Position numbers and translations under genes: made by a program. DNA of 64,000 nucleotides, taken from positions 1-64,000 of the forward strand of contig JADBYT010000024.1 of the NCBI GenBank assembly GCA_020402865.1, written 5' to 3'. Below, piece by piece: positions 1 to 64,000 of this stretch (position 1 is the first letter of the stretch; each line of letters starts with the position of its first letter). The DNA comes from Bacteroidota bacterium. Its GTDB lineage: Bacteria > Bacteroidota > Bacteroidia > Palsa-965. The notes beneath the pieces are model-generated. The model was not told the origin of the DNA, made no database searches, and worked only from the letters and a program-made list of their open reading frames with translations.

Positions 1-108
1 CTTTGCAGGCAAAGCTTTACAATCAAAAATGCTTGACAGCTTTGCCTGCAAAGGAAAATGTCCGGTCGAAAAGACCGGACACTTTTGTGCTTTAATGCGG
101 AGACGGAG
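1..108. repeat. 108-bp direct repeat, copy 1
   Basis: Bases 1-108 recur at 178-285 with no difference that I can see. The unit holds a hairpin with a perfect 15-bp stem (1-15 with 39-53), a second hairpin (60-67 with 73-80), and the last bases of the tRNA-Ser gene on the minus strand. It looks like a tandem duplication of the 3' flank of a tRNA gene. The copy may extend beyond the left window edge. Confidence 0.9.
60..80 (-). terminator. hairpin terminator, duplicated copy
   Basis: The stem is GTCCGGTC/GACCGGAC with a 5-nt loop. Read on the minus strand it is followed by a short T-rich run (ATTTTCC). It lies downstream of the tRNA relic and duplicates the terminator at 237-257. Confidence 0.55.
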
Positions 109-136
109 CGATTAGCTCCGCTGATCTCGTGCCTCC
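98..136 (-). pseudogene. tRNA-Ser-derived relic
   Basis: On the minus strand this begins GGAGGC and ends GTCTCC, which can pair as an acceptor stem with one G-U pair. It contains a small GAGC-TAATC-GCTC hairpin where the T-arm would be. The 3' strand is identical to that of the intact tRNA-Ser at 275-361, but the D-arm, anticodon arm and variable arm are missing. I read it as a decayed or deleted tRNA-Ser copy left by the tandem duplication. A functional minihelix RNA is possible but unsupported. Confidence 0.45.
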
Positions 137-177
137 CATGCTGAAAATACAAAAGCCGCCGCTGCGCGTCGGTTTTC

Positions 178-285
178 CTTTGCAGGCAAAGCTTTACAAT
201 CAAAAATGCTTGACAGCTTTGCCTGCAAAGGAAAATGTCCGGTCGAAAAGACCGGACACTTTTGTGCTTTAATGCGGAGACGGAG
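178..285. repeat. 108-bp direct repeat, copy 2
   Basis: Second copy of the 1-108 unit, offset by 177 bp. It directly abuts and overlaps the 3' end of the intact minus-strand tRNA-Ser. Hairpin arms are 178-192 with 216-230, and 237-244 with 250-257. The match ends three bases into the T-arm of the tRNA, so the right breakpoint of the duplication lies inside the tRNA gene. Confidence 0.9.
237..257 (-). terminator. tRNA-Ser terminator hairpin
   Basis: An 8-bp GC-rich stem with a 5-nt loop and an ATTTTCC tail on the minus strand, 18 nt beyond the tRNA-Ser 3' end. This is the position expected for the terminator of that tRNA transcript. Confidence 0.6.
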
Positions 286-361
286 AGATTCGAACTCTCG
301 ATACGGTTTCCCGTATACACACTTTCCAGGCGTGCTCCTTAAACCACTCGGACACGTCTCC
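275..361 (-). tRNA. tRNA-Ser (anticodon GGA)
   Basis: On the minus strand the acceptor strands GGAGACG (361-355) and CGTCTCC (282-276) pair perfectly, with discriminator G at 275. The anticodon GGA (plus-strand TCC at 325-327) sits in a C-T-GGA-A-A loop. A long variable arm (ACGGGAAACCGT) and a T-arm of GAGAG-TTCGAAT-CTCTC mark a class II serine tRNA. CCA is not encoded. It reads UCC/UCU serine codons. The terminator hairpin is at 237-257. Confidence 0.95.
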
Positions 362-425
362 CGGGAACGGAGGGCAAAGATACATATTCTCGTTATTTCG
401 CCAACCTTGAGGTTTTTTTCGGGAA

Positions 426-1463
426 TTACAGCGATAATTCGCCTCTGAGCGGGGTGGTGAGTTGTGTTTTGATGGTGTCGGGCGAAAGATTCTGGCCGAG
501 CAGGAACATGAGTTTGGCCACGGCAGCTTCGGTGGTCATATCGCTGCCGCCCACTACGCCTACGCGGGCAAAAGCCGAGCTGGTTTCATAGCGGCCCTGT
601 TCAACGCGGCCGGCGGCACATTGGGTGATGTTGAGGAAGATGATGCCGCGTGCAATGGCTTCTTCAAGCGCATCGGCAAACCATTGCTGCCGGGTGGCAT
701 TGCCCGAGCCGAAGGTTTCTAAAATAACGGCTTTGAGTCCGGGCGTATGCAGCACCGCGTGTACCAGCTGCGGCGTAATGCCGGGGAAGAGTTTGAGCAC
801 GGCAATATTGGTATTCACGGCTGTGTGTACACGAAGCGGCTGTGCGGGCGGCGGCAAAAGCGCCGGTGTATTGAACTGAATATGCACACCGGCTTCGGCC
901 AGGGCGGGGTAGTTGGGCGAATGAAACGCGTCGAAATGTTCGGCGTTGTATTTGTGGGTGCGGTTGCCGCGATAGAGTTTGTATTCGAAATACACACACA
1001 CTTCGGGCACTACGGGTAAGTTATTGTGCGCGCCGGCGGCAATTTCGATGGAGGTGATGAGGTTTTCCTTGCCGTCGGTGCGGATGGTGCCGATGGGCAG
1101 CTGCGAACCGGTAAGCACCACGGGTTTGCCCAGGTTTTCGAGCAGGAAACTCAGCGCAGAGGCGGTGTACGACATGGTATCAGAGCCGTGCAGCACCACA
1201 AAACCGTCGTAATCGTTGTAACGGTTGCCGATGAGTGTGGCCAGCTCCACCCAGATGCCGGGGTGCATATCGCTTGAGTCGATGGGCTCCGGAAACGAAT
1301 AAGTATCAATGCGGATGTTGAACTTGGAGAGTTCGGGCACTTCTTCGAGCAGGCGGGCAAAGTTGAACGGTTTGAGCAGGCCGGTGTGTGTATCGCGGAT
1401 CATGCCGATGGTGCCGCCGGTATAGATGAGCAGGATGGATGCCTGTGGTTGCGCTGTGTTCAT
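426..1463 (-). CDS. ansA: L-asparaginase, type I (cytoplasmic)
   Basis: Hydrolyses L-asparagine to aspartate and ammonia. The 345-aa protein has the two family motifs: TGGTIG at residues 15-20, with the nucleophilic threonine, and HGSDTM at 92-97, with the second Thr-Asp pair. The conserved Lys lies in TDGKEN near 132. There is no signal peptide, which fits the cytoplasmic type I enzyme rather than the periplasmic type II. The length is normal for the family. It lies 9 bp downstream of tatD on the same strand and probably shares its promoter. Confidence 0.93.
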   Translation of the reverse strand: MNTAQPQASILLIYTGGTIGMIRDTHTGLLKPFNFARLLEEVPELSKFNIRIDTYSFPEPIDSSDMHPGIWVELATLIGNRYNDYDGFVVLHGSDTMSYTASALSFLLENLGKPVVLTGSQLPIGTIRTDGKENLITSIEIAAGAHNNLPVVPEVCVYFEYKLYRGNRTHKYNAEHFDAFHSPNYPALAEAGVHIQFNTPALLPPPAQPLRVHTAVNTNIAVLKLFPGITPQLVHAVLHTPGLKAVILETFGSGNATRQQWFADALEEAIARGIIFLNITQCAAGRVEQGRYETSSAFARVGVVGGSDMTTEAAVAKLMFLLGQNLSPDTIKTQLTTPLRGELSL

Positions 1464-1472
1464 GTGAGCAGT

Positions 1473-2252
1473 TTAGTGGCGATGGCCAAACAACAGTTCG
1501 GCATTTTGGGTGGTGATTCGGGAAATTTCTTCCACGGGAAGCTGATGAATATCGGCCAGCTTTTGTGCCACGTGTGCTACATAAGCCGTTTCGTTGCGTT
1601 TGCCACGATGCGGAACAGGTGGCAGATAAGGTGCATCGGTTTCGAGTACAAGATGCTGCAGGTCGATTTCGCGCACCACCGCATCAAGCCCCGAATTTTT
1701 GTAGGTAAGCACACCGCCAATGCCTAAGTAAAAGCCGCCAAGCGCAATTACTTCACGGGCTTCATTCAGTCCGTCCACAAAGCAGTGAAACACCCCCCGC
1801 AGCCTGCCGTTTTGCTTGGCGGCCACAATTTCAAAGCATTCGCGGAATGCCTGGCGCGAGTGAATGGCGATGGGCAAATCATAGTGCAGCGCCAGATCAA
1901 TGTGGCGGGCGAAAATTTCTTTCTGTAAATCGGCGTGTGTTTTGTCCCAATACAGATCAATCCCAATTTCGCCCACCGCCGCAAAACTGCGTGAAGCGAG
2001 TAAATCCTCCACGTTCTTCATCTCCGCCTCAATTGTAGCCGGATCAACTGAACAGGGATGAAGACCCATCATCGGAATGCAAAAATCAGGATGCGCATCG
2101 GCCAGTTCAAGCAACGTTTTTGTCGTTTCTCCGTCTATATGGGGTAAATAAACTTTGCTCACTCCTGCTGCACGGGCGCGCTCCAGCATGGCTTCGCGGT
2201 CATTGTTAAACGCATCCACATAAAGGTGAGCGTGGGTATCAACTAAATTCAT
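1473..2252 (-). CDS. tatD: TatD family metal-dependent hydrolase
   Basis: A 259-aa amidohydrolase-superfamily TIM barrel of the TatD DNase type. Metal-binding motifs are visible: DTHAHL at residues 5-10, GEIGIDL with Glu95, IHSRQ with His131, FHCF with His156, and LETDAPYLPP with the late Asp. Family members act as 3'-5' exonucleases or deoxyribonucleases in DNA repair and RNA turnover; the substrate here is inferred from family only. It is the first gene of a two-gene operon with ansA. A -7 box lies five bases before the ATG, so its mRNA is probably leaderless. Confidence 0.92.
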   Translation of the reverse strand: MNLVDTHAHLYVDAFNNDREAMLERARAAGVSKVYLPHIDGETTKTLLELADAHPDFCIPMMGLHPCSVDPATIEAEMKNVEDLLASRSFAAVGEIGIDLYWDKTHADLQKEIFARHIDLALHYDLPIAIHSRQAFRECFEIVAAKQNGRLRGVFHCFVDGLNEAREVIALGGFYLGIGGVLTYKNSGLDAVVREIDLQHLVLETDAPYLPPVPHRGKRNETAYVAHVAQKLADIHQLPVEEISRITTQNAELLFGHRH

Positions 2253-2257
2253 GTGTG

Positions 2258-2265
2258 CAAAAGTA
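2258..2265 (-). promoter_or_regulatory. -7 box of tatD-ansA
   Basis: The minus strand reads TACTTTTG, a match to TAnnTTTG, with 5 nt between the box and the tatD ATG at 2252. Predicted leaderless transcript. Confidence 0.55.
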
Positions 2266-2375
2266 CATTCTGGCGGTGAATCGACAATTTGTAGCTAATT
2301 ATCGTCTAAAAACTGAAAATGCCTCCCTAATTCCGTCTAATTGGCTAAAATTTCGATTGGCATGTATGTTTTTCC

Positions 2376-2383
2376 TAATTTTG
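2376..2383 (+). promoter_or_regulatory. -7 box upstream of lipoprotein 2418
   Basis: TAATTTTG matches TAnnTTTG. A TTGG at 2357-2360 is a possible -33 element, though the 15-nt spacing is short. The leader to the ATG is about 34 nt. Confidence 0.5.
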
Positions 2384-2417
2384 CCCTCGTAATACAAAAC
2401 CACCAAAACTCATAACA

Positions 2418-2876
2418 ATGAAAAAAGTATTAGCAAGCCTTGCCATCGTTGCACTTCTCGCAGGTTCGGTATCAGTAGCCGGTTGCGGTAAATACGAAGA
2501 AGGTCCCTCAATTTCTCTCCGCACCAAGAAAGCCCGTCTTGTAGGCGACTGGAAGATTGTTAAAGTGGAAGTGAATGGAACTGATCAAACCAACAGTCAG
2601 TTAGCTTTAGTTACTGATCAGAATTTTAAGTTTGAGAAAGATGGTAAATACTCTTTTGCAATTACAACAAATGTTCCCATAATTGGACTTGTTAATACTA
2701 CAAGGAGCGGATCTTGGGAGTTTGTTAGTGATAAGGAAGAAATAAAAATCACAGAAGTTGACGGTAACACTTCTTCATCAACCACAAGCACAATTCTTCG
2801 ACTCACCAACAAAGAGTTTTGGATGAAAAATGTAAGTGGTAATAACACAACAATTACACATTACGAAGCAAAATAA
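2418..2876 (+). CDS. lipocalin-like lipoprotein, paralogue 1 of 3
   Basis: A 152-aa predicted lipoprotein. The N-terminus is a lipoprotein signal ending in the lipobox VAGC (Cys at about residue 23). The mature part begins with a SLRTKKARLVGDWKI segment shared in altered form with the next two genes. The GxW motif and the alternating beta-strand pattern resemble small lipocalin-fold proteins of Bacteroidota; this is a structural guess. No catalytic motif is seen. It has its own promoter and a strong terminator, so it is probably monocistronic. The function is unknown. Confidence 0.8.
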   Translation: MKKVLASLAIVALLAGSVSVAGCGKYEEGPSISLRTKKARLVGDWKIVKVEVNGTDQTNSQLALVTDQNFKFEKDGKYSFAITTNVPIIGLVNTTRSGSWEFVSDKEEIKITEVDGNTSSSTTSTILRLTNKEFWMKNVSGNNTTITHYEAK

Positions 2877-2898
2877 TTGCAGCTTATACTGCTTCAAA

Positions 2899-2927
2899 AA
2901 CTGCTCCGTAAGGGGCAGTTTTTTTTT
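2899..2927 (+). terminator. intrinsic terminator after lipoprotein 2418
   Basis: A 9-bp stem (2899-2907 with 2912-2920, one T-G wobble), a GTAA tetraloop and an uninterrupted T run to 2927. Confidence 0.9.
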
Positions 2928-3078
2928 GCCCTGGTTGTAGTGTGCAGCGCGGTTGTGCCCGCTTGTGCAGTTTTTACAACCACTTATTAATGTGAAGTTA
3001 AGAATTGATTTATGCTGCCTTATATTTGAAATCAGATGAACATCCCCGCCCGTAAGTCGTTCATTTAATCCTTTCACA

Positions 3079-3663
3079 ATGCGTATTTTATTATTGTTCC
3101 TGTGTGTTACAGGAATTTCAATATCACATCTTTCCTGTACACGAAAGGGAGAAGGCGATCCGTTAATTTCGCTGCGTAGCCGAAAGGCCCGCCTCGACGG
3201 GAAGTGGAAAATTGTTTCCGGTAAGGGAACGTATGAAATGAGTCAGATAAACTATCCATGGATTTATGATGGTAATACACTTATCTACTCATCGTCAAGT
3301 GTACCCGATCAACGCGTTTCGCTGGTGGTGGAGTTTGGGAAAGACGGGAAATATGAATGGACAAGGGTAGAAGAAATACCCACTTCAGGAGGATTAACAA
3401 CAATAGTTGAAACCGGGAACTGGAATTTTAAGACTGGAAAAGATGATTCACGGCGCAAAGAGGAAATCGTGCTTGAGCCGGAGCATGTTTTTCCCACAAT
3501 CAATTTAGTTCAGCAGCCTCATGAACGCGTGTTTGAGTTGCATACACTCAGAAACAATAAGGTGGTGCTGAAACGTAGTTTTTTTACGTTCAATTATTTG
3601 GGATATAATCCGTCTGATCGGGTGAATACAGAGGAGTGGACGCTTGAACCTGTTAATGATTAA
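3079..3663 (+). CDS. lipocalin-like lipoprotein, paralogue 2 of 3
   Basis: A 194-aa predicted lipoprotein with a short hydrophobic signal and a lipobox ending LSC. It is followed by TRKGEGDP and then SLRSRKARLDGKWKI, the segment shared with its neighbours at 2418 and 3668. The rest is beta-strand rich with polar linkers and ends EEWTLEP, as does the next paralogue. The stop codon is 4 bp before the preferred start of the next gene, so the two are co-transcribed. The function is not recognised. Base composition is more AT-rich than the metabolic genes around it. Confidence 0.8.
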   Translation: MRILLLFLCVTGISISHLSCTRKGEGDPLISLRSRKARLDGKWKIVSGKGTYEMSQINYPWIYDGNTLIYSSSSVPDQRVSLVVEFGKDGKYEWTRVEEIPTSGGLTTIVETGNWNFKTGKDDSRRKEEIVLEPEHVFPTINLVQQPHERVFELHTLRNNKVVLKRSFFTFNYLGYNPSDRVNTEEWTLEPVND

Positions 3664-3667
3664 TACG

Positions 3668-4303
3668 ATGAAAAAAAGTTTGTTGTTTCTTCAGTTGATG
3701 GTATTTGTAATGCTTATTGCTTTACCACAATTATCATGCACCCGCAAAGGTGACGATGATCCGCTTTTGTCTCTTCGTACCCGTAAAAGCCGGGTATGTG
3801 GTAAATGGAAAATTTCCGAAGGCCGTACCCGTATGGATTATTCAGCCCGGTTTATGTCGGCAGTTTATTCGCAGTACAATGGGCAAACTGAAACTGTATT
3901 CACGCCCTATTCCAATCAGGTCATTCACGCAATTGACTACACCTTAGAGATTGAGTTTAACAGGGATAATACATTTACCTGGGTAATGAACTGGAACAGC
4001 AGTGCCGGTGTAAGTGAGAAAGGAGAATTAAAAGGACAATGGGATTTTTTGTCAAAATCCGATCATCAGAAAAATAAAGTGGAACTGATATTAACGCCCG
4101 AAAGCAATACCGGAAACTGGCTTTACAGCTATTCCTGCCCGTTTCCGGCATCACAGCAAACACCTGTATTTATACTCAGGGAATTGCGCAATGATAAAAT
4201 GGTAATACGCAGAGAATTTAATATTTCTACCGAAAGCCTTCAGGGCCCATTCACCGGGCAAACCAGTCCTTATTTTGAGGAATGGATACTGGAGCCCCGG
4301 TAA
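3668..4303 (+). CDS. lipocalin-like lipoprotein, paralogue 3 of 3
   Basis: A 211-aa predicted lipoprotein. The frame opens at 3644, but the ATG at 3668 starts a classic lipoprotein signal (MKKSLLFLQ, lipobox LSC), so 3668 is preferred. The mature protein begins TRKGDDDP followed by SLRTRKSRVCGKWKI and ends EEWILEP, which matches paralogue 2 closely and paralogue 1 more loosely. The middle carries a long loop absent from paralogue 1. The three genes are a tandem duplication family. Their role at the outer membrane or periplasmic face is unknown. Confidence 0.8.
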   Translation: MKKSLLFLQLMVFVMLIALPQLSCTRKGDDDPLLSLRTRKSRVCGKWKISEGRTRMDYSARFMSAVYSQYNGQTETVFTPYSNQVIHAIDYTLEIEFNRDNTFTWVMNWNSSAGVSEKGELKGQWDFLSKSDHQKNKVELILTPESNTGNWLYSYSCPFPASQQTPVFILRELRNDKMVIRREFNISTESLQGPFTGQTSPYFEEWILEPR

Positions 4304-4338
4304 GCCGGTTTGTATTTCGCTAAACCAAAACAGCAGCC

Positions 4339-4346
4339 TATCTTTG
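4339..4346 (+). promoter_or_regulatory. -7 box of glycosyltransferase 4354
   Basis: TATCTTTG lies 7 nt before the ATG, which suggests a nearly leaderless transcript. Confidence 0.55.
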
Positions 4347-4353
4347 GCAACGT

Positions 4354-5313
4354 ATGCCCAAAATACTGGTTGTCCGTTTCAGTTCCATTGGTGATATTGT
4401 GCTCACCACACCGGTGGTACGTGCGCTGAAGCAGCAGCTTAATGCAGAGGTGCATTACATTACCAAGAAAGGCTTTCGCGGTATTCTTGCGCACAATCCG
4501 TATATCGATAAAATCATTACCATAGAAAGCAAGGTGAGTGAAGCGGAAGCCGAGCTCCGCGCAGCGGATTATGATTTTGTGGTTGATCTGCACCACAACC
4601 TGCGTTCGATGCAGGTAAAAAGGTTAACGGGCAAGCCTTCGGGTTCGTTTCCGAAACTCAATGTGCAGAAATGGATGCTGGTGAATCTGGGTATTAACCG
4701 TATGCCGGAAATGCACATTGTCGATCGCTATTTTGAAGCGGTGAAGGCGTTGCATGTGGTAAACGACGGCAAGGGGCTTGATTACTTTATTGCCCCCGCC
4801 GATGAAGTTGATCTCAGCACCCTGCCCGATACGCATCGGCACGGCTACATTGCCGTAACGGCGGGGGCAAAGTTTGCCACCAAGCAGCTCCCTGCCGGTA
4901 AACTCATCGCCATAATTAATCTCCTCGAACTGCCTGTGGTGCTGCTTGGCGGCCCCGAAGATGCACAGCGTGGTGCCGAAATTGAACAAGCCTGCGGCAG
5001 CAAAGTATATAATGCCTGCGGCCGCTACAACCTCGGCCAGTCGGCATCACTGGTGCGGCAGGCCACACGCGTAATTGCGCACGATACCGGCCTGATGCAC
5101 ATTGCCGCCGCATTTCACAAACGCATACACTCCGTATGGGGCAACACCGTGCCCGAACTGGGCATGACGCCCTACCTGCCCGCCGAAGGCTCGGTAATTG
5201 TGCAAACTACCGGACTGCGCTGCCGCCCCTGCTCAAAAATTGGTTACGACCATTGCCCCAAAGGGCATTTCCACTGCATGAACCGCATCAGCCCCGAAGC
5301 TTTTGCCGTGTGA
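4354..5313 (+). CDS. glycosyltransferase family 9 (heptosyltransferase-like)
   Basis: A 319-aa GT-B fold protein of the ADP-heptose:LPS heptosyltransferase family. The N-terminus has the family start KILVVRFSSIGDIVLTTPV. The C-terminal nucleotide-sugar domain shows VLLGGPED near residue 195 and the HDTGLMHIAAA segment near 243, both typical of GT9. The family transfers heptose or related sugars to the lipopolysaccharide core at the inner face of the inner membrane. A cysteine-rich tail (CRPCSKIGYDHCPKGHFHC) is common in Bacteroidota members. The exact sugar and acceptor cannot be told. Confidence 0.9.
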   Translation: MPKILVVRFSSIGDIVLTTPVVRALKQQLNAEVHYITKKGFRGILAHNPYIDKIITIESKVSEAEAELRAADYDFVVDLHHNLRSMQVKRLTGKPSGSFPKLNVQKWMLVNLGINRMPEMHIVDRYFEAVKALHVVNDGKGLDYFIAPADEVDLSTLPDTHRHGYIAVTAGAKFATKQLPAGKLIAIINLLELPVVLLGGPEDAQRGAEIEQACGSKVYNACGRYNLGQSASLVRQATRVIAHDTGLMHIAAAFHKRIHSVWGNTVPELGMTPYLPAEGSVIVQTTGLRCRPCSKIGYDHCPKGHFHCMNRISPEAFAV

Positions 5314-5365
5314 GCGGCATGTTCGTTTGTATTGCGTATCTTCATTGCGCTAAACACAACCACAT

Positions 5366-7213
5366 ATGAAATTCCGTTTACTTCTTTCGCTCAGCGTCTT
5401 CAGCCTTACACTGGCTGCGCAGCAAGCATCAACCTGGCGCATTGCACCCGGCGCTACCACCACACTCGACCGCAGCGGCGCCGATTATGCGCCCGTTGTT
5501 CAATGTATTGAGCAGCCCAGCCCGGTTGCCAAAAGCGAATTGCAGCGCGTAAAAGACAGCCTCGCTGCAATGTATCCGCGCCACAACAATACAGCAGCTG
5601 CTCCGGCAAACACGCAGCGCAGCGCAGTAGTTCCGCCTGCGCCCACACTTGGTGCCACGTTTCAGGGCAACCCCTACAGCAGCAGCACGCCCTGCGATAA
5701 TGAAATTTCAATTGGCAACAACGGCCAGCTGATTTCGGTGCAAAACACCAACATTTTCCGCTACAATACCAACAACAATACGGCATACACGCTGCGCTCG
5801 CTGGCCTTCTTCTCGCAGCCGCTGCTCATTGGCGGTTCAAAGTACGATCCGAAAGTGCTGTACGACCCCGAAGCAAACCGCCACATCATGGTGTTTCTGG
5901 CCGGCTACTCATCCACGCAAACCAATATCATTGTAGCCTTTTCCAATTCCGACAGTGTAAACGGAACCTGGCACCTTTACTCGCTTCCCGGCAACCCGGT
6001 GGGCGATAATACGTGGAGCGATTACCCGATGATTTCGGTAAATCAAAACGATCTTTTCATTACCGTTAACCGCGTAATCGACAACCAGCCCTGGCAAACT
6101 GGTTTTGCCGAAACACTCATCTGGCAGGTGGGCAAATGGGACGGCTACAGCGGCGATACACTTACCTCGCAGCTTCGCCGCAACGTGCAGTATGGCGGCC
6201 GTCCGGTACGCAATATGTGTCCGGTTGAAGGCGGTAATTTTCCGCAGCAGGCAAACGAACAGTATTTCCTCTCCAACCGGAACCTCACCACCGGCAACGA
6301 TACCATTTTCCTTGTGCACCTTGTGGGCACGGCCATGGACACAGCCGTAAGCATAACCGTTACACCCATCGTGGCCGACCGTATGTATGTGGCGCCGCCC
6401 GACGCCGTGCAGCCCGGAAACGGCGGACTGCTGGCCACCAACGATGCGCGTGTGCTGGGTGCATTTATGCAAAACGGACGCATACAGTATGTGCATAATA
6501 CAATGGACACCGCCACAGGCACGGCCGGCATTATGCACGGCGTAATCAGCAACTATGCCACCACGCCGGCTATTGCAAGCACACTGATCAGCGATACGCT
6601 TGTGGAATACGGTTACCCGAATATTGCCTACGCCGGATACGATGGCAGCGACAACAACGCCATGATTATCATGCTGCGCACATCGCCCGCACTCAATCCC
6701 GGCTTTGTGGCGCTCACTACCGATGGCAACGGAGGCTACTCGCCGCAGCTGGTGGTGAAACAGGGTGTAGGCCCGTACAACGTGCTCGGCGGCGGCGAAC
6801 GCTGGGGCGATTACTCCGGCATACAACGCCGCTACGATGCGCAGGGAACCTGCTGGGTAAACGGCCTCTACGGCATGAGCAACGGCACGCACAGCACCTG
6901 GATTGCCGAACTTGGCATTTCGCCCGATGTGAACGTGAATGAAAGTGCACCGGCCACCACACCCATTTCCGTATTCCCCAATCCGTTTGCTGATCGCATT
7001 GCGGTGGAGTTTACACTGGAGCAGGCGCAAACACTGCGTTTTGAACTTTACGACATGAATGGCCGTTTGGTTGAACTCCTGCTCGAAGACAGAGTGAAGG
7101 CTGGTGTAAACCGCTTCAGCTTTTCGGCACAGCCCCTGCCTGCAGGCGTGTATCTGCTGCGTGTGGCCGGAAACAACGGCATGGTGGCCGAGTCAAAAGT
7201 AATCCGCCAATGA
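5366..7213 (+). CDS. T9SS type-A sorting domain protein, large secreted
   Basis: A 615-aa secreted protein. A Sec signal peptide (MKFRLLLSLSVFSLTLAAQQ) is followed by a low-complexity Ala/Pro/Thr/Asn stretch. A long central region (residues about 100-520) has repeated Gly/Asp/Trp-containing beta-strands suggestive of a beta-propeller. The C-terminal 80 residues are a type-A T9SS sorting domain, with PNPF near 533, LYDMNGRLV and GVYLLRV. T9SS cargo is exported across the outer membrane and anchored or released. No catalytic motif is identified. The HNH gene overlaps its last 4 bp. Confidence 0.85.
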   Translation: MKFRLLLSLSVFSLTLAAQQASTWRIAPGATTTLDRSGADYAPVVQCIEQPSPVAKSELQRVKDSLAAMYPRHNNTAAAPANTQRSAVVPPAPTLGATFQGNPYSSSTPCDNEISIGNNGQLISVQNTNIFRYNTNNNTAYTLRSLAFFSQPLLIGGSKYDPKVLYDPEANRHIMVFLAGYSSTQTNIIVAFSNSDSVNGTWHLYSLPGNPVGDNTWSDYPMISVNQNDLFITVNRVIDNQPWQTGFAETLIWQVGKWDGYSGDTLTSQLRRNVQYGGRPVRNMCPVEGGNFPQQANEQYFLSNRNLTTGNDTIFLVHLVGTAMDTAVSITVTPIVADRMYVAPPDAVQPGNGGLLATNDARVLGAFMQNGRIQYVHNTMDTATGTAGIMHGVISNYATTPAIASTLISDTLVEYGYPNIAYAGYDGSDNNAMIIMLRTSPALNPGFVALTTDGNGGYSPQLVVKQGVGPYNVLGGGERWGDYSGIQRRYDAQGTCWVNGLYGMSNGTHSTWIAELGISPDVNVNESAPATTPISVFPNPFADRIAVEFTLEQAQTLRFELYDMNGRLVELLLEDRVKAGVNRFSFSAQPLPAGVYLLRVAGNNGMVAESKVIRQ

Positions 7214-7497
7214 CCCAGACAGATACCTGTGCGCTCTGCAAACGACCGCTGGGCAGTAACTGGAATGTGCATCACCTTATTCCTAAAACCTTTGGCGGAC
7301 GCGTTACCGTGCCCATGCACCGTATTTGCCACAGCAAAATACACAGCGTGTTTACCGAGCGTGAGTTGCTGAAACAATATCATACAATTGAAGCCCTGCT
7401 TACGCACGACGCCATTGCCGGTTTTGTGAAATGGGTGCAGAACAAACACCCCGATTTTCATGCGCCTACGGCGAAGGATAAACGGAAGCGGAAGTGA
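7210..7497 (+). CDS. small HNH endonuclease-like protein
   Basis: A 95-aa protein with one HNH/zinc module: CALCKR near residue 8, VHHLIPKTFGG at about 20-30, and RICHSKIH near 38-45. This gives the CxxC, HH and CHxxIH pattern of the HNH superfamily. The C-terminus is strongly basic (KDKRKRK). HNH domains cut or nick DNA; the target here is unknown, and solo members of this size often have no assigned role. The start ATG overlaps the stop of the T9SS gene (ATGA), so they are translationally coupled. No phage or restriction genes are adjacent. Confidence 0.85.
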   Translation: MTQTDTCALCKRPLGSNWNVHHLIPKTFGGRVTVPMHRICHSKIHSVFTERELLKQYHTIEALLTHDAIAGFVKWVQNKHPDFHAPTAKDKRKRK

Positions 7498-7544
7498 GCT
7501 GATTACTGCTTATTGAAATAGACTTAACAGATCATTACATGGCC

Positions 7545-8009
7545 ATGAAAAAAATAATTCCGCTTTTTTCAATTACCCTCCTGTTCATGTATTCGTGTAA
7601 TGAACCTGATTTTGAAAAAAGAGGAACACTGTCTGCACAAAACAACAATCCGGTGCCGGCACCTGAATTGGATAAAGGTGAAGCGTTCTTGCTGCGTTTT
7701 TATACCAGCTACATTCATTTGCAGGGACAGGATGTACCACCCAAGGCTGAAACAAACAAATTACTTAACCTTTGGTGTACACCCGAACTGATTGCCAGAC
7801 TTGAGAAAGCCGAACCGGAGGCCGATCCTTTTCTGAATACACAGGATGTGGATGCCGGCTGGGCAGTAACCTTGCAGGCCAGGAAGAAATCAGCAACGGC
7901 GTATGAGGTGAGTTTTCTTACCGAGGCCGGTGGCAAACGCATAGTGGTGCCGGTAACAATTACCGAAACTGCAACCGGATATAAAATTGCATCGGTAAAC
8001 GGGTATTGA
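7545..8009 (+). CDS. DUF3828-like lipoprotein
   Basis: A 154-aa predicted lipoprotein starting MKKIIPLFSITLLFMYSC, with Cys in the lipobox; an ATG two codons earlier (7539) is the alternative. The mature part has FYTSYIHL and FLNTQDVDAGW, a pattern seen in DUF3828 domains of periplasmic or surface proteins. The final strands (VPVTITETATGYKIASV) fit a small alpha-beta fold. The function is unknown. It ends before a bidirectional terminator shared with the convergent gene at 8101. Confidence 0.75.
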   Translation: MKKIIPLFSITLLFMYSCNEPDFEKRGTLSAQNNNPVPAPELDKGEAFLLRFYTSYIHLQGQDVPPKAETNKLLNLWCTPELIARLEKAEPEADPFLNTQDVDAGWAVTLQARKKSATAYEVSFLTEAGGKRIVVPVTITETATGYKIASVNGY

Positions 8010-8040
8010 GCGGTGAGCTGTAATTTCCGACCCGCATACA

Positions 8041-8081
8041 AACCACAAAGCCATCCCGTTTTTCAGGATGGCTTTGTGGTT
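8041..8081. terminator. bidirectional terminator
   Basis: A perfect 16-bp stem (8041-8056 with 8066-8081) and a 9-nt loop between two convergent genes. Sequence on both flanks is A- or T-rich near the stem ends. Confidence 0.85.
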
Positions 8082-8100
8082 TCAGAGGGGCAATTGTAAA

Positions 8101-8919
8101 TCAGTATTTGGTTACTTTCACGGGTTTGCCGGGAAAATATTCTTCTTTTTTGATGAGTTTACCTGTTGCATCGTAATAGTTCCACACGCCGGTTTTGGTG
8201 GGCATGAAAGCGGTGGCTCCGGCGGGCAGTTCGGTAAAGCGGCCTTCGATGGCTTTTTTGCCGTTTTCGTGATATTCAGTGTAGGCGCCTACGTAGCCGA
8301 AACGGTAGTGTGTACCGGTAATGTGTGTGTTGCCGTTGCAATGCAGGCGGTTTACAGGAACAGGTGTAATGGAAGTGGGATTGTAGCTTTGGAGCAGGCG
8401 GCCATTGTCGCACCACGATTTCATGAGTGTACAGTTGCCGGCCGCGTCGAAGAAAAAGTACGAAGCCGGTTTGCCGTTGGGGTGGTATTTGTATTCCACG
8501 AGTGAATCGGTGTATTGCATGCGTTCGCTGCGGAGTATGCCGTTTTCGTACCAGCTTTTGCCAATGGGGAAGCCGGGGTTTTTTGAAGTGCTGTAATCGT
8601 ATTCTTCGCGGAGCTGGCCGTTTTTGTACCACATACGCCATGTACCGGTGCGTGCGCCCAGCTGGGTGTAATGCTGTTCGGCAATTTTCTGCGAAAACGC
8701 AAAGTCGAAGTAAAGTGTCCAGTCGCCTTTTCGCAGAAAATCGCGTACAATGTAGCTGGTGTCGCGTTTGGAAATAAGTTCATCCACCAGCGCGGTGTCC
8801 TTGTAGCAGGCCTGATTCATGAGCGAATCAGTTTGTGCGGTGGCGGCAAAGGGCAGCAGCATGAAAAGGGCCGCAAACAGGTTGCGGAAAGCAGGGGCTG
8901 AGGGAGCAAAGCGTTTCAT
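8101..8919 (-). CDS. YwqK-like MORN-repeat exported protein
   Basis: A 272-aa protein with an N-terminal signal peptide (hydrophobic stretch LFAALFMLLPFAATAQ). Several YwqK/MORN-type repeats follow, of the form GxWxxYxxNGxLxxE: RMWYKNGQLREEYDY, KSWYENGILRSER, YHENGKKAIEGRF and WNYYDATGKLIKKEEY. Databases often label such proteins YwqK-family antitoxin, but in Bacteroidota they are mostly exported repeat proteins without a toxin partner, and none is seen here. It lies 39 bp after tpiA on the same strand, perhaps co-transcribed. Confidence 0.8.
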   Translation of the reverse strand: MKRFAPSAPAFRNLFAALFMLLPFAATAQTDSLMNQACYKDTALVDELISKRDTSYIVRDFLRKGDWTLYFDFAFSQKIAEQHYTQLGARTGTWRMWYKNGQLREEYDYSTSKNPGFPIGKSWYENGILRSERMQYTDSLVEYKYHPNGKPASYFFFDAAGNCTLMKSWCDNGRLLQSYNPTSITPVPVNRLHCNGNTHITGTHYRFGYVGAYTEYHENGKKAIEGRFTELPAGATAFMPTKTGVWNYYDATGKLIKKEEYFPGKPVKVTKY

Positions 8920-8958
8920 AGTGATAAGGCAATAAGCATTTTCTGTGCCAAACTGCCA

Positions 8959-9747
8959 TCAGGCATGGGCATGTTGCAGGTGTTGCTGCATGGCTGCGCG
9001 GATGCTGAGGAAGTCGGCCGCCTTGAGAGCGGCGCCGCCAATGAGTCCGCCATCCACATCGGGGCAGGCAAAAAGTTCGGCGGCGTTGGCTGGGTTACAG
9101 CTTCCGCCGTAAAGCAGGGGCAGTTGTGCTGCCACGGCAGCGCCAAGTTTATCGGCCACCACGCTGCGGATGAATGCGTGCATTTCCTGCGCCTGTGCCG
9201 CGCTGGCTGTAACGCCGGTGCCAATGGCCCACACGGGTTCGTAAGCCACAATGCAGCGGCTCACGGCAACGGCGCCGGCAGGCAGCAGGCCTTCTTCAAG
9301 CTGGCGGCGTATTACGTTGAAATGTGTATTGCTTTCGCGTTCGGGCAGTGTTTCGCCGATGCAGAATACAGGCGTGAGCTGGTGTGCCAGCGCCTGCTGT
9401 GTTTTTTTGAGCAGCAGGGCATTGTCTTCGGCAAAATACTGGCGGCGCTCCGAATGCCCCAGAATTACATGCGACACACCAAGGGAAGCCAGCATGGCCG
9501 CAGAAACTTCGCCGGTGTAGGCGCCCTGTGTTTCGTGGTGCATGTTTTGCGCACCCAGCAACACACCTTCAATGCCCGAAATTTGCCGGTGTACATCGCT
9601 CAGCAGCGGAAAAGCCGGGCAAAGCAAGGTAAGCAAACTTTCAGCCGGCTGCGCCGATACACCTGCCGCCACCGCTGCCGCCAGTTCGAGCGCCTCGGTG
9701 CGGGTTTTGTTCATTTTCCAGTTTCCGGCAATAATTTTCTGTCTCAC
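8959..9747 (-). CDS. tpiA: triose-phosphate isomerase
   Basis: Interconverts dihydroxyacetone phosphate and glyceraldehyde 3-phosphate in glycolysis. The 262-aa TIM barrel begins at a GTG codon: VRQKIIAGNWKMN matches the family N-terminus exactly, while the in-frame ATG at 9852 would add 35 non-homologous residues. Catalytic Lys is in GNWKMN, catalytic His in ILGHSERR, and catalytic Glu in VAYEPVWAIGTG. The phosphate-binding YGGSCNPANA and GLIGGAALK loops are present. A near-consensus -7 box (TATCTTTA, 7 of 8) lies at 9797-9804 on the minus strand. Confidence 0.95.
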   Translation of the reverse strand: MRQKIIAGNWKMNKTRTEALELAAAVAAGVSAQPAESLLTLLCPAFPLLSDVHRQISGIEGVLLGAQNMHHETQGAYTGEVSAAMLASLGVSHVILGHSERRQYFAEDNALLLKKTQQALAHQLTPVFCIGETLPERESNTHFNVIRRQLEEGLLPAGAVAVSRCIVAYEPVWAIGTGVTASAAQAQEMHAFIRSVVADKLGAAVAAQLPLLYGGSCNPANAAELFACPDVDGGLIGGAALKAADFLSIRAAMQQHLQHAHA

Positions 9748-9888
9748 AAGTAAATATGCGTTAAAGGTGTGCGAACAGCTTTGTTTGAAGCCGGATAAAG
9801 ATAATGGGTTTCTGCCGATAGGCAGGGATGCGGTGCTGTGAATTTGGAACACCAGGCGGAATGAATATCTAGCCGGGATTGTAGCGGA

Positions 9889-9980
9889 AATCTGCTGAAA
9901 TAAAACTGGAAGTCAGCCCGGCCGATGTTTTTTTTGACCTCGGAGGGTTCAACGTATGGTGTATTTTATTTCAGCAGATT
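9889..9980. repeat. perfect 17-bp inverted repeat with 58-nt spacer
   Basis: The arm at 9889-9905 is the exact reverse complement of 9964-9980. The spacer contains an 8-T run and the right half of a competing GCCGGG/CCCGGC pairing. It could be an RNA switch, a small RNA, a miniature element terminus pair or a protein-binding site. I recognise no known family. Confidence 0.7.
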
Positions 9981-10039
9981 GGAGCGCAAAGCCCGGACCG
10001 AACCGATTTTTAATGTGAATAAGGTTCGCTCCTGAATGA

Positions 10040-10068
10040 TTGTCAATTCACTGAACCCATTAACTTTG
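10040..10068 (+). promoter_or_regulatory. gcvT promoter
   Basis: TAACTTTG at 10061-10068 matches TAnnTTTG. A -33 TTG lies at 10040-10042 with an 18-nt spacer. The leader is about 20 nt. Confidence 0.65.
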
Positions 10069-10090
10069 CCGCTGAATAAATTCAAACACC

Positions 10091-11194
10091 ATGTCTGAAA
10101 CAGCTACACAACTCAAAAACACCGCGCTCACTTCCACACACGTTGCACTGGGTGCCAAAATGGTTCCCTTTGCAGGCTACAACATGCCTGTGTCGTATTC
10201 CGGCCTCAACGAAGAGCACCTTTGCGTGCGCAACAGCGTGGGTGTGTTTGATGTGTCGCACATGGGTGAATTTATTCTGAAAGGTGAAAAAGCTCTCGAC
10301 CTTATTCAGCTTGTGACCAGTAACGACGCCACGCAGCTTTACGACGGACGCGTGCAGTATTCCTGCCTGCCCAACGCATCGGGCGGTATTGTGGATGATT
10401 TACTGGTGTATCGTATAGACGAGAAAACGTATATGCTGGTGGTAAATGCGTCGAACATTACCAAAGACTGGAACTGGATTAGCAGCCACAATACCTTTGG
10501 TGTGGAAATGAAAGATATATCGGACCGCACCTCGCTGCTGGCTGTGCAAGGCCCCAAAGCGCAGGCGGCGCTGCAAAAACTGACTGATGCCGATTTGAGC
10601 GCCATTCCGTATTACCACTTTGTGAAGGGCAAATTTGCCGGGTTTGACAATGTGGTAATTTCAAACACGGGCTACACCGGCGCCGGTGGCTTTGAAATTT
10701 ATTTCGATAACGAACAGGCCGAAGGTATCTGGAAAGCCGTGTTTGAAGCCGGTGAAGAATTCGGTATCAAACCCGTTGGCCTTGGTGCACGCGATACGTT
10801 GCGTCTGGAAATGGGCTTCTGCCTTTATGGCAATGATATTGATGATACTACATCGCCCATTGAAGCGGGCCTTGGCTGGATTACCAAATTCAACAAAGAC
10901 TTTATCAATAAAGACGCATTGCTTGCCCAGAAAGAAAACGGTGTGCAGCGTAAACTTGTGGGCTTTGAAATGATTGACCGCGGCATTCCGCGCCATGATT
11001 ACGAAATAGCGGATGCCGAAGGAAACATTATTGGTAAAGTTACTTCGGGCACCCAGTCGCCATCGCTGCAAAAAGGCATTGGCATGGGTTATGTAAAAAC
11101 CACATTTGCCAAAGCTGAGACGGAAATCTTTATCAAAGTGCGCGATAAAGCACTGAAGGCAAAGGTGGCGAAAGTGCCGTTTTTTAAGGCGTGA
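10091..11194 (+). CDS. gcvT: glycine cleavage system aminomethyltransferase (T protein)
   Basis: Transfers the methylene group from aminomethyl-lipoyl H protein to tetrahydrofolate and releases ammonia. The 367-aa length is standard. The family features [16 protein letters not shown] at the N-terminus, the [11 protein letters not shown] folate-site motif near residue 53, the [14 protein letters not shown] segment near 195, and [18 protein letters not shown] near 233 are all present. The C-terminal barrel domain ends in [13 protein letters not shown]. The gcvH and gcvP genes are not in the window, so the system is dispersed, as is common in this phylum. Confidence 0.96.
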
Positions 11195-11203
11195 TATTTT
11201 TAT

Positions 11204-11211
11204 TACCTTTG
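11204..11211 (+). promoter_or_regulatory. -7 box of the Shedu-type pair
   Basis: TACCTTTG lies 5 nt before the ATG at 11217 and 9 nt after the gcvT stop. It predicts a leaderless mRNA for the two-gene unit, independent of gcvT. Confidence 0.55.
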
Positions 11212-11216
11212 AAAAT

Positions 11217-11528
11217 ATGATTTCGTTGCTTTTTATTTCAAACCGTGTCAATCTTACCTTTTCGCATGGCGCAAGGGTGGTTTATAATTTTTTATCGGTT
11301 GATGAGCAACGATTTCTGAATGAAAAACTTCCTGCACTGCTTATCAATTACCGCAAACCCGAAAACAAAGATCGAATCAGGAAAATTAACCTTCCTGATT
11401 ACCCGGTTTATATTTTATCTATAAACGAGTTGCGGGTTTTCTTCAAAGTTCTTTCGCCATCGCAGTTCGAAATTCTTGATATTACCGACAAGCAAATGCT
11501 TGAGCGGTTCTCTAAAAAATCGGCCTGA
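11217..11528 (+). CDS. small RelE/ParE-fold-like protein beside Shedu gene
   Basis: A 103-aa protein that I do not recognise with confidence. The C-terminal pattern YILSINELRVFFKVLS followed by FEILDIT resembles the closing beta-hairpin of RelE/ParE/HigB-type toxins (usually yRvxYxv...ixIldI). The N-terminal NLTFSHGARVVYNFLS could be its first strand and helix. A typical ParE length is 90-105 aa, so the size fits. It lies 4 bp before the DUF4263 gene and surely shares its mRNA. It may be a toxin, an accessory subunit or a regulator of the nuclease; the fold assignment is inference. Confidence 0.55.
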   Translation: MISLLFISNRVNLTFSHGARVVYNFLSVDEQRFLNEKLPALLINYRKPENKDRIRKINLPDYPVYILSINELRVFFKVLSPSQFEILDITDKQMLERFSKKSA

Positions 11529-11532
11529 TACA

Positions 11533-12150
11533 ATGACCGGATTTGAACCGAGTAAATTCAATTCGGTAATACTCAAGGAGGAATTAGGCGAATTTCGTAA
11601 GCTGATTGATTCTGGCGAAAAGCTGGATGAACAGAAAGTAATCCAACCTTTTTTCAGAAAAAGAAAACAGCTTTCGGCGTTTATCGGATCGTTTGTGAGT
11701 GGGCTGGATGTAAACCGGATTTCTTTTGAGCTTAATTTGTTTGGCGATTTTAGCCCTGATCTGGTTATAGGCGATTACACGCGTTCGAAATATTGTTTTG
11801 TGGAGTTTGAATCGGGATTACCGCAAGCAATTTTTAAAAAAACGACAGGCCGTAAAGCCCCCCGATGGTCAGCTAAGTTTGAAGAGGGATATAGCCAGAT
11901 TGTGGATTGGTTTTGGAAGGTGGAAGAACAATCGGGCACCGCTTCGTTTAGAAAACTTTTTGAGGCCGATTCGATAATATCCTCCGGTCTTTTGATTATT
12001 GGCCGTAGTAACGACCTTGATGAATTCGGGCGAAACAGAATGAGCTGGAGAGGTGAAAAAGTTGTGGTTAATTCGTCACTTATTCAGTGCATGACATACG
12101 ACAGCCTACTCGCTGATCTCGAACGAAGGTTAATGATTTATAATTACTGA
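11533..12150 (+). CDS. Shedu-type DUF4263 PD-(D/E)XK nuclease
   Basis: A 205-aa protein resembling the C-terminal domain of the anti-phage protein SduA (DUF4263). The core shows SPDLVIGDYTRSKYCFVEFE at about residues 75-94, the PD...ExE pattern, followed by WSAKFEEGYSQIVDWFWKV, the typical Trp/Gln helix after the active site. The C-terminus MTYDSLLADLERRL also fits. The canonical ExK is ExE here. The start at 11533 is preferred over 11476 because it follows the upstream stop by 4 bp. It lacks the long N-terminal sensor region of full Shedu. The comB gene follows after 2 bp. Confidence 0.75.
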   Translation: MTGFEPSKFNSVILKEELGEFRKLIDSGEKLDEQKVIQPFFRKRKQLSAFIGSFVSGLDVNRISFELNLFGDFSPDLVIGDYTRSKYCFVEFESGLPQAIFKKTTGRKAPRWSAKFEEGYSQIVDWFWKVEEQSGTASFRKLFEADSIISSGLLIIGRSNDLDEFGRNRMSWRGEKVVVNSSLIQCMTYDSLLADLERRLMIYNY

Positions 12151-12152
12151 TA

Positions 12153-12887
12153 ATGGCCGAATCAAACTCCCCCCTGAAAATAGACGCCTGCTTCTCGCCC
12201 TATCTCTATCCGGTGTATGCCGACAGCGAGAGCATTGTGGTAATCATTGACGTATTGCGTGCTACATCGGCTATTTGTACAGCGTTTCACCACGGTGCAG
12301 AGAAAATGATTCCGGTGGCTACGGTAGAGGAAGCCCTTGCCCTGAAAGCCACCGGCATGCTGGCCGGCGCCGAGCGCGATGCGATTAAAGTGGAGGGCTT
12401 TGATTTTGGCAATTCGCCTTACGATTACATGGGCGACCATGTAAAAGGGCAAACAATTGCCATTACCACCACCAACGGCACACAGGCACTTGAAGCGGCA
12501 AAAAATGCGAACAAGGTGGTGGTGGGGGCATTCACCAATATCTCTGCACTTTGCAACTGGCTGGTGGCCGAACAGCGCCCGGTTTTGCTCCTTTGTTCGG
12601 GCTGGAAAAACCGCTTCAACCTCGAAGACTCCATGTTTGCAGGCGCGGTTACACAGGAACTCATTAACCGCAACCCTGCCTACAAAATGGGCGATGCCTG
12701 CCTTGCGCTGCAATACCTTTACCAGCAGGCCAAAGACGATCCGTATAAATTTATCAGCCGCGCATCGCACAAAGAACGCATGGCAAGGCTTGGGCTTAAA
12801 AAAGACATCCGCTTCTGCCTGAAGCCCGACCAGACTGCTGTAATCCCCATTCTGCGCAATGGTGCGCTGGTGAAACTGGAGGATTAG
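12153..12887 (+). CDS. comB: 2-phosphosulfolactate phosphatase family protein
   Basis: A 244-aa member of the ComB family, which dephosphorylates 2-phosphosulfolactate in coenzyme M-type sulfonate pathways. Conserved segments are IIDVLRATSAICTAFHHGA near residue 31, a GERDA-like AGAERDAIKVEGFDFGNSP near 71, ITTTNGTQAL near 105 and LLCSGWKNRFNLEDSMFAG near 145. Bacteroidota lack coenzyme M, so the true substrate is probably another sulfonate or phospho-ester; that is inference. It starts 2 bp after the DUF4263 gene and may be expressed from the same transcript. Confidence 0.9.
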   Translation: MAESNSPLKIDACFSPYLYPVYADSESIVVIIDVLRATSAICTAFHHGAEKMIPVATVEEALALKATGMLAGAERDAIKVEGFDFGNSPYDYMGDHVKGQTIAITTTNGTQALEAAKNANKVVVGAFTNISALCNWLVAEQRPVLLLCSGWKNRFNLEDSMFAGAVTQELINRNPAYKMGDACLALQYLYQQAKDDPYKFISRASHKERMARLGLKKDIRFCLKPDQTAVIPILRNGALVKLED

Positions 12888-12947
12888 CACACATAAATTT
12901 CACACATTCATCACTTCAGGCAGGGCCGATTTGTTTACTTTAGAGTG

Positions 12948-13943
12948 ATGAAAAAGCTGAAACGTTTTTCAGGACTTATTGTGCTGCTGGTGGCTGCATG
13001 GCTGCTGCTTATTCCCGCCCCGAAGGCTGAATCGTGGGGATTTTGGGGGCACCGGCGCATAAACCGTATGGCCGTGTTTACACTGCCGCCCGAAATGATG
13101 GGCTTTTACAAAAAGCATATCGAATACATTACCGAACACGCCGTGGATCCCGACAAGCGCCGCTATGCCATACCCGAAGAAGCGCCGCGGCATTACATAG
13201 ACATTGACCACTACGGCAAATTTGCGTTTGATAGTGTGCCGCGTTTCTGGAAAGCAGCCGTGGCAAAATATTCGGAAGATACGTTGCAGGCCTATGGCAT
13301 TGTGCCGTGGTGGATTGATGTAATGACGTACCGCCTCACGCAGGCTTTCCGCGATGGCAACGTGGATAAAATACTCCAGTACTCGGCCGAGCTTGGTCAC
13401 TACGTGGGCGATGCGCACGTGCCGCTGCACACCACCGAAAACTACAACGGCCAGCTTACCAACCAGCACGGCATACACGGCTTCTGGGAATCGCGCATTC
13501 CCGAATTGTATGGCGAAAGCTACGACTACTTCGTGGGCCGTGCCCGCTATCTTGATTCGCCAATCAATTCGGCGTGGGACTGGGTGTATGCAAGTCATCA
13601 GTCGCTCGACTCGGTGCTTTTTTTTGAAGCACAGCTCAATGCCAAAACGCCGCCCGACCGTAAGTATGCTTACGAATCGCGCGGGGCTGCCAATATGCGT
13701 GTATATAGCGAAGAATACTCGCGCGCATACAGCACCGTGCTCAACGGCATGGTGGAGCGGCGTTTGCGGGCCTCTATTTATTTCACCGGCAGCCTTTGGT
13801 ACACGGCATGGGTAAATGCCGGCCAGCCTGATTTGCGAAAGCTGGAAGACAAAGACGTGAGCGACTCTATGAAGCGTAAGCAGGCCGAAGAGGAATACCT
13901 CTGGAAAAACGGTAAACTCAAAGGCAAAGGCCATGAAGACTGA
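12948..13943 (+). CDS. zinc-dependent phospholipase C-like exported protein
   Basis: A 331-aa secreted protein. The start ATG at 12948 follows a GTG at 12945. The signal peptide spans about residues 1-29 (hydrophobic LIVLLVAAWLLLIPAPKA). The mature N-terminus WGFWGHRRIN begins with Trp-Gly-X-X-Gly-His, the trinuclear zinc signature of the phospholipase C/P1 nuclease fold. Further ligands are HYIDIDHYG near 87, and ELGHYVGDAHVPLHTTENYNG near 168, with the HxxxD and H ligands. The substrate, phospholipid or nucleic acid, is unresolved. The next gene overlaps its end by 11 bp, so they are coupled. Confidence 0.88.
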   Translation: MKKLKRFSGLIVLLVAAWLLLIPAPKAESWGFWGHRRINRMAVFTLPPEMMGFYKKHIEYITEHAVDPDKRRYAIPEEAPRHYIDIDHYGKFAFDSVPRFWKAAVAKYSEDTLQAYGIVPWWIDVMTYRLTQAFRDGNVDKILQYSAELGHYVGDAHVPLHTTENYNGQLTNQHGIHGFWESRIPELYGESYDYFVGRARYLDSPINSAWDWVYASHQSLDSVLFFEAQLNAKTPPDRKYAYESRGAANMRVYSEEYSRAYSTVLNGMVERRLRASIYFTGSLWYTAWVNAGQPDLRKLEDKDVSDSMKRKQAEEEYLWKNGKLKGKGHED

Positions 13944-14655
13944 GCCCGGCCTGCATGTGCTGAAAAGCAGCCTGCTTGCAACCGCGCATGGATTCAGCAC
14001 AAGGCATGGCGGAGTGTCTGAAGCACCTTATCACAGCCTCAATCTTGGCGGCAGCGATGATGAGCCTGCGCGGATAGCGCAAAACCGAGCTCTGTTTTTA
14101 CAATCGCTTGGCATTGGCGATGCGGCTGTGGCCTGGATGCGGCAGGTGCACGGAGCTGAAGTAGGTGTGGCCCAAGCCGGCCCGCAAACCTGCGATGCGC
14201 TGGTGACAAATGAAAAAAATATCGTGCTCGCCGTAAGCACAGCCGACTGTTATCCGCTGCTGCTGCACGATCCGGTGAACAACGTAATCGGCGCGGCACA
14301 TGCCGGCTGGCGCGGTACACTGGCGCGTATTGGTGCGGCAACTGTAAAAGCCATGTGCGCACTTGGCGCATCGCCGCAACACATTTGTGCTGCCATAGGC
14401 CCCGGCATTTGCGGCGAAAAGTATGAAGTAAGCGAAGATGTAATTGCGCAGTTCCGGCAGGCCGGTTTTCCGCACAGCATCCATCAAAACCGCATGCTCG
14501 ATCTGGCACGCGCAAACAGCTTTGTGCTCGAAGAATGTGGTATCAACGGCAATCACATCGACACATTACACCGTTGCTCTACCGAAGATGATTTCTTCTC
14601 GTTCCGCCGCGATAACGGGAAAACCGGGCGGATGTGGTCGGTGATTATGCTGTAA
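13933..14655 (+). CDS. pgeF: peptidoglycan editing factor / multicopper polyphenol oxidase (YfiH)
   Basis: A 240-aa protein of the YfiH/PgeF family (laccase domain), a cytoplasmic enzyme reported to correct non-canonical amino acids in peptidoglycan precursors and to act on purine nucleosides. Motifs are FSTRHGGVSEAPYHSLNLG near residue 21, WMRQVHGAEV near 67, STADCYPLLLHDP near 99 and AAHAGWRGTLARI near 118, holding the HxxDC/H metal site. The late segment CSTEDDFFSFRRDNGKTGR is also conserved. It overlaps the upstream phospholipase-like gene by 11 bp. The length matches the family. Confidence 0.94.
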   Translation: MKTEPGLHVLKSSLLATAHGFSTRHGGVSEAPYHSLNLGGSDDEPARIAQNRALFLQSLGIGDAAVAWMRQVHGAEVGVAQAGPQTCDALVTNEKNIVLAVSTADCYPLLLHDPVNNVIGAAHAGWRGTLARIGAATVKAMCALGASPQHICAAIGPGICGEKYEVSEDVIAQFRQAGFPHSIHQNRMLDLARANSFVLEECGINGNHIDTLHRCSTEDDFFSFRRDNGKTGRMWSVIML

Positions 14656-14671
14656 ATCACAGGTTTTTGAA

Positions 14672-14679
14672 TATATTTG
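14672..14679 (+). promoter_or_regulatory. -7 box of T9SS gene 14701
   Basis: TATATTTG, with 21 nt between the box and the ATG at 14701. It supports the start at 14701 rather than the in-frame ATG at 14677 inside the box region. Confidence 0.55.
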
Positions 14680-14700
14680 AAATGCTCAACACCATTTCAA

Positions 14701-15414
14701 ATGAAAAAAACAATCGCCCTTTTATTGCTTTTGCTTTTTATAAAAGCAGGCAGCGCCCAGTCGAGTATTCAGATTTTCTCTGCACAATATGGTGTGGTTA
14801 ACAGTCAAACCATTGTTACTTACATCAATCCGGGAGGCAATGTTGAACATGATTTTACAATCATCTCTTCCCAGTCTCAACCCTTACTTGATGTAGATAA
14901 AACAAATCTTGCGATAGATACAGGATCACAATCGTCATTCGTGGTTGGAGGATCCTGTTATGGGCCGAACTCCGGAAGTTCTAATCAGTTTAACCCGGTT
15001 TTTGACCCTGATTTTGTTGTTCAGTTTTATCAGAGCAGTTTTGTATGTGATACATCTGAAGTGTTGTACGTGGTAAGAAATGTGTATAATCCTTCGGATA
15101 CTGCCTGGGTAAAATTTATTTACTACTGCGTGGGAGGATTAGCGGGAATTAACCAGAATGATACGGATGAACAACTTGTTCTTTCCCCCAATCCTGCATC
15201 AGCAAACATTACACTCACTGGTTCGGCATTATTAAATTCTACCCGATACGAGATCTTTAATGTAACTGGTCAGTTAATTTATCAGGAAACACTCATTCCG
15301 TTTACCACAAACCGGACAGTGAATACTTCTGATTGGGAAGATGGATTATATGTGGTGAGAATCAGTTATCAGAACGGGCTGGGTATTCAGCGAAAATTGC
15401 TTGTAAAGCATTGA
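14701..15414 (+). CDS. small T9SS type-A sorting domain protein
   Basis: A 237-aa secreted protein. Signal peptide MKKTIALLLLLLFIKAGSAQ is followed by an approximately 130-residue Ser/Asn-rich beta domain and a C-terminal T9SS type-A sorting domain (SPNPASANITL near residue 160, YEIFNVTGQLIYQE, GLYVVRI, and LVKH at the end). The globular part resembles an Ig-like surface module (VVRNVYNPSDTAWVKF). It is more AT-rich than neighbouring metabolic genes. The biological role is unknown; secretion through T9SS is well supported. Confidence 0.82.
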   Translation: MKKTIALLLLLLFIKAGSAQSSIQIFSAQYGVVNSQTIVTYINPGGNVEHDFTIISSQSQPLLDVDKTNLAIDTGSQSSFVVGGSCYGPNSGSSNQFNPVFDPDFVVQFYQSSFVCDTSEVLYVVRNVYNPSDTAWVKFIYYCVGGLAGINQNDTDEQLVLSPNPASANITLTGSALLNSTRYEIFNVTGQLIYQETLIPFTTNRTVNTSDWEDGLYVVRISYQNGLGIQRKLLVKH

Positions 15415-15427
15415 CCGGAAATACAAA

Positions 15428-15769
15428 ATGACCATCGAGCAGGCACAGGAAACAGTTGACCAATGGATTAAAACCCACGGTGTACGCTATTTCAGCGAGT
15501 TAACCAACATGGCTATTCTTACCGAAGAAGTAGGGGAGGTGGCCCGAATTATATCGCGGCAATACGGCGAACAATCGTTTAAGGCCAGCGATAAAGACAA
15601 ACAGCTTGCCGATGAACTTGCCGACGTGCTGTTTGTGGTTATTTGTTTAGCCAACCAAACCGGTGTGGATCTTACTGCCGCCCTGCAAAAAAATCTTGAT
15701 AAAAAAACGCAGCGCGACAGCACACGCCATCACGAAAACGATAAACTGCGCGGAAGCGAAAATCAGTAG
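15428..15769 (+). CDS. MazG-like nucleotide pyrophosphohydrolase
   Basis: A 113-aa alpha-helical protein with the MazG metal-binding pattern: LTEEVGEVARIISRQYGE near residues 31-48 (ExxE) and DELADVLFVVICLANQTG near 62-79 (ExxD). Small single-domain MazG enzymes hydrolyse nucleoside triphosphates to monophosphates and remove aberrant nucleotides. It probably acts as a dimer in the cytoplasm. Its 3' end overlaps the convergent hydroxyacyl-CoA dehydrogenase gene by 7 bp, so the two transcripts are antisense at their ends. Confidence 0.9.
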   Translation: MTIEQAQETVDQWIKTHGVRYFSELTNMAILTEEVGEVARIISRQYGEQSFKASDKDKQLADELADVLFVVICLANQTGVDLTAALQKNLDKKTQRDSTRHHENDKLRGSENQ

Positions 15770-16932
15770 AACGTTTTCTTCTCGCGGGCCATGCGTTTCA
15801 GTAATACGCAGGGGCGGTAGCGGTCTTCGCCGTATTCGGTGTAAAGATTTTCGAGCGTGGCAAGTACGTTCGCAATGCCAATTTCATCGGCCCATTTCAG
15901 CAAACCTTTCGGGTAGTTAACACCTTTGGTCATGGCCGTGTCAAGATCATCGCGTGTGGCAATGCCGAGGTAAAACGCATCTGCCGCTTCGTTGATAAGC
16001 ATAGCCAGCACGCGGTTCAGAATTTCGTTGGCAAGTGTTTCGTCTTTCTTTGGCTCAGGCATAACGGCGCCCGGCGAATAGTCGTAATAACCACGTCCGG
16101 TTTTGCGGCCAAATCGTTTGGCTTCGTAAAGTCGTTTTTGGGTAAACGAAGGTTTGAAACGCGGTTCGTAAAAGAACTGCTCCCACACGGTTTCAGTTAC
16201 TTTGTAGTTGATGTCGTTGCCGATAAAATCCATCAGTTCAAACGGGCCCATGCGGAAACCGCCCGCTGTTTTCAGCGCGTAATCGATGGTGGCAAAATCA
16301 GCAATACCTTCTTCGTAAATACGTATCGACTCGCCGTAGTACGAACGCGCCACGCGGTTTACAATAAATCCGGGTGTGTCTTTGGTAAGCACCGTAGTTT
16401 TGCCCCAGCTGTCAATAGTAGCTTTCGCAGCAAGCAGCAGCGTTTCATCAGTAGCTACGCCGGGAATAATTTCTACCAGCGGCATAAGCGGCGCCGGATT
16501 GAAGAAGTGAATGCCCAGCACACGCTCCGGCTTTTTGCAGGCCGATGCGATGAGTGTGATGGAAAGTGACGATGTATTGCTGGCCAGCATACAGTTTTCG
16601 CTTACAATGCTTTCGAGTTTGCCAAACACATCCTGTTTCACATCGAGCCGCTCTACAATTGCTTCGATAATGAGCGCACAGGGCGCAAAGGTATCGAGCG
16701 TGGTGGCGTAGGTGAAACGGCTTTGAATTTGCTGCGCGGCTTCGGCAGTGAGTTTGCCTTTTTCGGTGAGTTTATTCAGCGTGGCAGCCAGATCGGTTTT
16801 GGCTTTATCGAGCTGGGCGGCGTTTGTATCAAACAAAATTACAGCGTGTCCGGCTGTGGCAGCTACCTGCGCAATGCCCGCGCCCATGGCTCCGGCGCCA
16901 ATTACACCAATTACGGAAGATGTGGAAAGCAT
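15763..16932 (-). CDS. 3-hydroxyacyl-CoA dehydrogenase
   Basis: Oxidises 3-hydroxyacyl-CoA to 3-ketoacyl-CoA with NAD in beta-oxidation or aromatic degradation. The 389-aa protein has the Rossmann motif GVIGAGAMGAGIAQVAATAG at about residues 8-27. The catalytic region SNTSSLSIT and HFFNPAPLMPLVEIIPG near 140, with the catalytic His, is present, and DTPGFIVNRV lies near 187. Two C-terminal HCDH domains follow, the last compact and incomplete. PaaH/PaaC-type enzymes of phenylacetate degradation look like this, but no other paa genes are here. It sits 4 bp after the enoyl-CoA hydratase gene. Confidence 0.92.
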   Translation of the reverse strand: MLSTSSVIGVIGAGAMGAGIAQVAATAGHAVILFDTNAAQLDKAKTDLAATLNKLTEKGKLTAEAAQQIQSRFTYATTLDTFAPCALIIEAIVERLDVKQDVFGKLESIVSENCMLASNTSSLSITLIASACKKPERVLGIHFFNPAPLMPLVEIIPGVATDETLLLAAKATIDSWGKTTVLTKDTPGFIVNRVARSYYGESIRIYEEGIADFATIDYALKTAGGFRMGPFELMDFIGNDINYKVTETVWEQFFYEPRFKPSFTQKRLYEAKRFGRKTGRGYYDYSPGAVMPEPKKDETLANEILNRVLAMLINEAADAFYLGIATRDDLDTAMTKGVNYPKGLLKWADEIGIANVLATLENLYTEYGEDRYRPCVLLKRMAREKKTFY

Positions 16933-16936
16933 ACGA

Positions 16937-17719
16937 TCAGCGGCCTTTGAATTCGGGTTTGCGTTTTTCGAGGAAAGCAGTTACGCCTTCGTTGTAGTCG
17001 TACGTTTGTGCCGCTGTAACCTGCTCTTCACCTTCGCGTGCAAGCTGCTGCGCAAGGCTGTTGGTGGCCGATTCGTTGAGCAGCCGTTTGGTAAGACCAA
17101 TTCCTTTGGTGGGCATTGCCGCCAGTGTGGTGGCGGTTTGCAGCGCAGTGTCCATAAGCGCGGCATCGTCGCACACTTTGTAAAGCATACCCATTTGCAA
17201 GGCATCGGCCGCAGTCACTTTATCGCCCAGCATCATCAGTGCCGATGCACGCTGAAAACCAATCAGACGCGGCAAAAAGAAGGTTCCGCCGCTATCGGGA
17301 ATCAGCCCGATTTTACTGAATGCCTGAATAAACGAAGCCGAAGCGGCCGACAACACTACATCGCAGGCCAGTGCAATGTTGGCACCCGCGCCGGCAGCCA
17401 CACCATTTACCGCACATACAACAGGCTTTTCAATGGCGCGCAGCTTGAGAATAATAGGGTTGTAATGTTCGGTTACAATGTTTTCAATGCCCGGGCCATC
17501 CGGGTCAATGGCTTCCGAAAGATCCTGCCCGGCGCAAAATGCCTTGCCGTTTCCGGTAAGCAAGAGGCAGCGCACTTCTTCATCGGCAGCAGCAGCATCA
17601 AGCGCGGCCTGCAATTGCAGCGCCATTTCGCGGTTAAAGCTGTTGAATTTATCGGGACGGTTGAGGCGGATGATTAATACGTTTCCGCTTTTTTCGGTAA
17701 GAATCGGTTGTTCACTCAT
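16937..17719 (-). CDS. enoyl-CoA hydratase/isomerase family (PaaG-like)
   Basis: A 260-aa crotonase-fold protein. The ATG at 17719 is preferred over 17767 because a -7 box lies directly upstream. Oxyanion-hole segments are GKAFCAGQDLSEA near residue 62 and NGVAAGAGANIALACDVVL near 106. The catalytic-region FSKIGLIPDSGGTFFLPRL near 135, with Asp, resembles 2-(1,2-epoxy-1,2-dihydrophenyl)acetyl-CoA isomerase. It may therefore belong to phenylacetate catabolism, or serve general fatty-acid oxidation with its partner dehydrogenase. The two genes form a compact operon. Confidence 0.9.
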   Translation of the reverse strand: MSEQPILTEKSGNVLIIRLNRPDKFNSFNREMALQLQAALDAAAADEEVRCLLLTGNGKAFCAGQDLSEAIDPDGPGIENIVTEHYNPIILKLRAIEKPVVCAVNGVAAGAGANIALACDVVLSAASASFIQAFSKIGLIPDSGGTFFLPRLIGFQRASALMMLGDKVTAADALQMGMLYKVCDDAALMDTALQTATTLAAMPTKGIGLTKRLLNESATNSLAQQLAREGEEQVTAAQTYDYNEGVTAFLEKRKPEFKGR

Positions 17720-17725
17720 ACGTTG

Positions 17726-17733
17726 CAAATGTA
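17726..17733 (-). promoter_or_regulatory. -7 box of the enoyl-CoA hydratase operon
   Basis: The minus strand reads TACATTTG, 6 nt before the ATG at 17719. It decides the start and predicts a leaderless mRNA. Confidence 0.6.
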
Positions 17734-17767
17734 GCAAAGCCCGGCCAAAACACATCACCATAAACAC

Positions 17768-17799
17768 AACAACGGCTCCCTGTGCAGAGAGCCGTTGTT
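17768..17799 (-). terminator. terminator of lipoprotein 17825
   Basis: A perfect 11-bp stem (17768-17778 with 17789-17799) lying just after the stop of the minus-strand lipoprotein. T-rich bases flank both sides. Confidence 0.75.
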
Positions 17800-17824
17800 T
17801 TTAATCGCAACTTCAGCAGAGCGG

Positions 17825-18670
17825 TTAGCGAAGCTGGATTGTGTAAGTGTTGTTGCCAATGGTTACGGTTGCAATATTGTCGCAGGCGCCGTTGCCAAAA
17901 TCAACTGTGCGCATGGGGCGGTTTGAGGGTGTGAGCTGCAGCACACCTTGTGTAAAGTGGCGGCGGCAACCGAGAGCCATGTTGCGGATGAGCGGGCTGG
18001 TGATTTGCATGGTGTAGCTTTGTCCGCTTGCGCTGGTGCCGCTGGCTGAGCCGGTTACCGAGTAAATATCGTCGCTCCATACAGCCGTGCTTTCACCTTG
18101 TACCCATTCGCGCTGGCGCTGTGAGGTCCAGGTTATGGTGCCGCCGTTGTTGGCCAGTACAATCTGTCCGTTCACATCAACATCATACACGGTGTGGCCG
18201 GCTGCATTGGGGCCGAGGTTGCTTACCGTTTTAGTGCCCAGTACCTGGTTGTCGTTTACAAAGTAGTTGTCGAAGGTTACGGTGTGAGTGTGGCCTGCAT
18301 CGCGGAAGCGGCCGTTATAAACCACAATTACTTTTCCACGGCGGTTGCGTCCATCGTTGCCGGTGCAGTTTGTGGTGCCGAAGTCGATGGTGAGTGTATC
18401 ATTATCGGTCGAGATAAGTGAGTCGAACGTAATGGTTGCACAGGCGTTGAGAGTACCTTCGAGATCACCCACGCGGTAGTTGGTGAGATCGCCGGTGCGG
18501 CCTGCTTCGTCGGTAAAGTTGGCTACGTCGCTGAAAGTGGCTTCGGCCAGTGCGTTGTCGGTGGCGGCATTGGTGTCGGTATCTTCTTCTTCACGGCGGC
18601 AGCCTGTTACGAGTACTGCACTAAGTGCAAGAACGGGAAGAGTGCGGGAGAAAATGCGCTGGATATTCAT
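17825..18670 (-). CDS. hypothetical lipoprotein
   Basis: A 281-aa predicted lipoprotein with a signal peptide ending in the lipobox VTGC (Cys24), then an acidic linker RREEEDTDTN. The mature part is beta-rich with many Thr, Asn and Gly residues: TLTIDFGTTNCTGNDGRNRR near residue 94, VVYNGRF and VTFDNYFVNDNQVLGTKTV. Three short Cys-containing segments could form disulfides. I know no named family for it; similar proteins occur widely in Bacteroidota. It appears monocistronic. Confidence 0.78.
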   Translation of the reverse strand: MNIQRIFSRTLPVLALSAVLVTGCRREEEDTDTNAATDNALAEATFSDVANFTDEAGRTGDLTNYRVGDLEGTLNACATITFDSLISTDNDTLTIDFGTTNCTGNDGRNRRGKVIVVYNGRFRDAGHTHTVTFDNYFVNDNQVLGTKTVSNLGPNAAGHTVYDVDVNGQIVLANNGGTITWTSQRQREWVQGESTAVWSDDIYSVTGSASGTSASGQSYTMQITSPLIRNMALGCRRHFTQGVLQLTPSNRPMRTVDFGNGACDNIATVTIGNNTYTIQLR

Positions 18671-18785
18671 CGGTGTTGGTTTTTTATGTGAATGTTGTTG
18701 TTGCTGTTTGTTGTCGTTATGACTCAGCTACAACTCCGGGGTTTAACCCGCCAATGAAATTTTTTTAAGAAAATTTATGATTCCC

Positions 18786-19565
18786 TTATTTTACAAGGGT
18801 TTGCCGGCGCATTTCGGCGCAAATAATTCCTGCCGCCACGCCCGCATTGAGCGATTCGGCTCCCTGACCGCTGCTAAACGAAGGTATTGTAATGTGATGC
18901 GAAACCATATTTTTCACCGCATCGCTGATGCCGTGCGATTCGCTGCCGATGATAATAATGCCGTTTGGGGCAAAGCCGGTGCTGTAAACCGACTGGCCCT
19001 GAAGAAAGGTGCCGTAAACCGGCAGTGTATTGTTTGAGAGGCTGGCTGTTTCGGCAAGGAAAGCGGGCAAATCTACCTCGGCGGTTTGCACGCGGGCCAG
19101 CGAACCCATGGTGGCCTGCACGGTTTTTGGGTTCCACACCTCAGCCGTATCGCCCGAGCAGAGTACGCGCTCAATGCCAAACCAGTCGGCAATACGTATG
19201 AGTGTGCCGAGGTTGCCGGGGTCGCGTATGCCGTCGGCAGCGAGGGTGTAGCCGCCCAGCACATCGGCCGGAGCAATGGCAGCAGCAGGGATTTCAAACA
19301 CGGCCAGCACATCGGGTGCGGTGCTGAGCGAGGAAATGCGGGCCATGTCTTTTTCGTCGGCCGTATCCGTATCCGCTTTACATGCCGGCGGAAGCTGGTG
19401 GGTGTGCCACCAGTTTTGCGTGGCAGCCACATAGCGGCAGGGCAGGGCAGCGTGCAGGAGTTCGAGCACGGTTTTAGTGCCTTCGGCCACAAACAAACCT
19501 TGTTCGCGGCGGGTTTTCTTCTGCTGCAGGGCACGCAGAAAAGCGATTCTGTTTTTTGAGATCAT
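18786..19565 (-). CDS. TrmH/SpoU family RNA methyltransferase
   Basis: A 259-aa SPOUT-fold enzyme that methylates a 2'-OH of rRNA or tRNA with S-adenosylmethionine. The N-terminus RREQGLFVAEGTKTVLELL is the substrate-binding domain typical of the family. The catalytic domain has motif 1 (IRDPGNLGTLIRIADWFG near residue 131), motif 2 (IIIIGSESHGISDAVKN near 204) and motif 3 (IPSFSSGQGAESLNAGVAAG near 226), forming the trefoil knot. The exact target nucleotide cannot be told. It is divergent from tamL, with back-to-back promoters. Confidence 0.92.
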   Translation of the reverse strand: MISKNRIAFLRALQQKKTRREQGLFVAEGTKTVLELLHAALPCRYVAATQNWWHTHQLPPACKADTDTADEKDMARISSLSTAPDVLAVFEIPAAAIAPADVLGGYTLAADGIRDPGNLGTLIRIADWFGIERVLCSGDTAEVWNPKTVQATMGSLARVQTAEVDLPAFLAETASLSNNTLPVYGTFLQGQSVYSTGFAPNGIIIIGSESHGISDAVKNMVSHHITIPSFSSGQGAESLNAGVAAGIICAEMRRQTLVK

Positions 19566-19585
19566 CCGATAACCAATTCAGGCAC

Positions 19586-19593
19586 TATATTTG
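19586..19593 (+). promoter_or_regulatory. -7 box of tamL
   Basis: TATATTTG, with about 29 nt to the start of tamL. It directly abuts the oppositely oriented box for the methyltransferase. Confidence 0.6.
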
Positions 19594-19601
19594 CAAAAAT
19601 A
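19594..19601 (-). promoter_or_regulatory. -7 box of the TrmH-like gene
   Basis: The minus strand reads TATTTTTG, 28 nt before the ATG at 19565. The two boxes are adjacent with no gap. Confidence 0.5.
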
Positions 19602-19622
19602 GCAACTGCTTTATTCTTTTCC

Positions 19623-22184
19623 GTGTTCCGTTCAGCCGTTTCACTCTTTCTGACCCTTGTTCTGGCCCTGCTGGTGCTTGCCGATTCAGGCTGTGCCACC
19701 CGGCGCCTTAACAAAAAGAAAAATCAGAAACTGCTGCGCCGGGTGGAAATTCTTAACACCGGAAAAAAGCCCGACAAAAGCGATCTGAATGCCTACGTAA
19801 AGCAAAAGCCCAACCGAAGGGTGGTTATTGTACCGCTTTACCTCCAGATCTATAACCTGGTGAATCCGAAACGTGATTCTGTTCGTCAGATAAGAAAGCT
19901 GGAAAAATACAATGCGAAAAAACAGCGGTACGAGAACAACCCCAAACGCCGCAACGGCTCCTATCGCCGCGAACCCAAAAAACGCCGCACCGTAGGCCAG
20001 TTCCTTCAAAGCATTGGCGAAGCCCCGGTAGTTTACGACAGCACACTTACCGAACGTACACATAAACAGTTTGAACTTTACCTGCACAACAAAGGCTATT
20101 TTGATGCCGTGGTAAAGGATACCACATTCAACCGCCGTCTTTTGTTTTTTCAGCGCAATGCACTTTTGCGCTCAATTAATGATTCTACGGTGAAAATGCC
20201 GTGGAAATTCCGCTTTAAAATCGGCCCCAACCGTAACCGTAAAGTCCATCTGTATTATTATATCGACCCCAAACAACCCTACGTAGTACGCAATGTAAGT
20301 TATGATGTGCAGGATCCCCAGCTTGCGCTGCTGGTAAATGAAGATAAAGACTCCTGCTATCTTCTGCCGCGTAACCCCGGTGAGTTTGTAAACTACGATA
20401 TGGATGTTTTTTCGGCCGAACGCGACCGCATTACCCGGAACCTGCGTAATAAAGGCTATTACCAGTTTACCAAAGATTACGTTCGCTTTGAAGTCGATTC
20501 CTCGTCGCGCGGACATTATGCCGATGTAATTATCCGCATCCGGAGTCCGCGTCAGCAGGTTTCCGATACCTCCTGGGTGCCCACTGATCACAAACGCTAT
20601 TATGTGCGAAATATCACTGTGCGCACCATTACTTCGGTGCAGGAGCTTAAAAACGACGATGCTCCGCGCGAACTGATTACCCATGTTGATCACGACGGTA
20701 CACGTACCATTCAATTTTTGCGCGATACGCTGCGCGAGCCCGAGTTTCCCTACAAACCCGAAGTACTTACTTCACGCATCCTCATCGACCATAACGGTGC
20801 GTTGTATAATGAGTCGGAGTTTGCGGCTACTTACCGCCAGCTTATCAGTTTGCGCCTTTTTCGCCAGGTGTTTGTGAACGCCCGTGCCGTGGGGGCCGAT
20901 CAGGTGGACTGCGAAATTGTGCTTATTCCGATCATGCGCCAGTCGTATCAGTTGCAGGTGGAAGGCACCAACACGGGCGGTAACCTGGGCATCGGCGGAC
21001 AGTTTGCATTTCAGAACAACAATCTTTTCCGTGGAGCTGAAATGCTCGAATTCCGTTTGCGCGGCGGTACGGAAGCCCAGCAGCCAATTACCCAAACCAC
21101 GCAGAACGGCCCTGAGCAGGTAACGCTGAACACGATTGAGGCGGGTGCCGAAATTTCGCTCAATATTCCGCGCGCAATGGCTCCCTACAACCTCTTTCCC
21201 TTTGCCCGTGCCGAAGGACGACGCACTACTTTCCTTACTTCATTTAACTACCAGCGCCGGTTGGATTACGACCGTACCATCTTCAACCTTTCTTACGGTT
21301 ACAATTTCAGTATGGGGCGGTTTGGGCGCATGGGTATTTACCTGCAGGAGTTTAATGTGGTAAGGGTAACCCCCAAAGCCGGTCTGGCCGATTTACTCAA
21401 TGCCAATACTGATCCCGTATTGCGTTATCGTTTTACCGATCACTTCATCAATGAAAGCCGTATTTCCTACACACTCAACACGCAAAACCCCAAGAAATCG
21501 CGCGATGTACATTACCTGAAAGCCGATGCGGGCATATCCGGGAACATTATGCGCTTTTTCTTCGAGCGTTCCAATGCCGTGCCTGATCAGAACGGCTCAT
21601 ACCGGGTATTTGGCATTCCGTTTTCGCAGTATGTGCGCGTGGCGGCTACCTACATCTATTCACGCCGTTTTGGTGACCACCAGCAACTGGTTTTGCGTGT
21701 GGCACAGGGTGTGGGTGTGCCGCTCGATAATTTTCCTGCCATGCCGCTTGAGAAAAGCTTTTTTGCAGGCGGTACAAACGGCATCCGTGCCTGGGAAGCC
21801 CGAAGCCTCGGCCCCGGGTCCTATCCCGTGCCAGCCAATGAACAGTTTGCCCAGTTTGGCGATGTGCAGGCCGAGTACAACATTGAACTCCGTTTCCGCA
21901 TTACCAATACCCTCAAAGGCGCCGTGTTTGCCGATGGGGGCAACATCTGGCTCCTGCGCCCCGACACCACCCGCCCGAACGGCAATTTCGAGTTCTCTCG
22001 CTTTGTAAACGATCTTGCTTTCGGTCCCGGCTTTGGTTTACGTTACGACCTCAGCTTCTTCATTATTCGTCTCGACCTCGCCTTCAAAATGCGCGATCCC
22101 TCATTACCCTACGGCGAACGCTGGTGGATCGGGCAGCGCCCGCTGGGCAGCAACCTCAATTTTGGCATCGGTTATCCGTTTTAA
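19623..22184 (+). CDS. tamL: BamA/TamA-family outer membrane lipoprotein TamL
   Basis: An 853-aa Omp85-type outer membrane protein. Unlike Gram-negative TamA, the N-terminus is a lipoprotein signal (ADSGC, Cys at about residue 24), as in the Bacteroidota TamL branch. A basic linker is followed by POTRA-like repeats (residues about 100-420, e.g. YYVRNITVRTITS). A C-terminal 16-strand barrel follows, with the family segments GGTNGIRAWEARSLGPGSY near 720 and a final beta-signal Phe (FGIGYPF). TamL works with TamB in outer membrane assembly; no tamB lies beside it. Confidence 0.88.
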   Translation: MFRSAVSLFLTLVLALLVLADSGCATRRLNKKKNQKLLRRVEILNTGKKPDKSDLNAYVKQKPNRRVVIVPLYLQIYNLVNPKRDSVRQIRKLEKYNAKKQRYENNPKRRNGSYRREPKKRRTVGQFLQSIGEAPVVYDSTLTERTHKQFELYLHNKGYFDAVVKDTTFNRRLLFFQRNALLRSINDSTVKMPWKFRFKIGPNRNRKVHLYYYIDPKQPYVVRNVSYDVQDPQLALLVNEDKDSCYLLPRNPGEFVNYDMDVFSAERDRITRNLRNKGYYQFTKDYVRFEVDSSSRGHYADVIIRIRSPRQQVSDTSWVPTDHKRYYVRNITVRTITSVQELKNDDAPRELITHVDHDGTRTIQFLRDTLREPEFPYKPEVLTSRILIDHNGALYNESEFAATYRQLISLRLFRQVFVNARAVGADQVDCEIVLIPIMRQSYQLQVEGTNTGGNLGIGGQFAFQNNNLFRGAEMLEFRLRGGTEAQQPITQTTQNGPEQVTLNTIEAGAEISLNIPRAMAPYNLFPFARAEGRRTTFLTSFNYQRRLDYDRTIFNLSYGYNFSMGRFGRMGIYLQEFNVVRVTPKAGLADLLNANTDPVLRYRFTDHFINESRISYTLNTQNPKKSRDVHYLKADAGISGNIMRFFFERSNAVPDQNGSYRVFGIPFSQYVRVAATYIYSRRFGDHQQLVLRVAQGVGVPLDNFPAMPLEKSFFAGGTNGIRAWEARSLGPGSYPVPANEQFAQFGDVQAEYNIELRFRITNTLKGAVFADGGNIWLLRPDTTRPNGNFEFSRFVNDLAFGPGFGLRYDLSFFIIRLDLAFKMRDPSLPYGERWWIGQRPLGSNLNFGIGYPF

Positions 22185-22267
22185 CCATTCGAAGGTATTA
22201 TTCTTTGATTATCAGGTTGTTAGTTAACACTTTGCCGATTGGCAGGCCAAAACGTGCACAGATTTGT

Positions 22268-22275
22268 TAGCTTTG
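22268..22275 (+). promoter_or_regulatory. -7 box of fbaB
   Basis: TAGCTTTG, 28 nt before the ATG. No good -33 element is seen. Confidence 0.5.
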
Positions 22276-22303
22276 CCTCCCTGAACGATCAACAGAACCG
22301 GCA

Positions 22304-23359
22304 ATGGCCATCGATAAAATCCAGCAACTCCTTGGCGATCAGGCAGAAAGCCTGCTCAATCACACATGTAAAATCTCCCGCGATCAGCTTCACCTGCCCG
22401 GTGGCGATTTCGTGGACCGCATTTTTGCTCAAACCAACCGCAGTCCGCAGGTGCTCCGCAGCCTTCAGGCACTCTACGGCACAGGTCGTTTGGCCAATAC
22501 CGGCTATATGTCAATTCTTCCTGTCGATCAGGGAATTGAACACTCTGCCGGCGCTTCCTTCGCTCCGAATCCGATTTATTTCGATGGCGAAAACATTGTA
22601 AAGCTTGCCATTGAAGGCGGTTGCAATGCTGTGGCTACCACGTATGGTGTGCTGGCTTCAGTATCGCGCAAATACGCCCATAAAATTCCGTTTGTGGTAA
22701 AAATCAACCACAACGAATTTCTCAGCTACCCTAACAAGTATGATCAGGTAATGTTTGGCTCTGTAGAAGAAGCCTGGAACCTGGGCGCTGTGGCTGTGGG
22801 TGCTACCATTTACTTTGGTTCTGACGAATCGGCCCGCCAGATTCAGGAAGTATCCGCTGCTTTCGAACGTGCGCACGAACTGGGCATGGCTACCATTCTC
22901 TGGTGCTACCTGCGCAACCCCGGCTTCAAGAAAGACGGTGTTGATTATCACGCCGCGGCAGACCTTACCAGCCAGGCCAACCACCTGGGCGTAACCATTC
23001 AGGCCGATATTATCAAACAAAAACTGCCCGTGAACAACGGTGGCTACAACGCTACAGGCCACGGCAAAACACATCCCAAAGTATATTCCGAACTCAGCAG
23101 CGATCACCCGATTGATCTTTGCCGCTATCAGGTAGCCAACTGCTACATGGGCCGCATGGGACTTATCAATTCGGGTGGCGAATCAAAAGGCGCTTCCGAC
23201 CTTGCCGAAGCCGTAGCCACAGCCGTGATCAACAAGCGTGCTGGCGGTCAGGGCCTCATTTCAGGTAGAAAAGCCTTCCAGAAACCCCTGAACGAAGGCA
23301 TTGCATTGCTCAACGCCATTCAGGATGTTTACCTGTCTAATGAAGTGACGATTGCTTAA
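22304..23359 (+). CDS. fbaB: fructose-bisphosphate aldolase, class I (FbaB/DhnA type)
   Basis: Cleaves fructose 1,6-bisphosphate to glyceraldehyde 3-phosphate and dihydroxyacetone phosphate through a Schiff base. The 351-aa protein belongs to the DeoC/FbaB family: [19 protein letters not shown] near residue 68, [13 protein letters not shown] near 128, [19 protein letters not shown] near 161 and [16 protein letters not shown] near 229, which contains the Schiff-base Lys region. The family is typical of Archaea and many Bacteroidota. It has its own promoter and lies 29 bp upstream of accD. Confidence 0.93.
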
Positions 23360-23388
23360 CCGCATCATCACTCCCCAACATTGTATTC

Positions 23389-24234
23389 ATGAGCTGGTTT
23401 AAACGCATCAAGGAAGGGATTACCACTTCCACCAAAGAGAAGAAAGAAACCCCCGAAGGGCTCTGGTACAAGTGTAAGTCATGCAAAAAGGTAATTCCTA
23501 CTACCGAGCATGTGGCTAATCACTATGTATGTCCCAACTGCGGGTATCACGAACGAATTGGTTCGGAAGAATACTTTACGATCCTGTTCGACGAGCAGGA
23601 AGCGGAAGAGCTTTTCCCGAATCTCACCTCTGGTGATCCGCTGCAGTTTACGGATACAAAAAAGTATCCGGCCCGCGTAGCCGAATCGCAGCAGAAAACA
23701 GGTTTGAAAGATGCCATCCGCGCCGCACACGGCAAAGTAGGCGGTCATGAGATGGTGGTGTGCTGTATGGATTTCAGCTTCATCGGAGGTTCAATGGGTT
23801 CAGTAGTGGGCGAGAAGATTGCCCGCTCCATTGAAGTGTGCCTGGAGAAAAAAATTCCGCTGCTCATCATTTCCAAATCAGGCGGCGCGCGTATGATGGA
23901 AGCTGCTCATTCGCTTATGCAGATGGCCAAAACATCGGCACGTCTGGCTCAGCTCGATGATGCCGGCATTCCGTACATCTCGCTGCTCACCGATCCTACC
24001 ACCGGCGGTGTTACAGCCTCTTACGCCATGCTTGGCGACCTGAACATTGCCGAACCGGGTTCACTCATCGGCTTTGCCGGTCCGCGTGTGGTAAAGGAAA
24101 CTATCGGTAAAGATCTGCCTAAAGGCTTTCAAACCGCCGAGTTTGTACTTGAACATGGCTTCCTCGATGCCATTGTGCCCCGTACTGAGCTTAAAGCAAA
24201 GCTGGTGCAGTTGCTCAGCCTTTTTAAAGGTTGA
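23389..24234 (+). CDS. accD: acetyl-CoA carboxylase carboxyltransferase subunit beta
   Basis: With AccA, transfers the carboxyl group from carboxybiotin to acetyl-CoA, giving malonyl-CoA for fatty acid synthesis. The 281-aa protein has the N-terminal zinc ribbon (CKSCKK and CPNCGY, four Cys at about residues 28-50). The crotonase-like carboxyltransferase domain shows [18 protein letters not shown] near 125, [20 protein letters not shown] near 163 and [18 protein letters not shown] near 202. It follows fbaB closely and may be co-transcribed. The length is typical. Confidence 0.96.
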
Positions 24235-24261
24235 TTTTAGCCTGTTTATTGTTTATCTTTG
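24231..24261 (+). promoter_or_regulatory. promoter of the candidate toxin-antitoxin pair
   Basis: TATCTTTG at 24254-24261 with TTG at 24231-24233; the spacer is about 20 nt. The leader to 24298 is about 36 nt and AT-rich. Confidence 0.55.
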
Positions 24262-24297
24262 TATGAAGTTGCTTATGAGTAACTTATTTGTTTATTT

Positions 24298-24819
24298 ATG
24301 TTAGCTCACACAATTAATCAGGACTTTAATTATCCTATTTCACTGCTCAATCGAAGATATGGTGAAGTAAGTGGCATTGCGCGCACAAAATCGGCCACAG
24401 AAGAAAATCCTGATATCCATCTCAGCGATCAGGATGTATCTGCCTTAATGAAAGTCTTTGTCAGGATAAATGATAATCTTCGGGCAAAAGCATTTCGCTA
24501 CACACCCAGTCAGGCACAGGAAGCCTATCAGCATGTTGTTGGAGCAGTAGATACATTAATCGCTCTTGATGAATTTCTTTCAACCAAAGAAATTACAGAT
24601 CAGGCTGATTTTGATTTGTATATGTCGGCAAAAAGCCTGATTTCAAGCTCAATCAAATTTATTGAGACACTACGCATTATTGCTGATGAGTCTATTACGG
24701 TGGATGAAAGTTCGGATGGTTACAACAACTATTTGTCTTCACTTGTTGCACACGGTCTTGGTAGTGAACGAATTAAATCAGGTAATTCGGTCGATGAATT
24801 ATTAAATGGTTTAGAGTAA
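24298..24819 (+). CDS. candidate antitoxin (unrecognised family)
   Basis: A 173-aa mostly helical acidic protein with no motif that I know. Its last base overlaps the start ATG of the RelE-like toxin (TAATG at 24817-24821), the arrangement of a coupled antitoxin-toxin pair. It is longer than most type II antitoxins (70-100 aa). The SSSIKFIETLRII and SLVAHGLGSERI segments suggest a C-terminal toxin-binding region, and no clear helix-turn-helix is visible. The genes are AT-rich and have their own promoter. The antitoxin role is inferred from gene order only. Confidence 0.6.
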   Translation: MLAHTINQDFNYPISLLNRRYGEVSGIARTKSATEENPDIHLSDQDVSALMKVFVRINDNLRAKAFRYTPSQAQEAYQHVVGAVDTLIALDEFLSTKEITDQADFDLYMSAKSLISSSIKFIETLRIIADESITVDESSDGYNNYLSSLVAHGLGSERIKSGNSVDELLNGLE

Positions 24820-25202
24820 TGGCATATAAGTTATCCCTGACCAAGAACTTCGAAAGAGACTTTAAGTCATTTGATCCCGGTGCGAAAACAAAAATTAAGG
24901 AAGCGATGAATGAAATTCATCACAATCCAGCGTCCGGCGAATTACTCAAGCATAACTTACAGGGACTTACCAGTTATCATTTTAACCGCAAGCCCGAAAT
25001 GCGTATTATTTACGCTGTTTATTCCTGCCACGAAAGAAAAGAAGGTATCCTATCCTGCCGTTTCGACGATATTCTGCACACAGATGAGGAACTGGAAACC
25101 TGCAACGGTCTTATTGAGTTTCTGTTTGTGAAAACCCGCGAGGAACTTAATAATGGTTACAAGGTAATCAAGGACACTGCCGCACGATTGAAGCGGGAAT
25201 GA
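24819..25202 (+). CDS. RelE/ParE-family toxin-like protein
   Basis: A 127-aa protein with a RelE-type core: YKLSLTKNFERDFKSFDPGA at the N-terminus, then LKHNLQGLTSYHFNRKPEM and RIIYAVYSCH, the strand-loop-strand typical of RelE-like ribonucleases. A further C-terminal helical tail (about 30 residues) goes beyond the minimal 90-aa fold. Basic residues such as the Arg in FNRKPEMRIIY could act on mRNA. It is coupled by a one-base overlap to the 173-aa upstream gene. Ribonuclease activity is inferred from family resemblance. Confidence 0.75.
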   Translation: MAYKLSLTKNFERDFKSFDPGAKTKIKEAMNEIHHNPASGELLKHNLQGLTSYHFNRKPEMRIIYAVYSCHERKEGILSCRFDDILHTDEELETCNGLIEFLFVKTREELNNGYKVIKDTAARLKRE

Positions 25203-25214
25203 GGGCGAAACATT

Positions 25215-25244
25215 TTTGAGGAATCAGAAATATTCCTACCTTTG
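25215..25244 (+). promoter_or_regulatory. rpsO promoter
   Basis: TACCTTTG at 25237-25244 and TTTG at 25215-25218, with an 18-nt spacer. The leader to the ATG at 25287 is 42 nt. Confidence 0.65.
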
Positions 25245-25286
25245 CAGCCGTTTGGCACCGTAGCCAAGCCTAATTCATTCACAATC

Positions 25287-25556
25287 ATGTACCTTACGTC
25301 CGACAAAAAGAAGGAAATCTTCCGCACACACGGCAAGTCAGATGCCGACACCGGGTCGCCTGAAGGTCAGATCGCTCTGTTTACCTATCGTATTCAGCAC
25401 CTGACACAGCACCTCAAGCAAAAGCCGAAAGACAAAAGCACCGAGCGTTCACTCGTTCTTCTGGTAGGCAAGCGCAAAGCTTTGCTTGATTACCTGAAGA
25501 AAAACGACATCGAGCGCTACCGCGCTATCCTCAAGAAACTGGAAATCCGCAAGTAA
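25287..25556 (+). CDS. rpsO: 30S ribosomal protein S15
   Basis: An 89-aa ribosomal protein that binds the 16S rRNA central domain. The frame opens at 25242, but the ATG at 25287 gives the normal length and the family N-terminus MYLTSDKKKEIFRTHGKSDA. The SPEGQIALFTYRIQHLTQHL and KRKALLDYLKK segments are canonical. It is the gene just upstream of pnp, an order conserved in many bacteria. A strong terminator follows, so pnp is probably transcribed mostly from its own promoter or by readthrough. Confidence 0.97.
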   Translation: MYLTSDKKKEIFRTHGKSDADTGSPEGQIALFTYRIQHLTQHLKQKPKDKSTERSLVLLVGKRKALLDYLKKNDIERYRAILKKLEIRK

Positions 25557-25589
25557 TTCATGCCCCAGTTTCTAAAATAACTTTTCAGT

Positions 25590-25622
25590 CGAAAGCATCC
25601 CGGGCAATGCGGGATGCTTTCG
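25590..25622 (+). terminator. rpsO terminator
   Basis: A perfect 13-bp stem (25590-25602 with 25610-25622), a 7-nt loop and a GCTTTT tail, 34 bp after the rpsO stop. Confidence 0.85.
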
Positions 25623-25730
25623 GCTTTTATACCGGGCTAAAACCCCGACGCATGCATTGCCGGCACACCGCAAAGGGCGGATGTAAAATACCCGATGTAT
25701 TTTATCGTGCTGCCACCATTGGAAAAATAA

Positions 25731-27947
25731 ATGAGTAATATGAAACCAACAGGAATTCAACAAACGTTCGACATGGGCGACGGCCGTATGGTGACCATCG
25801 AAACGGGCAAATTAGCCAAACAGGCTGACGGTTCGGTAGTTGTGAAGTACGGTAACACGATGCTGCTTGCTACGGCAGTATCCAACCCTGATGCAAAACC
25901 CGGCGTTGACTTTATGCCGCTCACGGTTGATTACCGTGAAATGTTTGCCTCTACAGGCCGCTTCCCCGGAGGCTTTTTCAAACGCGAAGCCCGTCCGAGC
26001 GATGGCGAAGTGCTTGTAAGCCGCCTTGTGGACCGCGCACTGCGTCCGCTTTTCCCCGAAGATTATCACGCCGACACACAGGTGCTGATTTATCTCATCT
26101 CGTCAGACAAAACCATTCTGCCCGATTGCTTTGCCGGCCTTGCTGCCGCTGCTGCACTGGCAGTTTCAGATATTCCGTTCAACGGACCTATTTCAGAGGT
26201 TCGTGTGGGTCGTATTGATGGAAATTTCAAGATCAACCCCACGATTGAGGAAATGAAAACTTCTGATATCGACATGATTGTGGCTGCCAGCCAGAAAGAT
26301 ATTCTGATGGTGGAAGGCGAAATGCTCGAAGTATCAGAAGCTGTAATGCTTGAGGCCATCAAATTTGCACACGAAGCGATTCGTGTACAGATCGGAGCCA
26401 TCAACGCACTGGCTGCTGCGGTTGAAAAGTCGAAAGTAAAGCGCGAATACAGCCACGAAACCAACGACGCCGCACTGCAGGAAAAAGTACATGCCTTCTG
26501 CTACGAAAAAGCACTTGCCGTAGCCATGCAGGGTAACCCGAATAAGGCCGAGCGCAAAGCCGCTTTCAAAGCGGTGTTTGAAGCGTTCTGGGCCACCATT
26601 CCGGCCGAAGAACAAACCGACGAACTCAAAGGCCTTGCCAAAAAGTATTACTACATCACCGAATGGGAAGCCGTTCGCCGTGCTGTACTCGATACCCGCA
26701 AGCGCCTCGACGGCCGCACACTTACTGAAATCCGCCCGATCTGGAGTGAAACCGATTACCTGCCTATGGCACACGGTTCAGCCGTATTTACCCGTGGCGA
26801 AACACAGTCGCTTACCACTGTTACACTCGGCACCAAACTCGATGCACAGCTTATCGATACACCGATGTATCACGAAGAAGTAAACTTCCTGCTGCATTAC
26901 AACTTCCCGCCCTTCTCTACAGGTGAGGCTAAGCCGATGCGCGGAACCGGTCGTCGTGAAATTGGTCATGGCAACCTCGCACTGCGTGCACTCAAAAACA
27001 TGATTCCGGCCGATAACCAATACACTATTCGTATTGTTTCGGATATTCTCGAATCAAACGGTTCTTCATCTATGGCCACCGTTTGCGCAGGTACAATGGC
27101 GCTGATGGATGCAGGTGTGAAAGTGAAAAAGCCGGTTGCCGGTATTGCAATGGGTCTTATCACGGATGCAGCCGGTAAGTACGCCGTACTTTCTGATATT
27201 CTCGGTGATGAAGATCACCTCGGTGATATGGATTTCAAAGTTTGTGGTACAAAAGACGGCATTACTGCTGTTCAGATGGACCTGAAGGTTGACGGACTGC
27301 CTTACGAAGTAATGGCCGAAGCATTAGAGCAGGCCAAACAAGGCCGTTTGCATATCATGGGTGAAATGCTGAAAACGATCAGCGAGCCGCGTGAAGACTA
27401 TAAAGATCACGCACCGCGCATCGTTCAGCTCCGCATCCCGCGCGAGTTTATTGGTGCGGTAATCGGACCGGGCGGCAAAATTATTCAGGAAATGCAGCGC
27501 GAAACCGGCACTACCATTATGATTGAAGAGGTAGGCGAGTTTGGTGTAGTGGATATTGCCGCTTCAAACAAAGATTCGATCGACAAGGCTGTGATGCGCA
27601 TCAAAGGCATTACTTCGTTGCCCGATGTGGGTGAAGTATATGAAGGCAAAGTGAAGAGCATTATGCCCTTCGGTGCTTTCGTAGAATTCCTGCCCGGCCG
27701 CGATGGTCTGCTGCACATTTCGGAAGTGGACTGGAAACGCCTCGAAAACCTCGACGGTGTGCTCAAACAGGGCGATATCATTCAGGTGAAACTGATTGAG
27801 ATTGACGAGAAGACCGGTAAGTTCCGTCTTTCACGCAAGGTGCTTCTGCCCAAGCCCGAAGGCTGGCAGGAACGTCCGCCCCGCCGCGAAGGTGGAAACA
27901 ACCGCGGCCCGCGCAATCCGCAGCCCGAGAATACCACTCAGGATTAA
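25731..27947 (+). CDS. pnp: polynucleotide phosphorylase
   Basis: A 3'-5' phosphorolytic exoribonuclease and RNA tailing enzyme of the RNA degradosome. The 738-aa protein has two RNase PH-like domains ([20 protein letters not shown] near residue 77; [17 protein letters not shown] near 408), a KH domain ([20 protein letters not shown] near 567) and a C-terminal S1 domain ([20 protein letters not shown] near 633). A glycine/arginine-rich tail closes it. An in-frame ATG at 25740 is the alternative start. It lies downstream of rpsO, with a terminator after its stop. Confidence 0.97.
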
Positions 27948-27964
27948 TTTTTCAGCTTAAATGC

Positions 27965-27997
27965 AAACGGTGCCGGAATTTTTTTTCGGCACCGTTT
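27965..27997 (+). terminator. pnp terminator
   Basis: An 11-bp stem (27965-27975 with 27987-27997), a T-rich 11-nt loop and a TTTTCTTTTT tail. Confidence 0.9.
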
Positions 27998-28086
27998 TCT
28001 TTTTAACTCCCGCCACCATCAAGCCTCTGAAAGAAACGGCATGAAAATTGGTCGGGCAAAAAATATTGTTCGACGGGCTGAAGCAC

Positions 28087-28117
28087 TTGTCGGTTGAAAC
28101 CTTTTTAGTTACCTTTC
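28087..28117 (+). promoter_or_regulatory. probable promoter of the sigma factor gene
   Basis: TACCTTTC at 28110-28117 matches seven of eight -7 positions. TTG at 28087-28089 gives a 20-nt spacer. The leader is about 59 nt. Confidence 0.45.
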
Positions 28118-28176
28118 GTTAAGCCAAACAGAACCACTTACACATTTTATTCATTTAGAGACAGCTTGCCCCTATG

Positions 28177-29046
28177 ATGCGTCAGCTAAAAATATCGAAG
28201 CAGGTAACGAACCGTGAAACGGCATCGCTCGACAAATATTTGCAGGAGATTGGTCGTGTTGATCTGATTAATGCGGAGGAGGAAGTTGAATTAGCACGCA
28301 GAATCAAACAGAATGATCAGGCCGCATTAGCCAAACTGGTGAATGCGAACCTGCGTTTCGTTGTTTCTGTTTCCAAACAGTATCAGAACCAGGGCCTGAG
28401 TTTGCCTGACCTGATTAACGAAGGCAATCTTGGTTTGATTAAAGCAGCACAGCGTTTCGATGAAACACGCGGCTTTAAATTCATCTCCTACGCTGTTTGG
28501 TGGATTCGTCAGTCAATTCTTCAGGCGCTGGCCGAGCAGTCGCGCATTGTGCGTTTGCCGCTCAATAAAATCGGCTCCATCAACAAAATCAACAAAACCT
28601 TTGCCCGTCTCGAGCAGGAATACGAACGCGAGCCCAGCGCCGATGAAATCGCCGCCGCACTCGAACTTTCGCCCGAAGACATCAAAGAAGCTTTGCGTAA
28701 TACCGGCCGCCACGTATCCATGGATGCTCCGCTCGCCACCGGCGACGAGAACACGAGCAACATGTATGATGTGATGCAGAGCGAAGACACGCCAAGCCCC
28801 GAAGGCACACTCATCAGCGAATCGCTCCGCAAGGAAATTGAACGCGCGCTTTCCACACTCACCGCCCGCGAGGCCGATGTGGTGCGCCTGTACTTCGGCC
28901 TCAATGGCGAACACGCACTCACACTCGAAGAAATCGGCGAGCGTTTTGATCTCACCCGCGAACGCGTGCGCCAGATCAAGGAAAAAGCCATCCGCCGCCT
29001 GAAACATACTTCGCGCAGCCGTTTGCTGAAAACATATCTGGGTTAA
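28177..29046 (+). CDS. rpoD: primary RNA polymerase sigma factor (sigma-70)
   Basis: A 289-aa housekeeping sigma factor of the short Bacteroidota type, lacking region 1.1. The ATG at 28177 gives the conserved start [20 protein letters not shown]; another ATG precedes it. Region 1.2 has [20 protein letters not shown]. Regions 2.1-2.4 include [35 protein letters not shown] and [20 protein letters not shown]. Regions 3 and 4 follow, with [20 protein letters not shown] as the -33-recognising helix-turn-helix. It directs transcription from the TAnnTTTG promoters seen throughout the window. Confidence 0.96.
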
Positions 29047-29092
29047 CAACTATCTCACCTGTGCCCGTAAGCGCAGTGTCTTAGTATAAATG

Positions 29093-29119
29093 AAAAGGAA
29101 GCTCTGTAGGCTTCCTTTT
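29093..29119 (+). terminator. sigma factor gene terminator
   Basis: A 10-bp stem (29093-29102 with 29110-29119), a 7-nt loop and a T tail, 46 bp after the stop. Confidence 0.88.
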
Positions 29120-29133
29120 TTTATTTTTGAAAT

Positions 29134-29697
29134 ATGCAAACTAACTCCATGCCCTCTGAAAAATCATTGCCCCAAAAAGAAGTATATCTTTTTCTTGAAA
29201 ATCAATACCAATATTACTATCAATTATACCAGAAAAAATTCACTCTTTTTTTTGTAGTTGATTTTGTATTAATCATGCTGTATTTGTTAAGCAGATATAC
29301 TGCTTTAATTAGTAAGAAAATTGATTGGGTACTTGTTTTAGCAGGAATTTTAATATGTGTACTCTGGATAACGATTATGTGGATTGGGAGTAAGTTTATA
29401 TTAACCATTCAGAAAGATAAGGTGCTTGCAGGGAAGAAAATTAGTGAAGAATATCCGGATCAGTGGATGCCGCATTTATCCTCATCAGATTCCTTTCGGT
29501 ATTCTGAGTTGTTGATTTTTTTACAGCTATTGACAAGCATAGTCGGAATGTTGTTGTGGTTGGTACTTATGCTGATTGCTTTTGTAAACAATACCGATTT
29601 TGATCCAAATAATTCAGTGCCGCTTTTGCTTTTTGGGTTTGCGATGATAGCTGTAATTGTAATAATCGCAAAAGGTAAATCAACAGAAAATCGATAA
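29134..29697 (+). CDS. four-helix membrane protein, hypothetical
   Basis: A 187-aa integral membrane protein with four predicted transmembrane helices at about residues 36-58, 68-88, 124-150 and 157-178. The N-terminal 35 residues and the loop between helices 2 and 3 (KDKVLAGKKISEEYPDQW) are charged and probably cytoplasmic. I recognise no family. The gene is clearly AT-rich and codes with many TTT, ATT and AAA codons, unlike its neighbours, which hints at lateral acquisition. It begins only 15 bp after the sigma factor terminator. Confidence 0.75.
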   Translation: MQTNSMPSEKSLPQKEVYLFLENQYQYYYQLYQKKFTLFFVVDFVLIMLYLLSRYTALISKKIDWVLVLAGILICVLWITIMWIGSKFILTIQKDKVLAGKKISEEYPDQWMPHLSSSDSFRYSELLIFLQLLTSIVGMLLWLVLMLIAFVNNTDFDPNNSVPLLLFGFAMIAVIVIIAKGKSTENR

Positions 29698-29851
29698 TTG
29701 ACTTTCGTGACTTATACAATTATATTCTATAAAGAATTTTGCTTCATTCTGCTGGCGTATTAATCTGTAATATTCATCAGTCTATCATCAAACTACTGAA
29801 CATAGCTATGAAATGAATGTTTTGGTGGTGATATTGAGTCTCTTGATTTCT

Positions 29852-31102
29852 CTAAAACCCCGCACAATTACACCTCACCGCCATAGCCGCTCCGGGTACA
29901 TTATACATTTCTGCTTCGCGCAGCTCCGCGCAGGCACGTACATGGCGCAATTGAAGCAGCAGCGTGATGCCTAAGTTGTAGCGTGCGGTGTGATAATCGG
30001 GTTTTAGTTGCAGGGCGCGGTTGTAATGCAGCACGGCACGATCAAAATCGCCGAAGAAATTGTAAAGATTGCCCAGCGCATTGAGCAGATACACATCGTT
30101 CGGATTTTTGTACAGTAAATCTTCGTAAATGCGCAACGCATTTTGATAATCGCCGAGATGTTTGTTGAGCACGGCCTGATTGTAAAGCGCATGATCGGTT
30201 TCGGCGGCATCAGAAATAAGCAGCATATCATTTTGCGCCTCGTTGAAATTATTTTGAGCTGTGTGTACCGCACTGCGCATAATTAATGCCTGCCTGAGCT
30301 GCGGTTCAAGGCGCAGTGCTTTGTTGAACCATTGCAGCGCGGATATTGTATCGCCTTCGAGTTTGCTCAGGTAGCCGAGATGATAATAGCTTATGGCATA
30401 AAGCGAGTCGTGCGAAATGGCTTGCTGAAACCATTTGCGCGCATCGCCGAAGCGTTGTTCCTTTTTGTACATCATCCCTTTTATATCCGCGGCCTGCGCA
30501 CTGCCCGGAATAAGTGTAAGTACACGATCAATATACTTATGTCCTTGCGTTGTTTGTCCAAGAAAATAGCTCGATAAGGCCGCACAGGTAAGTGCTTCTG
30601 TATCGAGCGGATTAGCCTGCAGACGCTGTGCCGAAGCCACCAGACTTGAATCGAAATGGCCTTCGATGAGGCTGCGGTCGGCAAGGTTGTATTGCAGTGT
30701 GGTTTGATACGGATTGTTCAGAATCTGCTGGAGCGGATCTTCGGCAGAAGTGCGGTAATCGGTTTTGAGCATTTGCAGCCTGCGCCGCGCATCAATGTAC
30801 AATGCCGCGTACGGATTAAGCTGAGTAGCCTGCTGAAAATCGGCGGCTGATTCGCTTTGCCTTCCCATAATGGCATAAAGACGGCCACGGTGCACGTAGG
30901 CTTCGGCAAAGTCAGGCGCCATGGCAATGGCATTGTTGTAATTCATTAACGCCTGCTCCGTGCGCCCGAAGCGCAGTTCCACATCGCCAAGCGTAATCAG
31001 TTCAAGTGCCGGATAAAAATTGGAGGGAACACCGCTTCCTGTTTGTGCAGTTGCTCCAAATGAAATCAACAAAAGAAAAGTATGAAATACAAAAGTCCGC
31101 AT
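29852..31102 (-). CDS. tetratricopeptide repeat protein, exported
   Basis: A 416-aa protein with a signal peptide (residues 1-19, LLLISFGATAQ) followed by about ten TPR units: ALMNYNNAIAMAPDFAEAY near 47, ARKWFQQAISHDSLYAISYY, ALQWFNKALRLEPQLRQAL, ALRIYEDLLYKNPNDVYLL and AVLHYNRALQLKPDYHTARY near 360. TPR arrays scaffold protein-protein interactions; the partner is unknown. It is transcribed alone. The 150-bp stretch before its 3' end (29698-29851) shows nothing of note. Confidence 0.85.
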   Translation of the reverse strand: MRTFVFHTFLLLISFGATAQTGSGVPSNFYPALELITLGDVELRFGRTEQALMNYNNAIAMAPDFAEAYVHRGRLYAIMGRQSESAADFQQATQLNPYAALYIDARRRLQMLKTDYRTSAEDPLQQILNNPYQTTLQYNLADRSLIEGHFDSSLVASAQRLQANPLDTEALTCAALSSYFLGQTTQGHKYIDRVLTLIPGSAQAADIKGMMYKKEQRFGDARKWFQQAISHDSLYAISYYHLGYLSKLEGDTISALQWFNKALRLEPQLRQALIMRSAVHTAQNNFNEAQNDMLLISDAAETDHALYNQAVLNKHLGDYQNALRIYEDLLYKNPNDVYLLNALGNLYNFFGDFDRAVLHYNRALQLKPDYHTARYNLGITLLLQLRHVRACAELREAEMYNVPGAAMAVRCNCAGF

Positions 31103-31230
31103 AGCTGTCGTTTAATTTTAAAACAAACTGCAGCCATCGATGTTTTACGGTGTTTTAATAGGGAATTAATATACTGGACATCGCTGTTCTTGGTTTTTGG
31201 TATCAGTTTGAACGTGAGTATTTTAAAAAT

Positions 31231-31269
31231 AAAAAGAGTGTTGAGCAGCTACTGCACAACACTCTTTTT
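31231..31269. terminator. terminator hairpin downstream of T9SS gene 31288
   Basis: A perfect 13-bp stem (31231-31243 with 31257-31269) with a run of A on one side and a run of T on the other. It works on the minus strand after the stop at 31288. Confidence 0.88.
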
Positions 31270-31287
31270 AATGAATAATTAAGCTGA

Positions 31288-32964
31288 TTAGTGAGTAACC
31301 ACCAAACGCTTGGTCATTACATCATTTCCAACCTGCATACGAACAAAATAAATTCCGGCAGGCAGTTCGCTTACATCAAATGTAGTTTGGAAGTTTCCGG
31401 CTGTGCGTTCAATGTTTTGAACTTCTACTTCCTGACCTACCATGTTTACAAGTGCAATGCGAACATTAGTAGCAGTTGATACTGTGTAAGAAAGTGTAGC
31501 CTGCTGAGTTGCCGGATTCGGATACAACTCATTAGCCGAGATTTGTCCGGCCTGCTGAACACCTGTAATTACATACTCGGCATCAAACATAGCTACACCA
31601 TTGTTGCCAACACCTTTTGCAATCCATGCATGTGCAACACCTGTTACAAGCGGGTTGATTTCTACACGCGGCAGCGGCTTGAGCAAGTTCGTTGTTATAT
31701 CATTGTATTGTGGGTTGATTACAGTCCAGGTACTGTTATTGATAAGGTTAAAATTGTTGATTACATACGGAAGTCTGCCGTTTGTAGAATCATAGTAAGT
31801 GGCAAGGAAGTTATTATTTGTAGGATCATAACTGATGTGCGGATACAAATCGTTTTCATTTGAGTTTACAACATCCAGACGATACCAGAAATTGGTAAAG
31901 TGTGCACGTTTGTTGAAAAAACCAATTGCATCATAATCAGTTCCGTTGCTGCTGTAATCGCGCTGAACCAATACAACAGCACTTACACCACCGCTGTCTG
32001 TGTCTTCGGTATCATAACTGGTTGCAATTTCGGGGTATGCGCAAAGCCCGATTGCCGCAGAGCTTATAGAGTCGAGGTTTTTCGGTGTAATAAATGTACC
32101 GTCAACCGTGCTTGTATTGCGTGAAACATAAATATTACCTGTACGGGCTGTTGATGAAGGCAAGCGTTCCCAAGCTATAAAATAGCGGCCATTTGAACCC
32201 GAAGCACTGCGGCCATAAGAAATTGAAACATGGCGTGAGTAAAATCCGGTTGTGGCAACTACTTCGCGTTCAGTAAACGTATTTCCACCGTCTATAGAAC
32301 CGATAAAAATAATTGAATCGGTACTGGACTGAAAAGCTGAATAGGCAATGCCAATACTGTAGCCTGTTACTCCCACAGCAGGATGGGTGTAATCAGTAGC
32401 AATGGATATACCGCGAATTGGGCTGTTATTACCGCGAAGCAGCGTATAGTTTTCAATAATAAACGCTCCTGTTGTGGCATTGTATTTATCTACATACAAC
32501 ACGTCACTTCCGGTTGAAATAATTCTGTTCGATCCGGTAACATAAAGCACCAGGTTATTGGTATCGGTTCCGGCTACTGTAATGTCAAAAACAGAAAGAT
32601 CGGCTCCGGGAAACGAAAACGAATTCATCGGAATCCAGGTTTGTCCGTTGGTACGTGATCGCATAATTGTCATGCCGCCTTCGTTGGTTGCTGCATCCTG
32701 AAAACTATAGGCTGCATAGAGCCAGCCATTGAAAGCTACAGCAATCCGTACTTTGTTTTGATCAATAGCCGGCTGAGGGTTAATGGTAACATCAGTTGAA
32801 TAAAGCGGCACTGCAGGGGGCGTGTAGGCCGGGAAATGTGTTTCAGCTGTTGTTGCAGATGAACGTGGGTTCATTGCATTTACCTGCTGGTGCGTTAATA
32901 CATCCTGAGCAAATGTGTGCTGTGTTAGCACTAACGCTGAGGCGATCAGTAAAAAGTTTTTCAT
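31288..32964 (-). CDS. T9SS type-A sorting domain protein (sialidase/propeller-like)
   Basis: A 558-aa secreted protein. The frame opens at 33003, but the ATG at 32964 starts a clean signal peptide MKNFLLIASALVLTQHTFAQ. The central part has repeated Ser/Asn/Asp-rich blades (GSIDGGNTFTEREVVATTGF, SRTNGQTWIPMNSF), the Ser-x-Asp-x-Gly-x-Thr-Trp/Phe Asp-box pattern of sialidase-type beta-propellers. The C-terminal type-A T9SS domain has YPNPATQQATL, VNMVGQEVE and AGIYFVRM. The substrate is unknown. A TAAATTTG -7 box precedes it. Confidence 0.85.
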   Translation of the reverse strand: MKNFLLIASALVLTQHTFAQDVLTHQQVNAMNPRSSATTAETHFPAYTPPAVPLYSTDVTINPQPAIDQNKVRIAVAFNGWLYAAYSFQDAATNEGGMTIMRSRTNGQTWIPMNSFSFPGADLSVFDITVAGTDTNNLVLYVTGSNRIISTGSDVLYVDKYNATTGAFIIENYTLLRGNNSPIRGISIATDYTHPAVGVTGYSIGIAYSAFQSSTDSIIFIGSIDGGNTFTEREVVATTGFYSRHVSISYGRSASGSNGRYFIAWERLPSSTARTGNIYVSRNTSTVDGTFITPKNLDSISSAAIGLCAYPEIATSYDTEDTDSGGVSAVVLVQRDYSSNGTDYDAIGFFNKRAHFTNFWYRLDVVNSNENDLYPHISYDPTNNNFLATYYDSTNGRLPYVINNFNLINNSTWTVINPQYNDITTNLLKPLPRVEINPLVTGVAHAWIAKGVGNNGVAMFDAEYVITGVQQAGQISANELYPNPATQQATLSYTVSTATNVRIALVNMVGQEVEVQNIERTAGNFQTTFDVSELPAGIYFVRMQVGNDVMTKRLVVTH

Positions 32965-33000
32965 GTTTTGGTTTTGAGAATGATTCAGCTTATTTGTCGA

Positions 33001-33008
33001 CAAATTTA
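33001..33008 (-). promoter_or_regulatory. -7 box of T9SS gene 31288 with overlapping palindrome
   Basis: The minus strand reads TAAATTTG. The box overlaps the palindrome ATTTGTCGACAAAT (32992-33005), a plausible operator position. The leader is about 36 nt. Confidence 0.5.
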
Positions 33009-33256
33009 GAGTGTATATCGATGAACTGATTAGTTTGGTTGCGGTTGAAGTAAAACATATGTGATGCTTTTGTCTGTCGTATTTATTTTATAATAAATTG
33101 ATAATCAGTGATTAGAATTTGTAAAGGTGCTGATTTGTGATGTAAAAATGTTGAAGTGCAAATAGATGATTGGTATCATATCATCGGTAGTTTGCAACGA
33201 TTTTACAGATTGGTAGAAGCTTAAGTCAAATACCAATTTGCAAAAGAGAGGTTTTG

Positions 33257-33264
33257 TACCTTTG
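33257..33264 (+). promoter_or_regulatory. -7 box of rpe
   Basis: TACCTTTG, 17 nt before the ATG. A TTTG at 33237-33240 is a possible -33 with a short 16-nt spacer. Confidence 0.6.
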
Positions 33265-33281
33265 CCGCTTAACTCAACATT

Positions 33282-33932
33282 ATGCCAGCACTCGTAGCTC
33301 CTTCCGTTCTCTCGGCCGATTTCGGCAACCTTCAGCGTGATATTGAATTTATCAACTCAAGTGCTGCCGACTGGTTTCATGTTGATGTAATGGACGGCGT
33401 TTTTGTGCCTAATATTTCGTTTGGCTTTCCGGTTATCAAAACATTACAGCAGCATGCAACCAAGCCGCTTGACGTGCATCTGATGATTGTAAATCCCGAC
33501 AATTACATAGACGAGCTTGGCAAATACAAACCGGCCGTGCTTACCGTGCATTACGAAGCCTGCACGCACCTGCACCGCACCCTGCAGCACATTAAGGCTG
33601 TGGGCGCCAAAACCGGCGTGGCACTCAATCCGCATACGCCCGTGAGCATGGTAAAAGACATCCTGCACGAAATAGACCTGCTGCTGATTATGAGCATCAA
33701 TCCCGGTTTTGGCGGACAAAAATTTGAGCCGCTTGCGCTCGACAAAGTGCGCGAAGCAAAAGCATTGATTACTGCCAAAGGCACCAATACACTTATTGAG
33801 GTGGATGGCGGCGTAACACCCGACAATTGCGACGCATTAATTGCCGCCGGAGCCGATGTACTTGTGGCCGGCACCGCCGTATTTGCTGCGCCCGACCGCA
33901 ATGCGGCGATTGTACGATTGAAAGGGAAGTAA
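33282..33932 (+). CDS. rpe: ribulose-phosphate 3-epimerase
   Basis: Interconverts ribulose 5-phosphate and xylulose 5-phosphate in the pentose phosphate pathway. The 216-aa TIM barrel shows APSVLSADFGNLQRDIEFIN at the start, WFHVDVMDGVFVPNISFGFP near residues 32-51 with the metal-binding His and Asp, VHLMIVNPDNYI near 67, LIMSINPGFGGQKFEPLALD near 136, and EVDGGVTPDNCDALIAAGAD near 172 with the second catalytic Asp. It is a single gene with its own promoter. The length matches the family. Confidence 0.97.
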   Translation: MPALVAPSVLSADFGNLQRDIEFINSSAADWFHVDVMDGVFVPNISFGFPVIKTLQQHATKPLDVHLMIVNPDNYIDELGKYKPAVLTVHYEACTHLHRTLQHIKAVGAKTGVALNPHTPVSMVKDILHEIDLLLIMSINPGFGGQKFEPLALDKVREAKALITAKGTNTLIEVDGGVTPDNCDALIAAGADVLVAGTAVFAAPDRNAAIVRLKGK

Positions 33933-33993
33933 GCTACAGAAGCGGTGTACGCTTCTAATGCAGCGTTAACATTCACATAGCCTCAACTTTACC

Positions 33994-34001
33994 TAACTTT
34001 G
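33994..34001 (+). promoter_or_regulatory. -7 box of LTA-synthase-like gene
   Basis: TAACTTTG, with 25 nt to the ATG at 34027. Confidence 0.5.
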
Positions 34002-34026
34002 CTCCGATCATTCTCCGGGGCAATCT

Positions 34027-35892
34027 ATGCGCGAAGCATTCCGCACACATCTCGTCTGGCTTTTTCTACGGCAGTTCCTTTTCTGGATGCTTTTCTTTGG
34101 CCTCACACGCCTCATTTTTCTGCTCTGGAATATCGAAGAAACCACTGGCACCGGTGCAGGCGAAGTACTTGCCGCATTCTGGCATGCATTGTATGTGGAT
34201 GCTGCCATGACGGCTTATTTCATGGGTATTTCGTGGCTGCTTTTTTCGGTGGCAGGTTTTTGGCGGGCACAGCTTTGGCTGAAAATAAATACCTGGCTGC
34301 ATTATGTGTTTATTGTGGCCGTGAGTTTTCTCACCATCGGCGAATTGCCCATTTACGACGAGTGGCACCATAAGCTTACCTACAAAGCCCTCTGGTTTCT
34401 CGGCGATCCGGCCGAGGTAATAAATACCGCTTCCACACTTCAGCTGCTGGTGGGTTTGCCTTCGGTGGCGTTGCTGGCCTGGGGCGCAATCTGGTTTTAC
34501 AAACGCGCGGTGCCGTGGCAGTTTGCCGTGCAGCCTTTACGCTGGAAACATATTGTATTTGTACTGCTGGCACCGGTGGCGGTGTTCTGGTTTTTGCGCG
34601 GCGGCTTTTTTCAGGTGATGCCGGTGCAGGTGAGTGATGCGTATTATTCGCGCTCCAATTTTCTGAATACAGTAAGCGTTAATTCTACCTTTCACCTGTT
34701 CAGCAACATATTTCAGAACCGCAACGCCGGCGAACCATACAAACTCCTGCCGCCTGAAGAGGCCAGACGAATTTTTAACCAGATGGTGAAAGCCCCGGCC
34801 GACAGTACCGTGCAGGTGCTTACCACCACGCGCCCGAACGTGGTGCTGGTGGTGCTCGAAGGCTGGTCGGCTGATCTGATTGAGCCGCTGGGAGGATACC
34901 CGGGCATTACCCCGCATTTCAATAAAATGCTTGGTGATGGCATTTCGTTCGACAGCTGTTATGCTTCCGGCAGCCTTTCCGATCAGGGCATGGCTGCCGT
35001 ATTTTCGGCCTTCCCGGCGCAGCCCAAAACTTCCATCATTACCCAACCCGATAAATACACGCATTTGCCCTGCCTCAGCAATGCTTTTTCCAAAGCCGGC
35101 TATGCCACTTCGTTTATGTTTGGCGGACAGCTTAGCTACGGGAATATCCGCGCTTACATGTATTACAACCAGTTCGGACGAATTACCGAAGAAAAGGATT
35201 TCGGTCCCGAAATTCCCAAAGGCAAACTCGGTGCGCACGACGAGTACTTGTTCAATCGTCAGCTCAGCGATTTAGGCCGCGAAAAACAACCCTTCTTTGC
35301 CGCCATGTTTACCCTCAGCACGCACGGCCCGTTTGATATTCCCATGAAACCCGAACTTAACTGGGGCGGCAAAGAAAAAGAATACATCAACTCGGCGCTT
35401 TATGCCGATCGCTGCATTCACAACTTCCTTGAGTCGGCACGCAAACAGCCGTGGTACAGCAACACACTTTTTGTGTTTGTACCCGATCACAGTCACAACT
35501 CGCCGCGCAACTGGAGCTTTAACGAACCCAATTACCGCCGCATTCCCATGGTATTCTTCGGCGAAGTAATCAAGCCTGAATACCGCGGCTACCACTACCG
35601 TAAAATCTGCTCGCAAATTGATCTCGCCGCCACACTGCTCACCCAGCTAAAGCTTGATGCATCGCCGTTTCACTACAGCAAAAATCTGTTCAATACCTGT
35701 GCGCCCGAATATGCGTACTACGCATTTGATGAAGGGTTTGGCTGGATAAAGCCCGGCGCGCATGTAGTGTATGAAGTACGCCAGAATCGCATCGAACACG
35801 AAAAAGTAAGCTCCGATGATCAGCGCCGGCAACTCATTACCGAAGGCAAAGCCTGGCTGCAGATTATGACCGATGAATACTGGAAATATTAG
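34027..35892 (+). CDS. LTA synthase-family membrane sulfatase-like enzyme
   Basis: A 621-aa membrane protein of the lipoteichoic-acid-synthase/phosphoglycerol transferase family. The N-terminal half has about five transmembrane helices (residues 10-210). The extracytoplasmic alkaline phosphatase-fold domain starts near 270 with NVVLVVLEGWSADLIEPLGG, where the Glu is a metal ligand. A nucleophile-like position lies in GSLSDQGMAAVFSAFP near 315, Ser where LtaS has Thr. STHGPFDIP and VPDHSHNS carry further ligands. In a Gram-negative phylum it may add phosphoglycerol or phosphoethanolamine to envelope glycans; this is inference. Confidence 0.87.
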   Translation: MREAFRTHLVWLFLRQFLFWMLFFGLTRLIFLLWNIEETTGTGAGEVLAAFWHALYVDAAMTAYFMGISWLLFSVAGFWRAQLWLKINTWLHYVFIVAVSFLTIGELPIYDEWHHKLTYKALWFLGDPAEVINTASTLQLLVGLPSVALLAWGAIWFYKRAVPWQFAVQPLRWKHIVFVLLAPVAVFWFLRGGFFQVMPVQVSDAYYSRSNFLNTVSVNSTFHLFSNIFQNRNAGEPYKLLPPEEARRIFNQMVKAPADSTVQVLTTTRPNVVLVVLEGWSADLIEPLGGYPGITPHFNKMLGDGISFDSCYASGSLSDQGMAAVFSAFPAQPKTSIITQPDKYTHLPCLSNAFSKAGYATSFMFGGQLSYGNIRAYMYYNQFGRITEEKDFGPEIPKGKLGAHDEYLFNRQLSDLGREKQPFFAAMFTLSTHGPFDIPMKPELNWGGKEKEYINSALYADRCIHNFLESARKQPWYSNTLFVFVPDHSHNSPRNWSFNEPNYRRIPMVFFGEVIKPEYRGYHYRKICSQIDLAATLLTQLKLDASPFHYSKNLFNTCAPEYAYYAFDEGFGWIKPGAHVVYEVRQNRIEHEKVSSDDQRRQLITEGKAWLQIMTDEYWKY

Positions 35893-35903
35893 ATGCTGCC
35901 CGG

Positions 35904-36779
35904 CTAAAAATCAGACAGTACATCCATCATCCGTTTCAGTTCCTCGGTTTTATTCGGATAGCCCAAACGCTCGTAGGAAATGATGAGTTTGGTAATGAGG
36001 CTGCGGATAATATCGAGGTTGGAGCAGGGCGCGTAATACTCGGGTTTGGGATCGAGGTTTTGCTGTTTCAGGTAAGCATCAATTTCCTTACGGCTTACCA
36101 CCCAGCCACGGCTGAAGGGGTTGATGTAAAACAACACACGGTCGCTGTCTTGCGTAAACGCCATCGGCTGATCGGTGCCGGCATCCACATAGGCCAGAAT
36201 AAAATGCTCAGGCAGGTTTACGCCGTACACGGGTATGCGAAGATCCTGTGCAATAACGGCGTAAATTATTGACAATGAGAGTGGATTGCCTTTTTTGGTT
36301 TCAAGTACATTGTTGATGTACGAGTTTTGCGGGGCGTGGTAATTGGCCGTATTTCCGCTGAAATTATGTACATCAAAAAGAATGTGATTAATTACACGCA
36401 CTTTTTCAAGCGCCGTAAGGTTGTTGTTCAGCTCCAGCCAGATGTCCTGTTTGATTTGCTCAATGTGGCGGCGGATGCGTTCCTCGTCGAGATCGGGATA
36501 TTGCGTGCGGGCCACTATAAGCGCACCTTCTAACAAATCCTGCTGCCCGGGTAAGGCCCAGGTGCGAAGACTGTTCCGCGTATAATCAAGCTGGATACTG
36601 TGGATAATGTTTTCGATACGCGACTGAAGCAGCGGATCGAACGAGTTTTCCCAGGCCGATTCGAGTGCAGGTACAGCCACATTGCCCATTGAGAGCAATT
36701 TTTCGCGGATCTGATGAAATACGTTTTCATCAGGATCATCAAGCAGGCTGATTAATGCGCTGAGCTGGGAGCTGTCCAT
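35904..36779 (-). CDS. SirB1/transglutaminase-like family protein
   Basis: A 291-aa protein. Residues 1-65 look like HEAT/helical repeats (ALISLLDDPDENVFHQIREK), and the middle is a SirB1-type transglutaminase-like domain: LTALEKVRVINHILFDVHNF near 120, NNVLETKKGNPLSLSIIYAV near 155, and LPEHFILAYVD near 188. GNPLSL replaces the classical transglutaminase Cys region, which suggests a non-catalytic or altered role. The C-terminus has a short helical tail. It is convergent with the LTA-synthase-like gene. The cellular role is unknown. Confidence 0.85.
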   Translation of the reverse strand: MDSSQLSALISLLDDPDENVFHQIREKLLSMGNVAVPALESAWENSFDPLLQSRIENIIHSIQLDYTRNSLRTWALPGQQDLLEGALIVARTQYPDLDEERIRRHIEQIKQDIWLELNNNLTALEKVRVINHILFDVHNFSGNTANYHAPQNSYINNVLETKKGNPLSLSIIYAVIAQDLRIPVYGVNLPEHFILAYVDAGTDQPMAFTQDSDRVLFYINPFSRGWVVSRKEIDAYLKQQNLDPKPEYYAPCSNLDIIRSLITKLIISYERLGYPNKTEELKRMMDVLSDF

Positions 36780-36805
36780 CGGTTTAATTAACCTTTATTC
36801 TTATG

Positions 36806-36813
36806 CAAAGATA
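36806..36813 (-). promoter_or_regulatory. -7 box of SirB1-like gene
   Basis: The minus strand reads TATCTTTG, 26 nt before the ATG at 36779. Confidence 0.5.
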
Positions 36814-36865
36814 GGATTTTGTTGTGCTTGAAAACGGGTGTTTACCACCGGTTTTAATGTAGTTT

Positions 36866-37750
36866 CTATGCCGAAGAACCGGAAAGGCGTTCAAGAACGA
36901 GCCGGATAAGATCGTTTACTGTTTTCTTGTAGTCTTTACTGTACTGCTTTGCTACGCGGTTGGCAATTATGGCACACACGGTACAGCACTCATGTCCGAG
37001 CAGTTTGCCCAGTCCGTATAGCGCCGAGGTTTCCATTTCGAAATTGGTGATGCGGTGACCATTGTGGGTAAAACTGCCGAGTTTTTCGTTCAGGTCGGGA
37101 AGTGCGGGAGCGAGGCGAAGCTGCCTTCCCTGCGGACCGTAAAAGCCGGGAGCGGTGGCGGTAATGCCCTGCGTCAGGTCGTGTGCAAGGGTGTGGAGCA
37201 GTGTTTGCGAGGCTTCCACCACATAGGGATACGGCATGCCGGGCAGCCAGCCGGCGTGCTGCTGAAAAGCGGTGGCTATTTCAGGCACATCGCAGAGATC
37301 AAGCCCGGCATAGTAGTTCAGTAACCCGTCGAGACCCATGCCGTGCGAGGAAGCCACGAAACTGTCCACCGGAATATCGCCCTGCAGCGCACCCGAAGTA
37401 CCAATACGTACAATTTTAAGCGCACGTTTCTGCGGCAGAATGGTACGCGTTTTCAGGTCGATGTTTACCAGCGCATCCAGCTCGTTGAGCACAATGTCGA
37501 TATTATCGGTACCAATGCCGGTTGACAAAACCGTGATGCGTTCGCCCCGAAAAGTGCCGGTATGTGTAATAAACTCACGGTTCTTTTCACGATGTTCAAT
37601 ACTGTCGAAATGCGCCGAAACCGTGGCTACCCTGTCCTGATCGCCCACCACAATAACCTTATCGGCAAGCTGTTCGGGCCGCAGATGGATATGATAAACG
37701 CTGCCGTCGGGATTTAAAATGAGTTCTGATTCAGCAATGGGTAAAGCCAT
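36866..37750 (-). CDS. nucleoside phosphorylase (uridine phosphorylase-like)
   Basis: A 294-aa enzyme of the PNP/UDP phosphorylase superfamily. The ATG at 37750 (MALPIAESELILNPDGS) is preferred over 37768. Phosphate-binding and nucleoside-site motifs are VIVVGDQDRVATVSAHFD near residue 36, ITVLSTGIGTDNIDIVLNEL near 77, VRIGTSGALQGDIPVDSFV near 115 and RITNFEMETSALYGLGKLLG near 233 (FEMETSALY, typical of uridine phosphorylase). It phosphorolyses a nucleoside to base and ribose 1-phosphate. The base preference is not proven by sequence alone. Confidence 0.9.
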   Translation of the reverse strand: MALPIAESELILNPDGSVYHIHLRPEQLADKVIVVGDQDRVATVSAHFDSIEHREKNREFITHTGTFRGERITVLSTGIGTDNIDIVLNELDALVNIDLKTRTILPQKRALKIVRIGTSGALQGDIPVDSFVASSHGMGLDGLLNYYAGLDLCDVPEIATAFQQHAGWLPGMPYPYVVEASQTLLHTLAHDLTQGITATAPGFYGPQGRQLRLAPALPDLNEKLGSFTHNGHRITNFEMETSALYGLGKLLGHECCTVCAIIANRVAKQYSKDYKKTVNDLIRLVLERLSGSSA

Positions 37751-37948
37751 ATACAAGAGGTTTGGCAACGAAAATACAAAGTAGAAATGTGTTTTGCATT
37801 GTTCGTGTTTCGGTTCTTTGAAACGACTTGTCAGCTGCGTTTAGATGAATAACTGCCATAGCTTGCCATTTACCGCAATTTACCAGCAGGTTTCAGCTAA
37901 TTATCTGATTTCCGGTCAATAATCATTTGAACAGATGTTCCCGGTCAG

Positions 37949-37978
37949 TTGCAACGCTTTTCGATTTGATTATATTTG
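37949..37978 (+). promoter_or_regulatory. promoter of the first universal stress protein
   Basis: TATATTTG at 37971-37978 with TTG at 37949-37951, spacer 19 nt, the textbook Bacteroidota geometry. The leader to 38033 is 54 nt. Confidence 0.7.
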
Positions 37979-38032
37979 CATCGTTCAAACACCACTACTA
38001 ACGCCGGAAAAGAGCCGGCAGCGACGTTACGT

Positions 38033-38914
38033 ATGAGCCAAAAAGCAGAAAAAATTGTAGTTCCCGTTGATTTCGGCGAACAATCCATGATTGCACTCGA
38101 GCAGGCCTGTCATCTGGCCAAAATGACCAATGCGGAAGTTACACTTGTGTATGTGCTCGAAGGTGCAAGTCTTTTGGGACGCATTCTTTCTTCCCAGCAG
38201 GACGAAGCCATCCGCAAGGAAATCAACGAAAAGCTGGAGGAACTTACCGTTAATGTGGAAAAAACACATGGCGTGAAGTGCGACAAAGTGGTAGCACACG
38301 GCTCGGTATATGATAAAGTAGCCGAGGTGGCCGAAATGATTAACGCCACCTTTATTGTAATGGGCACCAACGGCGCCGAAAACCTCCGCAAACGCTTTAT
38401 CGGCTCAAATGCGCTGCGTGTAGTACGCGAGTCGAAAGTGCCCGTAATTACCATTAAAGGAAAACATCACCGCGATGGCTGCAAAAATATTGTGGTGCCC
38501 CTCGATCTTACCAAGGAAACACGCGAGAAAGTGAATAAAGCCATTGAAATGGCGAAACTTTATGCGGCTGATATCCGCGTGGTTTCGGTGCTTTTCTCTA
38601 CCGACGAGTTTATCGTAAACCGCCTCACCCGCCAGCTTTCGCAGGTGAAAACGTTTATCGAAAAAGCACACATACGCTGCACCGCCGAAATTATTAAAGG
38701 CATCAAAGGCGATGAATCACTCGGACAAATCATAGTCGATTACGCCAACAAAGTAGAAGGCGACCTCATCATGATTATGACCCAGCAGGAAACTGATATT
38801 ACCGAACTCTTTATCGGTTCGGCTGCTACAGAAATCATTCATAAATCAGACATCCCGGTGCTTTCTATCGTTCCTTCTCCCAAAAACGAGTACGTGGATT
38901 TCAAACCCTATTAA
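38033..38914 (+). CDS. tandem universal stress protein (UspA fold x2)
   Basis: A 293-aa cytoplasmic protein with two Usp domains (residues about 5-140 and 150-285). The frame opens at 37976, but MSQKAEKIVVPVDFGEQSMI at 38033 is the family start. ATP-binding motifs are weak: domain 1 has VMGTNGAENLRKRFIGSNAL, close to the G-2x-G-9x-G(S/T) motif, while domain 2 has a degenerate version (IMTQQETDITELFIGSAATE). Usp proteins help survive starvation and stress. A second copy lies 150 bp downstream. Confidence 0.9.
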   Translation: MSQKAEKIVVPVDFGEQSMIALEQACHLAKMTNAEVTLVYVLEGASLLGRILSSQQDEAIRKEINEKLEELTVNVEKTHGVKCDKVVAHGSVYDKVAEVAEMINATFIVMGTNGAENLRKRFIGSNALRVVRESKVPVITIKGKHHRDGCKNIVVPLDLTKETREKVNKAIEMAKLYAADIRVVSVLFSTDEFIVNRLTRQLSQVKTFIEKAHIRCTAEIIKGIKGDESLGQIIVDYANKVEGDLIMIMTQQETDITELFIGSAATEIIHKSDIPVLSIVPSPKNEYVDFKPY

Positions 38915-38934
38915 TATACACACCTATTAATTTA

Positions 38935-38966
38935 AACACCTGTTCTGCGCAAGCCTGACAGGTGTT
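38935..38966 (+). terminator. terminator between the universal stress genes
   Basis: An 8-bp stem AACACCTG/CAGGTGTT (38935-38942 with 38959-38966), a 16-nt loop and a T run. Confidence 0.8.
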
Positions 38967-39037
38967 TTTTTATTTACCTCCGGCAATTATCAGTTCTGCT
39001 TATGACTGCTGTCAGTAAAGGGCCCGGCAGAGTTGCC

Positions 39038-39045
39038 TATATTTG
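39038..39045 (+). promoter_or_regulatory. -7 box of the second universal stress protein
   Basis: TATATTTG, with 22 nt to the ATG at 39068. The same box sequence serves the first Usp gene. Confidence 0.55.
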
Positions 39046-39067
39046 ATACTGTCCAAACAAAACGAGT

Positions 39068-39967
39068 ATGAGCTTTCAACTAAAAAAAATTCTGGTTCCG
39101 GTTGATTTTTCCGAAACAGGTATGCTTGCTCTTGAGCATGCCGGCCACATGGCCGGGCTGGCAAAGGCCGATTTACTGCTGCTGCATGTATTGCCGGTAA
39201 ATCAGTACCATTTCGAAATTCCGGAGCCCGAACTGCATATCGAAAATTTCGACCGCGTAAATGCAATAGTCGAGGAGAGGCTTAATGAAGCAGTGGAAAT
39301 GGTGCGGCAACGATACGGCGTAAGAGCTTCATCAATGAGCGCCCGTGGTTCGGTTTCGAGAGAGGTAAATGAGGTGGCCACAGAAGAAAATGCCGACCTC
39401 ATTATTATGGGGACGCACGGTGCCAAAGGCTTCGAAGAACTCTTTATCGGCAGCAATGCACATAAGGTGATAAGCATGGCTAAGTGCCCGGTAATCACCG
39501 TGCAAACGCATGCAAAGCGTATCGGCTTCACCAACATTGTACTGCCTATCGACCGTACCGCCCACTCGCGCGAGAAAGTGGATGTTGCTTTGCGTTTCGG
39601 TGCCATGTATGATGCCAAAATCCATATCCTCGGCTTGTTTGAAAGCAGCGAAGACCAACGCGAATTTGATAAACTGCAGATTGTACTTGATCAGGTGCAG
39701 CATGCGGTAGAACATGCCAAACTCCGTTTCAGCCGCCAAACCGTAAAAGGTACAAACCTGGCTGCCGAAGCCATGCGTTTTGGCCCCACGGTAGAAGCCG
39801 ATCTGATTGTGATTATGACCGAACAGGAATCAGAGCTCACCGGACTTTTCCTCGGTCCCCGCGCCAAACAAATTGTCAATCATTCGCGCATTCCGGTAAT
39901 GAGCATCAAACCCAAAGAAGGTATCGTAAGCGATTTCAACCTCGATGGTTCAGTCGGGCTGTTTTAA
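39068..39967 (+). CDS. tandem universal stress protein, paralogue
   Basis: A 299-aa double-Usp protein and tandem duplicate of the gene at 38033. It begins MSFQLKKILVPVDFSETGML. Domain 1 keeps the nucleotide motif IMGTHGAKGFEELFIGSNAH near residue 115, and domain 2 has IMTEQESELTGLFLGPRAKQ. The two proteins share the two-domain layout and the closing IPVxSIxP strand. It is separated from the first by a terminator and a fresh promoter, so they can be regulated apart. A role in stress survival is known for the family only. Confidence 0.9.
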   Translation: MSFQLKKILVPVDFSETGMLALEHAGHMAGLAKADLLLLHVLPVNQYHFEIPEPELHIENFDRVNAIVEERLNEAVEMVRQRYGVRASSMSARGSVSREVNEVATEENADLIIMGTHGAKGFEELFIGSNAHKVISMAKCPVITVQTHAKRIGFTNIVLPIDRTAHSREKVDVALRFGAMYDAKIHILGLFESSEDQREFDKLQIVLDQVQHAVEHAKLRFSRQTVKGTNLAAEAMRFGPTVEADLIVIMTEQESELTGLFLGPRAKQIVNHSRIPVMSIKPKEGIVSDFNLDGSVGLF

Positions 39968-40004
39968 CAACGCTTATTGGCCCTCACAGCAACTATCCAA
40001 TAAA

Positions 40005-40044
40005 AAGAGCCGTGAAACGCGATTGTCGCAGTTTCACGGCTCTT
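40005..40044. terminator. bidirectional terminator
   Basis: A perfect 14-bp stem (40005-40018 with 40031-40044) and a 12-nt loop between convergent genes, with A-rich sequence before it and T-rich sequence after it. Confidence 0.88.
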
Positions 40045-40057
40045 GAGTTTTAACCAA

Positions 40058-40801
40058 TTACTTGTTATGCGGATTCTCCGACGAGCCGAAAACTTTTTTT
40101 AGAATTTCGGAAGTGCGGGCTACCGGATTCGTGCGGATGTTCTTTTCCTCGTTACCGATAAGTTTAAACAAACCGCCAATGGCCTGTCCGGTAATGTAAC
40201 CGTCGAGATCAGGATTTACGGGCTGGGTAAACGGAATTTTGTTGTAGGCATTCACCACCGGTGTCCAGTATTTGGTGAGCTGCACTTTTTGGGTGGCACG
40301 GTTTACAACCGGACGAAATTTGGTGGTGAGATCACCTGTGGTTTTGGTGCGGAGATAGTTGGTGGCTGCCGTATCGGTGCCGCGCAGAATGTTGAGACCA
40401 TCGGTAATGGTCATGCTGGTAATGGCATTAATAAAAATGGGGCCGGCTTCCTTAGACGCTTCTTCAGCGGCGTGGTTCATGGTTTCTTCAAAGTCGTTGA
40501 TCCAGCCTGGGCCGCCGGGTACTTTCATCACGGCATCTTTTACTTTCTGCACCGAAGCCGGGAAGGGGATGCGGATGAGCGGATTGTTTAAAAATCCGTT
40601 GGCCTGCGAAGCAGAGGCGGTTGATTTGTTGGTGCCTTGCTGCAGTGCGGCTTTGAGGCCGTTTACAATTTCGGTGCTGGTAAGCGGTGCTCCGGGCAGT
40701 GTGCCCACCTGCTTGCCAAGATCGCCGGCTACTTTGCCAAGTTCAGTGCAGGCTGAGAGTGCAAGAGTGCCTGCGGCGAGAATAAACACAAACTTTTTCA
40801 T
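40058..40801 (-). CDS. DUF4197 lipoprotein
   Basis: A 247-aa predicted lipoprotein with signal MKKFVFILAAGTLALSAC (Cys18 lipobox). The body matches DUF4197: EIVNGLKAALQQGTNKSTAS near residue 44, IRIPFPASVQKVKDAVMKVP near 76, a helical MNHAAEEASKEAGPIFINAI segment near 108, and the C-terminal GYITGQAIGGLFKLIGNEEK near 205. The domain is widespread among Gram-negative bacteria and has no assigned function. It is transcribed alone, ending at a bidirectional terminator. Confidence 0.88.
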   Translation of the reverse strand: MKKFVFILAAGTLALSACTELGKVAGDLGKQVGTLPGAPLTSTEIVNGLKAALQQGTNKSTASASQANGFLNNPLIRIPFPASVQKVKDAVMKVPGGPGWINDFEETMNHAAEEASKEAGPIFINAITSMTITDGLNILRGTDTAATNYLRTKTTGDLTTKFRPVVNRATQKVQLTKYWTPVVNAYNKIPFTQPVNPDLDGYITGQAIGGLFKLIGNEEKNIRTNPVARTSEILKKVFGSSENPHNK

Positions 40802-40875
40802 GGAATGATCTGATTCGGGTGAATGAATATGTTACGAAGCTAACAAATACTTTGCCAGAACAAAAAGTCTGGCTG

Positions 40876-42120
40876 TTATGCCGTTCCCAGAATTACTTTT
40901 CGCAGCAGCATAAGTGCCGAAAGGGTGGTTGCGGCAATGTTTCTTTCGCGGTTGCCGCCATACTGCATTTTTCTGACGGTAACACCGGTTTCGGAGGCAA
41001 CGGCAATGTACACCAGCCCCACCGGTTTTAATTCGGTACCGCCTCCGGGGCCGGCAATACCGGTGGTGGCTATTGCGTAGCCGGCATTAAACTGCTTGCG
41101 GGCATTGACGGCCATTACCGAAGCCACTTCTTCGCTCACCGCACCATGCTGTTCGATGAGGGCGGCCGGTACGCCCAGCTGCTGCATTTTTACTTCGTTG
41201 GCATAGCTTACAATGCTGCCGAGATACCATTGCGAACTGCCCGGCACCGAGGTAATGGCCTGTGCCACACTGCCGCCGGTGCAGCTTTCGGCCGTAATTA
41301 CTGTTTGGCCGTGTTCAACCAGCAAGCGGCCAACTACCTGTGGCAGCGTATCGTCGTTATAGCCATAGTGCCACTGCTCAATGAGCGGCAGCAGTTCTTC
41401 CACTTTGGCATCGGTAGCTTTGCGCACTGCAGCTTCCTCGCCCGAAGCCGAAAGCCGCAAACGCACCATGCCGGGCGAGGGCAAGTAAGCCAGCTTGATG
41501 CCGTGTTCGGCCAAACTGTTTTCCCAGGCCTCAATCTTCTCCGCCAGCAGCGATTCGCCCACTCCCTGCGTAAGCACGGTGCGGTGATAAATAAACGGCA
41601 GACTGAATTTTTCGCGCAGCAAGGGCAACACGCCGTCACTCATTATTCCCTTCATTTCAAACGGCACACCCGGCATCGACACAAAAATTTTCCCGCCTAC
41701 CTCAAACCACATGCCCGGCGCCGTGCCGTTTTTGTTGCGTATCACCCGGCAACCATCAGGCACCTGTGCCTGAAGCAGATTCACCTCGCCGGGCTCACGG
41801 CCGAAGCGTTTAAATATGCTCATTACATCTTCCGCCACCTGCTCATCCATGCGCCAGCCCATACCAAAATAGTCGCGCAGCGTTTTCTTGGTCAGGTCGT
41901 CTTTCGTGGGCCCAAGGCCGCCCGTAATCAGAATCAGGTCGGCCCGCTGCCGGGCTTCGTCAAGAGCCTTTACAATATGTGAAGCATCGTCGGAAACAGA
42001 AGTAATTTGCTTTACCGCAATGCCGTTTAACCCCAGCTGCCCGCCCATCCAGGCCGAGTTGGTGTCCACAATCTGTCCGATGAGAATTTCATCGCCAATG
42101 GTAATGATTTCTGCAAGCAT
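40876..42120 (-). CDS. cinA: CinA family protein (competence/damage-inducible)
   Basis: A 414-aa two-domain protein. The N-terminal MoCF-like domain (residues 1-170) has LAEIITIGDEILIGQIVDTN and LILITGGLGPTKDDLTKKTL, and the C-terminal CinA domain (about 250-410) has TVITAESCTGGSVAQAITSV and AIATTGIAGPGGGTELKPVG. Family members have nicotinamide mononucleotide deamidase and ADP-ribose pyrophosphatase activity in NAD recycling. A -7 box four bases before the ATG predicts a leaderless mRNA. Confidence 0.94.
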   Translation of the reverse strand: MLAEIITIGDEILIGQIVDTNSAWMGGQLGLNGIAVKQITSVSDDASHIVKALDEARQRADLILITGGLGPTKDDLTKKTLRDYFGMGWRMDEQVAEDVMSIFKRFGREPGEVNLLQAQVPDGCRVIRNKNGTAPGMWFEVGGKIFVSMPGVPFEMKGIMSDGVLPLLREKFSLPFIYHRTVLTQGVGESLLAEKIEAWENSLAEHGIKLAYLPSPGMVRLRLSASGEEAAVRKATDAKVEELLPLIEQWHYGYNDDTLPQVVGRLLVEHGQTVITAESCTGGSVAQAITSVPGSSQWYLGSIVSYANEVKMQQLGVPAALIEQHGAVSEEVASVMAVNARKQFNAGYAIATTGIAGPGGGTELKPVGLVYIAVASETGVTVRKMQYGGNRERNIAATTLSALMLLRKVILGTA

Positions 42121-42124
42121 GTTG

Positions 42125-42132
42125 CAAAGCTA
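42125..42132 (-). promoter_or_regulatory. -7 box of cinA
   Basis: The minus strand reads TAGCTTTG, 4 nt before the ATG at 42120. This is the shortest leader predicted in the window. Confidence 0.55.
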
Positions 42133-42246
42133 AACACAACTGAGGCTGTTTGGTTTAAAAACAGGTTGTGCTGCTTCCTCGCTGCTACATTTATTCAATA
42201 AATACATACACCTGTTTTTACGTGCGTAGCAGAGCGTGCTATTGTT

Positions 42247-42254
42247 TACCTTTG
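42247..42254 (+). promoter_or_regulatory. -7 box of the SGNH-MBOAT operon
   Basis: TACCTTTG, 8 nt before the ATG at 42263. Confidence 0.6.
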
Positions 42255-42262
42255 CACCTTAA

Positions 42263-43681
42263 ATGAACAAGCCCGGTCAGCCCGATAAAATGTCTGAACC
42301 CTTTCTGCTGCTGCTTGCTGCAGTAGTGGTATTTACCTTGCTTTCGCTTACCAATACCAGTTTTTCTGTTGGCGGTTTCACCTCGAAACCGGTAAACACC
42401 ATTTATGAAATCACAGCTTCGGGACGCATCGAAAAAGCACCGGGTGTGCGTCCGCTTCTTGATTCGGCCTTTCTGGCTGCACGCGGTGTAAAACTCGAAA
42501 CCGCCAAAGACAAAACAGCCATTGCCGAATACGGCTCCGATACCCTTGGCGGCCTCATCCGTTTTTACCTTGCGCTCGATCAGCTCAAAGCCGGCAAAAG
42601 GAAAACCGTTCGCGTTGCCTACTTCGGCGATTCAATGGTGGAAGGTGATCTGGTTACACAAGACCTGCGAAAAAGCCTGCAGGATACATTTGGCGGCGAA
42701 GGTGTGGGCTTTATGCCGGTTACTTCAATTGTGGCAGGCTTTCGCCAAACCATCATCCACAGCTATTCCACCAACTGGACCGATCATTTTCTGATAACGC
42801 CCACCGGATGCGGCAACTGCGGGCCGGGAATTACCGGACATACCTTTCAGCCTGCAACAGGCGGCATGGTTACCGAAAACGACAGTGCCTCACAGGCTGT
42901 GGGCGGAAGCTGGGTAAGCTACACCGCCGTAAACCGCCCCCGCCTTGAGCGTTTCCCCAAAGTGCGTATGTTTTACGGCAAAGGCGAGGGCGCTACCGTA
43001 AACTGCAACGGCCGCAACTACCGCATGGAAGGCAATGAAACGGTTAACACCATTACACTCGCTGATCAGCCGGTGAAAAAAGTGAAAGCCAGCTTTGCCG
43101 CAGGTAGTCCGCAATATGTGTACGGTTTCAGCATGGACAGCGACAGCGGCGTGTTTGTGGATAATTTTGCCATGCGCGGAAACAGTGGTTTACCGCTGGC
43201 CACCTGGCCGGTTGAAGTGCTGCGCGGACTGGATGCGCAGCTGAATTACGATCTCATTATTCTGCACTTTGGTGTAAACGTGGTAAACAGCAAGCAGAAA
43301 AATTATCAGTGGTATGCCGCAGGGATGACCACGGTAATCAACAATTTCCGCAAGGCATTTCCGAACGCCAGCTTCCTCATTATCGGTGCTGCCGATAAAG
43401 GCTGGCGCGGCCCCGAAGGCTACACCACTGATCCGGCTATTCCCATTCTGCTCAACGCACAACGCCAGATGGCACAAAACACAGGCTGCGCTTTCTGGAG
43501 CCTGTTTGATGCCATGGGTGGCACCGGAAGCATGGTTGAGTGGGTGAAAGGTGATACTGTTTACGCCAATAAAGATTATACACACTTCAACCACCGGGGC
43601 GCAAAGCGTGTGGCCGGATTATTGTTTAACGAACTCATGCGCGAGTACAATGTCTATCATCAGTCGGCTCAAAAAATATAG
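42263..43681 (+). CDS. SGNH/GDSL-family esterase-like protein, membrane-anchored
   Basis: A 472-aa protein with an N-terminal transmembrane anchor (residues about 12-29, LLLLAAVVVFTLLSL). The SGNH hydrolase core has block I VRVAYFGDSMVEGDLVTQ near 125, block III around LIILHFGVNVVNSK near 332, and block V DYTHFNHRGAKRVAGLLF near 443 with the Asp-x-x-His catalytic pair. An inserted jelly-roll-like domain lies between. With the downstream SGNH lipoprotein and MBOAT acyltransferase it forms an operon for glycan O-acylation or deacylation, comparable in logic to AlgI/AlgJ/AlgX. The target polymer is unknown. Confidence 0.85.
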   Translation: MNKPGQPDKMSEPFLLLLAAVVVFTLLSLTNTSFSVGGFTSKPVNTIYEITASGRIEKAPGVRPLLDSAFLAARGVKLETAKDKTAIAEYGSDTLGGLIRFYLALDQLKAGKRKTVRVAYFGDSMVEGDLVTQDLRKSLQDTFGGEGVGFMPVTSIVAGFRQTIIHSYSTNWTDHFLITPTGCGNCGPGITGHTFQPATGGMVTENDSASQAVGGSWVSYTAVNRPRLERFPKVRMFYGKGEGATVNCNGRNYRMEGNETVNTITLADQPVKKVKASFAAGSPQYVYGFSMDSDSGVFVDNFAMRGNSGLPLATWPVEVLRGLDAQLNYDLIILHFGVNVVNSKQKNYQWYAAGMTTVINNFRKAFPNASFLIIGAADKGWRGPEGYTTDPAIPILLNAQRQMAQNTGCAFWSLFDAMGGTGSMVEWVKGDTVYANKDYTHFNHRGAKRVAGLLFNELMREYNVYHQSAQKI

Positions 43682-44939
43682 CCTGTTGCCGGTGCTGCTG
43701 ATGTGGGTGTTTACCTCCTGCAGCGAAGCCCCGGCACAGAATCCGCCTGCCGGCCAGACCATCGATCAGATGCTGGCGGCCTATCCCTTTTTGCGCCGCG
43801 ATCTGAATGTAATCCGTAACGACAGTGCTGCGCTGGCCGGGTTTTACGAAAAGCTGTGGGAACTCAGGCAGGGCAAGCGTAAAACTGTAAGCATCCTCCA
43901 TATCGGCGATTCGCACATCCAGGCCGACTTCTTCTCCGGCACTGTGCGCCACAACATTCAAACCGAGTTTGGTAATGCCGGGCGCGGACTTGTTTTCCCT
44001 TACCGTGTAGCCAAATCAAACGAGCCGTGGAGCTACAAAACTTCGGCTACCGGCAACTGGAATTCACGCCGAATGCTTAAGCCCGAACCTAATCTGCCCA
44101 TCGGTCTCTGCGGTTTTACCATCGAAACGCCCGATACGCTTTCGGCATTCGGCCTCAAGGTAAGTCCGCACGGCAATCTCAGTTATGCCTTCAACAAAAT
44201 GACCGTGCTGCACAGTGCCGGCCCCGGAAGTTTTGATGTGGCCGTGTGCGATGCCTTCAATTGCCGCATCGGTACACGGCAGCCCGGCGCAAAACCTTTT
44301 GCGTCGGTATTTACGTTCGACAGTCTGCGAAACGAAATCATTGTAGAATGTATTCCGGCCGACACCGCCGCCCGCAGCCTGCAGATTTACGGCATGATTC
44401 TCGAAAACGGCCGGCCCGGCGTGCTTTATAACATGGTAGGCGTAAACGGTGCCGAATACCGCCACTACAACGCCGCCGAGTTTTTCTTCGATCAGCTCAC
44501 CATCATCAACCCTGATCTGGTTATCGTTTCACTTGGTACCAACGAAGGTTTTGCCACAAGCTACACCAACGAGGCCTACCGCAAAAACATCGAACAGTTT
44601 ATGCAGCGCCTCAAACAGGTAGCGCCTCAAACCGCCATCATTACCACCACTCCCGGCGATTCATTCCGCCGCACCCGCAAAGGATTTGTAAAAAATGCCG
44701 ATATGGGTGAAGCCCGCAAAACCCTCATGAACTGGAGCGATTCCAGTCAGGTGGCCTGCTGGGATTTTTACGGCGTAATGGGCGGATACGGCTCCATGAG
44801 CAAATGGTACGTGGCCGGAATGGCTCACAAAGACAGGCTGCATCTCAATAAAAAAGGCTATCAGCTGCAGGGCGAGCTGTTTTACATCGCACTCATGGCC
44901 GGTTATGATAAATACGTGGTACGCGTTCACGGCAAATAG
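43650..44939 (+). CDS. SGNH/GDSL-family lipoprotein
   Basis: A 429-aa predicted lipoprotein whose ATG at 43650 lies 32 bp inside the upstream gene. The start is chosen because it opens a lipoprotein signal ending in TSCSEAP (Cys27). Catalytic blocks are KTVSILHIGDSHIQADFFSG near residue 78 (GDSH), VIVSLGTNEGFATSYT near 291, and KDRLHLNKKGYQLQGELF near 396 (Asp-x-x-His-like, DRLHL). It shares the fold and the flanking inserted domain with the upstream gene and may be its divergent duplicate. It is 5 bp before the MBOAT gene. Confidence 0.85.
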   Translation: MSIISRLKKYSLLPVLLMWVFTSCSEAPAQNPPAGQTIDQMLAAYPFLRRDLNVIRNDSAALAGFYEKLWELRQGKRKTVSILHIGDSHIQADFFSGTVRHNIQTEFGNAGRGLVFPYRVAKSNEPWSYKTSATGNWNSRRMLKPEPNLPIGLCGFTIETPDTLSAFGLKVSPHGNLSYAFNKMTVLHSAGPGSFDVAVCDAFNCRIGTRQPGAKPFASVFTFDSLRNEIIVECIPADTAARSLQIYGMILENGRPGVLYNMVGVNGAEYRHYNAAEFFFDQLTIINPDLVIVSLGTNEGFATSYTNEAYRKNIEQFMQRLKQVAPQTAIITTTPGDSFRRTRKGFVKNADMGEARKTLMNWSDSSQVACWDFYGVMGGYGSMSKWYVAGMAHKDRLHLNKKGYQLQGELFYIALMAGYDKYVVRVHGK

Positions 44940-44944
44940 GAAGT

Positions 44945-46573
44945 ATGTTTGATATAGATTTCGGCAAACTGCTTCAGCAGCTCGTGTATGATGAGAAAAA
45001 CCCGCTCATGTTCAACAGCGGTTTCTTTTTCTACTTCTTTACCATTTTCCTGCTTTTTTATCTGCTCATCCACAAACACAAACTCACCAGAGTCATTGTG
45101 TTTACGGTGTTCTCGCTTTACTTCTTTTACAAAGCCTGTGGCTGGTACGTGGGCTTTATTCTCATAGCTGCTGTATTTGACTTCAACCTTTCCAATGCAA
45201 TATGGAACTCGAAAACGCAGCTTCGGAAAAATGCCTTGCTGGTATTTAGTATCCTCACCAACCTCGGGCTGCTGTTTTATTTCAAGTACACCAATTTCTT
45301 TATCGAAATTGTAAACGAAATAGGGGCCGGACAACTCGATCCGCTCAAGCTGGCCCTGCCTGTAGGCATTTCGTTTTACACATTCGAGAACCTGAGTTAT
45401 ACAATAGACGTGTATCGCGGGCATTTCAAGCCGGTAAGCAGTTTCTGGGATTACTGCTTCTTCCTTTCGTTTTTCCCGAAACTGATGATGGGCCCCATTG
45501 TGCGCGCCGCCGATTTTATTCCGCAAATCCGCCAGGATATCCGCGTTACGCAGGAGGATGTGGGCGCAGGGCTTTACCTGATTCTCAGCGGACTTTTCCG
45601 CAAAGTGGTAATTTCAGACTTCATCTGGCTCAACTACGGCCAGTACATTTTCGACGATCCGTCGAAGCACAGCGGCGTGGAATGTTTGCTGGGCGTGTAT
45701 TGCTATGCCCTGCGTATTTACTGCGATTTTTCGGGTTATTCGGATATGGCCATCGGTATGGCGCGGTGGATGGGCTTTAAAATTCCGGCCAATTTCCGTT
45801 CGCCTTACCAGTCGGCCAACATTACCGAATTCTGGCGGCGCTGGCACATATCGCTTTCCGCCTGGCTGCGCGATTACCTGTACATTCCGCTGGGCGGCAA
45901 TCGTAAAGTGGTTATTGGTGCAGCCATTACCGGGTCGCTTTTCTTTGGCGGGGCAGCGGTTTGGGCAGGCATTGAGTTTGTGCAGAAGCAGCATGTATGG
46001 CCGCTTGTGGTGCTGCTGTGTGTGCTTGCGTTGCTGGTGGTGCCCGCGCTGGTCACCCGCAAGCGCGAGAGTTTTGCCGCCAGTCTCAATCAACTCCTAA
46101 CCATGCTCATTGGCGGCCTCTGGCACGGTGCCTCGTGGAATTTCCTGTTCTGGGGCTTCCTGCACGGCATTGCGCTCGGGCTCGATAAATTGCGGCTGAA
46201 GATTTTGCCGGTGAGCAATCATCCGCTGCGCCGCTTTCTGGGTGTGCTGCTCACGTTCCATATTGTATGCTTTGCCTGGATTTTCTTCGTGTGCGAAGAT
46301 TTTACGCAGGCCTCGGCCGTCATTACCCAGATCACCGGCAATTTTGCCCCGGAAACTTTTGTGGCCACGCTTACAGGTTACTGGCCGGTAATGGTGGTTA
46401 TGGCCATCGGTTTCATCCTGCACTTTGTGCCCGAACGGGTGGAGGAGAAAGTGCAGCTTATGCTGGGCCGCTGGCCTTCCTACGGCCGGGTGTTGTTGCT
46501 CATTGGTTTTATCTGGATGGTGATTCAGATGAAACAGGCAGAGCAGCTGCTGCCCATTTATTTGCAGTTTTAG
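44945..46573 (+). CDS. MBOAT-family O-acyltransferase
   Basis: A 542-aa polytopic membrane protein of the AlgI/PatA branch of the MBOAT family. About 11-13 transmembrane segments are visible. Family motifs are LPVGISFYTFENLSYTIDVY near residue 139, FWRRWHISLSAWLRDYLYIP near 298, and LTMLIGGLWHGASWNFLFWG near 386, which holds the invariant catalytic His. Such enzymes move acetyl groups across the inner membrane to an extracytoplasmic glycan. The two SGNH proteins encoded just upstream are the likely partners that complete the transfer. Confidence 0.92.
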   Translation: MFDIDFGKLLQQLVYDEKNPLMFNSGFFFYFFTIFLLFYLLIHKHKLTRVIVFTVFSLYFFYKACGWYVGFILIAAVFDFNLSNAIWNSKTQLRKNALLVFSILTNLGLLFYFKYTNFFIEIVNEIGAGQLDPLKLALPVGISFYTFENLSYTIDVYRGHFKPVSSFWDYCFFLSFFPKLMMGPIVRAADFIPQIRQDIRVTQEDVGAGLYLILSGLFRKVVISDFIWLNYGQYIFDDPSKHSGVECLLGVYCYALRIYCDFSGYSDMAIGMARWMGFKIPANFRSPYQSANITEFWRRWHISLSAWLRDYLYIPLGGNRKVVIGAAITGSLFFGGAAVWAGIEFVQKQHVWPLVVLLCVLALLVVPALVTRKRESFAASLNQLLTMLIGGLWHGASWNFLFWGFLHGIALGLDKLRLKILPVSNHPLRRFLGVLLTFHIVCFAWIFFVCEDFTQASAVITQITGNFAPETFVATLTGYWPVMVVMAIGFILHFVPERVEEKVQLMLGRWPSYGRVLLLIGFIWMVIQMKQAEQLLPIYLQF

Positions 46574-46597
46574 AGGTAACTCTTAATTCCTTTAGAG

Positions 46598-46605
46598 TAT
46601 ATTTG
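46598..46605 (+). promoter_or_regulatory. -7 box of AT-rich ORF 46615
   Basis: TATATTTG, 9 nt before the first ATG at 46615, between the MBOAT stop and the AT-rich gene. Confidence 0.5.
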
Positions 46606-46614
46606 ATTAATAGT

Positions 46615-47166
46615 ATGATGAAAACATATAACAAATCGTTATTCAGCGATATATACACAGAAACAATTGATCTGTCGAAACTGATAAATCAGTATTTCGT
46701 TGTAATTAATGAAGATTCATCTTATATGCATCTTATTCATTTTGTTGGAAAAGGTACATTGAATAATATTTATGATGGGATAGTCACAGACGGACAATGG
46801 GAGTTTTTAAATCAATCAGATGTCAAATTGACTTTTCCGGAAATAAAATTTATAGTTAGGTGTCTTTTTTTTGATAGAAATATTGCATTAATGAATTTAA
46901 TTGGAACAGAGGATGTTATAGTATTTGTTAGCAAAGACAGATACGAAATGGGAGTTAATTCAATTATAGAAATAAATAAATATATTAAGGCGAAGAACCG
47001 TTTTAATAATCTGCAAAATAGTCATTTAAATCAATATGGAATTCAAAATCATTATTCACAACAAACCTCTTATTCAAGCGGAGTTGATCAATTAAAAAAT
47101 TTAGTCTGGGGAATTTTATTGATTTTTATTATCATAGTTATCGGTTATATCTGCTCAAAATTCTAA
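46615..47166 (+). CDS. AT-rich hypothetical with C-terminal membrane anchor
   Basis: A 183-aa protein of unknown family. The reading frame runs back into the MBOAT gene, but the first sensible ATG is at 46615, with another at 46618. Residues 1-130 look like a soluble alpha-beta domain (YFVVINEDSSYMHLIHFVGK; DVIVFVSKDRYEMGVNSIIE). A Gln/Asn-rich linker follows, then one C-terminal transmembrane helix (LVWGILLIFIIIVIGYI) and a basic end, so it is probably tail-anchored. It is strikingly AT-rich compared with neighbours. Its stop lies at the exact point where the YhcG-like sequence begins. Confidence 0.7.
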   Translation: MMKTYNKSLFSDIYTETIDLSKLINQYFVVINEDSSYMHLIHFVGKGTLNNIYDGIVTDGQWEFLNQSDVKLTFPEIKFIVRCLFFDRNIALMNLIGTEDVIVFVSKDRYEMGVNSIIEINKYIKAKNRFNNLQNSHLNQYGIQNHYSQQTSYSSGVDQLKNLVWGILLIFIIIVIGYICSKF

Positions 47167-47171
47167 CTGCC

Positions 47172-48149
47172 AAATTAGGTGCCGGCCTTTGGGGCGAAAG
47201 CACAGTTGATGACCTTGCCGGTTACCTCGAAAACCGTTATCCCGGCTTAAAAGGATTCAATCGCCGGGGCCTTTACCGGATGAAACAATTCTACGAAACT
47301 TACACCCATCCCGAATTTGTGTCACCACTGGTGACGCAATTGCAAAATCCTGATAGTGAGGTTGTTGAAATTGTGTCACCAGTGGTGACACAATTAGAAA
47401 CACCGGAGGAAAAGGTGCTCAGATTTATACCGATGCTCGTGTCGCAGATCAGCTGGACGCACCACCTGCTGATCTTGTCCAAAACCCGGTCGGCGGAGGA
47501 GAAAATGTTTTATATTCATCAGTGTATCAGGGAGAAGCTATCAAAACGGGAATTGGAACGGCAGTTGAATTCTGCCACATTTGAGCGCACCATTCTGGCC
47601 AACCAGAAAATATCGCCGGTAGTTTCGCAGTTGCCGCACAACCTGTTTAAAGATCCCTACATCTTCGAGTTTCTGGATTTACCCGAAGGACATTCAGAAA
47701 AGGATCTGGAAAAGGCGCTGGTAAAAAATCTGCAGAAATTTATCCTTGAAATAGGCAAGGGCTTTACTTACATGGGTACACAGTTCAGGATGCAGGTAGG
47801 AAACAAGGATTATTACACCGATCTGTTGTTTTATCACCGCGATTTGCAGTGTCTGGTACTTTTCGAGCTGAAAATTCATGAGTTTGAGCCCGAATTTCTT
47901 GGTAAACTCAATTTTTACCTCGAAGCACTTGACCGTGATGTGAAACGCCCGCACGAAAAACCCAGCATTGGCATTTTGCTCTGTAAAGGCAAGGATTCGG
48001 AAGTGGTAGAGTATTCGCTGGCCCGCAATCCCTCGCCCGCACTCATTGCCGATTTTGAAACCAAACTTCTGCCCAAGGATGTGCTTGCCCGCAAACTCAA
48101 CCAGTTATTTGAACAGCTTACGGGGTTGGATGAGTTTGTAAATGATTGA
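47172..48149 (+). pseudogene. 5'-truncated YhcG (DUF1016) PDDEXK nuclease gene
   Basis: Homology to YhcG/DUF1016 starts abruptly near 47166. In frame, ILTAKLGAGLWGESTVDDLA and YPGLKGFNRRGLYRMKQFYE (spanning the ATG at 47280) match the second half of the DUF1016 N-terminal domain, but the usual first 40-50 residues with the YWxIG motif are missing. The rest is intact to the end: ISWTHHLLILSKTRSAEEKM, the nuclease core YYTDLLFYHRDLQCLVLFEL with ELK, and LPKDVLARKLNQLFEQL. A 289-aa product could start at 47280. YhcG proteins are DNA-joint or restriction-associated nucleases. Confidence 0.75.
47319..47391. repeat. two near-identical 19-bp palindromes inside the YhcG gene
   Basis: GTGTCACCAnTGGTGACrC occurs at 47319-47337 (one arm mismatch) and at 47373-47391 (perfect, odd centre). 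Both copies are in the same reading frame and encode VSPLVTQL and VSPVVTQL. A looser third protein copy (SPVVSQL) lies near 47615. Confidence 0.8.
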
Positions 48150-48301
48150 ATAAAGGCTAGTTGGATGATTTTTGAGTCAGAAGAAAAGCTAATTTGGTAG
48201 TGAAAACAGAAAAATCGCTCAAAAAACTTGATTCGCTGTTTGCCACACTCAAAAATTATCCGATATTTGCACTCCGTTTTCGGAAAATAAAGCATTGAGT
48301 C

Positions 48302-48541
48302 ATGTCAAAAGTTTGTCAGATTACCGGTAAGCGCACCATTGTAGGAAACAAAGTGTCGCACTCAAACCGCAAGACCAAGCGCACGTTCATCCCGAACCTG
48401 CACACCAAGCGTTTCTTCCTTCCCGAAGAAAACCGCTTCATCACCCTGAAAGTGTCCACTTCGGGAATGCGCACCATCAACAAGATCGGTATCAAAGAAG
48501 CCGTGAAGCGTGGTGTAGAGGCTGGTCTTATCCGCCTGTAA
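48302..48541 (+). CDS. rpmB: 50S ribosomal protein L28
   Basis: A 79-aa large-subunit protein, standard length, with the family start [20 protein letters not shown] and the basic [20 protein letters not shown] core. The closing [20 protein letters not shown] is conserved. It has a near-consensus -7 box (GATATTTG at 48262-48269, 7 of 8). In this phylum rpmB often lies near rpmG, which is about 1.7 kb downstream here, separated by the aminopeptidase gene. Confidence 0.97.
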
Positions 48542-48666
48542 TTCCCATTGGCCGGTGAATAACCGGTTCATACCTTCTGACAAACGTTGTTCGCTGTTGC
48601 GGGCAACGTTTTGTAGTTTTGTTTCACCGGTACGTTTTGGCCGGTGTTTTATTTTTCAAGTATTCC

Positions 48667-50100
48667 ATGCGTTCACTTCGTGCTTTCTGGTGTTTGCCCT
48701 TGCTGCTGCTGCTTTCGGCGGGCGATGGCGGTAAATACAATTATGATACTGATTTGCTTTCGCCCGAGTTTCATGCCGGGCGGCGCAATGCGCTGCGGGC
48801 GCTGATGCCTGATAGTTCGGTGGCCGTGTTTTTTGCCTCGCCGGTGCGCAACCGGGCCAATGATGTGGATTACGATTACCATCCCGACCCTAATTTCTAC
48901 TACCTCACCGGCCTGCGCGAGCCCAATGCCATGCTGCTGGTGTTCAAGGAGAAAATTGCCATCGACACGCTTTTTACCAACGAAATTCTGCTTGTGCAGG
49001 ACCGCAGCCCCGGAGCAGAAGCCTGGACCGGCCGCCGTTTGGGACCTGAAGGTGCAAAAAAGACGCTGAAAATAGACCGGGTGCTGAGCAACAAAGCCTT
49101 TGCCGGAATGAAAATTGACTTTGCGCGTTTCAGTAAAGTCTTGTTTTACGAATTGCCCGGCGATGTGCGCGATGAAAAGTACGATGAGGCCGATTTGTAC
49201 AACCTGATTGCCCGGTTCCGCAGCCGTACCGAAGGCCATAAAAACAACGATAATCTCCGCATCGACGAGTACATGAGCATTTTGCGCCAGATCAAACAGC
49301 CGGAGGAAATGGTGCTTTTGCGCAAGGCCATTGATATAAGCTGCGCTGCACATATCGAAATGATCAAGGCGCTGGAACCCGGCATGGGCGAATACGAAAC
49401 GCAGGCCATTCTTGAGTACGAATTCCGCCGCCGTGGTGCCGAAGCCGTGGGCTACCCAAGCATTTGCGGCGGTGGCGAAAACAGTTGTATTCTGCACTAC
49501 ACCACCAACCGCAAACCGCTTACCGGCAACAATTTAATCGTGCTCGACGCCGGTGCCGAATACCACGGCTACACCGCCGATATTACGCGCACGCTACCGG
49601 TTGACGGGAAGTTTTCGGACGAGGAAAAGGCCATTTACAACATCGTACTCGAAGCGCAGGAAGCCGGTATTGCCCTTTGCCGCCCCGGAAACGATTTCCG
49701 CGCACCGCACAAAGCAGCCGTTGCCATAATTAAAAAACGCCTGCTCGAACTGGGCATCATTACCAAAGAAGAAGATTTTCAACGCTACTTCTTCCACGGC
49801 ACTTCCCACTACCTCGGCCTTGATGTGCATGATGCCGGTATGTACGGCCGTTTTGAAGCCGGAAACGTGATTACCGTTGAACCGGGCATCTACATCCCCG
49901 AAGGCTCGCCCTGCGACCCGAAATGGTGGAATATCGGCATCCGTATCGAAGATGATATACTCATTACCGCCGGCGCCCCCGAAAATCTCTCCGGCTCCAT
50001 CCCCAAAACAGTGGCCGAACTGGAAACACTTATGCAGGTGGAAAGCTACCTCAACCGCCGTCCCGACCTGCCAAAACCCACCGGCAAACACAGTCACTGA
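48667..50100 (+). CDS. Xaa-Pro aminopeptidase (M24B), exported
   Basis: A 477-aa dimetal aminopeptidase that removes the residue before N-terminal proline. The frame opens at 48619; the ATG at 48667 starts a signal peptide (MRSLRAFWCLPLLLLLSAG), so it probably acts in the periplasm. The N-terminal domain has VAVFFASPVRNRANDVDYDY and FYYLTGLREPNAMLLVF. The C-terminal pita-bread domain holds the metal ligands IVLDAGAEYHGYTADITRT, HGTSHYLGLDVHD, VITVEPGIYIPEG and GIRIEDDILI. Intact ligands imply activity. Confidence 0.92.
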   Translation: MRSLRAFWCLPLLLLLSAGDGGKYNYDTDLLSPEFHAGRRNALRALMPDSSVAVFFASPVRNRANDVDYDYHPDPNFYYLTGLREPNAMLLVFKEKIAIDTLFTNEILLVQDRSPGAEAWTGRRLGPEGAKKTLKIDRVLSNKAFAGMKIDFARFSKVLFYELPGDVRDEKYDEADLYNLIARFRSRTEGHKNNDNLRIDEYMSILRQIKQPEEMVLLRKAIDISCAAHIEMIKALEPGMGEYETQAILEYEFRRRGAEAVGYPSICGGGENSCILHYTTNRKPLTGNNLIVLDAGAEYHGYTADITRTLPVDGKFSDEEKAIYNIVLEAQEAGIALCRPGNDFRAPHKAAVAIIKKRLLELGIITKEEDFQRYFFHGTSHYLGLDVHDAGMYGRFEAGNVITVEPGIYIPEGSPCDPKWWNIGIRIEDDILITAGAPENLSGSIPKTVAELETLMQVESYLNRRPDLPKPTGKHSH

Positions 50101-50173
50101 CCATTTTGTGAAAAAGAAAAGGCCTGAGAAAGAAAAAAATACATTTTCCGCTTGGTAAACCCGAAGGAATAAT

Positions 50174-50181
50174 TACCTTTG
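50174..50181 (+). promoter_or_regulatory. -7 box of rpmG-DUF4295-ftsY operon
   Basis: TACCTTTG, with 30 nt to the rpmG ATG. Confidence 0.6.
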
Positions 50182-50211
50182 CCGTCCGATTAAGTAAAAG
50201 CAGAAATTACC

Positions 50212-50394
50212 ATGGCTAAGAAAGGTAACCGCATTCAGGTAATCCTCGAATGCACCGAGCATAAGGAGAGCGGACTTCCCGGTACTTCGCGTTACATCAC
50301 CACGAAGAACAAGAAGAACACCCCTGAGCGTATTGAGATCAAAAAATACAACCCGATCCTCAAGCGCATGACCGTTCATAAAGAAATCAAGTAA
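50212..50394 (+). CDS. rpmG: 50S ribosomal protein L33
   Basis: A 60-aa large-subunit protein with the conserved [20 protein letters not shown] start and the [20 protein letters not shown] core. The zinc-ribbon cysteines of the C+ form are absent (only one Cys, in LECTEH), so it is a C- type L33. The first gene of a short operon with the DUF4295 gene (24 bp downstream) and ftsY. The ATG follows a 30-nt leader. Confidence 0.96.
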
Positions 50395-50418
50395 TCAACC
50401 GGCTAACGTCTATCCGTC

Positions 50419-50577
50419 ATGGCTAAGAAAGTAGTTGCTACCCTGAAAACCGGTGAAGGAAAACAATTCACCCGCGTAATCAAAATGGTTAAGTCGCCCA
50501 AAACAGGCGCTTATGCCTTCAAGGAAGAAGTGGTTCACAACGACCACATCAAAGACTTCCTGTCTGATAAAAAGTAA
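50419..50577 (+). CDS. DUF4295 small protein
   Basis: A 52-aa basic protein, MAKKVVATLKTGEGKQFTRV, with closing HNDHIKDFLSDKK. DUF4295 is confined to Bacteroidota and sits beside rpmG, as here, so a ribosome-associated role is likely though unproven. The start codon context (TCATGGCTAAGAAA) resembles that of rpmG, whose first residues it shares (MAKK). The ORF is too short to be flagged by common length cut-offs. It is followed by ftsY after about 75 bp. Confidence 0.9.
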   Translation: MAKKVVATLKTGEGKQFTRVIKMVKSPKTGAYAFKEEVVHNDHIKDFLSDKK

Positions 50578-50652
50578 TTTCGCGCAAGATGCGAAACCGA
50601 TTGAAGCTTCTTTCACCGAAAGGAGCTTTTGTCGTTTCTGAATATCACTGCT

Positions 50653-51609
50653 ATGGGAATTTTTAACTTCTTCAGTAAAGAGAAAAAAGAGAACCTTGAC
50701 CAGGGTTTATCCAAAACCAAGGAAACCTTTTTCTCTAAAATTGCCCGCGCCGTGGTGGGCAAATCAACCGTTGATGCCGAAGTTCTCGACAACCTGGAAG
50801 AGGTGTTGATTACTTCGGATGTGGGTGTGGAAACCACGCTCAAAATCATCAAGCGCATTGAAGAACGTGTATCGCGCGATAAGTATGTTAATACTTCGGA
50901 GCTGGATACGATTTTGCGCGATGAAATAGCTGCGTTGCTGGCCGAAAACAACACCGAAGACCTGCGCGAGTTTGCCGTGCCAGAAGGCAAAAAGCCGTAT
51001 GTAATTATGGTTGTTGGCGTAAACGGCGTAGGAAAAACCACCACCATTGGCAAGCTGGCCAATGCCTTCAAGCAAAGCGGCAAAAGTGTAATGCTTGGCG
51101 CAGCCGATACCTTTCGTGCGGCGGCAGTAGATCAGCTTACCATCTGGTCGCAGCGGGTAGATGTGCCCATTGTGTCGCAGGGCATGGGAGCTGACCCGGC
51201 TTCGGTGGCTTTTGATACGCTCAACTCGGCCGTGGCACGCAATGCCGATGTGGTAATTATTGACACGGCCGGCCGTTTGCACAACAAGATCAACCTGATG
51301 AACGAGTTGAGCAAAATCAAAAAGGTGATGCAAAAAGTAGTGCCGGATGCGCCACACGAAGTGTTGCTGGTGCTCGACGGCTCAACCGGGCAAAATGCCA
51401 TTGAGCAGTGCAAGCAATTTACTGCCGCCACTGATGTAACTGCACTTGCCGTAACCAAACTCGATGGTACAGCCAAAGGCGGCGTGGTAATTGGTATCTC
51501 CGATCAGTTCAAAATTCCGGTAAAATATATTGGAGTAGGTGAGAAGATCGGGGATTTGCAGGTATTCAATAAAGGTGAGTTTGTAGATTCCCTTTTTAAA
51601 AGAAACTGA
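50653..51609 (+). CDS. ftsY: signal recognition particle receptor FtsY
   Basis: The SRP receptor GTPase that docks ribosome-nascent chain complexes to the inner membrane. The frame opens at 50629, but MGIFNFFSKEKKENLDQ at 50653 is the family-like start. The 318-aa protein has the NG domain: VEVLITSDVGVETTLK-type N-domain helices, G1 GVNGVGKTTTIGKLA near residue 127, DTFRAAAVDQLTIW near 155, DTAGRLHNKINLMNEL near 207, and TKLDGTAKGGVVIGI near 272. The N-terminal acidic A domain is very short, as usual in this phylum. Confidence 0.96.
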   Translation: MGIFNFFSKEKKENLDQGLSKTKETFFSKIARAVVGKSTVDAEVLDNLEEVLITSDVGVETTLKIIKRIEERVSRDKYVNTSELDTILRDEIAALLAENNTEDLREFAVPEGKKPYVIMVVGVNGVGKTTTIGKLANAFKQSGKSVMLGAADTFRAAAVDQLTIWSQRVDVPIVSQGMGADPASVAFDTLNSAVARNADVVIIDTAGRLHNKINLMNELSKIKKVMQKVVPDAPHEVLLVLDGSTGQNAIEQCKQFTAATDVTALAVTKLDGTAKGGVVIGISDQFKIPVKYIGVGEKIGDLQVFNKGEFVDSLFKRN

Positions 51610-51618
51610 TAACAGAGC

Positions 51619-51737
51619 GAGAAAGAGAAAGAGAGCGGTTGCCGTAGTTTATTACGCCCCGCTCTCTTTCTCTTTCTCTTTCTCTTTCTCTTTCTCTTTC
51701 TCTTTCTCTTTCTCTTTCCCGCTCCCGCTCCCGCTCT
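51619..51737. repeat. hexanucleotide microsatellite with 20-bp hairpin
   Basis: CTCTTT-type hexamers run for about nine copies (roughly 51663-51718) and are followed by three CCCGCT units to 51737. An upstream reverse complement at 51619-51638 pairs perfectly for 20 bp with 51659-51678, so the tract can fold into a terminator-like stem between ftsY and the convergent YbjQ gene. The copy number is likely variable. Confidence 0.9.
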
Positions 51738-51739
51738 GT

Positions 51740-52057
51740 TTAATTGGTAATTACAGCTGTGCCTGTTGCACTAACCATAAGCATTGACCCATTGCCAACA
51801 GTTTCATAGTCGAGGTCAACGCCGATGATTGCATTTGCGCCCATTTGCTTTGCCATTTGGGTCATTTCCTCAAGAGCAATATTTTTGGCATCACGCAAAC
51901 TTTTTTCATACATACCTGCGCGGCCGCCCACAATATCGGTAATTCCGGCAAAGAAATCCTTTACAATATTTGCACCAATAATGGCTTCGCCCGAAACAAG
52001 TCCGATGTAACGGGTGATTTGTTTTCCTTCAAGTGTACTGGTTGTTGTAATAAGCAT
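51740..52057 (-). CDS. YbjQ family protein (UPF0145)
   Basis: A 105-aa protein matching the YbjQ/heavy-metal-binding family: [20 protein letters not shown] at the start, [20 protein letters not shown] near residue 24, [20 protein letters not shown] near 44, and [20 protein letters not shown] near 74. The family forms pentameric beta-barrel-like assemblies with unknown function. The stop codon abuts the end of the microsatellite, so changes in repeat number would alter its 3' untranslated region. Confidence 0.93.
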
Positions 52058-52208
52058 GGGATATCGTTTTTATTTAAGGTAAAGATAGAGAAGCAGAAGT
52101 TCTGCAGATTTAAAAAAGATGTTAATTGTGATCTCGGGATTTTTTAAACAGATCTGCTCAGGCTGCCTTCGATTGATTAATTTTCATTTCCCAAACAAGC
52201 ATACCCCA

Positions 52209-53012
52209 ATGGATAATGAACATCAGTTAGAACTCGAAAAATTCAATTTCGAGAAGGAAAAAACCAACCGCGATTTTAAACTGCGCGAACGGGAACTGGC
52301 ACTCCAGGAGCAAAGCCAGAGCAACAACGGTTTTAAGAAGCTGTTTACCAATCCGATTTTGCTGGCGGCTATAACGGCTGTGCTGGGCCTTTCGGTGGAT
52401 ATGATTCTTAAAAACCAGGAGCATAGCCTTACGCTGGCCGAAAACAAACGAAAGCAACAATCGGAATTACTGATGAAGGCGCTCGACGGAAGCGATATTA
52501 CGGTAATTGCCATGAAGCTTTCGCTGCTGGATAGTTTGAATTTCATTGATCTTACGCATGAGCAGCAGCAGGCTGTAATTTCAGCTTATGCGCAAAAAGC
52601 CGGCGTACAGCCCGATTACGAGGTGCTGATTAACGAGACCAATTCAGACAGTACGCGCCGTGCTGATTCGGTGATTGTACCGGAAACGTCGGTTAATCAG
52701 CCGTCAGTAAAGCCCAAGCCGCCAATAATAGCAGAGGTGAAGCCGCTTACGGCGCCGGGCTACACCATTCTCATTGGCACCGATGTGTTGCAAAACGAGG
52801 CGATTGCAGAACTTGAGCTGGCCCGGAAAATGTATCCTGATGCGCGGCAGTATCAGAACGGAAAGTTTACGCTCACTGTGGTGGGCAATTTCGCCACCCG
52901 CGACCAGGCAGAAGCCGAACTGGAAAAAGTGCGCATATCGCTGCATCGCCCCGGCGCCTATGTGATACGCAACCTTCAAAAACGCACCATCCCCGGCGCC
53001 GAAACCCGCTAA
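52209..53012 (+). CDS. coiled-coil membrane protein with SPOR-like C-terminus
   Basis: A 267-aa protein. The ATG at 52209 (MDNEHQLELEKFNFEKEKTN) is preferred to 52119. Residues 1-40 form a charged coiled coil. One transmembrane segment lies near 48-64 (NPILLAAITAVLGLSVDMIL), then a helical region and a Pro-rich linker (SVKPKPPIIAEVKPL). The last 75 residues resemble a SPOR domain: GYTILIGTDVLQNEAIAELE and GKFTLTVVGNFATRDQAEAE. SPOR domains bind denuded peptidoglycan at division sites. Here the linker would place it in the periplasm; this is inference. Confidence 0.75.
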   Translation: MDNEHQLELEKFNFEKEKTNRDFKLRERELALQEQSQSNNGFKKLFTNPILLAAITAVLGLSVDMILKNQEHSLTLAENKRKQQSELLMKALDGSDITVIAMKLSLLDSLNFIDLTHEQQQAVISAYAQKAGVQPDYEVLINETNSDSTRRADSVIVPETSVNQPSVKPKPPIIAEVKPLTAPGYTILIGTDVLQNEAIAELELARKMYPDARQYQNGKFTLTVVGNFATRDQAEAELEKVRISLHRPGAYVIRNLQKRTIPGAETR

Positions 53013-53030
53013 TCAAACCCTCGTTTTGCG

Positions 53031-53038
53031 TACCTTTG
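53031..53038 (+). promoter_or_regulatory. -7 box of rimO
   Basis: TACCTTTG, 7 nt before the ATG at 53046. A nearly leaderless start. Confidence 0.55.
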
Positions 53039-53045
53039 CACCCGC

Positions 53046-54359
53046 ATGAAAACCAAGACGCTTCGCAAGAATAAGGTCAACGTGGTGACGTTGGGCTGCT
53101 CAAAAAATATTTTCGACTCCGAAGTACTCATGGGCCAGCTGCGCGCCAATGAGTATGAAGTAGAGCACGAAAGTCAGAAAGGTGATGCAGCCATTGTGAT
53201 TATCAATACCTGCGGGTTCATTGAAAACGCCAAGCAGGAAAGTATTGATACCATTCTCCAGTTTGTGGATGCAAAGGATCAGGGCCTGGTGGAGAAAGTG
53301 TATGTAACCGGCTGCCTGAGCGAACGCTACAAGCCCGATCTGGAAAAGGAAATTCCCGAAGTGGATGCCTGGTTCGGCACGCGCGATCTGCCGCGTTTGC
53401 TTAAAACACTCAAGGCCGACTATAAGCACGAACTTGTCGGCGAACGCATCCTCACCACACCGCAGCATTTTGCCTATCTTAAAATTTCGGAAGGCTGCGA
53501 CCGGCCCTGCTCGTTTTGCGCCATTCCGCTCATGCGCGGCAAACACATTTCCACACCCATTGAACAGCTGGTGAAACAGGCCGGAACACTGGCCAAAAAC
53601 GGCACGCAGGAACTCATTCTCATTGCGCAGGATTCAACTTACTACGGACTCGATTTGTACGGCAAGCGCAACCTTGCCGAACTCATGCAGCATCTTGCTG
53701 CGGTTGACGGTATGCGCTGGATTCGCCTGCACTATGCTTTCCCCAGCGGCTTTCCTGAAGATGTGCTCGACCTGATGCGCGATACCCCCAACATTTGCAA
53801 TTACCTCGATATGCCGCTGCAACACATCAGCGATAATATGCTCAAAAGCATGCGCCGCGGCACTACCAAGCAAAAAACAATCGACCTCGTAAATAAAATC
53901 CGCGATAAGGTGCCCGGCATTACATTGCGCACCACACTTATCACCGGCTATCCCGGTGAAACCGAGCAGGATCACGAAGAAATGCTGCGCTGGGTGGAAG
54001 ATACCCGTTTCGACAGGCTGGGTGTGTTTACCTATTCGCACGAAGAAAATACACACGCCCACACGCTCGAAGACAATGTGCCTGCCGAAGTGAAGCAGGC
54101 CCGCGCCGAGGCTGTGATGGAAGTGCAAAGCGGAATTTCCTACGACCTCAACCAGCAGCGCGTGGGCAAAACATTCGATGTGCTCATCGACCGCAAGGAA
54201 GGCGACTATTTCATCGGCCGTACCGAAGCCGATTCGCCGGAGGTGGATAACGAAGTGCTGGTACCGGCAAAAGATAATTACCTGCGCATCGGTCACTTTG
54301 CAAAAGTGCAGATTGAAAAAGCCGAGGAGTTTGATTTGTATGGTAAAGTGGTTGAATAA
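53046..54359 (+). CDS. rimO: ribosomal protein S12 methylthiotransferase RimO
   Basis: A radical SAM enzyme that adds a methylthio group to an aspartate of ribosomal protein S12. The 437-aa protein has the three domains: UPF0004 N-terminal (NVVTLGCSKNIFDSEVLMGQ, with Cys for the second cluster, and TCGFIENAKQESIDTIL), the radical SAM core (ISEGCDRPCSFCAIPLMRG near residue 149, CxxxCxxC), and a C-terminal TRAM domain (residues about 370-437). The family segment YPGETEQDHEEMLRWVEDTR is present. It matches RimO rather than MiaB in its TLGCSKN start. Confidence 0.95.
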   Translation: MKTKTLRKNKVNVVTLGCSKNIFDSEVLMGQLRANEYEVEHESQKGDAAIVIINTCGFIENAKQESIDTILQFVDAKDQGLVEKVYVTGCLSERYKPDLEKEIPEVDAWFGTRDLPRLLKTLKADYKHELVGERILTTPQHFAYLKISEGCDRPCSFCAIPLMRGKHISTPIEQLVKQAGTLAKNGTQELILIAQDSTYYGLDLYGKRNLAELMQHLAAVDGMRWIRLHYAFPSGFPEDVLDLMRDTPNICNYLDMPLQHISDNMLKSMRRGTTKQKTIDLVNKIRDKVPGITLRTTLITGYPGETEQDHEEMLRWVEDTRFDRLGVFTYSHEENTHAHTLEDNVPAEVKQARAEAVMEVQSGISYDLNQQRVGKTFDVLIDRKEGDYFIGRTEADSPEVDNEVLVPAKDNYLRIGHFAKVQIEKAEEFDLYGKVVE

Positions 54360-54434
54360 CACCGCTTTTCCGTTGCACAGTCCGCTCATCAGCAGATACA
54401 TTTTCCAATTTCTGTCAATTCCTACTTTTACAAT

Positions 54435-56597
54435 ATGAACCTTACCGCATCTCTCAAACGCATTGTTGCCAGCGCGCTGCTGGTGCTGTTTCTGCTTCCG
54501 CTCCGTGCCGACGAAGGCATGTGGCTTCCGCTGTTGCTGGAACAGATGAATATTACCGATATGAAAGCCCGTGGCTTCAAGCTCAGTGCAGCTGATATCT
54601 ACAGCATAAACAGCACCAGCATGAAAGATGCCGTGGTGCAGTTTGGCGGTGGCTGCACCGGCGAAATTATTTCGGGCGAAGGATTGCTGCTTACCAACCA
54701 CCATTGCGGCTACGGACAAATTCAGTACCACAGCTCGGTGGAGAAAGATTACCTCACCAACGGCTTCTGGGCAATGAACCGGGGCGAGGAATTGCCTTGT
54801 CCGGGGCTTACCGCCATGTTCATCATTCGAATGGAAGAAGTAACTGCGCAGGTACTCAACGGCGTAAACGATAATATGCCGGAGGCCAAGCGCATGGAAG
54901 TAATTCAGGCCAACATCAAGCGCATTGAAAAAGAAAATACCAAAGACGGCTACGAAGCGATGGTGCGCAGCTTTTTCTACGGCAATGTGTTTTACATGTT
55001 CATTACCGAAACCTTCCGCGATGTGCGTATGGTTGGCGCTCCGCCTACATCTATTGGTAATTTTGGCGGTGATACTGATAACTGGATGTGGCCCCGTCAT
55101 ACCGGCGACTTTTCCCTCTTCCGCATTTATGCCGGCAAAGACAACCGCCCCGCCGAGTACTCAAAAGATAATGTGCCGTTTAAGCCGCGTAAGTTTTTCA
55201 ATATTTCCATGCGCGGTGCCCAGGAAAACGATTTTACGCTCGTGTATGGTTTTCCCGGCCGTACACAGGAATACATCTCATCGTATGCTGTAAGTATGAT
55301 CGGCGATGTATCTGATCCGCTGAAAGTGGATCTGCGCACACAGCGTCTCAACATCATTCGTGCCGGTATGCGCAGCAGCGATGTGGTGCGTATTCAGTAT
55401 GCCGCCAAGTACAACAGCATTGCCAATGCCTGGAAAAAATGGCAGGGTGAAATGAAAGGCCTGCGCGATAACAAAGCCGTGGAGAAAAAACAGAAATACG
55501 AAGCCGAATTTACACGCCGCGTAGAAGCTGATGCCGCGCTGAAACCAAAATATGGAAATGTGCTTGCCGAACTTGCAACACAGCACGAAGGATTGAAGCC
55601 GTGGCAAATTGCATTCGATTATTTCACAGAAGGTATCCTTCAGGTAGAAGCACTTCGCCTCGCATGGAGTTATAAAAAATTAGTTGACCTGAGCAAAGCT
55701 GCATCGCCTGATCAGACCGAGATAAATAAAGCACTCGATGCATTGAAAAAGAATGTGGGGCCGTTCTTCAAAAATTTCAATGCTTCGGTTGATATGAAGC
55801 AGGCTGTCGTGCTGTTCACTGCCACCGACAAGGGCATGGATCCTGATAAGCGTACGCCTCAATGGAACAGCCGAAACAAAAACTTTGGCAGCTACTTCAA
55901 AAAACTCTACAAAAAGTCAATGTTTGCCAACGGAGCCAAGCTGGAGAAGTTTGTAAACAGCTACACGGCTGACAAATATAAAGCCATTGAAAAAGACATG
56001 GCCTATCAGCTGGCGGTAGAACTATTTACGCATTTTAACAGCAAAATAAGACCCGAGTTCGATAAGTACAACGATGAAATTGCCCGCCTCAACCGCATTT
56101 ACATGCAGGGGCAAATGGATGTATTTAAAGAACGTCGTTTTTATCCCGATGCCAATTCCACACTGCGCGTTGCATACGGAAAAGTAGAAGGTTACACCAC
56201 GCCCGAAGGCAAAACGTACAACTGGTTCACCACTCTCGACGAACTCATTGCGAAAGAAACCGATACTATTGCCGATTATAAAGTGCCGCAGAAGCTAAAG
56301 GAACTTCACGCCAAAAAAGACTATGGCCGCTATGCTGCGCGTGATGGTAAAATTCACACCTGCTTCATTGCATCCAACCACACCACCGGTGGTAACTCCG
56401 GCAGTCCGGTGCTGGATGCACAGGGAAACCTCATCGGCACCAATTTCGACCGCTGCTGGGAAGGAACCATGAGTGATATTAACTATGACATTTCGGTGTG
56501 CCGGAACATTACGCTTGATATTCGTTATACACTCTTCATCATTGATAAGTATGCCGGTGCCGGTTATCTTATTGATGAAATGGTGCTGGTGAAGTAA
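54435..56597 (+). CDS. S46 dipeptidyl-peptidase, DPP11-like
   Basis: A 720-aa exported serine exopeptidase that releases dipeptides from the N-terminus of oligopeptides. A signal peptide spans residues 1-25. The chymotrypsin-like triad can be placed: His90 in TNHHCGYG, Asp225 in RHTGDFSLF, and Ser655 in GGNSGSPVLD. Arg673, in NFDRCWEG, lies 18 residues after the Ser and matches the Arg that in DPP11 selects Asp or Glu at P1, where DPP7 has Gly. The total length equals that of the P. gingivalis enzyme. The next gene begins 1 bp later. Confidence 0.9.
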   Translation: MNLTASLKRIVASALLVLFLLPLRADEGMWLPLLLEQMNITDMKARGFKLSAADIYSINSTSMKDAVVQFGGGCTGEIISGEGLLLTNHHCGYGQIQYHSSVEKDYLTNGFWAMNRGEELPCPGLTAMFIIRMEEVTAQVLNGVNDNMPEAKRMEVIQANIKRIEKENTKDGYEAMVRSFFYGNVFYMFITETFRDVRMVGAPPTSIGNFGGDTDNWMWPRHTGDFSLFRIYAGKDNRPAEYSKDNVPFKPRKFFNISMRGAQENDFTLVYGFPGRTQEYISSYAVSMIGDVSDPLKVDLRTQRLNIIRAGMRSSDVVRIQYAAKYNSIANAWKKWQGEMKGLRDNKAVEKKQKYEAEFTRRVEADAALKPKYGNVLAELATQHEGLKPWQIAFDYFTEGILQVEALRLAWSYKKLVDLSKAASPDQTEINKALDALKKNVGPFFKNFNASVDMKQAVVLFTATDKGMDPDKRTPQWNSRNKNFGSYFKKLYKKSMFANGAKLEKFVNSYTADKYKAIEKDMAYQLAVELFTHFNSKIRPEFDKYNDEIARLNRIYMQGQMDVFKERRFYPDANSTLRVAYGKVEGYTTPEGKTYNWFTTLDELIAKETDTIADYKVPQKLKELHAKKDYGRYAARDGKIHTCFIASNHTTGGNSGSPVLDAQGNLIGTNFDRCWEGTMSDINYDISVCRNITLDIRYTLFIIDKYAGAGYLIDEMVLVK

Positions 56598-56598
56598 C

Positions 56599-57681
56599 AT
56601 GGCTAACTATTTCATTCCCAGAGGAAATTATTTCTTTACGCCATTGCTCATTTATGCAAATGTGGCAATGTGGTTGTTGATGATTATTTCAGGTGCATCG
56701 GTTTTTCATCCCGATGCACTTGAAGTAATGAACTGGGGAGGAAACCGTCCTGCACTTACGTTTGATGGTGAAGTGTGGCGCCTGTTTACGTCGATGTTTG
56801 TGCACTGGGGAGTTGTGTATCTCGCACTTACATTAATCGCGTTGTTTACGCTTTCGGGCTGGCTCGAAAGCCAGATCGGTCGCTGGCGGTTTGCGGTGAT
56901 TTATTTTTTTGCGGGCATTATTTCATCAGCCGCAGCAAGCTGGTATAACCCGCAAACCGTTGTGGTAGCGGGTGCTTCGGGGGCGTGCTTTGGTATTGCA
57001 GGAGCCATTCTTGCGGTGTGGCTGATAAAGAAAAACAGCCCGCCGCGCACTACGTCATTTCTGGCTTTCGCCACACTGTTTATTGGCTACAGTATTTACA
57101 CTGGTATAACCGACAAAGGCGACAATGCGCAAAACCTAAGCGGATTGCTTGCCGGTTTTCTTGTAGGGCTGCTTGCAGTGTATGATTTCCGTACACCGGT
57201 GCGTACCTATCGGTTTACCACGCTGGCGGCAATAGCCGGGTTAACCATTTCGGCCGTATTCTTTTTTCTTGCGGCAAAACCGGTACAGCAACGTGTGCAG
57301 GCGGAGCAGATGATGAGTGAGTTTGTTGAACTCGACCAGACAACTGCTGAAGCAGAAGACTTTTTTGAACGACAGGTAAACGAAGGCGATTCGGCCGATC
57401 CGGAGGATTTTAAGCAGAAGGTTGTGCTTCAACGAAAAAAACTGCACGAAATTGGCGGGCGGATGAAGCAACTTGATATGACCGAAGATGAAAAATATCT
57501 CGCTTCCAAACTCACTGAATACGCTTCACTCCGCGCCGAACAGGCTTCTGATTATCACCAGTATTTACTAACCGGTAAATTACATTTCCTCAAACGCTCG
57601 GCCAATCTGCGCGATCAGGCTGATGAACTGATTAACGCAATTAATACAGCTTACGAAAATCAGGCTAAGAAAGTAAAGTAG
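56599..57681 (+). CDS. rhomboid-like membrane protein, catalytic His missing
   Basis: A 360-aa membrane protein with a rhomboid fold (residues about 15-215, six transmembrane helices) and a cytoplasmic coiled C-terminal tail rich in charged residues. Helix 4 keeps the Ser motif VVAGASGACFGIAGA. The final helix, normally (D)NAAHIGGLLAG, reads DNAQNLSGLLAG, so the catalytic His is replaced by Asn. The HxxxN of the first helices is also altered (FVHWGVVYLALTL). It is probably a pseudoprotease. It lies 1 bp after the S46 peptidase gene, so the two are co-transcribed. Confidence 0.85.
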   Translation: MANYFIPRGNYFFTPLLIYANVAMWLLMIISGASVFHPDALEVMNWGGNRPALTFDGEVWRLFTSMFVHWGVVYLALTLIALFTLSGWLESQIGRWRFAVIYFFAGIISSAAASWYNPQTVVVAGASGACFGIAGAILAVWLIKKNSPPRTTSFLAFATLFIGYSIYTGITDKGDNAQNLSGLLAGFLVGLLAVYDFRTPVRTYRFTTLAAIAGLTISAVFFFLAAKPVQQRVQAEQMMSEFVELDQTTAEAEDFFERQVNEGDSADPEDFKQKVVLQRKKLHEIGGRMKQLDMTEDEKYLASKLTEYASLRAEQASDYHQYLLTGKLHFLKRSANLRDQADELINAINTAYENQAKKVK

Positions 57682-57683
57682 AA

Positions 57684-59720
57684 TTACTTTGCCTTTTTCA
57701 ATGAATCGGCATTGGCCTTGTCTGTACTTTCCACTTCAATGAGTGCTTCTTCGGGTTCACCCAAGGTTTTTTTCTGAATGCCGAAAAGCCTGTAGGCCGC
57801 CTGTTTTCCGCCATTTTCACCATCGCCGGGATTTACCATGAAGTTGCTCTGAATGGATGTGTTTTGTACACGGATAGTTACAGAAAGCCCCGATGCTGTT
57901 CGGGTTACATCCACATTTGCCACAAGTGTGGCGTCCTCATTCTGATTAATCGCACAGTTCGCTAGTGCATCCGCAAAATCTTCGCCATCGCCGCTGTCCA
58001 CATCACCACTGATGATGAGTCTGAATTCGGGTTCAAGTTCAGTGTAGGGAAGCAGTTGCGGATACGTTTGAAAGAGCTTTAAAATCCAGTCCTGTTTTTC
58101 AGCGCCGCTTGTAATCATCGCCATTGCTTCGCAGGTGCGTGCAAAAAGCAGTTTTGAATGTTCTTCCTGTATTTGCGGATCAGTAAGGACTTGGTTAAGC
58201 CATTTCAATGCTTCTTCTTCATCGCCGGTGTTAATGCACAAACGGCCAATGAAGTATTTAAAGTAAATCAATACTTCCCTGCGTTTATCAGTTTGCAAAC
58301 GTTGTTTGAAGAGTTCGATGAAAAACTCGTTTCCATAACCGTCAATAATGCTCAGTACCTCGTCGAAACCAAGAAGGTTTTCGGAGGAGAAGAGGCTGTA
58401 CACCACTTCGGCCCGTTCGGGATTGGCGGCGAGTAAACCTGCCAGCAGAAGTTTCTGCTGTTTTACTTTTGCCGAAAGCTGAAAGCAGTTGTACCAGTGT
58501 ACCGGATTGAGCCAGAAATACCATTCATCATTTTCGAAATAATATTCCTGCTGCAAACGTAAACGACAGAGGTAGTTGAACGTACCTACACAAAGCGCAT
58601 ACTGCTCACGCCCCCATGTGGTGCCAATGTGAAGTTCTTCGAAGTTGGCTGCTTTGCGGATACTTTTGGCGCTTTCCTGTGTAAGTCCTTCATAGTACTG
58701 TGCCCTCGCCAGCCCTATATTGTGCCAGCCGCATCCGGGTGTGGAACCCTGTTCGGCCAGCACGCGCGTAAGCAGTGTATCAGCAGCAAGCGGGTTTGAG
58801 CGGTACACGTCAAGAATGCCGCGCATGTAATAGTATTCGCGTGTTTGCTTTTCTGATCGGCCATCGCGGTTTTCGGCTTCCCGGTAAAATTCTTCGGCCA
58901 GTGTAAAGCGTCCGCGCATGTAACAGAAGTTGGCGTAATTATTACTGCTGTAATAGCCGGCATTCAGCAATATGTTGTAATAATAATCGGCCGAATCCAT
59001 TTGCATATCATACGTATGCAAAATGGCTTTATAGTGATACACAGAATACTGCTGCGACTGAATGATTGACGCATCATAAAGCCCAACATTTTGCGCGGCA
59101 TCGTCGGCAATTTTCAGCAGTGCCGAGTCGAGATATTTCATTGCTGCCTGATTATTTTCCTTCACTGTGTTTTTGAGAAAAGGAAATTTCATAGCGGTGT
59201 ACATGCGGTTGCGGTGATAAATCCACGCAATGGTATTGAAGCTTTCGGCCGGATATTCTAATTGCAGGTTACGCGCTTTGTAGCGATTCAATACATCAAT
59301 GGCAAGGTCAGGACGCTCGATATTCTGATAGGCACGTTCGAGAAAATCAACAATAAAACCGTAATCGCGGTGATAGGTTTGAACGCGGATATAGGTGTAA
59401 AGATCATTGGTGCGGGTGCGGAGTTCGGCATCATAATCGCGCTCAATGAGGTTAAGTGCTTTTTGCAGCGGTTCGGCAGCTAGTCTGAATCCGTTTACAT
59501 CGGTAGCTCGGTTGTAGCGGTAGCCGCCTTCATAAAGATAGCCGATGTAAAAGGTACTGTCGCGGCGGATAAAATCGCGTGCCTGGCTGTAGGTGGTGTC
59601 TTCGGTAAACGACAAATACCTGCGTTCTTCGTTTATCCGGTCGCGCACGGCATTTTGTGCGGTAAGCCGTAAGCAAACCGCAAGCACACCAAACAGCAAA
59701 GCAGCGATGCGTATTTTCAT
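57684..59720 (-). CDS. large exported TPR-like hypothetical protein
   Basis: A 678-aa protein with a signal peptide (residues 1-20) and a mostly helical body with TPR-like repeats (EALKWLNQVLTDPQIQEE, YLDSALLKIADDAAQNVGLY, SADYYYNILLNAGYYSSNNY). The C-terminal 110 residues are beta-rich with an Asn/Thr-rich segment (NEDATLVANVDVTRTASGL) and a low-complexity tail. No catalytic motif is seen. Its start codon overlaps the moxR stop at 59720, so it is the last gene of the MoxR operon. It may scaffold MoxR/transglutaminase clients; the function is unknown. Confidence 0.8.
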   Translation of the reverse strand: MKIRIAALLFGVLAVCLRLTAQNAVRDRINEERRYLSFTEDTTYSQARDFIRRDSTFYIGYLYEGGYRYNRATDVNGFRLAAEPLQKALNLIERDYDAELRTRTNDLYTYIRVQTYHRDYGFIVDFLERAYQNIERPDLAIDVLNRYKARNLQLEYPAESFNTIAWIYHRNRMYTAMKFPFLKNTVKENNQAAMKYLDSALLKIADDAAQNVGLYDASIIQSQQYSVYHYKAILHTYDMQMDSADYYYNILLNAGYYSSNNYANFCYMRGRFTLAEEFYREAENRDGRSEKQTREYYYMRGILDVYRSNPLAADTLLTRVLAEQGSTPGCGWHNIGLARAQYYEGLTQESAKSIRKAANFEELHIGTTWGREQYALCVGTFNYLCRLRLQQEYYFENDEWYFWLNPVHWYNCFQLSAKVKQQKLLLAGLLAANPERAEVVYSLFSSENLLGFDEVLSIIDGYGNEFFIELFKQRLQTDKRREVLIYFKYFIGRLCINTGDEEEALKWLNQVLTDPQIQEEHSKLLFARTCEAMAMITSGAEKQDWILKLFQTYPQLLPYTELEPEFRLIISGDVDSGDGEDFADALANCAINQNEDATLVANVDVTRTASGLSVTIRVQNTSIQSNFMVNPGDGENGGKQAAYRLFGIQKKTLGEPEEALIEVESTDKANADSLKKAK

Positions 59721-60721
59721 TATCCCGAAATTCTCATTTTAGCCAGCCGTTCAAGCTCGCGATCCACAATCTGCGTCAGAGCAGTGCGCTGCGCATCGCG
59801 GTTGCGGAAGAGCAAGCGGTGATGCAATACAGGATATGCCAGCGCACGAAGATCGTCTTCAATTACATAATTACGTTGCATAACCAGCGCCCAGGCCTTT
59901 AGGCATTTGATAAAGATAATTCCGCCACGTGTTGAACAGCCAAGCGAAATATCCGGATGGCGGCGGGTATTTTGCGAAATGTTCACCACGGAGCGAAGCA
60001 GTTCAGGGTGAATATATACCCCTTCGGCTTCCTGCTGCAGATTAACCACATCGTTATAGGTAAGCACCTGCTTCACGTTTTCGCGCACATTGCCAATGGT
60101 GAGGTAGTTTTGAAAAATATCATATTCCACATCCTCAGACACATATCCGAAACTTATTTTCATAAAGAAACGATCCAGCTGCGCAGCAGGCAGGGGATAT
60201 GTTCCTTCCATTTCAATCGGGTTTTGGGTGGCAATGGTGAAGAAAAACTTATCGAGATGATAGGTTCTGTCGGCAACCGAAATTTGATTTTCAGCCATAC
60301 ATTCCAGCAGCGCACTTTGCACTTTGGGTGAGGCCCGGTTAATTTCATCGGCCAGCAATACGTTGGTAAACAACGGCCCTTTTTTGAAGATGAAATCTTT
60401 TTTCGCGTCATCAAAAATGTGCGAACCGATCAGATCCATCGGCAACAGGTCAGGTGTAAACTGTATGCGCCTGAATGCCACGCTGCCACTTTGCGAAAGC
60501 GGCGCTTCATCGGCCAGTCCGCCCGAAATCGACTGCGCAAGTGTTTTGGCCATTTGCGTTTTTCCTGCGCCCGGATTGTCTTCGAGCAGGATGTGTCCGC
60601 GTGCCAGCAGGGCGGTAATTACATAACGGATTTCCTGTTGCTTGCCGCGGATAATTGTACCGATGTTATCGGTAAGCAGCGTAAGTTTTTCGCGCGAGGA
60701 AGAAGTGCTTTCGTGATTCAT
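59720..60721 (-). CDS. MoxR-family AAA+ ATPase
   Basis: A 333-aa AAA+ chaperone-type ATPase. The start at 60721 (MNHESTSSSREKLTLL) is preferred to 60787. Walker A is LLEDNPGAGKTQMAKTLAQS near residue 47, and Walker B is FTNVLLADEINRASPKVQSA near 112, with sensor 1 ATQNPIEMEGTYPLPAAQLD near 153. The C-terminal lid domain ends in LERLAKMRISG. MoxR proteins insert cofactors or assemble partner complexes, commonly with DUF58 and transglutaminase membrane proteins, as here. The gene lies 1 bp after the transglutaminase gene. Confidence 0.92.
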   Translation of the reverse strand: MNHESTSSSREKLTLLTDNIGTIIRGKQQEIRYVITALLARGHILLEDNPGAGKTQMAKTLAQSISGGLADEAPLSQSGSVAFRRIQFTPDLLPMDLIGSHIFDDAKKDFIFKKGPLFTNVLLADEINRASPKVQSALLECMAENQISVADRTYHLDKFFFTIATQNPIEMEGTYPLPAAQLDRFFMKISFGYVSEDVEYDIFQNYLTIGNVRENVKQVLTYNDVVNLQQEAEGVYIHPELLRSVVNISQNTRRHPDISLGCSTRGGIIFIKCLKAWALVMQRNYVIEDDLRALAYPVLHHRLLFRNRDAQRTALTQIVDRELERLAKMRISG

Positions 60722-60722
60722 A

Positions 60723-63539
60723 TCAGGCAGTTGAGTCAGGGCTTTGATCAGAATGAGGGCGGCGCAGGAAGCGTTGCGCTTTTGCAAGTTGTAAAAATTT
60801 CAGCCACCAGCGCAGGCTGTTGCCGGCATTTTTTTGCGTGGCCTTCACAAAGGCAGGCCAGAATGCACGGATTTGCTGCTCGTCGGTTTCGGTAGTTTGA
60901 TGGGCGGCATATTTAAGCCGCAGGTAAGTATGCATGAAATTTTCGAAGCCTGTGTGCAGCGCAGGATCAATTTTCTGGCGTGCATAGTCGAGCGGTGTTT
61001 CATTACCGCGCTCGGCTACGGTTTGGTGGAAGGTGAACAGGGCAAGGCGATAAATACGGTGTGCGCGCTCTTTTGGCGTACGCGCGGCACCAACACGCGA
61101 GCGCATCCATAGCCACACCAAAAATGGCAGCAGAAAGAGCAAGAGCAACAGCCCTGCTGCAAAACCACCGCTGAGCCAGAGGATAAACGGAATATCAAGC
61201 GGTTCTTTTTTCCCGGGCTTTTTGGGTTCCGGTTTTTTCGGCTCTGGTTTTTTCGGTTCCGGGCGTGGTTTGATGTGAAGTTCATCGGCAATAACCGGTT
61301 CATCCAGTTGCTGCATCTGCGCAAGTAAACTTATATTGTTTCGCAGCGCCGCAATTTTTCGGTTAGGGCTGTTGTAGCATACTATTACCACCGAATCATT
61401 TGGCAGTAATGCAGCAAGCGTGGTGTCTTTCAGCCCGTATTTCACACGGCACAGCGATACATCAAACACTTTGCCCGCTTCGCCGTTCAGTAAGTATTCG
61501 TTGTTGTGAAAATTCACTCTCGAAAAATGTGTTTTCACCTTTTTATTCTGTGCAGCGGTTTCAGCTACCCCATGCACTACCAGCCACGGGCGCGGCGGAG
61601 GCAGGGGCGGAGTACCGTCGGGACGGGGCGCATCCTGCTGGTCGCTGTTGCCCACGGTGGTGTCGAAATCAATCCATCCGTAACCGGGGAAATAAACCTG
61701 TGTCCACGCATGCGCCTGCCGGCCATAAAACCAGTACCAGCCTTTGTTTTTATCGCTCCGGTCTATTGTGGCAAACCCTGTGGTAAAACGCGCAGGCACG
61801 CCAATAGCGCGGAGCATGAGCACAGTGGCTCCGGCGTAGTATGTGCAATAACCGGCATGTGTTTTAAACAGAAAATTACCCAGCATGGTGGCGGTGGGAA
61901 TATTCGGATCGGATTTTTTACCGGGATTAAGTGTGTAGCGGTAAAGGGGATTTCCGCTTGCATCTTTTGAACGGAAATACTGATCAATGGCATCCACTTT
62001 TTCAAGTGGCGTTTTGGCTCCGGCATCGCGCACTATTTTTTCGGCCAGCATGCGAATGGAATCAAACAGAACACCTACCGGGAAAGCCGTGAAGTACTTA
62101 TACACAGCCGGATCAGTTCCGGCATAGCTGCTCACGGTATTCAGTTCTTCATAACTATCCTGAATAGCTTTGGCCACATTGGGTTTAAATGCAGCCTTTT
62201 CCATGGCATAGGTAGTGGTAAGTGTTGTGGCGTAGCTTTTTACCCGGTAGGCAAACTGAAACGAGGTATCAAAACCTTTATCAATGGCAATACTTTGTAC
62301 AGAAAATGCGGCCGAAGGTGCAAGCAGCGCATGCTTCCATGTATTGCTGGCCATATATACTTCGGCTTCAATTACACGGCGCTTTTTGGCAGCCATGCTT
62401 TTTCGTATCACCGAGCTGTCGGTAACCGTGTTGTAGAGCGGAATGGCCACCGGATCGGCATTCATTTCGTCGTTCATGGGCGAAAATGCATCGCGCATGA
62501 ACTGTTCTTTTTGCGGATCAAAAAGGGAGAGGTGGTGATAGGCAAAGTAGAGCGGCTTGGGCATGCCATCGGGGAAAAAGTTATCCAGCCGCGCACAAAA
62601 CATCACATAATCATTGCGGCTCATCTGATCGTCCATTTGCATGGTATCTTTCAGCCGCAGACCATCATCGCCGGGTTTGGGTTTTATGGGTTTGCCGTTT
62701 TCATCAAACTCCACGGGCCGTTCTAGCAGGCCTTTTCGTTCATTGTAACCATTGTTGTTTTTATCGCGTTTCTGGCCACCGTTTTTGCCCTTGTCGTTCT
62801 GATTTTCTCCATCAGGCGGATCCTGATTTTTCCCTTCCTTACTGGCTTTTTGAGTGATTTCGCCCTGTTTTTCCTTCAGTGTGCCGCGAAAAGTTTCAGT
62901 AACGATAAAAAACGCAAGTATTACTAACGCCACAAAGCCCACCGTGCGCAGCGAAAGCTGAAGGGTTTGTTTGCCGTTAAGCTCGCGCAAATCCTGCAAC
63001 GCGGGTGCCATAAACAACATATACATCACCCAAAGCAATGTAGGAAGCAGATTGCGCAGCAGAAACTCCGGACTCAGGTCAAGTGCATTATAGGCATTGT
63101 GCGAAATACTAACTAATGTGACGGTGAGAAAAATGCCTGCCGGAATTACCAGCAACCAGCGCGATAGATTGAGAATCCAGCCGATGAGCCAGCCGGTGAG
63201 TATGAGTACCTGGATAAGATCAAACCGGGCCACCGCCACAAACACATCAAACTCACCGGGCAATCCACGTATGATGCGGCTCGTAATCCATAAGCCCAGC
63301 AGCAGCAACGGTGTAAAAATGATAAAACGTCCGCGCCAGACAAAAATGATGTAGCTTACGGCCAGCGCCCCTGAAAACCAGGCTGCCTGCGTGAGAATAC
63401 CTGTATCAAGCGCGGTGTATGAAATGTTGGCCTGATAGAGTACAAGCGTTCCGGCCAGTGCAGTAGGCAGCACCAGTGTGAGCAGACGCAACACCAGCAT
63501 CAGCAATGTAAGGCGATGAGCGGGTGCCGGATTACTCAT
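60723..63539 (-). CDS. transglutaminase-domain membrane protein (TgpA-like)
   Basis: A 938-aa polytopic membrane protein. Residues 1-215 hold about six transmembrane helices. A Lys/Gly/Asn-rich linker follows (EGKNQDPPDGENQNDKGKNG). The transglutaminase-like domain has Cys in AGYCTYYAGATVLMLRAIGV near residue 560, and His and Asp in YGRQAHAWTQVYFPGYGWID near 600. A Lys-Pro-Glu repeat (PEPKKPEPKKPEPKKPGKKE) precedes a further transmembrane helix and a C-terminal DUF4129-like domain. It lies in an operon with MoxR; similar trios act on the envelope. The substrate is unknown. Confidence 0.85.
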   Translation of the reverse strand: MSNPAPAHRLTLLMLVLRLLTLVLPTALAGTLVLYQANISYTALDTGILTQAAWFSGALAVSYIIFVWRGRFIIFTPLLLLGLWITSRIIRGLPGEFDVFVAVARFDLIQVLILTGWLIGWILNLSRWLLVIPAGIFLTVTLVSISHNAYNALDLSPEFLLRNLLPTLLWVMYMLFMAPALQDLRELNGKQTLQLSLRTVGFVALVILAFFIVTETFRGTLKEKQGEITQKASKEGKNQDPPDGENQNDKGKNGGQKRDKNNNGYNERKGLLERPVEFDENGKPIKPKPGDDGLRLKDTMQMDDQMSRNDYVMFCARLDNFFPDGMPKPLYFAYHHLSLFDPQKEQFMRDAFSPMNDEMNADPVAIPLYNTVTDSSVIRKSMAAKKRRVIEAEVYMASNTWKHALLAPSAAFSVQSIAIDKGFDTSFQFAYRVKSYATTLTTTYAMEKAAFKPNVAKAIQDSYEELNTVSSYAGTDPAVYKYFTAFPVGVLFDSIRMLAEKIVRDAGAKTPLEKVDAIDQYFRSKDASGNPLYRYTLNPGKKSDPNIPTATMLGNFLFKTHAGYCTYYAGATVLMLRAIGVPARFTTGFATIDRSDKNKGWYWFYGRQAHAWTQVYFPGYGWIDFDTTVGNSDQQDAPRPDGTPPLPPPRPWLVVHGVAETAAQNKKVKTHFSRVNFHNNEYLLNGEAGKVFDVSLCRVKYGLKDTTLAALLPNDSVVIVCYNSPNRKIAALRNNISLLAQMQQLDEPVIADELHIKPRPEPKKPEPKKPEPKKPGKKEPLDIPFILWLSGGFAAGLLLLLFLLPFLVWLWMRSRVGAARTPKERAHRIYRLALFTFHQTVAERGNETPLDYARQKIDPALHTGFENFMHTYLRLKYAAHQTTETDEQQIRAFWPAFVKATQKNAGNSLRWWLKFLQLAKAQRFLRRPHSDQSPDSTA

Positions 63540-64000
63540 AGTTTGGGGGCTTTTACAAATTGGGTATTGCCACGCTGGGCAAGCACTACTTCAAACTGAT
63601 TTTCATTGGCACGTAGTTTTTTACGAAGCGAGGCAAACGTCCATGAAGTGCGCAGTTTTTGAGCCGGACGCAGTACACGGCGGAAAAACAGTTCGCCGGG
63701 TGCAATAGGGAAAATCCCGGGTATGCTGTCAGAGAGCGATACTCCTATTACGGTTACATGTTCGGGAAGCTGCCAGAGTAGTTTTTCCACATCGGCAACC
63801 GGCACGGTAGATGGAATGCACACCAGCGCCGCATCACGCACATTTACAAACTGTGCAGGGGGCATATCGTTTTGCCAGTGGGCCAGACTAACCTGCATAA
63901 GGAGTTTTTTCTCCGGTGTTTCGTCGCTCAGTTCATGTACGTGTTGGTCGGCAGGCATGCGCACGGCATATTCTCCGCTCTGCGCGCTATCAAGCAGTTG
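63536..64000 (-). CDS. partial gene, probable DUF58-operon partner
   Basis: The 3' end of a protein whose reading frame stays open to the right window edge; upstream codons at 63965-64000 read QLLDSAQSGEYA in frame. The visible 155 residues include a segment ALVCIPSTVPVADVEKLLWQ and the basic closing part SLRKKLRANENQFEVVLAQ. In MoxR-transglutaminase clusters the gene at this place is often a DUF58 protein, but the visible part does not prove it. It overlaps the transglutaminase gene by 4 bp and so is translationally coupled. The GTG at 63964 is only an internal possible start. Confidence 0.7.
   Translation of the reverse strand, partial: QLLDSAQSGEYAVRMPADQHVHELSDETPEKKLLMQVSLAHWQNDMPPAQFVNVRDAALVCIPSTVPVADVEKLLWQLPEHVTVIGVSLSDSIPGIFPIAPGELFFRRVLRPAQKLRTSWTFASLRKKLRANENQFEVVLAQRGNTQFVKAPKL

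Follow-up and report, generated by a model that had tools for sequence, protein, structure and literature searches.

A solo Shedu nuclease and its upstream RelE/ParE-fold partner: a candidate two-protein form of Shedu defence

Published accounts treat Shedu as one protein, with many fused sensor domains controlling its nuclease core. It appears that Shedu also exists in an undescribed two-protein form, in which a toxin fold, reused as a protein of its own, supplies the control. The locus that led us to this view lies in a Bacteroidota bacterium, within a contig stretch of 64,000 nucleotides (the window), where a small protein of the RelE/ParE fold is encoded directly ahead of a short Shedu nuclease, SduA. 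The reading we favour, and hold to be probable though far from certain, is that the pair constitutes a two-component Shedu defence module. In such a module SduA would be the nuclease effector and the RelE-fold protein a trans-acting regulator replacing the N-terminal sensor.

The partner ORF (11217..11528, + strand) encodes 103 aa from the ATG at 11217, and the solo SduA (DUF4263) ORF (11533..12150, + strand) encodes 205 aa from the ATG at 11533. Their positions, the 4 bp between them and the identity of the flanking genes, gcvT and comB, all agreed with an earlier, sequence-only reading of the window once domain searches had been run. Homologues of the partner align only from V11, and the true start may therefore be the GTG at 11247, giving 93 aa; the first 10 residues have a mean pLDDT of 48 in the AlphaFold model. 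The earlier claim that the pair has its own promoter fared less well. A single TACCTTTG box (11204..11211, + strand) has the TAnnTTTG form of the Bacteroidota −7 box and lies 5 bp ahead of the proposed ATG, but this pattern occurs at 59 sites in the window against 48.7 expected by chance, and the box is thus no more than a hint of a separate promoter. Since both genes point the same way as gcvT and comB, with 2 bp left before comB, read-through from the neighbours is possible.

The second ORF is a genuine Shedu nuclease domain. Pfam assigns residues 33-193 of its 205 aa to SduA_C (PF14082; 8.2e-25, 88.2 bits against a curated cut-off of 27), and the PADLOC model PDLC00379 matches residues 1-204 (5.9e-68). 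The AlphaFold model, computed with ten relatives (pLDDT 90.8), was compared with the PDB by Foldseek, and its only confident matches were E. coli SduA (8ps4/8ps5, E 4.6e-7 and 6.8e-7) and the B. cereus Shedu nuclease domain (8ti8/8ti9, E from 1.3e-5, TM up to 0.70). The possibility that the DUF4263 domain is clearly unrelated to Shedu, which the earlier reading had named as fatal to its proposal, thus found no support in Pfam or Foldseek. A sequence search of the PDB with the SduA profile gave only a lectin match, taken as chance, and the structure search was needed. As had been noticed from the sequence, the N-terminal sensor is absent: no domain precedes SduA_C, and canonical Shedu proteins of related Bacteroidota are 377-470 aa long. 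Decay from such a longer Shedu was considered and rejected, because the match to relatives of 205-212 aa in other phyla is full-length, with no decayed N-terminus.

The fold of the partner had to be established through its family, since the ORF alone gave no significant match in single-sequence scans of Pfam, PADLOC or NCBIfam. A profile of 21 partners matched P. horikoshii RelE (3.4e-6) and YoeB (8.7e-6) among the PDB sequences, and PHROG 1213, 'RelE-like toxin', matches 12 of these 21 (best 5.1e-7). Weak profile matches to a G-protein beta-subunit (E about 0.06) were taken as chance. The AlphaFold model of the window partner, computed with 11 sequences (pLDDT 83, pTM 0.73), shows the order b-a-a-b-b-b-b-a, in agreement with the b-a-a-b-b-b-a fold of the RelE/ParE superfamily. 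Foldseek related it with probability 1.00 to RelE of E. coli, T. thermophilus, P. horikoshii and M. tuberculosis; each of its 18 best matches is RelE, ParE, YoeB or a related toxin, and Cami1, a CARF-RelE, is among the matches. Moreover, a profile built without the window partner recovered it at E=1.3e-4 among 1508 background ORFs from the window and the collected loci. The RelE/ParE-like character first suspected from the sequence is therefore well founded.

We then asked how regularly the two genes travel together. Relatives of SduA were gathered by tblastn in plasmids and phages, by pattern scans of viral and genome contigs, and by whole-genome searches; scans with exact peptides of the window protein found no relatives in the genome or viral collections, whereas alignment-based scans did. 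Non-redundant loci with an intact solo SduA numbered 25. They come from two Bacteroidota, ten cyanobacterial types, a member of the Thermomicrobiales (Chloroflexota) and three planctomycetes, from Rhizobium Ri plasmids and plasmids of Aliarcobacter and Pantoea, from two phage-plasmids of Enterobacter, and from a Vibrio phage and four IMG/VR contigs. In all 25 loci, covering six phyla, phages and plasmids, a RelE-like ORF lies directly upstream on the same strand, with a 4-bp overlap at the junction in most of them; in two (L005, L010) it is frameshifted beside an intact SduA, which may reflect sequencing errors. By contrast, none of ten canonical long Shedu genes of other Bacteroidota has the partner. 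It is this difference that makes the partner as a substitute for the sensor the best-supported reading, and the earlier suggestion to that effect has gained accordingly. That the partner is a chance ORF was rejected on the regular pairing together with the fold prediction.

When each partner is left out of the profile in turn, 19 of 21 are still recovered at E<=0.0033, that of the window included, and the two that are missed (L054, L078) are assigned by position and pattern. Close relatives of four partner types, sought in plasmids and phages, were found only beside SduA. The partner is usually annotated as 'hypothetical protein' or passed over altogether; in the Ri plasmids the gene table lacks it, and it was found only by reading the sequence. 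In the Vibrio phage, the depositors annotated the two genes as 'RelE-like' and 'Shedu__SduA'. The two proteins also diverge in parallel. In a mirror-tree comparison of 21 pairs, the correlation was r=0.75 (Mantel; p=2e-4 by permutation), and after pruning to 17 pairs it was r=0.50 (p=2e-4 by permutation), a parallelism partly expected from common descent. SduA is the constrained member of the pair and the partner the faster-diverging one; the window and a cyanobacterial pair compare at 44% against 25%.

A RelE-like gene placed first in an operon calls to mind a toxin, and the earlier reading had offered, as its second option, a toxin controlled by the nuclease. In its full form this would be a toxin-antitoxin module of reversed order, as in higBA, with SduA turned antitoxin. 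The fold of the partner speaks for it, as does the lack of another antitoxin gene, for none with an RHH, HTH, Phd or AbrB domain occurs at the locus, where the neighbours are gcvT and SduA. Furthermore, a toxin-first order with a 4-bp overlap is known in higBA-type modules. However, of K52, K54, R61, R81 and Y87, the catalytic residues of E. coli RelE, R61 alone is retained (17 of 23 partners, the window's included); in the alignment to the E. coli sequence, K52, K54, R81 and Y87 are each kept in 1 of 23 partners. The partner has no invariant residue at all, the best being D88 at 91%. In several cyanobacteria, intact partners stand beside a broken or deleted SduA (L070, L073, L087, L091, L093, L095), which tells against a RelE-type toxin held in check by SduA and would suit a partner that does no harm by itself, although the frameshifted partners next to an intact SduA warn that the asymmetry is not absolute. 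Finally, the nuclease site of SduA is invariant, and an antitoxin would not need it. The partner thus has the RelE fold without the marks of an mRNase or of a toxin-antitoxin component, and we regard the toxin-antitoxin explanation as unlikely. Toxicity of the ParE type, directed at gyrase, would require residues other than the RelE mRNase set and could still apply.

The same observations bear on a scheme in which both proteins are effectors, SduA cutting phage DNA while the partner blocks translation or gyrase in an abortive infection. RelE/ParE proteins do act as effectors in several defence systems (Gerdes 2025, PMC11980606), and the match to Cami1 points the same way. Against this, the partner has no conserved catalytic set and is tolerated without SduA, and we give the scheme as little credence as the toxin-antitoxin one.

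The active site of the nuclease presents a different picture. E33 (codon 11629..11631, + strand), a candidate catalytic or structural acid, D76 (11758..11760, + strand), the PD-(D/E)xK aspartate, E91 and E93 of the E91-F92-E93 motif (11803..11811, + strand) and Q122 of the S-Q-x-x-D-W motif (11896..11898, + strand) are invariant in all 25 solo SduA proteins, as are W112 and W126. The replacement of ExK by ExE, already remarked on from the sequence, is therefore present in the window and fixed in the group: the canonical Shedu proteins of related Bacteroidota read D...ELK/EIK, every solo member reads E-x-E, and the PD-(D/E)xK lysine is absent from the window SduA and from all 25 solo members. 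An ExE site is active in BamHI. As glutamate has taken the place of lysine throughout six phyla, with the other acids equally constant, the site looks like a working variant. One could imagine instead that SduA is catalytically dead and that the pair forms a DNA-binding or regulatory complex unrelated to DNA cleavage. The loss of the lysine in all members would agree with this, and the ExK lysine is essential in VcSduA (K557A, PMC12137116). Yet dead sites normally drift, and here five residues (E33, D76, E91, E93, Q122) have stayed invariant among distant members; together with the BamHI precedent, this makes a dead nuclease very improbable. The fixed ExE site also offers a test of whether Shedu cleaves without its canonical lysine.

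According to the two-component reading, the RelE/ParE-fold protein, made just before SduA, would bind it and provide the regulation that in other Shedu proteins comes from a fused N-terminal domain. The partner would probably keep the nuclease inactive until infection is signalled, and solo SduA would then act as the effector. The two folds, the strict pairing and gene order, the parallel divergence, the invariant ExE site, the loss of the RelE mRNase residues, the mobility and the private insertion are observed, and the physical complex, the inhibition, the trigger, the DNA cleavage and the phage defence are inferred. Further architectures agree with such a role. In some cyanobacteria (L057, L058, L059/L092, L076/L095, L091, L093), proteins of about 400-415 aa carry REase_AHJR-like and HEPN-like regions and end in the partner's RelE-like domain, some of them being retained after the neighbouring SduA was lost; the REase_AHJR-like domain scores 1.4e-22 in Pfam and the HEPN match is weak in a protein of about 412 aa. 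In a Thermomicrobiales MAG, the RelE-like domain closes a 316-aa protein. This is what is expected of an adaptor that couples varied modules to one nuclease. Counting against the two-component reading are the two frameshifted partners beside an intact SduA, the ExE that stands where ExK is expected, and the chromosomal copies, which do not lie in clear defence islands. We speculate, more tentatively and with somewhat less than even confidence, that the toxin fold has had its role inverted in at least six phyla. A RelE/ParE protein would then stand on the antitoxin side, as trans-acting inhibitor or sensor of a Shedu nuclease on the toxic side, and would be swappable onto sensor modules such as AHJR-HEPN.

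The history of the locus was examined in related genomes. Among 17 relatives with comB, the pair is absent from every one. In 15, the whole of gcvT is seen next to comB with the pair missing (the gap, where it could be measured, is about −4 to 163 bp), in one about 1.1 kb comes after gcvT, and in one gcvT is not seen. Related gcvT-comB loci thus carry neither gene, rather than the small ORF alone as the earlier reading had feared, and the idea of a housekeeping gene of this locus was rejected. No match to the window partner was found in 99 relatives or in plasmids, nor did the window SduA turn up in any of 394 other genomes of the class; one further pair (L081) emerged when 395 genomes of the phylum were searched with a profile. 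The pair in the window is therefore a recent, species-private insertion.

Elsewhere the pair is carried by Ri plasmids, P1-like Enterobacter phage-plasmids, Aliarcobacter and Pantoea plasmids and a Vibrio phage. We therefore considered whether it is cargo for competition between mobile elements, or for plasmid or phage maintenance, rather than host defence as such. These carriers favour the idea, but single chromosomal insertions without mobile genes are also seen, and we think it about as improbable as a dead nuclease; it concerns the beneficiary and is compatible with the main mechanism. The pair moves on phages, phage-plasmids and conjugative plasmids and lands singly in chromosomes. No clear defence islands were found around the chromosomal copies. 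In the P1-like phage-plasmids (L045, L004, L005), the neighbours of the pair are ssb and either phage head or DarA/DdrB-like genes, which suggests an accessory-gene spot. In the Vibrio phage (L008), a 756-aa UvrD-like helicase annotated as GajB-like (3646-5916, − strand) adjoins the pair and is possibly a second defence cargo gene.

With respect to known systems, window SduA has in common with B. cereus and E. coli SduA (Gu et al. 2025, Loeff et al. 2025) the nuclease fold, PF14082 and the D...E...SQ motifs; it differs in having no N-terminal domain, ExE in place of ExK and an obligatory separate partner upstream. According to reviews, Shedu of types I and II consists of a single protein (PMC12409362), and PADLOC treats Shedu as single-gene (PMC8565338). 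The full-length match to PDLC00379 (211 aa) means that the short nuclease subfamily is already counted as Shedu, and PADLOC has no model for the partner. As the domain and the fold are those of Shedu while the ExK and the single-protein organization of type I are missing, window SduA is best called a Shedu variant. VcSduA (type I-D, a GHKL ATPase-Shedu; PMC12137116) likewise has a Shedu nuclease controlled by a non-nuclease module, but there the sensor is fused in cis and the ExK lysine is essential. The partner shares fold, topology and profile relationship with the BECR-fold toxins RelE, YoeB, ParE, HigB and Gp49; unlike them, it has neither an RHH, HTH or Phd antitoxin nor the RelE catalytic residues, and it is paired with a nuclease. 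In ptuXYZ (Gerdes 2025, PMC11980606), a BECR/RelE-fold protein and a nuclease also share an operon, but that system has three genes, with an ATPase and DUF262, and no Shedu domain; DUF4263 and SduA go unmentioned in the same survey. The earlier statement that no RelE plus DUF4263 system has been described agrees with the literature searched, to which Gu et al. 2025 and Loeff et al. 2025 did not belong; as the former is the main Shedu survey, the novelty is provisional. If the two-component reading is true, exchanging two small genes could test how Shedu is activated, with no fused protein to take apart; Shedu would gain a second gene, one now missed by tools that look for defence systems, and the RelE fold would be seen serving as a nuclease regulator.

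Three further observations concern neighbouring or similar genes. A planctomycete locus (L080) encodes a Shedu-like ORF of 391 aa (− strand) with the nuclease domain N-terminal, an ExE site (VEIES) and an unknown C-terminal extension. In the window, an S1/P1-type nuclease gene (12945-13943, + strand) lies downstream of comB and is conserved in most relatives examined. A second, unrelated RelE/ParE-like toxin of 127 aa (24819-25202, + strand; PF15781 ParE-like, 8.3e-6, just below the cut-off) directly follows a 173-aa ORF (24298-24819, + strand) that could be its antitoxin, and this pair (24298-25202) sits between an accD-like gene and rpsO.
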